This document shows, one piece after another, positions 1 to 38,008 of a DNA stretch of 38,008 bases; position 1 is the first letter of the stretch; every line of letters begins with the position of its first letter. This stretch comes from Acidobacteriota bacterium (GTDB lineage: Bacteria; Acidobacteriota; Vicinamibacteria; Vicinamibacterales; UBA2999), in the NCBI GenBank assembly GCA_022842985.1, contig JALHON010000010.1, positions 1-38,008 of the forward strand, given 5' to 3'. The position numbers and the translations under genes are program-made. The notes under the pieces are model-generated. The model was not told the origin of the DNA. It was given only the letters and a program-made list of their open reading frames with translations, and made no database searches.

Positions 1-3000
1 GCCGGCACCGCGGCGGCCGAGATCGTGGCCCTGGCGGGGCAGGGGCAGACGCGCGCGCCTGGCGTCGAGCCGTGGTCGCCCGCCCGGCTCGCGCAGCCAC
101 TGGGCGCGGGAGCCGACATGCGCACGCTGTCGCTGTCGTCAGCCGCGCTGCTGCTGGCCGACCGCACGCAGATCCGCATGGCCGCCAACGCGCAACTGCG
201 GCTCTGTGAATCGCAGCCCGCGCGCACTCTGCTCGAACTGATGGCCGGACGTGTGTGGGCGCGCACGAAGAAGACGCCGGCCGCGCTGCAACTGCAGACG
301 CCCGCCGCCGTGGCGGTCGTGCGCGGCACCGACTGGGACGTCGAGGTGGAGGCGGGAGGACGGACGACGCTGACCGTGCTCTCGGGGCTCGTGGAGCTGT
401 CGAACGCATTCGGCCGCGTCGACCTCGGGCCGGCGGAGCAGGGCGTCGTCGAACCCGGGCAGGCGCCGGTGAAGCGCCTGCTGGTCCGTCCACGCGAACG
501 CGTGCAGTGGGTCATGGCCTATCCGGGCAACACCACGCGCTGGGCGGAGTTCCAGCCCGCGAACATCCCCGCACCGCTCGCGGCGGTGCGCGCGGACCTG
601 CGGAGCGGCCAGTGGGTCAGCGCCCGGACACGTCTCGTGGCCCTGCCTGCGGCTCAGCGGGGCGCCGTGGCGGACCTGGTGCTCGCGGATCTGGAGGTCT
701 TCGATGGGCGCCTCGACATCGCGGAACGCCGCCTGGAGAGCGCCTGGCAGCGGACGAAGGACCCACGCCTCGCCGCCCGGCGGGCCGATCTGCTGATGGC
801 GCTCGACCGCAATGCCGAGGCGCGCACGTGGATCGAGACCACACGTTCGGCGGCGCCCGAGGCCGTGGAACTGCTGCTGGCCGATGCCGACTGGCATCGC
901 CTGGAGGGACAGGGCACGGCGGCGATCGCCCTCTATCGGGAAGCCCTCGCTCGCGCCGGGGGCGACGAGCTGCGTGCGCACGCCAGCTGGAGCCTGGGCC
1001 GCGCGCTGCAGGAGCGCGGCGACCTCCGGGCCGCCCGTTCGGCCCTGGCGCGCGCCGTGGCGCTCGCGCCCGACAATCCCGCATACCGCGGCGAGCAGGC
1101 CACCGCGGCCACCGAAGGGCTGCGCCTCGCCGACGCCCGTGCCGGCTTCGACGCGGCCCTGGCCCAGGCCGCCGACGACTACGTGAGCCTTGCGGGTGCG
1201 GGCCTGCTGGCGTTGACACGCGGCGACGCCGAGGCCGCGCGCGCGCAGCTGCTCAAGGCCCTCGTCATCGAACCGCGCTACGCCCGCGCGCACGTGTGGC
1301 TGGCCGAGGCCGAGTACCAGCTCGGCGAGCGGGCGGCGGCGCTCGACTCGCTCGAACGCGCGCGCCTCGCCGATCCGAAGGATCCGCTGCCATGGCAGGT
1401 CGAAGCCATGCTGCGCAACGACAGCGGCGAACCCGCGCAGGCGATCGCGGCCGCCCGCGAGGCGCTGACGCGGCTGCCCAATCTCAAGTCGCTCAACCCG
1501 CTGGCGTCGGACAGCCAGGGCTCGGCCAACCTCGGCAAGGCGCTCGGCGACGTCGGCATGGAGAACTGGGCGCGGGCGTATTCGAACGCGTCCTACTTTC
1601 CGCTCTGGGCCGGCAGCCACTTCTTCATGGCCGACCGCTACGAGAGCGACTTCAACCGCCGCTCCGAGCTGTTCCAGGGGTACTTGACCGACCCGACGGT
1701 GTTCGGCGCGAGCGACAAACGCGCGCCGCTGCTGCTCTCGACCGGGCGCGAATGGAACGCCACGACGAGCGCCGAGCGTAACCCGCTGCGCCACACGGCC
1801 ACGGCCGATCTGGGGCACCGCGGCTTCGCCGCCGGTCCCATGCCCGTGTCATGGCTCGTGCGCGTGAACGACGTGGAGATGTGGCCGCGCCAGGGCCCGG
1901 CGGCGTCCCGCTACCGGCTCGGATCGCCCGGGATCGATGTGGCCCTGGGCGCGCGGCCGAACGAGAGCCTGGCGCTGTTCCTGCTCCATGGCGACACCGC
2001 TCTCGCCTACCGCTTTCCCGAGGGGCTCGACCTCGGCAACGACATCACCTTCACCGGCGAAGCCGAGACCCGCACACGCCGCACCGACGCCGGCGCGTCG
2101 TGGCGCTGGTCGGCGCGGAGCCAGACGTGGCTGAAGGCCCACACCGGCCGCCAGACGTCGAGTCTCGTGCTCGACGACAGACGCTTCGGGCCGCAGGACT
2201 ATCGCTACACCGCCGACGAGCAGGGCGTCTTCCTGCACCACACCGTGCTCCTCGGCAGCCACCGCGTGAGCGGCGGCTGGGAGTCGGTCAGCCGCGACAC
2301 CCGCAGCGCGATCACCGACGCCGCCGTGGCGAGCCCGCGCACGAACACCGAGCGCTACGACCAGCCGTGGATCGCGAGCGAATGGCGTCGCGGCGCCTGG
2401 AGCCTGATGGCCGAAGCGTACTGGCCACGATTCACGACCGCGCAGAGCGATCGGTTCACCGACCCGGCGGGACAGGACCTGCTCGACCCGAAGCTCGACG
2501 CCGCCGCCCACCGCCGCCGCCCGCAGCCCCGCCTGGGCGCGAGTGTGCGTCTGGGGCCCGGACGCGCCCTGCACTGGGCCTATCAGGAAAGCCTGCGCGC
2601 GCCGGGCACGCACACGCTCGCCCCGGTCGCCACCGGCGCCATTCCCCTCGACAACCAATACATGCTCGCCGGCAGCCGGGCGCGCAAGCAGGCCGTACAG
2701 CTCGACTGGGAACTCGGCCCGGCCACGTTCGTCGGCGCCAGCCTGGCGGGTCAGCGCATCGACAATCTGGTCGCGCAGGACGGACGGCTCTTCGCGCAGA
2801 ACACCGGGGCCCTCTTCGACAACGTCGCAACGATTGCGCCCGTGGTGCTCAACGCGCAGACCACGCTCAACACCTACGAGGAGACGCCGATCTTCAGCCG
2901 CGGCGACCTGACGCAGACCATGGTGTCGGTCAACCGCCTGATCGGGGCACGCTGGAGCGCGTTCGGCCACTACATCCATTCCGACTCGCGCAACACGAAC

Positions 3001-3288
3001 CCGCGCTTTGCCGACAACCTGCTGCCCGGCTTCGCGCGTCACGTCTTCCTGGGCCAGACGACCTGGCGGCACGCGGCGCGCCGCTTCTCGCTGTTGCGGA
3101 TGACACACCGCGGCTTGCGCTACCGCGACGAGGCCAACACGGCGGAGCGCCTGCCCGGCTGGAGCCTGGCGCTGGCGCACCGATGGGAATCACCAGGCCG
3201 ACGCTGGAGCTTCACGGGTACCGTGCAGTCGGACCTGCGCCGCGGCGAGCGGCCGACGTTGTGGGCGCTCGTGCGGTACCGGGACTGA
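1..3288 (+). CDS. FecR-domain / TPR / outer-membrane beta-barrel-like protein (5' end outside window)
   Basis: ORF open to the left edge (frame 1; track starts at an internal GTG, 25). FecR-like segment (LELMAGRVWARTKK..LQLQTPAAVAVVRGTDWDVEVE), then TPR-like repeats, then ~500 aa of alternating aromatic/polar barrel-like sequence. Confidence 0.8.
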   Translation, partial: AGTAAAEIVALAGQGQTRAPGVEPWSPARLAQPLGAGADMRTLSLSSAALLLADRTQIRMAANAQLRLCESQPARTLLELMAGRVWARTKKTPAALQLQTPAAVAVVRGTDWDVEVEAGGRTTLTVLSGLVELSNAFGRVDLGPAEQGVVEPGQAPVKRLLVRPRERVQWVMAYPGNTTRWAEFQPANIPAPLAAVRADLRSGQWVSARTRLVALPAAQRGAVADLVLADLEVFDGRLDIAERRLESAWQRTKDPRLAARRADLLMALDRNAEARTWIETTRSAAPEAVELLLADADWHRLEGQGTAAIALYREALARAGGDELRAHASWSLGRALQERGDLRAARSALARAVALAPDNPAYRGEQATAATEGLRLADARAGFDAALAQAADDYVSLAGAGLLALTRGDAEAARAQLLKALVIEPRYARAHVWLAEAEYQLGERAAALDSLERARLADPKDPLPWQVEAMLRNDSGEPAQAIAAAREALTRLPNLKSLNPLASDSQGSANLGKALGDVGMENWARAYSNASYFPLWAGSHFFMADRYESDFNRRSELFQGYLTDPTVFGASDKRAPLLLSTGREWNATTSAERNPLRHTATADLGHRGFAAGPMPVSWLVRVNDVEMWPRQGPAASRYRLGSPGIDVALGARPNESLALFLLHGDTALAYRFPEGLDLGNDITFTGEAETRTRRTDAGASWRWSARSQTWLKAHTGRQTSSLVLDDRRFGPQDYRYTADEQGVFLHHTVLLGSHRVSGGWESVSRDTRSAITDAAVASPRTNTERYDQPWIASEWRRGAWSLMAEAYWPRFTTAQSDRFTDPAGQDLLDPKLDAAAHRRRPQPRLGASVRLGPGRALHWAYQESLRAPGTHTLAPVATGAIPLDNQYMLAGSRARKQAVQLDWELGPATFVGASLAGQRIDNLVAQDGRLFAQNTGALFDNVATIAPVVLNAQTTLNTYEETPIFSRGDLTQTMVSVNRLIGARWSAFGHYIHSDSRNTNPRFADNLLPGFARHVFLGQTTWRHAARRFSLLRMTHRGLRYRDEANTAERLPGWSLALAHRWESPGRRWSFTGTVQSDLRRGERPTLWALVRYRD

Positions 3289-3318
3289 CACCGGCCGGGT
3301 TCGCGTGCGGCGAGCACG

Positions 3319-4665
3319 TCAGGTGCGGCCTGGCGACACTGCCACCACCGTGGCCTGCACCGCATCGCCGAGCCGCGCCGCGATGCGGTCGATGTCGTCG
3401 GCGGTGGCGTTGTAGGGCGGCGCGACGATCGCGTGGTCGCCGAGACGGCCATCGATGGTGCCGCTGCTCGGATACACCGCCAGGCCATGCGCGAGCGCGA
3501 CCCGCTTGAGGCGCGCGGCGAACTGCACCGCGGGGTCGAACGGCGCGAGCGTGTCGCGATCGGCCACGAACTCGACCGCCTGGAACAGCCCGCGCCCGCG
3601 GATGTCGGCCACGTGTGGATGCGCGCCGAGGCGATCCCGCAGCGCGCCCATGAGCATCTCCCCGAGCCGGCGAACGTTCGCGACCAGATCCTCCTCGGCG
3701 ATGATCCGCTGCACCTCGAGCGCCGCGGCACACGCCACCGGATGCGCCTGGAACGTATGGCCGTGCGCGAAGGCGCCACTGCCCTGTTCGAGGGCCGCCA
3801 TCACACGCCGCGAGACGAGCATCGCGCCGAGCGGCAGATACCCGGCGCCGAGGCCCTTGGCCACAGCCTGCAGGTCGGGCGTGACGCCTTCCTGCTCCCA
3901 CGTGTGCATCGTGCCGCAGCGGCCCATGCCGCCCATGATCTCGTCCAGGATGAGCAGCGCGCCGTGGCGATCGCACACCTCGCGCATGGCCGCGAAGTAC
4001 CCGGGCTCGGCGGCCACGCAGCCGGCACTCGCCCCCACGACCGGCTCGGCGATGAAGGCGATGACCGTGCCCGGCCCCACGCGCTGGAACTCGGCCTCGA
4101 GCTCGGCGGCGAGCCGCGCCACGTACTGCGCGCTCGATTCGTGCGCCGGCTTGTGGCGGAAGGCGAAACACGGCGAGACGTGGCTCACGTGCGGCATGAG
4201 CATCGGCTCGTAGAAGCCGCGCCGGGCGGGATGTCCGCCCACTGAGAGCGCGCCGAACGTGTTGCCGTGGTAACTCTGGCGCCGGGCGATGAAGTGGAGC
4301 CGATCGGGCTCGCCGATCTCCACGAAGTACTGCCGCGCCATCTTCATGCAGGCTTCGACGGCTTCGGAGCCCGACGACACGAAGTACGCATGCGACAGCC
4401 CGCCCGGTTCATGCCCCACGAGCGTGTCGGCGAGCGCCTCAGCCGCCTCACACGTGAAGAACGACGTGTGCACGTAGGCGAGCGCGGAGGCCTGCCGGGT
4501 CATCGCGTCCACGACACGCTGCTGCCCGTGCCCGAGGCACGCCACCGCGGCGCCGCCCGACGCATCGATCACGGTGCGGCCATCGGCAAGCGTGATGGTG
4601 ATGCCCTCACCGCGCACGGCGAGGTCGAAGGACTGGCGGGTGGACCTGTGCAGGACGTGCGACAT
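3319..4665 (-). CDS. Class III (PLP-dependent) aminotransferase
   Basis: MSHVLHRSTRQSFDLAV.. with YFVSSGSEAVEACMKMARQY, LILDEIMGGMGRCGTMHTWE, AVAKGLGAGYLPLGA (PLP-Lys region), HGHTFQAHPVACAAAL. Start trimmed to ATG (cat 4663-4665). Confidence 0.93.
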   Translation of the reverse strand: MSHVLHRSTRQSFDLAVRGEGITITLADGRTVIDASGGAAVACLGHGQQRVVDAMTRQASALAYVHTSFFTCEAAEALADTLVGHEPGGLSHAYFVSSGSEAVEACMKMARQYFVEIGEPDRLHFIARRQSYHGNTFGALSVGGHPARRGFYEPMLMPHVSHVSPCFAFRHKPAHESSAQYVARLAAELEAEFQRVGPGTVIAFIAEPVVGASAGCVAAEPGYFAAMREVCDRHGALLILDEIMGGMGRCGTMHTWEQEGVTPDLQAVAKGLGAGYLPLGAMLVSRRVMAALEQGSGAFAHGHTFQAHPVACAAALEVQRIIAEEDLVANVRRLGEMLMGALRDRLGAHPHVADIRGRGLFQAVEFVADRDTLAPFDPAVQFAARLKRVALAHGLAVYPSSGTIDGRLGDHAIVAPPYNATADDIDRIAARLGDAVQATVVAVSPGRT

Positions 4666-4670
4666 CGCGG

Positions 4671-6779
4671 CTACCGCGCGGCCAGCGGCACCGGCTCCGG
4701 CGCCGGCGCCACGTCCACGAGGGCGTCGTAGAACGTGGCGGCGTTGCCCATGTCGGCGAGCCGCTGCGACGTCACCTGATTGGCGTTCGTGCCATCCGGC
4801 GTGAGCTTGCGCCACCAGAGCGACACGGCCACGACGCAGCCCGGCCGCGCCTTGTCGTTCACCCGGGCACGCGCGCCGAAGGCACCACGGTCGTTGAAGA
4901 TGCGCACCCAGTCGCCCGGCTTGATGCCACGCGGCGCCGCGTCGTCCGGATGGATGTCGAGGTGCGGCTCCTTCTCGGCGTCGAGGAAAAGCGGCAGGTT
5001 GGCGAACGTCGAGTTCAGCAGATGCCGCTGCGGCGGCGAGATGATGGCGAGCGGATAGGTCTTCGCGCGCGCCGGATCGCTCTGCACGGATTCGATGGGC
5101 GGCGTGAACGTGGGCAGCGGGTCGAGGCCCATTGCCTTCGCCGTCTCGCTGTAGAACTCACACTTCCCCGACGGGGTCGGGAAACCGCCCTCGGCAAACG
5201 GCGCGTAGATCTCGGGCACGTTCAGCCGCTGCCAGCCCTGCGCCTGCAGCGTCTCGAAGGTGATACCGGCCATACGCGGATGCGTCGTGTTCAGCGTCTG
5301 CCTGATGAGCGTTTCGTCGTCGTCGTAGAGCGCTGGCTCCGTGAGCCCCATGGCCTTCGCGATGCGGCGGAACACCTCGGTGTTCGGCAGCGCCTCGCCC
5401 ACGGGCGCGATCGCGGGCTGGTTGAGCAGCACGTAAAGGTGCCCGTACGACTTGTGGAGATCGAGGCACTCGAGCTGCGTCGTGGCCGGCAGGAAGATGT
5501 CGGCGTAGTCGGCGGTGTCGGTGAAGAAGACGTCGTGGACGACGGTGAACAGATCCGGCCGCGAGAAGCCGCGCACGACCTTCTCCGAATCCGGCGCCAC
5601 GCAGACCGGGTTCGAGTTGTAGACGAAGAGCGCCTTGATGGCCGGCGTGGCGTCGAGCAGCGCGTCGCCGATCGAGCTCGTGTTGATGGTGCGCGGACGC
5701 CGCCCGGCCAGCAGATCGGGGCGCTCGAGCGCGGCCGTGTTCATGCCGTAGAAGTCGCTCGTGCTGAGCAGCACGCCGCCAGCCGGATCGCGCCACGCGC
5801 CGACGAGCGCCGGCAGGCAGGTGATGGCGCGCACGGCCGCACCGCCGCCGAAGTGCCGCTGCAGGCCGTAGTTCACACGGATCGCGGCCGGACGCGTGGT
5901 GGCGTAATCGCGCGCGAGCTGCACGATCGTGGCGGCCGGAATGCCGCAGATCGCGGCCGCGTGTTCGGGCGGGTACTCCTTCACACGTTCGGCGAGCGCA
6001 TCGAAGCCCACCGTGTATTTCGCGACGTAGTCAGCGTCGTGCAGGCCTTCCCCGATGATGACGTGCATCATCGCCAGCGCGAGCGCCGCGTCAGTGCCTG
6101 GCGTGACGGCGATGTGGTCGGTGCCCTTCTCCGCCGTGAGGCTGCGATACGGATCGATGACCACCACGCGCGCGCCCTGACGTTTGGCTTCCTGCACGCG
6201 CGACCAGTAGTGCAAGTTGGACGTAATCGGGTTCGAGCCCCAGATGAGGATGAGCTTCGCGCCGTCCACCCGTTCCGGGTCCATGCCCACGCCGGCCCCG
6301 AGCGTGAGCTTGATGCCCACCTTGCCGGCCGACGAGCAGAGCGTGCGATCGAGCAGCGACGCGCCGAGGTGGTTGAAGAAGCGGCGGTCCATGCCGGCGA
6401 AGTTCAGCAGGCCCATCGTGCCGGCGTAGCTGTACGGGCAGATCCCTTCGGCCCCGTCCGGCGAGTCGATGATCGCCTGGAACTTCGCGGCGATGGTGGC
6501 CACGGCCTCATCCCACGAGATGCGCTCCCACGAGCCCTTGCCCGGGCCCTTGCCGCCGACGCGGCGATGCGGGTGCACGACGCGGTCGGCCGCGTAGGTG
6601 CGGTCGAGATACCGCGACACCTTGGTGCAGAGCGCGCCATCGGTCCACGGGTGGTCCTTCTGCCCCGCCACCTTGATGGCGACACCGTTCTGCACCGTGG
6701 TTTCGAGCGCGCACGTATCGGGACAGTCGTGCGGGCAGGCGCCCTTCACGACGCGGATGTCGGCGGCCGGCGAGGTCAT
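4671..6779 (-). CDS. Molybdopterin-dependent oxidoreductase with N-terminal [4Fe-4S] motif
   Basis: CPHDCPDTCALET..DGALCTK Fe-S motif; ILIWGSNPITSNLHYW, PATTQLECLDLHKSYGH, molydopterin dinucleotide-binding C-terminus (DWVRIFNDRGAFGARARV). Alternative start at 6791. Confidence 0.92.
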   Translation of the reverse strand: MTSPAADIRVVKGACPHDCPDTCALETTVQNGVAIKVAGQKDHPWTDGALCTKVSRYLDRTYAADRVVHPHRRVGGKGPGKGSWERISWDEAVATIAAKFQAIIDSPDGAEGICPYSYAGTMGLLNFAGMDRRFFNHLGASLLDRTLCSSAGKVGIKLTLGAGVGMDPERVDGAKLILIWGSNPITSNLHYWSRVQEAKRQGARVVVIDPYRSLTAEKGTDHIAVTPGTDAALALAMMHVIIGEGLHDADYVAKYTVGFDALAERVKEYPPEHAAAICGIPAATIVQLARDYATTRPAAIRVNYGLQRHFGGGAAVRAITCLPALVGAWRDPAGGVLLSTSDFYGMNTAALERPDLLAGRRPRTINTSSIGDALLDATPAIKALFVYNSNPVCVAPDSEKVVRGFSRPDLFTVVHDVFFTDTADYADIFLPATTQLECLDLHKSYGHLYVLLNQPAIAPVGEALPNTEVFRRIAKAMGLTEPALYDDDETLIRQTLNTTHPRMAGITFETLQAQGWQRLNVPEIYAPFAEGGFPTPSGKCEFYSETAKAMGLDPLPTFTPPIESVQSDPARAKTYPLAIISPPQRHLLNSTFANLPLFLDAEKEPHLDIHPDDAAPRGIKPGDWVRIFNDRGAFGARARVNDKARPGCVVAVSLWWRKLTPDGTNANQVTSQRLADMGNAATFYDALVDVAPAPEPVPLAAR

Positions 6780-6877
6780 GCCTTTGAGCATAGTCCGAGT
6801 GGCCGCCTCGCCCGGAGCGCGGCGCGGGACCCACGTCGCGCTACGATAGAATCACGCCCCCTTCGAGGGAGGAGTCC

Positions 6878-9469
6878 ATGCGACGGTTCGTCGTGCCCGT
6901 TCTACTTGGCCTGCTGGTCGCCGGCTCGCCGCTCTACGCACAACGGCTGCCTTCGGTCACGCCGCTCCCGTCGTGGGGGCCGAATGGCTACGTCGGGTCA
7001 CTCGTCCGCAGTGGCGGCCGTGTCTTCCTGAGTGGCACCTTCAACTACGTCGGCCCGCCGACCGGGGGCCTGGCCACCATCGAAGCGGTCGACGATGCCG
7101 ACGTCCGGACAGTGGCTCCGCTGCCCGGCTGGGTGGAGCACCTGGAGTCCGACGGCGCCGGTGGATGGCTGGCCATCGTCCAGCCGTACCGAGGCGCTGC
7201 ATGGCGACTCTTGCACCTTGGCGCCGACCGGGCGCCGCTCGCCGGATGGGTGGAACCTGTCTTCACGTCTCGGTCGCCAGACTTCGCGCCCCGGCCACTC
7301 GCCGTGGCGGTGACGGGCTCGCGGGTCTTCGTGGCGGGCACGTTCTCCACTGTGAACGGCGTTACGCGCAGGGGGTTGGCGGCACTCGATCTCGCGACAG
7401 GCGCGGTGCTGTCCTGGGATCCGCGCATCGACGAGCGGCCGGGGTTCAACACCGATTCTGTGGGTCAGCTCGCAGTGTCCGACGGCGTCGTGTACGCCGC
7501 GCAGGGAATCGCGTCGGTGGGCGGCATCTCGCGCAACGACGCCGCGGGGTTCACGGTGGATTCGGCCGCCCTCACGCCGTTCGCGCCAGCGCCCTGCCCC
7601 GGCCAGAACACATGGATCGATTCTCTGCGTGCCTCGGCGGGACGCGTCTACCGGCGCTGCCTGCCGGGACTCGGAAGCACGGCGGTCGTATTCGACGCAC
7701 TCGACGCCAACGGCGCCCCCTTGCCCTCCTGGACCTCGCCGGCCAGCGTGTGGCGGCTGCTGCTGGCGACCCCCACAGCCGTCTACGCCGCGAGCAACAC
7801 CCAGCGCATGCTGGCACTCGATCCCCTGACCGGCTCCCCTATGCCCTGGGCCAATCCGGCGGTGGACGCTACCGCCGCCGTCGTCGCGGGCAGCCGCATC
7901 TACGTCATCGGCACCTTCGGGGCCACTACGCCCCACCGCGTCGGCGCGATCGACGTCGCAACGGGCGCCGTACTGGACTGGGCGCAGACCTGCGACTTCC
8001 CGCGGACGCTGGCGGCCGACGGCGAGCGCGTGGCCGTGGGCACGCACAGCGTGGGTGGAGTCTTCGCGAATGGCCTGGCGGCGATTGACGTCGGCACGGG
8101 CCGTCCCGCGCGCGTGCCAGATGTCGGCAACGCTGCGATCGGCGCGATGCATGCGTTCGGTGACGTCGTCGTGGCGGTGGTGACGGACGGCGCCGGGCAG
8201 AAGCTGCGGGCGTTCTCGGCGTCAACGGCCATGTGGTTCCCTTGGGAACTGCCGATCGAGGGCAGTGTCACCACCATGACAGCCACCGACCGCGCGCTGT
8301 ACGTCGGCGGTTTCCTCGGCGCATTGGGCGGCGTGCCCACGCCGGGCCTGGGCGCCGTGGACCTGGCGACCGGCGCGGTGACGCCGCTGTCGGTGAGGCC
8401 CATCAGCAGCCTGGTTGCTCTCGGTGCGTCTCAGGGCATCCTCTACGCGTTTGGCGTGGCCTCGCCGACGGCGTCGCCGACAATGGCCTTCGACACGACC
8501 ACCGGAAGCCGCCGGGGATTCAACCCCACGCCTCCGCCCGGTCGAGTCGCCGGCTTCGCGTTCGCACCAGGCCGTGTGCTGACGGTCGGATCGGTCAACG
8601 ATCCGCTCATGGCCGCCGAGTGGTACGCGCTCGATGGCGGCGCGCCTATCGACGTGGGTAACACCGCCGCGCTCGACTTCGAGGGTTGGAACGTGTCGCA
8701 GTCCGGAAGTGTGATCGCCCTCACGGGACGCCGCATCAATTCGCCGCGCGCAGCCATCCTGGACGCGGTCTCGGGACGGGCCGCGGCCTGGGACCCGGGC
8801 ACCGGGGAGTCCGGCTTCGGATTCGGCACGGTCCTCGCCACACGGGGATTCGTGGTGCTGGCCGGACAGTTTTTTGCGGCGGGCGGACGTGCTGCGTTCA
8901 ATCTTGCAATCTTCCCCAGCCTGCGCGTGACGGCGCCGACATCTGTGAGCGCCGCCGTCTCGGGAGTTACCGCCACCGTCCGCTGGCAGCCGGGGGCCGC
9001 GCCGGCCGCCACGTCCTACGTCGTCGAAGCGGGCACGGCGCCGGGTGCCGCCGACCTCGCGCGCTTCTCCGTGGGCGCGGCCACCGAGGTTTCGGGCACG
9101 CTGCCGCCAGGACGCTACTACGTGCGTGTCTACGGCGTGGACGACGAGGGCGAGAGCGTCGCCTCGCAGGAGGTTCAGCTGCAGGTGCCCTCAGGTATCG
9201 CGCTGCCGGCCGCACCCGGCATGCTGACCTCGGCCGTGAACGGGACGGTCGTCACGCTGGCGTGGGGAGCCGCGAGCGGTGCTGTGGCTTACGTGATCGA
9301 GGCGGGCACCGTCAGCGGCGCCGCGAACATCGGCTCGTTCCCACTGGCGGGTACCGGCACCTCGTTCAGTGCGGCGGTGCCCCCGGGTACCTACTACGTG
9401 CGCCTGCGCGGCGTGAACGCAGCGGGCGCCGGGCCGCCGTCGAACGAGGTGGTCGTCGTCGTGCCGTAG
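6878..9469 (+). CDS. Secreted beta-propeller-like protein with two C-terminal fibronectin type III-like domains
   Basis: Signal peptide MRRFVVPVLLGLLVAGSPLYAQ; repeated propeller-like blades (GLAALDLATGAVLSWDP, VGAIDVATGAVLDW); two Fn3-like modules ending PPGRYYVRVYGV and PPGTYYVRLRGV; SD gaggGAGGAGtccATG. Confidence 0.85.
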   Translation: MRRFVVPVLLGLLVAGSPLYAQRLPSVTPLPSWGPNGYVGSLVRSGGRVFLSGTFNYVGPPTGGLATIEAVDDADVRTVAPLPGWVEHLESDGAGGWLAIVQPYRGAAWRLLHLGADRAPLAGWVEPVFTSRSPDFAPRPLAVAVTGSRVFVAGTFSTVNGVTRRGLAALDLATGAVLSWDPRIDERPGFNTDSVGQLAVSDGVVYAAQGIASVGGISRNDAAGFTVDSAALTPFAPAPCPGQNTWIDSLRASAGRVYRRCLPGLGSTAVVFDALDANGAPLPSWTSPASVWRLLLATPTAVYAASNTQRMLALDPLTGSPMPWANPAVDATAAVVAGSRIYVIGTFGATTPHRVGAIDVATGAVLDWAQTCDFPRTLAADGERVAVGTHSVGGVFANGLAAIDVGTGRPARVPDVGNAAIGAMHAFGDVVVAVVTDGAGQKLRAFSASTAMWFPWELPIEGSVTTMTATDRALYVGGFLGALGGVPTPGLGAVDLATGAVTPLSVRPISSLVALGASQGILYAFGVASPTASPTMAFDTTTGSRRGFNPTPPPGRVAGFAFAPGRVLTVGSVNDPLMAAEWYALDGGAPIDVGNTAALDFEGWNVSQSGSVIALTGRRINSPRAAILDAVSGRAAAWDPGTGESGFGFGTVLATRGFVVLAGQFFAAGGRAAFNLAIFPSLRVTAPTSVSAAVSGVTATVRWQPGAAPAATSYVVEAGTAPGAADLARFSVGAATEVSGTLPPGRYYVRVYGVDDEGESVASQEVQLQVPSGIALPAAPGMLTSAVNGTVVTLAWGAASGAVAYVIEAGTVSGAANIGSFPLAGTGTSFSAAVPPGTYYVRLRGVNAAGAGPPSNEVVVVVP

Positions 9470-9480
9470 GGCGGCACCCC

Positions 9481-10737
9481 TCAGTTGACCCCGAGTGCGC
9501 CGCTGGCGACCGCCGCCACGGTCTTGTCCACGAGGCGCAGGAAGGCATCGATCGTCACCTCGAGGTCGGACTCGGGCGTGTCCTCTTCCTTGCAGTGCGA
9601 AAGGCCGTTCGACGACATCGCGAACATCATCACGGACGGCATGATGCGCCCCATCTCGACCGCGTCGTGCAGGGGCCCCGACGGCAGGCGCGGCGAGTGG
9701 CCGGTGGCCTCCTGCACGGCCTCGGCGCAGAGGTCCACGAGACGCGGGTCGAAGCGGCACGGGTCGATGCGCCACACATGCCGCCACTCCACCGTGCAGC
9801 CGTTGGCCGCGGCGGCGCGGTCCGCGGCCTCGCGCGCGGCGGCAAGCGCGCTTGCGAGCGTGGCCGGTTCGAGCGCCCGCTGATCGAGCGCGATCTCGCA
9901 CACCCCCGGCACGGCCGTCACGATCGCCGGCTCGACCTTCACCGTGCCCACCGTGCACACCATCCCGGCCTCGGGCGTGGAATGGGCGAGCGCGATCTCG
10001 CGGCAGGCAATCGCGGTCTCGGCGGCCGCGAGGAAGGCATCGCGGCGCATGCGGATGGGTGTCGAGCCCGAGTGCGCCGCCTGGCCCGTGAAACGCAGCA
10101 CGTGACGTTCGACCCCGTAGGTGCCGATGACCGCGCCGGTGGACCGCCCCATCGCTTCGAGCACGGGGCCCTGTTCGATGTGCAGCTCGAGATACGCGCG
10201 CGGATGCCGGCGGTCGAGCGCCTGGCGCGCCTCGGGCATGCGGTCGAGCTCCACGCCGTTCTCGGCGAGCGCGTCGGGAAAACGCACGCCCAGGCGGTCG
10301 ACGAGCCCGCGCAGGGTGTCTGGCACGAGGCTGCCGCTCGCGCCCGACGATCCCACGAGGCTGCGCGAGAAGCGCGCGCCCTCCTCGTCCGCGAAGTCGC
10401 AGACGGCGAGTGTGACCGGCGGCGTCGTGCCCTTGTAGCGCCGCAGCGCTTCCACGCCGGCCAGCACGCCGAGTGGACCATCCAGCCAGCCGCCGTTCGG
10501 CACCGAGTCGAGGTGGCCGCCGATGATGACCGTCTCCGGCCGCGCGCCGGGGAGCGTGATCCAGTTGTTGCCGGCGGCATCGCGTTCGGCCGTGAAGCCG
10601 TCGACCGCGAGCACGTCGTCCAGCCAGGCCCGCGCATCGCGCCAGACCGGACCCCAGGCCACGCGCTGGGCGCCGTGGGCGTCGCTCGTGCGCGCCGCCA
10701 GGGCGCGCAGGTGGGTGATGACATCGCGTGTGCTCAC
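9481..10737 (-). CDS. M20-family Zn amidohydrolase (hydantoinase/carbamoylase, allantoate amidohydrolase-like)
   Basis: GGHLDSVPNGGWLDGPLGVLAGVEALR, CDFADEEGARF, ELHIEQGPVLE, GQAAHSGSTPIRMRRDAF, SGPLHDA; GTG start with AGGAG upstream. Confidence 0.92.
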   Translation of the reverse strand: MSTRDVITHLRALAARTSDAHGAQRVAWGPVWRDARAWLDDVLAVDGFTAERDAAGNNWITLPGARPETVIIGGHLDSVPNGGWLDGPLGVLAGVEALRRYKGTTPPVTLAVCDFADEEGARFSRSLVGSSGASGSLVPDTLRGLVDRLGVRFPDALAENGVELDRMPEARQALDRRHPRAYLELHIEQGPVLEAMGRSTGAVIGTYGVERHVLRFTGQAAHSGSTPIRMRRDAFLAAAETAIACREIALAHSTPEAGMVCTVGTVKVEPAIVTAVPGVCEIALDQRALEPATLASALAAAREAADRAAAANGCTVEWRHVWRIDPCRFDPRLVDLCAEAVQEATGHSPRLPSGPLHDAVEMGRIMPSVMMFAMSSNGLSHCKEEDTPESDLEVTIDAFLRLVDKTVAAVASGALGVN

Positions 10738-10849
10738 GGGCCGTCTCCTCGCAGGCGCTCATCATAACGGCCGCACGGGACGCGCGGGCTGGTAGACTCG
10801 CGCGACCGCGCCGGGCGCGGTTTCGTCGGCCCATCCCGGGAGGTCTCGC

Positions 10850-12076
10850 ATGACACGCACGCGTGGGTTTCGTCCGGTGCTCTGGCTGGCGCTGCTGGCC
10901 GCGCTCGCGGTGGCGCAGGCACTCGTCAACGACGTGGCGGTGGCGCGCACGCAGGGCGCGAAGCAGGCCCCGCGCTACGAGGTCGATCCGCTGTGGCCGA
11001 AGCCGCTGCCGAATCACTGGGTGCTCGGCAACGCCATCGGCGTCTGGGTGGATGCCCGCGATCGTGTCTGGATCATCCACCGCGGGTCGTCCACCCTCGA
11101 CGGCAACGAACGCGCGCTCGAACTGAAGGCCGGGGACTGCTGCGCCGGCGCGCCGCCGGTGCTCGCCTTCGACATGCAGGGCAACCTGGTGCAGAGCTGG
11201 GGCGGGCCCGGTGAGGGCTACGACTGGCCCACCGGTAACCACGGCATCTTCGTGGACCACACCGGCATGGTGTGGATCGGCGGCAACGGCCCGGGCGACT
11301 CGCACATCCTCAAGTTCACGCAGGACGGCAAGTTCGTGGCGCAGTACGGGAAGCCGAACGCGCGCCAGACGGGCACGAGCCCGCAGGGCCAGCCCACCTA
11401 CGCGCCCGGCAGCAGCGATCCGACGAGCTTCGGCCGCGTGGCCAAGGTCTTCGTGGACCCGAAGGCCAACGAAGCCTACGTGGCCGATGGCTATCTGAAT
11501 CGCCGGGTGGCCGTGCTCGACGCCGCCACCGGAAAGATCAAGCGCTTCTGGGGCGCTTACGGCAAACCGCCGAACGACGCGCCCGAAGGCCGCTACGATC
11601 CGGCGGCGCCGCCCTCGCCCAACTTCCGCAACCCGGTGCACTGCGCGGATCTCTCGAACGACGGCTTCGTCTACGTCTGCGATCGGCTGAACGACCGGCT
11701 GCAGGTCTTCCGGCCCGACGGCACCTTCGTGAAGGAAGCCTTCATCGACAAGCACACGCGCGCCTCGGGCTCGGTGTGGGACGTGGCGTTCTCGAAGGAT
11801 CCGCAGCAGCGCTTCCTCTTCGTGCCGGACGGCATCAACAACCGCATCAACATCCTGCAGCGCGACACACTCGAAGTGCTCACCACGTTCGGCGACGGCG
11901 GACGCCAGCCGGGCCAGTTCTACGGCGTGCACAGCATCGCCATCGACTCGCGCGGCAACCTCTACACGACCGAAACGTGGGAGGGGAAACGCGTGCAGCG
12001 GTTCGTGAACAAGGGCCTGGCCCCGGTGACCCGGATGCACCAGGGCACCGTGTGGCCCACGGCACCGGCACGGTGA
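10850..12076 (+). CDS. Secreted NHL-repeat beta-propeller protein (peptidylglycine lyase-like fold)
   Basis: N-terminal signal/TM; repeated NHL-type blades (GIFVDHTGMVWIGGN, KVFVDPKANEAYVADGYLNRRVAVLDAATG, SIAIDSRGNLYTTETWEGKRVQRF); SD GGGAGG. Confidence 0.85.
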   Translation: MTRTRGFRPVLWLALLAALAVAQALVNDVAVARTQGAKQAPRYEVDPLWPKPLPNHWVLGNAIGVWVDARDRVWIIHRGSSTLDGNERALELKAGDCCAGAPPVLAFDMQGNLVQSWGGPGEGYDWPTGNHGIFVDHTGMVWIGGNGPGDSHILKFTQDGKFVAQYGKPNARQTGTSPQGQPTYAPGSSDPTSFGRVAKVFVDPKANEAYVADGYLNRRVAVLDAATGKIKRFWGAYGKPPNDAPEGRYDPAAPPSPNFRNPVHCADLSNDGFVYVCDRLNDRLQVFRPDGTFVKEAFIDKHTRASGSVWDVAFSKDPQQRFLFVPDGINNRINILQRDTLEVLTTFGDGGRQPGQFYGVHSIAIDSRGNLYTTETWEGKRVQRFVNKGLAPVTRMHQGTVWPTAPAR

Positions 12077-13332
12077 GCGCGTCGCCCGACGCCCGCCTGG
12101 CCCGCGATCGCCGCGGCGTCACCGGCCTGCTCGTGCTGCTCTTCGCGATCACGTACCTCGATCGCGTCTGCATCTCGGTGGCCGGGCCGCGTATTCAGGA
12201 AGATCTCGGCATCGACCCGGTGGGCTGGGGCTGGGTAACCGGCGTCTTCACCCTCGCCTACTGCCTCTTCGAGATCCCGACCGGCACGATGGGCGACCGG
12301 CTCGGGCCGCGCCGCGTGCTGACGCGCATCGTGACGTGGTGGTCGGGCTTCACCGCGCTCACGGGCGCGATGACGAGCTTCTATCCGCTGCTCGTCGTGC
12401 GGTTCCTGTTCGGGGCCGGCGAAGCGGGGGCCTTCCCCAACGCGTCGATCGTGGTGGCACGCTGGTTCCCGGCCTCGCGCCGCGCCACGATGTCGGGCGT
12501 GAACCTGATGGCGAGCCAGGTGGGCGGCGCCATCGCGCCGCTGCTCGTGCTGCCGATTCAGATGCGCTACGGCTGGCGCATGTCGTTCTTCGTCTTCGGC
12601 GCGCTCGGCCTGGTGTGGGCGGCGGCGTGGTACGCGTGGTTCCGCGACTCGCCCGCGGAGAAGTCCGGCGAGCCGGCCGCGGCGGACGCCACCACCACCG
12701 CGGCGCCCTCACACGGCGCCCACTTCCCGTGGCGCGCCGCCTTCGCGTCGGGCACGGTATGGGCGATCCTCGGCGCCGCCTTCTGCTACATCTACGTCTA
12801 CAACTTCTTCCAGACGTGGTTTCACACGTTCCTGGTGAAGGGCCGCGGCGTCACCGAAGGCGGCCTGCTGCTCTCCGCGCTGCCGTTCGTCGTGGCCGTG
12901 GCCGCGAACTTTGCCGGCGGCGCCGCGAGCGACGCCTGCGTGCGCCGGTTCGGCCCGACCGCCGGACGCCGCGCCGTGGGTGCCGTGTCGCTCATCACGG
13001 CCGCCGCGCTCGTGGCCGCCACGATGTTCACGACCCAGCCGATGCTCACCGTGGTGCTGCTGGCGCTCGCCTACGGCGCCATCACCTTCCAGCAGTCGGG
13101 CGTTTTCGGCGTCTGTCTGGATGTGGGCGGCGTGCACGCCGGCGCCATGGTGGGCCTCATGAACACCGTCGCGCAGGCCGGCGGCTTCATCGGCTCTGTC
13201 GCCTATGGCTACATCGTGGAGCGCACGGGCAGCTACGACGCGCCGTTCGTGCCGATGGTCGTGCTGCTGCTCGCCGGCGCCGCCTGCTGGCTGCGCGTGG
13301 ACGCCGGCCGCCCCGTGACGGCGAGTGCGTGA
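12073..13332 (+). CDS. MFS transporter, anion:cation symporter (ACS)-like
   Basis: GTG start overlapping previous stop (GTGA). ITYLDRVCISVAGPRIQEDLGI, GDRLGPRRVLTR, RFLFGAGEAGAFPNASIVVARWFPASRRATMSG; about 12 hydrophobic segments. Confidence 0.92.
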   Translation: MSASPDARLARDRRGVTGLLVLLFAITYLDRVCISVAGPRIQEDLGIDPVGWGWVTGVFTLAYCLFEIPTGTMGDRLGPRRVLTRIVTWWSGFTALTGAMTSFYPLLVVRFLFGAGEAGAFPNASIVVARWFPASRRATMSGVNLMASQVGGAIAPLLVLPIQMRYGWRMSFFVFGALGLVWAAAWYAWFRDSPAEKSGEPAAADATTTAAPSHGAHFPWRAAFASGTVWAILGAAFCYIYVYNFFQTWFHTFLVKGRGVTEGGLLLSALPFVVAVAANFAGGAASDACVRRFGPTAGRRAVGAVSLITAAALVAATMFTTQPMLTVVLLALAYGAITFQQSGVFGVCLDVGGVHAGAMVGLMNTVAQAGGFIGSVAYGYIVERTGSYDAPFVPMVVLLLAGAACWLRVDAGRPVTASA

Positions 13333-13335
13333 CAC

Positions 13336-13551
13336 GAGCAGTCGGGCTGGCGAGGGATCCGGTCGGCGGCGACTATGAGTCGTCGTCGCACAAGAGACCG
13401 ACACTCGCGCCGGGAGTGCGGGCGACACCCAGATCAGGGGCTGGGGGCCCCCAGAAGTGCTTTGGACGGCAGGACGAGTCGCCGGGAGGTGCGAGTGACC
13501 GACGCGACTCATCGGAGCCGACGGCCGGATCCCACGCCAGAACGGCTGCTC
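13336..13551. repeat. ~216-bp nested imperfect inverted repeat with central perfect palindrome
   Basis: Arms 13336-13382 and 13505-13551 (47 nt each, 38/47 complementary without gaps); inner pairs CACTCGC 13402-13408 / GCGAGTG 13491-13497 and GGCGAC 13421-13426 / GTCGCC 13479-13484; centre CTGGGGGCCCCCAG 13441-13454. Confidence 0.85.
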
Positions 13552-13642
13552 CAAGCGCAGGCTCGTCCCCGGTAATTTCTTGTCTGCGCGGCCCCCGCCC
13601 GGCCCGAAACCCCCTCCGCCCGTGAGACCATCGGATGAAGGC

Positions 13643-13667
13643 GGTAGATGCCTGCCATGCATCTGCC
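13643..13667 (+). promoter_or_regulatory. Small hairpin just upstream of the amine oxidase start codon
   Basis: GGTAGATGC-ctgccat-GCATCTGCC (9-bp arms with one G-U wobble), ending 10 nt before ATG 13678. Confidence 0.35.
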
Positions 13668-13677
13668 TCATTGATCT

Positions 13678-15246
13678 ATGTCCCCACGTCTCGCGCGCTC
13701 GTCCCGGCCGGTACTGACCCGCCGCTCCTTCCTCGAACATCTCGGCGCCGTTGGCGGCTCCTCGCTCGTCATGACGGCCCTGAGCTCCTGGGACCTCATG
13801 GCCGAAGGCGCCGGCCAGCGACCCGCGCTCACTGGACGTCCGGCCAAGGCGCGCGTGCTCATCCTGGGCGCCGGCACGTCGGGCCTGGTCGTGGCCCACG
13901 AGCTCGTGAAACTCGGCTACGACGTCCACGTGCTCGAGGCACGCAACCGCGTGGGCGGCATCGCGTGGAGCGTGCGCAAGGGCGCGACACACACCGAACT
14001 CGGCCCCGGCGGCGAAACGCAGGTCTGCACCTGGGACGAAGGCCAGTACGTGAACGCCGGCGCCTGGCGTATCCCGCACTCGCACAGCGGCATCCTCGGC
14101 TACTGCCGCGAACTCGGCGTGCCGATGCAGGTGTTCCTCAACGATTCGGACGCCAACTACTTCTATTACGAAGGCGCCGCCGCCGGCACGCTGGCCAACC
14201 GGAAGATCCGGATGCGCGAGGTGAAGGCCGACATCACCGGCCAGGTGAACGAACTGCTGGTGAAGGCGATCGACCAGAAGCAGCTCGACCTGCCGATGAC
14301 GGCCGACGACCAGAAGCGGCTCACCGACTTCCTCGTGCGTCAGGGCTACATGGACGCCTCGACGCGCACCTACAAGGCGTTCGCCGACCGCGGCGAGGGC
14401 GATCCCCTCAAGCTCGCGGCGTTGCTCGAAGCCGGCTTCGGCAACCGTCTGCGCTCGGTGCCGCCGATGGAAGGCACGGCCGCGGCGCCGATGTTCCAGC
14501 CGGTTGGCGGCATGGACCAGATCTGCCAGGCGTTCGCGCGCGCCATCGGCCCGAAGCGGCTCACCTTCAACGCCGCCGTGGAGTCGGTGCACCAGGACGA
14601 CACCGGCGTGAAGGTGGTCTACAAGAATACGAAGACCGGCAAGAAGACCGAACTCACGGCCGACTACGTGGTGGCGTGCCTGCCGCTCTCGATCCTGTCC
14701 GGCATCGACATCAACCTCTCGGACACGATGATGCAGGCCGTGAAGCGCGTCACCTACAGCGACAGCGCCAAGATCGGCCTGGCCATGAAGCGCCGCTTCT
14801 GGGAGGAAGACGATCGCATCTTCGGCGGCCACCTCTATTCCGATCTGCCGATCGGCCAGTTCTCGTACCCGTCGCACGACTACTTCACGAAGAAGGGCGT
14901 GCTGCTCGGGCTCTACTCGAACGGACCGATCGCCGACCTCATCGAGCGGCCGATCGCGCAGCGTGTCGAACACGTGCTGACGCACGCAAGCAAGGTGCAT
15001 CCGCAGATCCGCGCCGAGTTCGAGAGTGCGTACGCCGTCTTCTGGAAGAAGGTGCCGTACAGCAACGGCGGCTACGCCACCGTGCGCGCCGTGTCGCTGC
15101 GCGAGCAGATCTCGAAGGTGGAGAACCGCATCGTCATCGGCTCAGCGGCCACCGCGCCGCGATCGCTGCCCGACTGGCAGGAGGGCGCCGTCGCCGCCGG
15201 ATGGCAGGCGCTGCAGTCGGTCCACGAACGCGCCATGCGCGGATAG
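13678..15246 (+). CDS. Tat-exported FAD-dependent amine oxidase (flavin monoamine oxidase family)
   Basis: Twin-arginine start (TRRSFLEHLGAVGG); Rossmann ARVLILGAGTSGLVVAHELVKLGYDVHVLEARNRVGG; C-terminal IVIGSAATAPRSLPDWQEGAVAAGWQAL. Confidence 0.9.
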   Translation: MSPRLARSSRPVLTRRSFLEHLGAVGGSSLVMTALSSWDLMAEGAGQRPALTGRPAKARVLILGAGTSGLVVAHELVKLGYDVHVLEARNRVGGIAWSVRKGATHTELGPGGETQVCTWDEGQYVNAGAWRIPHSHSGILGYCRELGVPMQVFLNDSDANYFYYEGAAAGTLANRKIRMREVKADITGQVNELLVKAIDQKQLDLPMTADDQKRLTDFLVRQGYMDASTRTYKAFADRGEGDPLKLAALLEAGFGNRLRSVPPMEGTAAAPMFQPVGGMDQICQAFARAIGPKRLTFNAAVESVHQDDTGVKVVYKNTKTGKKTELTADYVVACLPLSILSGIDINLSDTMMQAVKRVTYSDSAKIGLAMKRRFWEEDDRIFGGHLYSDLPIGQFSYPSHDYFTKKGVLLGLYSNGPIADLIERPIAQRVEHVLTHASKVHPQIRAEFESAYAVFWKKVPYSNGGYATVRAVSLREQISKVENRIVIGSAATAPRSLPDWQEGAVAAGWQALQSVHERAMRG

Positions 15247-15380
15247 CGCGGCACGAAGTCCCCCGCCCCCACGCCGCGGGATCTTCCGGGCCCGCGGACG
15301 GCGGACGACCCGGAACTCAACGCCAATCGCGTGGTTACGCGCCCGACGGACATGGTGCGGGAGTTGCAGTCACCCCGCCC

Positions 15381-18300
15381 ATGGCTGCCTGGGTCACGAT
15401 CGACGGCAACGAAGCCGCGGCTTCGGTTGCCCATCGCGTCAACGACGTCATCGCCATCTATCCGATCACGCCCTCCTCCACGATGGGCGAGCTGGCGGAC
15501 GAATGGTCGGCGAAACATCAGCCCAACATCTGGGGCGACGTGCCGTCGGTGACCGAGATGCAGTCGGAGGCCGGCGCCATCGCCGCCTGCCACGGGGTGC
15601 TCCAGGGCGGCTCGCTCGCCACGACCTTCACGGCGAGTCAGGGTTTGCTCCTGATGATCCCGAGCCTCTACAAGATCGCCGGCGAGCTCACGCCGTTCTG
15701 CATGCACGTGGCGGCGCGCACCGTGGCCACGCACGCGCTCTCGATCTTCGGCGACCACTCGGACGTCATGGCCTGCCGGCAGACGGGCGTCGCGATGCTG
15801 GCCTCGGCCTCGGTGCAGGAAGCGCACGACTTCGCGCTCATCGGTCAGGCCGCCACGCTCGCCTCGCGCCTGCCCTTCATCCACTTCTTCGACGGCTTCC
15901 GCACGTCCCACGAGGTGGCCAAGATCCGGCCGCTGTCAGACGACGACCTGCGCGCCATGCTGCCCGACCATCTCGTGGCGGCCCACCGCGCCCGCGCGCT
16001 CACGCCGGATGCGCCGGTGCTGCGCGGCACGGCGCAGAACCCGGACGCGTACTTCCAGGCGCGCGAGGCCTCGTCGCCGTTCTACGCCGCCTGCCCGTCG
16101 ATCGTGCAGCGCACGATGGACGCGTTCGCGGCGCGCACGGGCCGCCAGTACCACCTGTTCGACTACGTCGGACATCCGCAGGCAGACCGGGTGGTCGTGC
16201 TGATGGGCTCGGGCACAGACACCGTGGACGACACGGTGGCGTGGCTCATGGCCCACGGCGAACGCGTGGGCGTGCTGAAGGTGCGGCTCTATCGCCCCTT
16301 CTCGCTCGCGGACTTCGTGCGGGCGCTTCCCGCCTCCACCCGTGCGATCGCGGTGCTCGATCGTACCAAGGAACCGGGCGCCGTGGGCGAGCCGCTCTAC
16401 CAGGACGTGGTGGCCGCCCTCCACGAGGCGCATCTCGACGGCACGAGCCCGATGGCGAGAGACGCCGTGGTCATCGGCGGACGCTACGGCCTGTCGTCGA
16501 AGGAATTCACGCCGGCCATGGCCGCCGCGGTCTTCGCCGAACTCGCGAAGGCCCGCCCGAAGAACCACTTCACGATCGGCATCGTGGACGACGTGAGTCA
16601 CTCGTCGCTCGACTGGGATCGCACGCTCGACATCGAGGCCGCGGACGTCGCCCGCAGCGTGTTCTTCGGCCTCGGCGCCGATGGCACGGTGGGTGCCAAC
16701 AAGAACTCGATCAAGATCATCGGCGAGGAAACCGACGCCTTCGCGCAGGGCTACTTCGTCTACGACTCGAAGAAGTCCGGTGCCGTCACCATCTCGCACC
16801 TGCGTTTCGGGCCGCGGCCCATCCACGCGCCGTATCTCATCCAGCACGCGCGCTTCATCGGCTGCCACCAGTTCAACTTCCTCGACCGTTACGACGTACT
16901 GTCGTACGCGGCGCCTGGCGCCGTGCTGCTGCTGAACGCGCCCTACGCGCCCGATCGCGTCTGGGACGCGCTGCCGCGCGAGGTGCAGGACGGCATCATC
17001 GAGAAGGGCCTCACCGTCTACACGATCGACGCCGTGGCCGTGGCGAAAGCGAACGGCATGGGCACGCGCATCAACACCGTGATGCAGACGTGTTTCTTCG
17101 CGCTTTCTGGCGTGCTGCCGCGCGAGCAGGCGATCCAGAAGATCAAGCAGGCGATCGAGAAGACCTACGCGAAGCGCGGGCCGGATGTGGTGCAGCGCAA
17201 CTTCGCCGCCGTGGACGACACGCTGCAGCACCTGCACCAGGTAGCTGTGCCTGCGGCCGCGTCGGCTGCTCGCCATCGCCCGCCCATCGTGGCCGCCAAC
17301 GCGCCAGACTTCGTGACCCGCGTTTCGGCCGTGATGCTCGCCGGCCACGGCGACCTGCTGCCGGTCAGCGCCTTTCCGGTGGACGGCACCTGGCCCGTCG
17401 CCACCTCGCAGTGGGAAAAGCGCAGCATCGCGCAGGACATCCCCGTGTGGGACGAGGCCATCTGCATCCAGTGCAACAAGTGCGCGCTGGTCTGCCCGCA
17501 CGCCGCCATCCGCGCCAAGATGTATCCGCCCGAAGCCGGCGAGGGCGCGCCGGCCACCTTCAAGGCCGTGCCCTTCAAGGCGCGCGAGCACGAATACGGC
17601 CAGGGCCTGCGCTACACGCTGCAAGTGGCGCCGGAAGACTGTACCGGCTGCACGCTGTGCGTGCAGGTGTGCCCGGCGAAAGACAAGGCCAACCCGCGCC
17701 ACAAGGCGCTCGACATGCACGCGCAGGCGCCGCTCGTGGCGGCTGAACGCGAGAACTTCGCGTTCTTCCTCGGGCTGCCGGAAGCCGACCGCACGCAGGT
17801 GAAGCTGGATCTGAAGGGCACGCAGTTCCTGCAGCCGCTCTTCGAGTATTCGGGGGCGTGTTCGGGCTGCGGCGAGACGCCGTACATCAAGCTCATGACG
17901 CAGCTCTTCGGCGACCGCGCGATCGTGGCCAACGCCACCGGCTGCTCGTCGATCTACGGCGGCAACCTGCCCACGACGCCCTACACGTGCAACAGCGACG
18001 GGCGCGGGCCGGCCTGGGCGAACTCGCTCTTCGAAGACAACGCCGAGTTCGGCCTGGGTCTGCGACTCTCGGTGGATCAGCAGGTGTCGATGGCGCGCGG
18101 CCTGCTCTCGGCACTGCGCGGACAGGTGGGTGAGACCCTCACCGACCTGCTCCTCACGGCGTCGCAGTCGGATGAGGCCGCCATCGCCGCGCAACGTGCA
18201 CGCGTTGCCGACCTGCGACGGGCGCTGGCGCCGCTCGGCGGGCCCGATGCCCGCCGCCTCGAACGCCTGGCCGACTACCTCGTGCGCAAGAGCATCTGGC

Positions 18301-18944
18301 TCGTGGGCGGCGACGGCTGGGCCTACGACATCGGTTTCGGCGGCCTCGACCACGTGATGGCGGTGGGCAAGGACGTCAACATCCTCGTGCTCGACACCGA
18401 GGTCTACTCGAACACCGGCGGTCAGCAGTCGAAGGCGACGCCGCTCGGCGCCTCGGCCAAGTTCGCGAGCGCCGGCAAGAGCACCGCGAAGAAGGACCTC
18501 GCGGCCATGGCGATGGACTACGGCCACGTCTACGTCGCCCGCGTCGCCTTCGGCGCGAAGGACACGCAGACGGTGAAGGCGCTCATCGACGCGGAGTCGT
18601 ACCCGGGCCCGTCGCTCGTGATTGCCTACAGCCACTGCATCGCGCACGGCTACGACCTCGAACACGGGCTCGAGCAGCAGAAGCTGGCGGCCGACTCGGG
18701 CTATTGGCCGCTCTACCGCTTCGACCCGCGTCGCGCGGCCGTGGGCGAGAACCCCTTCCAGCTCGACTCGGCACCGCCGAAGGTGGACCTCGGCAAGTTC
18801 GTGCGCAACGAAGCGCGCTTCCGCCTGGTCGAGCAACAGGACCCCGAACGCTTCAAGGCGCTGCTCGAACAGGGCCAGGCCGACATCCAGAAGCACTTCG
18901 CGGTGTACACATCATGGACCTCTCGACCACCCACCTCGGCCTGA
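15381..18944 (+). CDS. nifJ: Pyruvate:ferredoxin (flavodoxin) oxidoreductase, single-chain
   Basis: ~1187 aa; N-terminal AAWVTIDGNEAAASVAHRVNDVIAIYPITPSSTMGE; two ferredoxin motifs (CIQCNKCALVCPHAAI, CTGCTLCVQVCPAK); TPP domain (SGACSGCGETPYIKLMTQLFGDR, NILVLDTEVYSNTGGQQSKATP). Start trimmed from the long track ORF. Confidence 0.96.
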   Translation: MAAWVTIDGNEAAASVAHRVNDVIAIYPITPSSTMGELADEWSAKHQPNIWGDVPSVTEMQSEAGAIAACHGVLQGGSLATTFTASQGLLLMIPSLYKIAGELTPFCMHVAARTVATHALSIFGDHSDVMACRQTGVAMLASASVQEAHDFALIGQAATLASRLPFIHFFDGFRTSHEVAKIRPLSDDDLRAMLPDHLVAAHRARALTPDAPVLRGTAQNPDAYFQAREASSPFYAACPSIVQRTMDAFAARTGRQYHLFDYVGHPQADRVVVLMGSGTDTVDDTVAWLMAHGERVGVLKVRLYRPFSLADFVRALPASTRAIAVLDRTKEPGAVGEPLYQDVVAALHEAHLDGTSPMARDAVVIGGRYGLSSKEFTPAMAAAVFAELAKARPKNHFTIGIVDDVSHSSLDWDRTLDIEAADVARSVFFGLGADGTVGANKNSIKIIGEETDAFAQGYFVYDSKKSGAVTISHLRFGPRPIHAPYLIQHARFIGCHQFNFLDRYDVLSYAAPGAVLLLNAPYAPDRVWDALPREVQDGIIEKGLTVYTIDAVAVAKANGMGTRINTVMQTCFFALSGVLPREQAIQKIKQAIEKTYAKRGPDVVQRNFAAVDDTLQHLHQVAVPAAASAARHRPPIVAANAPDFVTRVSAVMLAGHGDLLPVSAFPVDGTWPVATSQWEKRSIAQDIPVWDEAICIQCNKCALVCPHAAIRAKMYPPEAGEGAPATFKAVPFKAREHEYGQGLRYTLQVAPEDCTGCTLCVQVCPAKDKANPRHKALDMHAQAPLVAAERENFAFFLGLPEADRTQVKLDLKGTQFLQPLFEYSGACSGCGETPYIKLMTQLFGDRAIVANATGCSSIYGGNLPTTPYTCNSDGRGPAWANSLFEDNAEFGLGLRLSVDQQVSMARGLLSALRGQVGETLTDLLLTASQSDEAAIAAQRARVADLRRALAPLGGPDARRLERLADYLVRKSIWLVGGDGWAYDIGFGGLDHVMAVGKDVNILVLDTEVYSNTGGQQSKATPLGASAKFASAGKSTAKKDLAAMAMDYGHVYVARVAFGAKDTQTVKALIDAESYPGPSLVIAYSHCIAHGYDLEHGLEQQKLAADSGYWPLYRFDPRRAAVGENPFQLDSAPPKVDLGKFVRNEARFRLVEQQDPERFKALLEQGQADIQKHFAVYTSWTSRPPTSA

Positions 18945-19909
18945 CGCTGCCGCATCCGTTCATCACGGGCGCGTCTCCGCTCGTCGACGACCTCGACATG
19001 GTGCGCCGGCTCGAAGACGCCGGAGCCGCTGCCATCACGATGCACTCGCTGTTCGAGGAGCAGATCACCGCCGAACGCGATGCCACGTGGTGGCACCTCG
19101 ACACGCACGAAGACGGCCACGCCGAAGCCACGACCTACTTCCCGAAGCGCGACGAGTACCGGCTCGGGCCCGACAAGTATCTGGAGCAGATCCGCCGCAT
19201 CAAGCAGGCCGTGGGCGTGCCGGTGATTGCTTCGCTCAATGGCACGACCGGCCGCGGCTGGGTCGAGTACGCGCAGGCGATGCAGCAGGCCGGCGCCGAT
19301 GCGCTCGAACTCAACGTCTACATGGTGGCGACCGATCCGGCGGTGCCTGGCAGCACCATCGACCAGAAGATCGTGGACGCGGCACACCTCGTGCGCTCGG
19401 CCGTCTCGATTCCGGTGGCGGTGAAGCTGTCGCCGTTCTTCTCGTCGATCGCGCACCTGGCGCAGCGCCTCGACGAGGCCGGCGTGAACGGGCTCGTGCT
19501 CTTCAACCGCTTCTACCAGCCGGATATCGACATCGAACATCTCGACGTGGTGCCGCACCTGCGCCTGTCAGACTCCTCGGAGCTGCTGCTGCGTCTGCGC
19601 TGGCTGGCGATTCTCTCCGGCCGGCTCAAGGCCACGCTTGCCTGCAGCGGCGGCGTGCACACGGCGGCGGACGCGATCAAGGCAGTGATGGCCGGAGCCG
19701 GCGCCGTGCAGCTCGTGTCGGTGCTGCTGCACGAAGGGCCCGAGCGGCTCTCGACGCTGCGCTACGAGTTCGAGCGCTGGATGGTCGAGCACGAGTACGC
19801 GTCGGTGGCGCAGATGCGCGGCAGCATGAACCTGGGCCGGTGTCCGGACCCGGCGGCCTTCGAACGCGGCAACTACGTGAAGCTGCTGCAGACGTGGCGG
19901 CCGCGCTAG
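18914..19909 (+). CDS. Dihydroorotate dehydrogenase-like (FMN TIM-barrel) protein
   Basis: [50 protein letters not shown].., [51 protein letters not shown]. Overlaps the PFOR end by 31 nt. Confidence 0.9.
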   Translation: [331 protein letters not shown]

Positions 19910-19915
19910 CGCGCG

Positions 19916-20554
19916 CTACGGCTTCGGAATCCGCAGCGTGGCACTGATCATCGCGCTGCCGCTCATCCCGTAGACGAGCACGAGCGGATGCAGCAGCGCC
20001 GGGCCGAGGCGCACGGCGCCGAACCAGAGATCCGGCCCGGTGTGCCCGAGCCACTGCGCCACGCCGAGCAGCAGCACGATGCCGATGCTCGTCGGAATCG
20101 GCGTGCCTTCGAAGTACTTGACCTTGCCGGTCGACGGATCGGCGAGCGCGGACGACGTCACGTTGAAGCGTGCCAGACGGCTGACGCCGCACACCACGAA
20201 GTAGCTGAGCACGAGCATGTCCCAGCCGCCGCGCAGGCCCAGCGTGAAGCCGAGCACGGCCGGCGCGACACCGAACGAGATGACATCCGCCAGCGAGTCG
20301 AGATCGGCGCCGAGCACCGACTGCCGGCGGCGGTCGAGCCGCGCCACATAGCCGTCGAGCACGTCGAGCACGAGCGCCAGCGGCAGCAGCAGGAACGCCG
20401 TCCAGAGATACCGCGGGCTGCCCTCGGCCAGATAGTCGAGGCACAGGAAGATGGCGATGGTGCCGCAGGCGGCGTTGCCGATCGTGAGCGCGTCGGCCCA
20501 CGTGTACGACCGCAGCATCGAGAGGTGGCGGCGGCGCGCGGGCGGCGTGGTCAT
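19916..20554 (-). CDS. pssA: CDP-diacylglycerol--serine O-phosphatidyltransferase-like CDP-alcohol phosphatidyltransferase
   Basis: CDP-alcohol PT motif DVLDGYVARLDRRRQSVLGADLDSLAD; multiple TM segments; N-terminal LTIGNAACG. ATG overlaps the upstream gene's stop (ATGA). Confidence 0.87.
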   Translation of the reverse strand: MTTPPARRRHLSMLRSYTWADALTIGNAACGTIAIFLCLDYLAEGSPRYLWTAFLLLPLALVLDVLDGYVARLDRRRQSVLGADLDSLADVISFGVAPAVLGFTLGLRGGWDMLVLSYFVVCGVSRLARFNVTSSALADPSTGKVKYFEGTPIPTSIGIVLLLGVAQWLGHTGPDLWFGAVRLGPALLHPLVLVYGMSGSAMISATLRIPKP

Positions 20555-21450
20555 GGCGTGAGCGCTCCCGCAAGGTCCGCGATCGCCGGCACGAGCAGCG
20601 GCACGATGTCGATGGTGCCGGCCGGATGATTGATGGTGTTGGTGGTCACGATGCCGCTGGCCCCCGCCGCGCGCAGCGCCTCGTCGGTCTCGCGCGCGAA
20701 GAGTGCGTGCACGGCAAGACACACCGGGGCCGGGAGCCCGGCTTCGACCAGCCGCCCGACCGTGGCGATCATCGTCTGGCCCGACGACACCACGTCGTCC
20801 ACGACCACCGGCGTATGGTCGCGCCACGCCGAGACATCCGGCGCCGTGATCTCGACGGTGCGGTCACCGCGCCGCACCTTGCGCATCACGACGAACGGCG
20901 CGCCGGCACGGGTGGCTACATCGCGCACCCACTGCCCGCTCTCCTCATCCGGACCGACGACGAGCGGACGCGTCACGTGCGCGGCGATCCACGCCGCGAG
21001 CGCCGGCGCCGCCGCCACGACCCGCGAGGGCACCGCGTAGACTTCGCCGAGCGCGTGCACGCGGTGCAGGTGCGGATCCACAGTGACGAGCCAGTCGATG
21101 TGCCGGGAGAGGAGCGCCGCGAACGTGCGCGAGGTCACCGCCTCGCCAGGGCGGAACTGCTGGTCCTGCCGCATGTAGGCGAGATACGGCGCCACGAGAC
21201 CCACACGCGAGGCGCCTTCGGCCCGCGCCGCCTCGGCGCGGAAGACGAGCGGCAGGAGCTTCGGGTCCGGATGATCGAGCGCGCAGGCGATGACGACGTG
21301 ACGGCCGCGGCAGTCGGCGTCGAGGCGCAGGTAGGTTTCCCCGTCGGGAAAGTGCCGCGACTCGACCGCGCCGAGCGGCAGACCGAGTACGTCGGCCAGG
21401 TGCCGTGCCAGCGTGTCGCTGCCGCCGGACGCGAGCACCAGGCCCGTCAC
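20551..21450 (-). CDS. Ribose-phosphate pyrophosphokinase-like protein (atypical)
   Basis: FPDGETYLRL, YLAYMRQDQQFRPGEAVTSRTFAALL, TVDPHLHRVH, PFVVMRKVRRGD, PVVVDDVVSSGQTM; GTG start overlapping the upstream stop. Confidence 0.9.
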   Translation of the reverse strand: MTGLVLASGGSDTLARHLADVLGLPLGAVESRHFPDGETYLRLDADCRGRHVVIACALDHPDPKLLPLVFRAEAARAEGASRVGLVAPYLAYMRQDQQFRPGEAVTSRTFAALLSRHIDWLVTVDPHLHRVHALGEVYAVPSRVVAAAPALAAWIAAHVTRPLVVGPDEESGQWVRDVATRAGAPFVVMRKVRRGDRTVEITAPDVSAWRDHTPVVVDDVVSSGQTMIATVGRLVEAGLPAPVCLAVHALFARETDEALRAAGASGIVTTNTINHPAGTIDIVPLLVPAIADLAGALTP

Positions 21451-22961
21451 CGCGGCACGCCCACGGCGATGATGCCCGGATGGGCGGCGAGGTACTCGCG
21501 CACGTAGCCGATCTCGCCCGGGCTCTCGGCATGCAGGGTGAAGAGCGGCTGGCCGGCCGCGACGCGGTCGCCGAGCCGCACGTGCAGGTCGATGCCGGCG
21601 GCCGGGTCCGCCGGAGCGCCGGCGAGCTTCGCGGCGCGCGACAGCCGCCGGTTGTCGATGTCGACGACGGCGCCCGCCGTGGGCGCCAGCACCTCGAAGC
21701 GCTGCGCGCTCACCGGTGGCGTGCGCATGCCGCCCTGCGCCTCGCAGATCGCCTGGAGCTTCTGCCAGGCGCGGCCGTCGGCAAGGATGGCCTTCGCCTC
21801 CACCGCCCCCTGCCCCACGCGGCAGGCGCCGGCCAGTTCGAGCACTTCACCCGCGAGCAGCACGGCGCGGGCCCGCAGGTCTGCCGGCGCGCCGCTGTCG
21901 CCGCGCGTGACCGCCACCAGATCGCGCGCTTCGAGCGCCGGGCCGATGCCGCGGCCCACCGGTTGCGTGCCGTCGGTGAGAATGGGCCGCACCACGAGAC
22001 CCACGGCATCCCCCACGCGCTCGAGCAGGCGGGCCACGTTGTAGGCCGCCTGCGGCGTGCGCATCTTCGCCGTGGGACCCACGGGCAGGTCGATCACGAC
22101 GTGCGTGGCCCCGGCCGCCACCTTCTTCGAGAGCACCGACGACACGAGCTGCGCGTCGCTGTCGACGTCGAGCGCCCGTTCCACGCGCACGAGCAGATCG
22201 TCCACCGGGCTCAGGTGAATCGCGCCGCCCCAGATCACGCAGCCGCCTTCGCGCTCGATCACACGGCGCATCGTCGGCAGGTCGAGATTCACCGGCGCGA
22301 GGGTTTCCATCGTGTCGGCGGTGCCCGCGGGCGACGTAATCGCGCGCGACGACGTCTTCGGAATCCACACGCCTGCCGCGGCGACGATCGCGACGACGAT
22401 CGGCGTCGTGCGGTTGCCGGGCAGGCCGCCCACGCAGTGTTTGTCGGCGATCACCGGCCGCTCCCACGTGAGCCGGGCCCCGACGTCCACCATGCCGCGC
22501 GTCTGCCACACCACTTCATCGAGACTCATGCCCACCGCGGCGCACGCCGTGAGATACGACGAGAGTTCGATGTCGGTGTAGCGCCCGGCCGCCATGTCCT
22601 GCAGGATCGCGGTGAGCTGCTGCTCGCCGAACGGCTTGCCGAAGACCTTGGCGCGCACGGCCCCGAGCGACTCGACGGGCCGTGGATGCGCCATCGTCGC
22701 GATCTCGCCGGGCACGGCCTCGAGCAGTTGCCACGCGGCTTCCGAGAGGCCGGCCTCGGTGGGCAGCACGAAGCCGTCGCGCACGACGTTCAGCGTCGCG
22801 ACGATCGACCGCGCGCCGGCGGTGATGAGCACACGAGAGTGCGCCGAGAAGCCTTCGGAGCGGCAGACATGGCAGTCGGCCCGCATGTAGACCACGGGCT
22901 CTTCGTGCGTATCGATTCCCAGGCGCTTGAGCGACAGCGTATTACCGGTAGGTTCCACCAC
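21447..22961 (-). CDS. AMP phosphorylase / thymidine phosphorylase family protein (long, ~504 aa form)
   Basis: DKHCVGGLPGNRTTPIVVAIVAAAGVWIPKTSSRAITSPAGTADTMETLAPV, MRTPQAAYNVARLLERVGDAVGL, extra N-terminal domain as in archaeal AMP phosphorylases. Probable GTG start (22961 or 22958). Confidence 0.9.
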   Translation of the reverse strand: MVEPTGNTLSLKRLGIDTHEEPVVYMRADCHVCRSEGFSAHSRVLITAGARSIVATLNVVRDGFVLPTEAGLSEAAWQLLEAVPGEIATMAHPRPVESLGAVRAKVFGKPFGEQQLTAILQDMAAGRYTDIELSSYLTACAAVGMSLDEVVWQTRGMVDVGARLTWERPVIADKHCVGGLPGNRTTPIVVAIVAAAGVWIPKTSSRAITSPAGTADTMETLAPVNLDLPTMRRVIEREGGCVIWGGAIHLSPVDDLLVRVERALDVDSDAQLVSSVLSKKVAAGATHVVIDLPVGPTAKMRTPQAAYNVARLLERVGDAVGLVVRPILTDGTQPVGRGIGPALEARDLVAVTRGDSGAPADLRARAVLLAGEVLELAGACRVGQGAVEAKAILADGRAWQKLQAICEAQGGMRTPPVSAQRFEVLAPTAGAVVDIDNRRLSRAAKLAGAPADPAAGIDLHVRLGDRVAAGQPLFTLHAESPGEIGYVREYLAAHPGIIAVGVPR

Positions 22962-22990
22962 CGTCGAGCATAGCGCGATCGACGCGGACG

Positions 22991-23554
22991 TCAGTTCGAT
23001 GCCGCGGACCGCACCTGGAACGACCACCAGGTGTCCGGCCGCCGGGCGTCCGGCGCGGGAATGGGGCCCGGTGGCTGCAGGGCCTGCACCGCAGGGTTCT
23101 GCAGTTTCCGTAGGCGCGCCGCCCAGGCGGCGTCGAGCACGCTCGGATCTGTGACCCGGTTGAGAACCACGGGATAGACGGCGCCATCCAGACGCAGACG
23201 CCCGGGATGGTCGACGCCCACCCGCGGGCACCAGAACTTGTTCGCGCCCGCCGAACAACTGAGGAAGAGCTCGCCGGCCGGTGTCGCCATGCAGTTCAGA
23301 TTCACCGAGTGCGGCAGCCACCCGATGGCGATCTGAATCTGGCAGAGCGGCACGTCGTTCGCGAAGCGCCAGTCCGCCACGGGTTCGCGACGCTCCTCGC
23401 CGCGCACTACAAGGCCGGGGATCCCGTCGCAGGGACACTGCACGGCCCAGTAGCCGCCGGCCATGACGGTGGCGGCCAGTGCTGTCGCGGCGAGTCCCAG
23501 CGCGATTGTGGCTGCTCTCGAACGCCGGCGGGGTGTGGATGGATGGGCACCCAT
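22991..23554 (-). CDS. Membrane-anchored conserved hypothetical protein
   Basis: N-terminal TM helix (ATIALGLAATALAATVMAGGYWAV), then Cys-containing globular region (CPCDGIPGLVVRGE..WRFANDVPLCQIQIAIGWLPHSVNLNC). No firm family assignment. Confidence 0.7.
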   Translation of the reverse strand: MGAHPSTPRRRSRAATIALGLAATALAATVMAGGYWAVQCPCDGIPGLVVRGEERREPVADWRFANDVPLCQIQIAIGWLPHSVNLNCMATPAGELFLSCSAGANKFWCPRVGVDHPGRLRLDGAVYPVVLNRVTDPSVLDAAWAARLRKLQNPAVQALQPPGPIPAPDARRPDTWWSFQVRSAASN

Positions 23555-23575
23555 GGCCGGGCACCATACCACGAC

Positions 23576-25027
23576 CTAGGTGCCGCAGAAGGTGCGGTAC
23601 GGCCGCGCGCCGGAATCCGCCGGCTCGGCGAACTCCACGGGCACGCGCGCGTGGTCGAACGGCGTCGCCAGTGCCGCGAGCAGCCGTTCGAGGGGCGCCA
23701 GGTCGCCATGGTCGGCCGCCGCCGTGAGCGCCGCTTCCACCTTGTGATTACGCGGGATGACGGCGGGATTGTGGCGCTGCATGCGCGCCGTGCGCTCACC
23801 CGGCACCGACGCCTCGCGCGCCAGTCTCGCCTGCCACTGCGCGTGCCACGCCGCAAAGCCGGGCTCGCCGAGCAGGGCCGCGGGCGGGCCGTCCGGCGCG
23901 CTGAGCGCGCGGAACGTGTTCGTGAAATCGGCCCGGGTCGCGTGCATCCACGCGAGGAGCGCCTCGGCCAGCGCGGCGTCGTCGTCCTCCTCGGTGGCGA
24001 GTCCCAGCTTCCCGCGCATCCGGGTGAGCCAGTGATGGCGAAAGCGCGTGGTGAACCGCTCGAGCGCGGCATTGGCGTGTTCGATCGCCACCGCCTGGTC
24101 GTCCGCGAACATCGGCAGCAGCGCTTCGGCGAGACGCGCCAGATTCCACTGCGCGATCGGCGGCTGGTTGGCGTAGGCGTAGCGGCCCTGATGATCGATC
24201 GAACTGAAGACCGTGTCGGGATCGTAGGCGTCCATGAACGCGCACGGTCCGTAGTCGATCGTTTCGCCCGAGATCGCCATGTTGTCGGTGTTCATCACGC
24301 CGTGGATGAACCCCACGAGCTGCCAGCGGGCGATGAGCGCCGCCTGACGCTCGGCAATCGCGTCGAACAGCGCCAGCGCGGGCACCGGCGCGTCGGCCGC
24401 GGCCGGATCGTGGCGGCGGATCGTGTAGTCCACGAGTGCGCCGAGCGCGGCCGGGTCGCGATGTGCCGCCGCCCATTCGAACGTGCCCACGCGCAGGTGA
24501 CTCGCGGCGATGCGCGTGAGCACGGCCCCGGGCAGCGCCCGCTCGCGCTGCACCGGCTCGCCCGTCGAGACCACGGCGAGACTACGCGACGTGGGGATGC
24601 CGAGCGCGTGCATCGCTTCGCTGATGACGAGCTCGCGCAGCATCGGCCCGAGCGCCGCGCGGCCATCGCCCCGGCGCGAGTACGGCGTCTGGCCGGCACC
24701 CTTGAGCTGCACGTCCACGCGCGCGCCGTCGGGCGTCAGCTGCTCGCCGAGCAGGATGGCGCGGCCATCGCCCAGGCCCGTGAAGTGCCCGAACTGATGC
24801 CCGGCATAGGCCTGCGCGAGCGGACGGGCACCGTCGGGCAGCGCGTTCCCGGCGAAGATCGCCGCGCCGGCCGGTGTGTCGAGGGCGGTGACATCGAGCC
24901 CGAGGGCCACGGCCAGCGCGGGATTGAAGACGACGAACTGCGGGTCGCGCACCGGGGTGGGTGCCGCGGGGGAATGGAAGAGCGCCGGCAGGCCGGCGTA
25001 GGTGTGCTCGAGACGCCAGCCGCTCAC
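23576..25027 (-). CDS. selO: Protein adenylyltransferase SelO (YdiU/UPF0061)
   Basis: AQAYAGHQFGHFTGLGDGRAILLGE, QLKGAGQTPYSRRGDGRAALGPMLRELVISEAMHALGIPTSRSL, GVMNTDNMAISGETIDYGPCAFMDAYDP; C-terminus YRTFCGT (Cys, stop TAG). GTG start. Confidence 0.95.
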   Translation of the reverse strand: MSGWRLEHTYAGLPALFHSPAAPTPVRDPQFVVFNPALAVALGLDVTALDTPAGAAIFAGNALPDGARPLAQAYAGHQFGHFTGLGDGRAILLGEQLTPDGARVDVQLKGAGQTPYSRRGDGRAALGPMLRELVISEAMHALGIPTSRSLAVVSTGEPVQRERALPGAVLTRIAASHLRVGTFEWAAAHRDPAALGALVDYTIRRHDPAAADAPVPALALFDAIAERQAALIARWQLVGFIHGVMNTDNMAISGETIDYGPCAFMDAYDPDTVFSSIDHQGRYAYANQPPIAQWNLARLAEALLPMFADDQAVAIEHANAALERFTTRFRHHWLTRMRGKLGLATEEDDDAALAEALLAWMHATRADFTNTFRALSAPDGPPAALLGEPGFAAWHAQWQARLAREASVPGERTARMQRHNPAVIPRNHKVEAALTAAADHGDLAPLERLLAALATPFDHARVPVEFAEPADSGARPYRTFCGT

Positions 25028-25096
25028 CCCGCCATGATGGCACGGCTTGCCGGCCCGTCGTGGCGCGACGCGGTCTGGTGTCGTACGATCGTCACG

Positions 25097-26263
25097 ATGC
25101 TCTGGCCCCCGTCCTGTCGAGTTCGCGGCCCCGCGCCGCTGCTGCTCGCGTTGGTTCTCCTGGCCACGCCGGCCGCCGCGCAGCCGCCCGAGGCCCTGCC
25201 GCGCGTCGGGGCCGGCGACCTGGTGTACCTCGGCAGCTTCGCGCTGCCGGCAAGCGACGGCGTGGACGATTCCACCGAACATACGCTGACCTACGGCGGC
25301 GCCGCGCTGGGCCTCGGGCCGGAGGGTTCGCTCTACGTGGGCTGCCACGCCTGGCACAACCGTCTGGCGCGCGTGTCGATTCCCGCCGTGGGCGAGACGG
25401 CGGCGGTGCTCGCGCCGTGCACGGCCATTCCGAACCTCGACGCGGTGGACCCGGGCGCCGGCGAAGGGCTGGCCCTTGGCGGGTCGCTCCTCTGGCGCAA
25501 CCGCCTGCTCGTTTCAGCCTGGTCGTACTACGACGCCGGTGGTGATGCCGCGGCGTCGCATTTCGCCGGCCCGTCCGACGTGGCAGCGCTCGAAGGCCCC
25601 GTACGGCTCGGCGGCGCGGCGCCCGGCCTCGTCGGCGGCTACATGGGCGTCGTGCCGGACGAGTGGCGCGCCGCGCTCGGTGGCCCCGCGCTCACCGGCC
25701 AGTGCTGCATCCCGATCATCACGCGGTCCAGTCAGGGGCCGGCAGCGAGTGTCTTCGATCCCGACGACGTCGGTCCCGACCGGCCGGCCGCGAGCACGCT
25801 CGTCGTGGGCTACCCGGCGGAACATCCGCTGGCGGCGTGGGACGGCACGAGTCCGCTCTACAACGGCGCCACGATCATCGGCGGTCTCGCCTTTCCGGCC
25901 GGCTCGCGGTCGGTGCTCTTCTTCGGCCGGCACGGCGACACGTTCTGCTACGGCACGGGTGAGGAATGCGGCGATCCGGCGGAGGCTGACAAGGGCAACC
26001 ACGCGTGGCCGTACCGGCATCAGGTGTGGGCCTACGACGCGGGGGAGCTGGCGGCGGTCAAGGCCGGCCGCCTGGCGCCGTGGGACGTGCGGCCCTACGC
26101 CACGTGGACGCTGCCGGGCATGAGCGACGACGGCAGTGCCAGCATGCGCAGCGCCACTTACGACCCGGCGACCCGGCGCGTCTACATCACGACGGTCTAC
26201 GGCGAATCGCCACGCGTGCACGTCTATCAGGTGCGAACCGCGCTCGGAGAACCGGCGTCCTAG
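25097..26263 (+). CDS. Secreted hypothetical protein (possible propeller)
   Basis: Signal peptide LLLALVLLATPAAAQ; LVYLGSFALPASDG.., SVLFFGRHGDTFCYGTGEECGDPAEADKGNHAWPYRHQVWAYD. Confidence 0.78.
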   Translation: MLWPPSCRVRGPAPLLLALVLLATPAAAQPPEALPRVGAGDLVYLGSFALPASDGVDDSTEHTLTYGGAALGLGPEGSLYVGCHAWHNRLARVSIPAVGETAAVLAPCTAIPNLDAVDPGAGEGLALGGSLLWRNRLLVSAWSYYDAGGDAAASHFAGPSDVAALEGPVRLGGAAPGLVGGYMGVVPDEWRAALGGPALTGQCCIPIITRSSQGPAASVFDPDDVGPDRPAASTLVVGYPAEHPLAAWDGTSPLYNGATIIGGLAFPAGSRSVLFFGRHGDTFCYGTGEECGDPAEADKGNHAWPYRHQVWAYDAGELAAVKAGRLAPWDVRPYATWTLPGMSDDGSASMRSATYDPATRRVYITTVYGESPRVHVYQVRTALGEPAS

Positions 26264-26271
26264 TCAGCAGG

Positions 26272-26682
26272 ATGGTTCCCACGGCCCGCCCGCACGGCAT
26301 CGTGCTCTTCGACGGCACCTGTGCATTCTGCGAGCGCTCGGTGACCTTCATCGCCACGCGCGATCCGGGCGGCTACTTCCGCTTCGGCGCGTCGCAGACG
26401 CCGGCCGCGCAGGCTGTGCTGGCGGAGTTCGGCGAAACGCGCGAATCCACGCGCAGCATCATCCTCATCGAAGACGGGCAGCTCTACCGCAAGTCCACGG
26501 CCGTGCTGCGGATCGCACGACGGCTGCCGCTGCCGTGGTCGCTCGCCGCCGCGGCGCTGCTGATTCCGCGGCCGCTGCGCGATGCCGCCTACGCCGTGGT
26601 CGCGGCCGTGCGGCACCGCCTGGCCGGGCGGTCGAACGCCTGCGAGATTCCGCCGCCCGAGATCCGGGAACGCCTGATCTGA
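26272..26682 (+). CDS. DCC-family thiol-disulfide oxidoreductase (DUF393)
   Basis: HGIVLFDGTCAFCERSVTFIATRDPGGYFRFGASQ: DGxCxxC motif at the N-terminus; ~136 aa. Confidence 0.9.
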   Translation: MVPTARPHGIVLFDGTCAFCERSVTFIATRDPGGYFRFGASQTPAAQAVLAEFGETRESTRSIILIEDGQLYRKSTAVLRIARRLPLPWSLAAAALLIPRPLRDAAYAVVAAVRHRLAGRSNACEIPPPEIRERLI

Positions 26683-26764
26683 CTGGCGGCGACGGCGCCG
26701 TCGGGCACCCGGGCCGCTGGTGGGAAGACCCTGGCTATGCGATGATCCCGGCCGACGGCCCGCT

Positions 26765-27355
26765 ATGCCCGACGCGCCGACGACCGCGATCACACAACTG
26801 CTCAATGAGTGGTCCGGCGGCAACGCCGATGCGCTGCCGCGACTGCTGGATCTCGTCTATCCGGAACTGCGGAAGATCGCGGCCAGCCGTCTGCGCAGCG
26901 AGCGCGCGGACCACACGCTGCAGCCAACGAGCCTGGTGAACGAGGCCTACATGCGTCTCGCCCACCAGCCTGGCAAGGACTGGCAGAACCGCACCCACTT
27001 CTATGCCGTGGCCGCGCGCGTGGTACGCGCCGTGCTGGTCGACCACGCGCGGGCGCGACGCCGGATCAAGCGGGGGTCTGGTGCCGCGAGCGTCGAGCTC
27101 ACCGAGTGGAACGCCAGCGTGCCGGCGCCCCAGGTCGACCTGCTGGACCTCGATGCCGCGCTCAAGGAGCTCGAGGCCATCGACCCCGAACGCGCCCGGA
27201 TCGTCGAACTGCGTCACTTCGCGGGCCTGTCCATCGAAGAAACGGCCGAAGCCCTGGGCATTTCCGACTCCACGGTCAAACGCGGATGGCTGGCAGCCAA
27301 GACGTGGATTCGCCACCGCCTCGACGGCCAACGCCCTGACATGGACGGCGGCTGA
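26765..27355 (+). CDS. ECF-type RNA polymerase sigma factor
   Basis: ITQLLNEWSGGNADALPRLLDLVYPELRKIAASRLRSERADHTLQPTSLVNEAYMRL.., sigma4 IVELRHFAGLSIEETAEALGISDSTVKRGWLAAKTWI. Confidence 0.94.
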   Translation: MPDAPTTAITQLLNEWSGGNADALPRLLDLVYPELRKIAASRLRSERADHTLQPTSLVNEAYMRLAHQPGKDWQNRTHFYAVAARVVRAVLVDHARARRRIKRGSGAASVELTEWNASVPAPQVDLLDLDAALKELEAIDPERARIVELRHFAGLSIEETAEALGISDSTVKRGWLAAKTWIRHRLDGQRPDMDGG

Positions 27356-27381
27356 CCCACTCGCGTTGCATCCGTCGCTTG
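27351..27381 (+). promoter_or_regulatory. Copy 1 of bipartite motif GCTGACCCA-N9-CATCCGTCGCTTG (putative ECF-type promoter)
   Basis: GCTGACCCA 27351-27359, ctcgcgttg, CATCCGTCGCTTG 27369-27381; same blocks and spacing at 30096-30126. 62 nt upstream of the kinase ATG. Confidence 0.55.
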
Positions 27382-27443
27382 CGGCCATGAACAGGCGGTT
27401 GGCCTGGCTACCGATACACGATGCGCCTCGGAGCCTCTGAGTC

Positions 27444-28802
27444 ATGACGCGTGAAGAGTGGGCGCACATCGAAGCGCTGTTCGACGAGGCGCGGCAGCGG
27501 ACGGGACCCGATCGCCAGGCCTGGCTCGACGCCAGCGGCGCCAGCCCCGAGACCCGGCAGCTCGTCGAGCAGATGCTCGACAGCTACGACTCCGATCCCG
27601 GCTTCCTCGAAGACGACAGCGACCCGGCCGGCTCGGTGGCCAACGTCGTCGCCGACGCGCTCGTGGGCCAGCGCCTGGGCGCGTACCGGATCGTGCGCCC
27701 GATCGGCCGCGGCGGCATGGGCATGGTGTACGAAGCGGTGCGCGACGACGACGAGTTCGCAAGACGCGTGGCCATCAAGGTGCTGCCCACCTGGGGCGCG
27801 TCCACGCTGGCGGCCCGGTTCCGGCTGGAACGGCGGCTGCTCGCCTCGCTCGATCATCCGGGCATCGCCCGCCTCATCGACTCGGGCAGCGGGCCAGACC
27901 ACAGCCTCTACTTCGTGATGGAGTTCGTGGACGGCGACCCCATCGACGAGTGGGCGCGCGCTCACCATCTCGATGTCGACGCCCGCGTCGCCCTGCTCGT
28001 GCGCGTCGCCGACGCCGTCGCCGATGCACACCGGCATCTGGTCGTGCATCGTGACATCAAGCCCGCCAACATCCTCGTGCAGGCCGACGGACAGCCGAAG
28101 CTGCTGGATTTCGGGATCGCCACGCTGCTCTCGGAGGAGGGCGCCGAAAGTGCCGGCCTCACGCGCACCGCGGAGCGGCGGTTCACGCCGGAGTTCGCCA
28201 GTCCCGAACAGATTCGTGGCGAGCCGGTGACCACGGCCACGGACGTCTACGGCCTGGGCGCCTTGCTGTATCTGCTGCTGGCGGGCCGTCGTCCGCACGA
28301 CTTGCGGAGTGTGTCACCCCTCGAGGCGATGCGGCTCGTCTGCGACGTCGACCCGCCGGCGCCGAGCGCCGTGGCCACGGCAGCCGACGCGCCACGGATT
28401 CGCGGCGCGCTCGACGCAGTGGTCGGCAAGGCCCTGCGCAAGGCTCCGCGCGAACGCTACACGACCGTGGCGGAACTGGCGGCCGATCTGCGCGCCTGGC
28501 AGGCCGGACTGCCGGTCACGGCCGCGCCGGATTCGCTGATGCAGCAGGCGCGGCGCTTCGTGCGCCGCCATACCGTGGGGGTCGCGGCGAGCGTGGCCGT
28601 GGCGCTGGCGCTCGTGGTGGGCGGCGGCGTCGCGATCTGGCAGGCACGCGTCGCCGAACGCGAGCGGGCGCGCGCGGACGCGCGCTTCAACGACGTGCGC
28701 AAGCTGGCCAACGCCGTCGTGGGTCCGCTCTACGACGAGATCGCGAAGGTTCCAGGCTCGACCGAAGCGCGCCGGGCGCTGGTCAAGGAAGCCCTCGCGT
28801 AA
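27444..28802 (+). pseudogene. Ser/Thr protein kinase N-terminal part (kinase domain + TM), cut from its TPR part by in-frame TAA 28800-28802
   Basis: IGRGGMGMVYEA, VAIKVL, HRDIKPANILV, DFGIA; TM HTVGVAASVAVALALVVGGGVAIW. Same frame stays open after the TAA to 30062. May be a functional short kinase instead of a pseudogene. Confidence 0.75.
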
Positions 28803-30062
28803 CTGGATGGACTCGAGGCGCAGGCTGTCGACGACCTCGACCTGAAGGCGGAACTCGCCGAGGCATACCAGAAGATCGGGGACGTGCAAGGCAACCTCTT
28901 CTACCCCAACCTGGGCGATATCCCTGGCGCCAGGGCCAGCTACGCGAAGCTGCGCAGACTGCGCACCGAAGTCGCCGCGTCCCGTCCGCAGGACGAGGCC
29001 GCGCAGCTCGGCCTGGTGCACGCGCTCGTGCGCGACGGCGACGCGGCGTTGGCCGAGAATCGTCTGAACGACGCGATCGAACACTATGAGCAGGCGCGCG
29101 TGCGCGTGGAAGCCACACCGGGTCAGTCCGAAGCGAGGGTCCTCGCCGAAAGCCGTGTCAGAGGCGACTTCGGTGTGGCACTCGGCCAGGCCGGACGGCA
29201 TGCCGACGCCATCCGTCAGTTCGAGACCGCCCTCGCGCTCGTCGAACCCTTGGCAAACGCACCTGGCGCCTCCGAGGCGATGCGGCGCGCGCAGATGTCG
29301 AATCACACCAACGTCGTCGACGTCCTCTACCATGCCGGTCGCTATCAGGACGCGTTGCCGCACGCTGAGCAAGCCATGGCCCTGGCTCGGGCCATGCTCC
29401 GCGATGCGGTGGACGTCGCCACGGCGCGCCGGGCCGTCTACCTGACGGCCAATCGACTGGCCGCGGCACTCGACGGCACGGGCCGTGTGGACGAGGCGAT
29501 CGCGGCATGGAATGAAGGCATCGAGATCCTGAAACAGATGGCCGACGCGGACCCGCGGAATGTTCGCCTGCGATTCGACCTCGCGGGCATGTACCAAGGG
29601 CTCGCCACGTTCCACCTGAAGAAGCAGCGCACGACGCCGGCCTGGGACGCGATCAACGAGGCATTCGCGCAGTGGAAGGTGGCGTTCGACGCCAATCCCG
29701 CCGCCACGACTGAGCGCTACAACTACGGCTTCGCGTTCACGGTGCTCGGCGACGTGCAGCGCGCCCGCGGGAACCTGGCCGCAGCCGTCGAGGCCTACCG
29801 TCAGGCCATCGACGTGTTTGCAGACCCTGTGGTGGCGGCACGGAGCCCAGTCGACCGGTTCCAGATGTACGAATCGCTCGGTGACATCCTGGTGGAACGG
29901 GCACGGCGGGCTCCATCCGCCGACCTCACCCGCGACGCGCGCGAGGCGTACCTGACGGCCCGTGAGGGCTATGCGGCGCTGGCCAAGGCCGGCCAGCTGC
30001 CAGAGGCGCTGGCGTCCCAGGGCGAGACAGTCGCCAGGAAGATCGCAGCGCTTCCCCGTTAG
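28803..30062 (+). pseudogene. TPR C-terminal part of the interrupted Ser/Thr kinase (or separate TPR protein starting at 28884)
   Basis: Same frame as 27444-28802. LDGLEAQAVDDLDLKAELAEAYQKIGDVQGNLFYPNLGDIPGARASYAKL continues the kinase-TPR linker directly after the stop; TPR-like repeats follow. Confidence 0.75.
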
Positions 30063-30095
30063 CCCCAGCCGCGCAGCGGTCGGCAGCCCACGGGC

Positions 30096-30126
30096 GCTGA
30101 CCCAGCTCACCGCCATCCGTCGCTTG
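30096..30126 (+). promoter_or_regulatory. Copy 2 of bipartite motif GCTGACCCA-N9-CATCCGTCGCTTG (putative ECF-type promoter)
   Basis: GCTGACCCA 30096-30104, gctcaccgc, CATCCGTCGCTTG 30114-30126; 46 nt upstream of the FG-GAP gene ATG. Confidence 0.55.
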
Positions 30127-30172
30127 TGCTCCCAGCCCGGCGCGACCCTTCGCGCCGAGGCCTGGAGGAGCC

Positions 30173-32140
30173 ATGAATCCCAAGTTCGTCGTCACGCTGC
30201 TGCTCGCAGCCGTGGTGGGTGTGCGCAGCGCACCCACAGCAAGTGCGCAGACTTTCGGCAATGTCCAGCCAATCACGGTGCCGCCGGAAGGCGGCACGAC
30301 CGGTGCGTTCGGTCTGGTGTCGGACATCGATGGCACGACCGCCGTCATCGGCAGCCCGGACGAAACCGCCGGCGGCGCGCTGCTGGCCGGGGCCGCCTAC
30401 GTCGTGGTGCGCAACAGCAGCGGCGCCTGGGTGCAGCAGCAGCGCCTCACGGTCGGCACAGCCGATCGGCACTTCGGCTCGGCCGTCGCCGTGAGCGGCG
30501 ACACGCTGGCGGTCGGGTCGAAGCCCACGAGCGCGTTCACCACCGCCACGGCGCGCATCTACGTCCGCTCGGGCACGACATGGACACTGCAACAGGAGGT
30601 GGGCGCGCACCGCGTCACGTCGTTGCGCCTCAAGGGCGACACGCTGGTCGTCGGTGACATCGAGCGCACCACCCAGGGTGAGGTGACCGTCTACGAGCGC
30701 ACCGGCACCGTGTGGGGCCCGGGCGCGACACTCACGGCCGCGGGCGGCACCGTGAACAACGGCCAGTTCGGCGCCTCGGTGGACCTCTCGGGCTCGACAC
30801 TCTGTGTGGGCGTGCCGAGAGACACGGCCAACGGCATCCTGACGGCCGGGTCGGTGCGCGTGCTGACGCGCAGCGGTCCGGGCGCCTGGACGCAGCAGCA
30901 GAAGATCGATGGGCCGGACACCAACTCGTTCTTCGGCTCGGCATGTTCGGTCGACGGCGACACGCTGCTCATCGGCGCCCTCAACGTCACCAACGGCCGG
31001 GCCTACGTGTTCGTGCGCAGCGGCGCAAGCTGGAGCCAGCAACAGCAGCTGACGATCCCGCAGGTGTCGGGCAACGTCGCCGGCCAGCACGGCCGCGTGG
31101 TGGGCGACGTCGCCGTCGTGGGCGGCTTCCGCAATCTGACGGTGTTCGCCAGAAGCGGCGCGACGTGGACGTCGACGCAGACGATCCCCGTGCCGGCCGA
31201 TGGCTTCGCCGCCATCGGACTGACGCCGTCGTACCTCATCGCCGGCACCAACCCGGCGGGCGCGCAGCACGGCACGGCCTACGTGTACACGTTGCAGGCC
31301 ACCGGCCCTCCGGGTGCGCCCACGAGCGTCCAGGCGATCGTCGACGGCTCGAACGTCAGCCTCAGCTGGGGCGCACCCACGACTGGCGCGGCGCCCACGA
31401 GCTACACGCTCATCGCCCGCACGGCGGCCGGTGCCCCGCTCGGCACGTTCGGCATGGGCCTGGCGACGTCGTTCGCGACGCCAGCGCCGAATGGCGCGTA
31501 CCGCATCAGTGTCACGGCGACCAACAGCTTCGGCACGGGTCCGGAATCAACCGCGCAGACGTTCTCGGTGCCGTCGCTGCCGTCGCCTCCGGGTGCACCG
31601 CAGAGCCTGGCCGTGAGCGTGAGCGGCAGCACCGCCTCGTTCACGTGGACGCCGCCGGCGTCGGGCGGGGCGGCGAGCAGCTACGTGCTGCTCGCGGGTC
31701 TGTCGCCCGGCTTCACGTCGCCAATTGCCACCTTGCCGCTGCCCCCGGCGCCGACGAGCATCAGCGTGCCAGGGGTGCCGCCCGGCGTCTACTACGTGCG
31801 ACTGGTGGCCCAGAACACCGGCGGCATCAGCGGCGCCAGCAACGAAGTGGTCGTCACGGTGGGCGGGGTGACCCCGCCGGGTGCGCCGACGTTGAACGCG
31901 CCGCAGGTGACCGGCAACACCGTGACGCTGTCGTGGGCACCTGGCGCCGGGGCAGCACCAACGTCGTACGTATTGGCGGCGCGCGCGCCGGGCGGTGCGC
32001 TGATTGGGACGGTCCCGCTCACGGGCACGTCCATCACGATTCCTGGCGTTCCGAGTGGCACGTACCTGCTGACACTCGTCGCCCTGAACGGCGGCGCGTC
32101 GAGCGGGCCCTCAAGCCAGATCACACTCGTGGTGCCGTAG
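30173..32140 (+). CDS. Secreted FG-GAP-like propeller protein with three fibronectin type III-like domains
   Basis: Signal peptide; repeats such as FGSAVAVSGDTLAVGS, FGASVDLSGSTLCVGVP, FGSACSVDGDTLLIGA; three Fn3-like modules each starting PPGAP; SD GGAGGAG. Confidence 0.87.
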   Translation: MNPKFVVTLLLAAVVGVRSAPTASAQTFGNVQPITVPPEGGTTGAFGLVSDIDGTTAVIGSPDETAGGALLAGAAYVVVRNSSGAWVQQQRLTVGTADRHFGSAVAVSGDTLAVGSKPTSAFTTATARIYVRSGTTWTLQQEVGAHRVTSLRLKGDTLVVGDIERTTQGEVTVYERTGTVWGPGATLTAAGGTVNNGQFGASVDLSGSTLCVGVPRDTANGILTAGSVRVLTRSGPGAWTQQQKIDGPDTNSFFGSACSVDGDTLLIGALNVTNGRAYVFVRSGASWSQQQQLTIPQVSGNVAGQHGRVVGDVAVVGGFRNLTVFARSGATWTSTQTIPVPADGFAAIGLTPSYLIAGTNPAGAQHGTAYVYTLQATGPPGAPTSVQAIVDGSNVSLSWGAPTTGAAPTSYTLIARTAAGAPLGTFGMGLATSFATPAPNGAYRISVTATNSFGTGPESTAQTFSVPSLPSPPGAPQSLAVSVSGSTASFTWTPPASGGAASSYVLLAGLSPGFTSPIATLPLPPAPTSISVPGVPPGVYYVRLVAQNTGGISGASNEVVVTVGGVTPPGAPTLNAPQVTGNTVTLSWAPGAGAAPTSYVLAARAPGGALIGTVPLTGTSITIPGVPSGTYLLTLVALNGGASSGPSSQITLVVP

Positions 32141-32177
32141 CGCGGAGACGACGTCCAGCTGATCCGCACGACGATGG

Positions 32178-32214
32178 GATGTGCCGCCGGACGCGCCGGC
32201 GGCACATCGTTTTC
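32178..32214 (+). terminator. Rho-independent-type terminator after the FG-GAP/Fn3 gene
   Basis: Perfect 13-bp stem GATGTGCCGCCGG-acgcg-CCGGCGGCACATC followed by GTTTTCC. Confidence 0.8.
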
Positions 32215-32247
32215 CTGCGCAGCCGGGCGGTGCGCCGCCCGCTCACC

Positions 32248-32646
32248 TCAGGGGCGCGGGGCCACCATGATGGCCTTGAGCGCGTCGACCTCGCCGCTGA
32301 GCGCCTTCTGCCCGGCAGGGTACTTGTTCATCTCGAGGAAGTAGGCGATGAGCGACGCCACGTCCTCGCGCTTGAGGCTGCCGGGGTTGTCCATCGGCAT
32401 TTCGCTCATGCCGGCGTCGATCTCCGACAACGCCTTGCTGCCGTAGGCGCGCGCGAACTCGGCGCCGGCGAACTTGCCCGGGTTGTGGCAGCTCTCGCAC
32501 ACCTGCTTGAAGAGTTCCTTGCCCTTGGCGGCCTGCGCCGCCGTGTAGATGCCGTCGTTGGTCGTCGGGCCCTGCGCCCGCACCGCCACCACACCCATGG
32601 ACGCGACAGCCAGCGCCCCCGCCAGAAGAATCCCAGTTCGTGCCAT
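32248..32646 (-). CDS. Small periplasmic c-type cytochrome
   Basis: Signal peptide MARTGILLAGALAVASMGVVAVRAQ; CESCH heme motif; distal Met candidates (MSEMPMDNPGSL). Confidence 0.88.
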   Translation of the reverse strand: MARTGILLAGALAVASMGVVAVRAQGPTTNDGIYTAAQAAKGKELFKQVCESCHNPGKFAGAEFARAYGSKALSEIDAGMSEMPMDNPGSLKREDVASLIAYFLEMNKYPAGQKALSGEVDALKAIMVAPRP

Positions 32647-32842
32647 GAATCCATCCTAACCCGGTCCGCCCGCCGCCCGATCCCGGCCCCGCGCACGGAG
32701 ACAAGCGGCGACATCCGCGGCCCTCGGCACGACCGCGGACCGGCGGGGGCAATTCTCCCAAGGCCGCGCAGATTTCCGCGGGACCCACCCCACCCGGATT
32801 CAGTGCCCCCCGATTAGAACGGCCGTTCGACCCCCTCGCGGC

Positions 32843-32858
32843 TGGAACGATGCTTGCC
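32843..32858 (+). promoter_or_regulatory. Sigma-54-like -24/-12 promoter upstream of ccoNO
   Basis: TGGAACGATGCTTGCC versus consensus TGGCACG-N4-TTGCW; GG and GC separated by exactly 10 nt; 89 nt upstream of ATG 32948. Confidence 0.4.
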
Positions 32859-32947
32859 CTGTGCCACCCCCGGAACGGTGGGATCACCCGTGACGCACCC
32901 GGTGTGTGTCGCGGCGAGAAGCGAGGGCTCGCGAGAGCGCACACCCG

Positions 32948-35206
32948 ATGAGTAACAGCGTTCGTTACGATGACCGGAGTCCACGGCTCTTCTTCATCGC
33001 CGCCGTGGTGTGGGCCGTGGTCGGGATGCTCGTCGGCGTCCTCATCGCCGCCATGCTCTTCATGCCGGCGCTGAACCTGGCGCCCTATCTGACCTTCGGC
33101 CGGCTCCGCCCGCTGCACACGAACGCCGTCATCTTCGCGTTCTGCGGCAACATCATCTTCGGCGGCGTCTACCACTCGATGCAGCGGCTGCTGAAGGCGC
33201 GCACCTTCAGCGACACGCTCTCGGCGTTCCACTTCTGGGGCTGGCAGCTGCTCATCGTCGCCGCCGCGGTCGCGCTCGTGACCGGCACGACGCAGGGCAA
33301 GGAATACGCCGAACTGCCCTGGGTGCTCGACATCGTTATCGCCGTGTTGTGGGTCACCTTCGCGGTGAACTTCTTCGGCACGATCGCCACCCGCCGCGAG
33401 AAACACCTCTACGTCGCCATCTGGTTCTACATCGCCACCATCGTCGCCGTGGCCATCCTGCACATCGGCAACAGCATGGTGGTGCCGTATTCGCTGCTCG
33501 GCAGCTACTCGGCCTACGCCGGCGTGAAAGACGCACTGATGCAGTGGTGGTACGGCCATAACGCGGTGGCCTTCTTCCTCACCACGCCGTTTTTGGGCCT
33601 CATGTATTACTACCTGCCCAAGGCGGCCGAGCGTCCGGTGTTCAGCTACCGGCTCTCGATCATGCACTTCTGGTCGCTGGTCTTCGTCTACATCTGGGCC
33701 GGCCCGCACCACCTCCACTACTCGGCCGTGCCCGAATGGGCCTCCACGCTCGGCATGCTCTTCTCGCTCGTGCTGTGGATGCCGTCGTGGGGCGGCATGG
33801 TGAACGGCTTCTTCACCCTGCGCGGCGCCTGGCACAAGGTGCGCGAAGACCCGATCCTGAAGTTCATGATCGTGGCCGTCACCTACTACGGCATGTCGAC
33901 CTTCGAAGGGCCGATGATGTCGATCAAGTCGGTGAACGCGGTGTCGCACTTCACCGACTGGACGATCGGCCACGTGCACGCCGGCGCCCTCGGCTGGAAC
34001 GCGTTCCTCTCGTTCGGCATTCTCTACTGGGTCATTCCGCGCCTCTACAAGACGCCGCTCTACTCGGTGAAGGCGGCGACGTTCCACTTCTGGGTGGCGA
34101 CCATCGGCCTCATCGGCTACCAGGTGTCGATGTGGGTGGCCGGCATCACGCAGTGGGCGATGTGGCGCGCCTTCGAGCCCGACGGCCGGCTCGTCTATCC
34201 CGACTTCATCGAGACCGTCGTGCGCATCGTGCCGATGTACTGGGTGCGGCTGCTCTCGGGCCTGCTCTTCTTCGCCGGCCTGCTGGTGTTCTGCTGGAAT
34301 CTCTTCAAGACGATCAAGAGCGCCCCGGCCGACTACGCGGTCGAGCCCGACGTGCTGGCGCCGCCGCTCGTGCGCGAGCACGTCGCCCCCGGCGCGGTCA
34401 CCCCCGCCAACACCTACGACTACGCGCTCTACTCGTTCCAGCACGCCATCCGGCACGGCTTCCACCGCATGCTCGAGTCGCGCACGGTGACCTTCACGGT
34501 GCTGACGGCGCTGGCGCTGGCGGTGGGGTCGCTCGTGGAAGCGCTGCCGATGTTCTTCAACACGTCGAACGTGAAGGAGATCGCGAGCGTCACGCCGTAC
34601 ACGCCGCTCGAGGTCGTGGGCCGCGACATCTACGTGCGCGAGGGCTGCTACAACTGCCACTCGCAGCTCGTGCGGCCGTTCCTCTACGAGACGGAGCGTT
34701 ACGGCGAGTACTCGAAGGCCGGCGAATACGTCTACGACCGGCCCTTCCAGTGGGGCTCGAAGCGCACCGGGCCCGACCTGCACCGTGTGGGCGGCAAGTA
34801 CCCGTCGCTCTGGCACGTGCGCCACATGGAGCGGCCGTCGTCGACGACGCCCGGCTCGATCATGCCGGCGTATCCTCACCTGCTGACGAGCCACTTCGAC
34901 ACCAGCCTCATCGGCGCGAAGATGCGCGCGCTGCGCACGCTCGGCGTGCCATACAGCGAAGGCGAGATCGCCATCGCCGCTGACGCGATGGACACCCAGG
35001 CCAAGGCGATTGCCGCCGAGGTGGAATCGCAGCAGGGCCCGACCGGCCTCGCCGACAAGGAAATCGTGGCGCTCACTGCGTATCTGCAGCGCCTCGGCAC
35101 CGACATCCGCTGGAAGCGGCCCGTGGCGCAGCTGCCCTACGCAGCCGGCGTGACGCCCGCGCCTGCTCCCGCACCGGCCGTCGCCGGCGGCGGAGCGTCG
35201 AGGTAG
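32948..35206 (+). CDS. ccoNO: cbb3-type cytochrome c oxidase, fused subunits I and II (CcoN-CcoO)
   Basis: CcoN segment (LRPLHTNAVIFAFCGNIIFGGVYHSMQRLLKAR, GHNAVAFFLTTPFLGLMYYYLPK, WAGPHHLHYSAVPEWASTLGM) followed in frame by CcoO (YVREGCYNCHSQLVRPFLYETERYGEYSKAGEYVYDRPFQWGSKRTGPDLHRVG). Confidence 0.96.
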   Translation: MSNSVRYDDRSPRLFFIAAVVWAVVGMLVGVLIAAMLFMPALNLAPYLTFGRLRPLHTNAVIFAFCGNIIFGGVYHSMQRLLKARTFSDTLSAFHFWGWQLLIVAAAVALVTGTTQGKEYAELPWVLDIVIAVLWVTFAVNFFGTIATRREKHLYVAIWFYIATIVAVAILHIGNSMVVPYSLLGSYSAYAGVKDALMQWWYGHNAVAFFLTTPFLGLMYYYLPKAAERPVFSYRLSIMHFWSLVFVYIWAGPHHLHYSAVPEWASTLGMLFSLVLWMPSWGGMVNGFFTLRGAWHKVREDPILKFMIVAVTYYGMSTFEGPMMSIKSVNAVSHFTDWTIGHVHAGALGWNAFLSFGILYWVIPRLYKTPLYSVKAATFHFWVATIGLIGYQVSMWVAGITQWAMWRAFEPDGRLVYPDFIETVVRIVPMYWVRLLSGLLFFAGLLVFCWNLFKTIKSAPADYAVEPDVLAPPLVREHVAPGAVTPANTYDYALYSFQHAIRHGFHRMLESRTVTFTVLTALALAVGSLVEALPMFFNTSNVKEIASVTPYTPLEVVGRDIYVREGCYNCHSQLVRPFLYETERYGEYSKAGEYVYDRPFQWGSKRTGPDLHRVGGKYPSLWHVRHMERPSSTTPGSIMPAYPHLLTSHFDTSLIGAKMRALRTLGVPYSEGEIAIAADAMDTQAKAIAAEVESQQGPTGLADKEIVALTAYLQRLGTDIRWKRPVAQLPYAAGVTPAPAPAPAVAGGGASR

Positions 35207-35208
35207 CG

Positions 35209-35376
35209 ATGCTGCAGGAACTCGGAGCGAGCACGAACGCCTCCACGTGGGCCGTGGCCTCGATTCTGTTCTTCGTCGCCGTCTACCTCGTGGTCGCCGT
35301 GCAGGTGTTCAGGGCCCGTCCGGACGACCTCGACGCCCGTGCGCGCATGGCGCTCGACGACGAGACCCAGGGATAA
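35209..35376 (+). CDS. ccoQ: CcoQ/FixQ-like small cbb3 oxidase subunit (55 aa; absent from ORF track)
   Basis: Translation MLQELGASTNASTWAVASILFFVAVYLVVAVQVFRARPDDLDARARMALDDETQG*: single TM helix, located between ccoNO and ccoP. Confidence 0.75.
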   Translation: MLQELGASTNASTWAVASILFFVAVYLVVAVQVFRARPDDLDARARMALDDETQG

Positions 35377-35387
35377 GCGAGCACGCC

Positions 35388-35975
35388 ATGGCACAGTACG
35401 AAGACAGAGTCCTGCACGAGCTCGACGGCATCAAGGAGTACGACAACCCGATGCCCGGATGGCTGATGGCCATCTGGTGGGGCTCGCTCATCTTCTCCGC
35501 CGCCTACCTGATCTTCTACGCCCTCAGCTTCGGTGAGGGCACGATGGACGCGGAGTACCGCGCCGAGACCGTGCAGACGGTCACGGCGGTGCAGTCGCAC
35601 TTCGACGCCAATCCGCTCGTGCCGCCGTCACCGGCGGAACTGCTCGGCGGCGCCGCCAATGACGCCGTGCTCGCGGCCGGCGAGTCACGCTTCGCGCGCA
35701 CCTGCGCGGCGTGCCACGGCGACAAGGCGCAGGGCCTCATCGGCCCGAATCTCACCGACGACCGCTGGATCCACGGCGGCTCGGTCGAACAGGTCTTCCA
35801 GAGCATCGCCAAGGGCTGGCCCGCCAAGGGCATGCCGCCGTGGGGCCGCGCGCTGCGGCCCGACGAACTGGCCGCGCTCGTGTCCTATGTGAGGAGTCTG
35901 CAAGGGTCGAATCCGCCGAATCCGCGCGCCCCCGAAGGCGAGCCGTTCGTGGCGGAAGCGATTCCTGGCCGCTGA
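35388..35975 (+). CDS. ccoP: cbb3-type cytochrome c oxidase subunit III (CcoP), single-heme form
   Basis: VLHELDGIKEYDNPMPGWLMAIWWGSLIFSAAYLIFY (typical CcoP N-terminus); one heme motif FARTCAACHGDKAQGLIGPNLTDDRWIHGG. Confidence 0.93.
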   Translation: MAQYEDRVLHELDGIKEYDNPMPGWLMAIWWGSLIFSAAYLIFYALSFGEGTMDAEYRAETVQTVTAVQSHFDANPLVPPSPAELLGGAANDAVLAAGESRFARTCAACHGDKAQGLIGPNLTDDRWIHGGSVEQVFQSIAKGWPAKGMPPWGRALRPDELAALVSYVRSLQGSNPPNPRAPEGEPFVAEAIPGR

Positions 35976-35979
35976 CATC

Positions 35980-37455
35980 ATGTCCACCGCCGTTCACACC
36001 CGCGACGCGGGTGGCGCCGCCGGCCCGGCCGCGGGTCACGAGCGCATCTTCGAGATCGCGCCGCCCGAGGAGCTGCTCTACAGCATCTCGGCCGACGGCT
36101 CGCGCCGGTTCATGCATCCGGTGGTGCGCAAGGGGCACTACTGGCACATCCGCCGGCGCATCGCCTACGCGCTCATGGTGCTCTTCTTCGCGCTGCCGCT
36201 CATTCCGATCGGCGATCACCCGGCGGTGCTGCTCGACATCGCGACCCGGCGCTTCCACATGTTCGGCGCCACGTTCCACCCCACCGACAACCTGCTGCTT
36301 GCCGCCTTCGGCTTCGGCGTGGTGGTGACGGTGTTCTTCGTCGGCTCGACGTTCGGGCGCGTGTGGTGCGGCTTCGGTTGTCCACAGACCGTGTACCTCG
36401 AGTTCCTGTTCCGCCCCATCGAAGCCTTCATCGAAGGCGGCCCCACGAACCAGCGGCGGCTCAACAAGGAACCGTGGTCGGCGCACAAACTCGCCATCAA
36501 GGCCGCGAAGTGGGGCACGTTCGCGCTCGTGGCCGTGCTGATGGCCACGACCTTCGTCGCCTACTTCACCGGCTGGGCGGCGCTCGCGCCCGGCCTGCTG
36601 CACGAACCCGCGAAGTGGACGGGCGCACTCTTCACGATTGCCGCGGTGACCGGCCTCATCGTGTTCGACTTCGGCTGGTTCCGCGACCAGATGTGCACGA
36701 TCGCCTGCCCCTACGGCCGGCTGCAGAACGTGCTCTCCGACAAGGACACGCTGCTCGTCGCCTACGACACGGCGCGCGGCGAGCCGCGCACGCGCCTGCA
36801 CCACGAGACGCCCGGCGTGGCGGCGGGCGCCTGTGTGGACTGCGGTGCCTGCGTGGCGGCGTGCCCCACGGGGGTCGACATCCGCCGCGGCCTGCAGGTC
36901 GAGTGCATCGGCACGGCGCAGTGCGTGGACGCCTGCGACGAGGTGATGCGCAAGCTGGGCCGGCCCACGGGCCTCATCACGTTCACGTCCGAACGCGAAC
37001 AGCAGGGCGCCGCCCGCCGCCTGCTGCGGCCGCGCAACCTCGTCTACCTCGCGCTCATGCTCGTGGCCTGGGGCACGCTCGGCACGCTCGTCTTCACGCG
37101 CGCCGACGCCCTCGTGGAAGTGGTGCGCGGCGGCCGCGAGCCCTACCGCGTGCTCAATTCCGGTGCCGTCGCCAACCAGCAGCGCATCCGCTTCACCAAC
37201 CAGCTCGGGCAGCGGCAGCGATTCGACATCACGGTGCTGAGCCCCGGCGACGCGACGCTCGTCGTGAGCGAGTCGCCCATCGTCGTTGACGCGGAGAAGG
37301 TCGTGACCGTGAATGCCGTCACCACCGTGCCGCAGGGCCGCTTCCACGACGGACAGGCCACGGTGCGGTATCTCGTGACGTCCGACGGCGGCTACCGCAA
37401 GGAGATCGAGTTCCTGCTGCTTGGACCGTACGACTCGGAGGGGCGTGACCGATGA
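35980..37455 (+). CDS. ccoG: Cytochrome c oxidase accessory protein CcoG (FixG-like ferredoxin)
   Basis: GRVWCGFGCPQTVYLEFLFRPIEAFIEG, CTIACPYGRLQNVLSDKDTLLVAYD, CVDCGACVAACPTGVDIRRGLQVECIGTAQCVDACD. Confidence 0.95.
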   Translation: MSTAVHTRDAGGAAGPAAGHERIFEIAPPEELLYSISADGSRRFMHPVVRKGHYWHIRRRIAYALMVLFFALPLIPIGDHPAVLLDIATRRFHMFGATFHPTDNLLLAAFGFGVVVTVFFVGSTFGRVWCGFGCPQTVYLEFLFRPIEAFIEGGPTNQRRLNKEPWSAHKLAIKAAKWGTFALVAVLMATTFVAYFTGWAALAPGLLHEPAKWTGALFTIAAVTGLIVFDFGWFRDQMCTIACPYGRLQNVLSDKDTLLVAYDTARGEPRTRLHHETPGVAAGACVDCGACVAACPTGVDIRRGLQVECIGTAQCVDACDEVMRKLGRPTGLITFTSEREQQGAARRLLRPRNLVYLALMLVAWGTLGTLVFTRADALVEVVRGGREPYRVLNSGAVANQQRIRFTNQLGQRQRFDITVLSPGDATLVVSESPIVVDAEKVVTVNAVTTVPQGRFHDGQATVRYLVTSDGGYRKEIEFLLLGPYDSEGRDR

Positions 37456-37979
37456 AGTTCCTGCGTCTGGTCTCCGAATACCGCTGGCCGATCTACATCG
37501 GCGGCCACCTGACGATGTCGGTCGTCGCCTGCGGCGTGCTCGTGTGGGTGGCGACGCGGCCTGACTCGCCGCGGCCGATCCACGGCTACTACGAAACGGC
37601 GCAGAGCTGGGACGCGGATGAAGCGGTGGCCGACGCCAGCCAGAAGCTCGGCTGGACGGTGCGCTACGAACTGCCCGAGGGCATTCCGCTCACGCCCGGC
37701 ATGCCGCGGCCGGTGGATGTGACCGTGGTCGATCGCGAGGGCCAGCCGGTGTCGGGTCTGTCCGGCACGCTCATCGCCATCCGCCCATCGGACCAGCGCC
37801 TGAATCAGCACGGGGATCTCGTGGCGATGCCGGGGGCCCCCGGGCGTTACCGCACGCTCATCCGCGTGGACGCACCCGGCACGTGGGACGTCCGCCTCGA
37901 TGCGATGCAGCAGTCGCTGCACTTCGTGCACGCCGCCCGCCTGCGCTCCGCGGCGGTCACGGAGGTGGCCGCGCGATGA
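37452..37979 (+). CDS. ccoH: FixH/CcoH-like cbb3 oxidase assembly protein
   Basis: Starts ATGA-overlapped with ccoG; N-terminal TM; PIHGYYETAQSWDADEAVADASQKLGWTVRYELPE, then beta-rich domain; position in cco operon. Confidence 0.85.
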   Translation: MKFLRLVSEYRWPIYIGGHLTMSVVACGVLVWVATRPDSPRPIHGYYETAQSWDADEAVADASQKLGWTVRYELPEGIPLTPGMPRPVDVTVVDREGQPVSGLSGTLIAIRPSDQRLNQHGDLVAMPGAPGRYRTLIRVDAPGTWDVRLDAMQQSLHFVHAARLRSAAVTEVAAR

Positions 37980-38008
37980 CGCCCGTCGCCGCCCGTCGCG
38001 CGGCGGCC
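37976..38008 (+). CDS. Start of next gene in the cco operon (truncated by window)
   Basis: ATG at 37976 overlapping ccoH stop (ATGA): MTPVAARRAA... too short to assign. Confidence 0.4.
   Translation, partial: MTPVAARRAAA

What the first reader, a model, noticed from the sequence alone, without database searches (positions are those of the whole stretch)
13336..13551. Nested ~216-bp imperfect inverted repeat in the longest structured intergenic gap
Four bases after the MFS stop begins a 47-nt arm GAGCAGTCGGGCTGGCGAGGGATCCGGTCGGCGGCGACTATGAGTCG. The reverse complement of 13505-13551 is GAGCAGCCGTTCTGGCGTGGGATCCGGCCGTCGGCTCCGATGAGTCG, identical at 38/47 positions without gaps. Two further inner pairs (CACTCGC/GCGAGTG, GGCGAC/GTCGCC) and a central perfect 14-bp palindrome CTGGGGGCCCCCAG share roughly the same axis. 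Neither neighbouring CDS explains it. Candidates: a dispersed non-autonomous element (MITE/REP-like), a long structured 3'UTR/ncRNA, or a bidirectional hairpin.
Basis: seen in the sequence. Interest (0 to 1): 0.8.

Follow-up and report, generated by a model that had tools for sequence, protein, structure and literature searches.

The report
Dispersed Acidobacterial hairpin-RNA repeat family
The inverted repeat is one of about two dozen copies, in this genome, of a previously uncatalogued mobile repeat whose one strand is kept by selection as a long folded RNA-like hairpin across a whole order of Acidobacteria, so it is a candidate new non-coding RNA family with unknown job.

Summary
The element (13336-13551) is a dispersed repeat: about 24 copies in the own genome and 1-16 in each of four congeners. 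Covariance models find it in 29 of 162 genomes of the order (18 genera), and none outside the order in a 396-genome phylum sample. It is not in Rfam 15. Of 55 consensus pairs, 48 show two-sided compensatory changes (94.7% of cells paired; 38-44% when slid). Wobbles are strand-specific: 102 G-U against 15 A-C in the outer stems. So the folded + strand is what selection sees, not a DNA palindrome. Pairing also holds between copies at orthologous sites (81 changed pairs kept, 31 broken). The repeat is mobile: this copy is absent at the orthologous site of a congener, and copies in several families carry CCCGGATNATTCATGAA-like terminal repeats. The 3' end abuts a gene while the 5' side is gene-poor (39 vs 4 copies), and close pairs are divergent (6 of 8), two bracketing defence-like genes. 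Best reading: a MITE-born structured RNA. Transcription and function are inferred; ssDNA folding remains a rival.

The parts
13336..13551 (+). whole structured element (this copy), 216 bp
   Evidence: longest inverted repeat; covariance-model match 13344-13544 on + strand; absent at the orthologous site of congener G001
13336..13369 (+). 5' arm of outer stem P1; sequence differs from copy to copy but stays paired with the 3' arm
   Evidence: 25 of 25 P1 pairs show changes on both sides
13518..13551 (+). 3' arm of outer stem P1
13375..13382 (+). P2 5' side (ATGAGTCG), pairs with 13505-13512 (CGACTCAT)
   Evidence: sequence; helices 2-4; replaced by other paired sequences in subfamily B
13505..13512 (+). 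P2 3' side
13402..13411 (+). P3 5' side (CACTCGCGCC), pairs with 13488-13497; becomes GAAAAACGCGCC-type sequence in other genera with pairing kept
   Evidence: helix 5: 10 of 11 pairs compensatory, 98% paired
13488..13497 (+). P3 3' side (GGTGCGAGTG)
13421..13426 (+). P4 5' side (GGCGAC), pairs with 13478-13483 (GTCGCC)
   Evidence: helix 6
13478..13483 (+). P4 3' side
13437..13452 (+). apical hairpin GGGG-CTGGGGGC-CCCC, the most conserved part of the family
   Evidence: helix 7 pairs kept in 35-36 of 36 sequences; loop seen in nearly all sequences
12052..13332 (+). upstream neighbour: MFS transporter; stop 3 bases before the element
   Evidence: Pfam MFS_1 7e-51
13678..15246 (+). downstream neighbour: flavin amine oxidoreductase
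   Evidence: Pfam Amino_oxidase 1.5e-45

Best explanation
A small non-autonomous (MITE-like) mobile element that carries a structured non-coding RNA. Shown: it is dispersed in many copies, has inserted and is absent at orthologous sites, some copies keep terminal inverted repeats, and its + strand fold is preserved by strand-specific compensatory change, including after insertion, at orthologous sites. Inferred: a transposase acting in trans moves it as DNA; each copy is transcribed from the + strand as a roughly 190-220 nt RNA, a long hairpin whose variable but always paired outer stem presents the inner loops and the near-invariant NUGGGGGN apical loop to a protein or RNA partner in trans. 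It is probably not a cis element of its neighbours, because the same fold and the same wobble bias are found whatever the neighbours' orientation.
For: Copies. Covariation: 48/55 pairs with two-sided changes, 508 cells vs 154 shuffled, score 0.706 vs 0.166, slid controls 38-44% paired. Strand: G-U 102 vs A-C 15 in g1 outer stems; 101 vs 19 over the whole fold, order-wide; + strand MFE lower in all 21 order-wide loci. Retention after insertion: orthologous pairs 42 double changes kept, 39 single changes kept, 31 broken (sites). Mobility: the window site is empty in G001, the L010 site empty in four congeners and the L047 site in two; TIRs with CTAG-type duplications in G015 and in recent G001 copies; related TIRs in loci L187, L193, L195 from other families.
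Against: No transcript data. No promoter box upstream and no T-run downstream. No transposase partner identified (IS1380 found in only one of six genomes searched; Y1 uncorrelated). No Rfam relative. G-T wobble could also be tolerated by folded single-stranded DNA. The order-wide alignment A4 was fitted to the model's structure, which favours pair counts, although the arm-to-arm count does not use that model. The L019/L043 comparison, orthologous by one flank only, supplies 15 of the 42 double changes.
Confidence: 0.6

Rival explanations
1. The + strand folds as single-stranded DNA: a structure-specific substrate for an HUH/Y1 or tyrosine-type recombinase (as REP/REPIN, IS200/IS605 ends or integron attC do), and selection keeps it mobilisable.
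For: One-strand folding is also what such systems need; the repeat is mobile; close pairs are divergent.
Against: Y1 transposase genes do not track the element: none in G036, G051 and G050, which have 4-6 copies, and 11 in G028, which has two, and no element lies beside 27 Y1 loci. Terminal repeats and 4-bp duplications look like a DDE transposon, not IS200/605. The fold is kept even in copies without visible terminal repeats.
Confidence: 0.2
2. A terminator, insulator or mRNA-stability hairpin placed at gene 3' ends.
For: The 3' end lies close to a neighbouring gene (median about 46 nt in other genera) and that gene is convergent in 53 of 79 cases (p 0.003).
Against: It would be the minus strand in that gene's mRNA, while wobble bias is on the plus strand in all layouts; no T-run; such elaborate conserved loops are not needed for termination.
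Confidence: 0.1
3. A neutral palindromic MITE whose arms are kept alike by template switching or gene conversion, not by selection.
For: Copy-specific arms that match each other are what arm correction would give.
Against: Correction makes perfect arms and cannot favour G-U over A-C; 102 vs 15, where the null is symmetric between strands. Conserved unpaired loops across the order.
Confidence: 0.04
4. Chance inverted repeat in a GC-rich gap.
For: High GC makes short inverted repeats common.
Against: z -7.8, homologous copies, covariation.
Confidence: 0.005

Closest known systems
Structured bacterial MITEs: ERIC, Correia/NEMIS, bcr1 (catalogued in PMC2267715; bcr1 paper J Bacteriol 2004 186:7714 seen only as a title in its reference list)
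   Same: 100-250 bp, tens of copies, mostly intergenic, mobile-element features, conserved fold; Yersinia ERIC regulates neighbours by folding into RNA hairpins according to PMC2267715
   Different: No relation detected in Rfam, plasmids or phages. Outer stem differs in sequence between copies with pairing kept; the fold is strand-specific; maintained across an order of Acidobacteriota; CCCGG-type ends with 4-bp CTAG-like duplications
REPINs mobilised by RAYT/TnpA-REP (PMC3116915, PMC8266576, abstracts only)
   Same: Dispersed palindromic non-autonomous repeat
   Different: Far longer, complex internal fold, no Y1 transposase association
Integron attC sites (from own knowledge)
   Same: Strand-specific hairpins with variable paired sequence; some copies flank single genes
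   Different: Terminal GTTRRRY/RYYYAAC boxes not seen by eye; conserved part is the centre, not the ends; close pairs are mostly divergent, not direct
Rfam structured RNA families
   Same: Covariance-supported fold with conserved loops
   Different: No match at or near gathering scores

Membership tests
MITE (non-autonomous DNA transposon derivative) | short, non-coding, multi-copy, dispersed | tested here: met
   about 24 copies in G000, 8-16 in three congeners, 9-10 in G015
MITE (non-autonomous DNA transposon derivative) | terminal inverted repeats and target-site duplication | tested here: inconclusive
   clear in G015 and recent G001 copies and in L187/L193/L195; not detectable in most copies, including the window copy (none in G000)
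MITE (non-autonomous DNA transposon derivative) | insertion polymorphism (empty sites) | tested here: met
   window site empty in G001; two further sites empty in congeners
MITE (non-autonomous DNA transposon derivative) | autonomous partner with the same ends | tested here: inconclusive
   none found; PF13701 not in G015 or the searched g1 genomes; L215 IS3/IS110 are insertions in another repeat; other transposase families not searched
Structured non-coding RNA family | covarying conserved secondary structure | tested here: met
Structured non-coding RNA family | structure specific to one strand | tested here: met
Structured non-coding RNA family | is transcribed | not testable with these tools
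   no expression data; no promoter match
Cis-regulatory RNA (riboswitch, leader) | fixed position upstream of genes on the same strand | tested here: not met
   all layouts occur: <E>< 15, >E>< 13, >E>> 10, <E>> 4
REP/REPIN-RAYT | association with a Y1 (RAYT) transposase | tested here: not met
Integron attC | R' GTTRRRY and R'' boxes at the ends; IntI; arrays of direct repeats | tested here: inconclusive
   ends read by eye lack the boxes, close pairs mostly divergent; IntI was not searched
Known Rfam families | score above gathering threshold | tested here: not met

The most novel reading that the evidence does not exclude
The structured element is the end-piece of an undescribed kind of cargo-carrying mobile islet: two copies in divergent orientation bracket variable genes (a CAP12/Pycsar-type TIR effector in G003, an ATPase-like gene of weak defence-like similarity in a low-GC islet in G161), the 3' ends face the conserved chromosome, and the folded strand, as RNA or ssDNA, takes part in moving or fixing the cassette.
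Probability: 0.2. Interest if true: 0.85.

Novelty: new variant of a known kind. Interest (0 to 1): 0.62.

Why it matters
It would add a well-supported, order-wide structured RNA family to a major, largely uncultured soil phylum, and it links two usually separate things: a mobile repeat and an RNA fold that is maintained after insertion. That makes it possible to ask whether a MITE was domesticated as a multi-copy RNA, or whether the fold serves the element itself. If the paired copies bracket defence cargo, it would also give a sequence handle for finding small defence islets in these genomes.

Tried and rejected
Rfam at gathering and at relaxed thresholds: no relative. Sigma-70 promoter and terminator scans and upstream AT profile: nothing consistent. 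IS1380 transposase as the mover: not in G015 or the searched g1 genomes. IS3/IS110 in G015 C25 as the mover: they are insertions in a second MITE. RAYT as the mover: no correlation. CTAG at stop codons as the reason for gene proximity: stop-codon usage at the sites (TAG 22 of 37) is like background (50 of 99), so only suggestive. tRNA genes as targets: a few sites only. GC difference between 5' and 3' flanks: none on average (p 0.77), so the flank asymmetry rests on native-coding density, judged by a codon-usage gene caller of my own. Phage, plasmid and viral-contig searches: no match. Literature searches found no description of this family.

Full report
OBSERVATION. Folded as RNA, the + strand of 13330-13560 reaches -133.6 kcal/mol against -99.1 +/- 4.5 for dinucleotide shuffles (z -7.8). 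The - strand is weaker, -117.1, z -5.0.

DISPERSED REPEAT. blastn against the own genome (4.97 Mb, 469 contigs) gives about 23 copies at 70-94% identity, and a covariance model gives about the same number, fragments counted. Several copies sit at contig ends, so the true number may be higher. The four other genomes of the genus have 1 to 16 copies each. There are two subfamilies in the genus (A, like the window; B, with GACTCTGAGCGCGGCG), and a few copies with a shared insert of about 40 nt beside the apical hairpin.

FOLD UNDER SELECTION. Aligning copies showed that the outer arms differ between copies while the two arms of each copy still match. On 42 copies, RNAalifold proposes 55 pairs, 23 with two-sided changes. 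Model R1 reached two other genera of the family, R2 reached 29 of 162 genomes of the order in 18 genera, and R3 found no genome outside the order among 396 drawn from the phylum. On 36 order-wide sequences 94.7% of cells pair, 48 of 55 pairs have two-sided changes, and the covariation score is 0.706 (0.166 when shuffled, 0.07-0.13 when slid). Helix P3, for example, is CACTCGCRCC/GGYGCGAGTG in the window genus and AAAAACGCGCC/GGCGCGTTTTT-like elsewhere. The apical GGGG-NUGGGGGY-CCCC unit is nearly invariant.

WHICH STRAND. In the outer stems of the genus, mismatches that are G-U on the + strand number 102, and those that would be G-U on the - strand number 15. Over the whole fold and the whole order the counts are 101 and 19, the latter at the level of random mismatch types. 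Mutation is symmetric between strands in this respect, so this is selection on the + strand fold. A DNA palindrome, a bidirectional hairpin, or arms kept alike by template switching would not show it. A folded + strand of ssDNA could.

KEPT AFTER INSERTION. Many copies lie at the same site in sister genomes. Between such orthologues, of 112 changed pairs 42 changed on both sides and 39 on one side with pairing kept, and 31 were broken. The L019/L043 comparison is orthologous on one flank only and contributes 15 of the 42.

MOBILE ORIGIN. At the window's own site, congener G001 goes from the MFS stop directly to the shared sequence GGTAATTTCTTGTCT upstream of the amine oxidase, without the element. 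Two more sites are empty in congeners. In genus g12 (G015) recent copies at about 94% identity end in CCCGGATNATTCATGAA-like inverted repeats, with CTAG/CTAA/CCAG-type 4-bp repeats outside, ends shared with a second MITE of that genome. Two recent copies in G001 show ends CTAG|CCCCG...CGGGG|TTA, and loci L187, L193 and L195 of other families carry related ends. Most copies, including the window's, have no visible terminal repeats although their fold is intact. No transposase partner was found.

CONTEXT. Neighbour orientation is mixed, so it is not a leader or riboswitch of one pathway. The 3' end abuts a gene and the 5' side is open: native-coding fraction in 1 kb is 0.61 on the 5' side and 0.94 on the 3' side in the genus (39 copies against 4, p 9e-8), repeated in other genera (27 against 8, p 0.0016). 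Orthologous copies are counted separately there, so the p-values are somewhat generous. The 3' neighbour is convergent in 53 of 79 cases. Close pairs of full copies are divergent in 6 cases, tandem in 2 and convergent in none (p 0.004 for the divergent share; with weak and truncated copies 9, 3, 0, positions). I tallied these pairs by hand from the hit lists. Where sister genomes can be compared, the 3' flank is shared in cases where the 5' flank is not, and never the reverse. Two divergent pairs bracket low-GC islets: in G003 C159 a CAP12/Pycsar-type TIR protein (Pfam 9e-27; PADLOC hits), in G161 C23 a 606-aa ORF with a weak AAA_16 match. The window copy is a single element and does not show such an islet.

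MECHANISM. I commit to a mobile element that carries an RNA which the host lineage keeps. Dispersal, insertion, fold and strand are shown; transcription, partner and job are inferred. The nearest competitor is a folded ssDNA substrate for a recombinase.

TAXONOMY. Single-contig members of 7.5 and 6.5 Mb would fit Luteitalea, that is Vicinamibacterales; this is my inference.

Noticed in passing
L303 (G003:C159) 857-2653; L304 (G161:C23) 1406-4331: Divergent element pairs bracket low-GC islets, with a CAP12/Pycsar-type TIR effector gene and a 606-aa ATPase-like gene respectively: possible small defence islets.
   Followed up: partly
L306 (G000:C143) 2972-3861: Two copies in tandem, 690 bp apart, flank a glyoxalase/bleomycin-resistance-type gene between a gamma-glutamyltranspeptidase and a PQQ dehydrogenase gene; the same backbone genes flank copies in G001, G003 and G004 with different content between, so this looks like an insertion hot spot.
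   Followed up: partly
L169, L172, L177 (G015): A second, about 250-bp long-hairpin MITE with the same CCCGCAC/CCTGGAT...ATTCAYGAA ends; some copies of the RNA element sit inside it, and an IS3 plus an IS110 sit inside another copy (L215).
   Followed up: partly
L146 (G015:C45:92296-92530): One copy of the element appears to interrupt a P-type ATPase-like gene (reading of the flanking sequence by eye).
   Followed up: no
L016, L019, L024 (probably also G001 C34/C35, G003 C33): Copies of both subfamilies carry a similar insert of about 40 nt (GGACACCACCCC...GGGGGCCC), itself hairpin-like, beside the apical loop.
   Followed up: no
L015, L017, L020, L044, L079: Several copies lie within a few hundred bases to about 1.4 kb of tRNA genes (Leu, Val, Gly/Cys, Leu, Lys), some directly downstream on the same strand.
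   Followed up: no
window 13560-13680 and L262: GGTAATTTCTTGTCT and CCGTGAGACCATC are conserved with G001 upstream of the amine oxidase gene, likely its promoter region.
   Followed up: no
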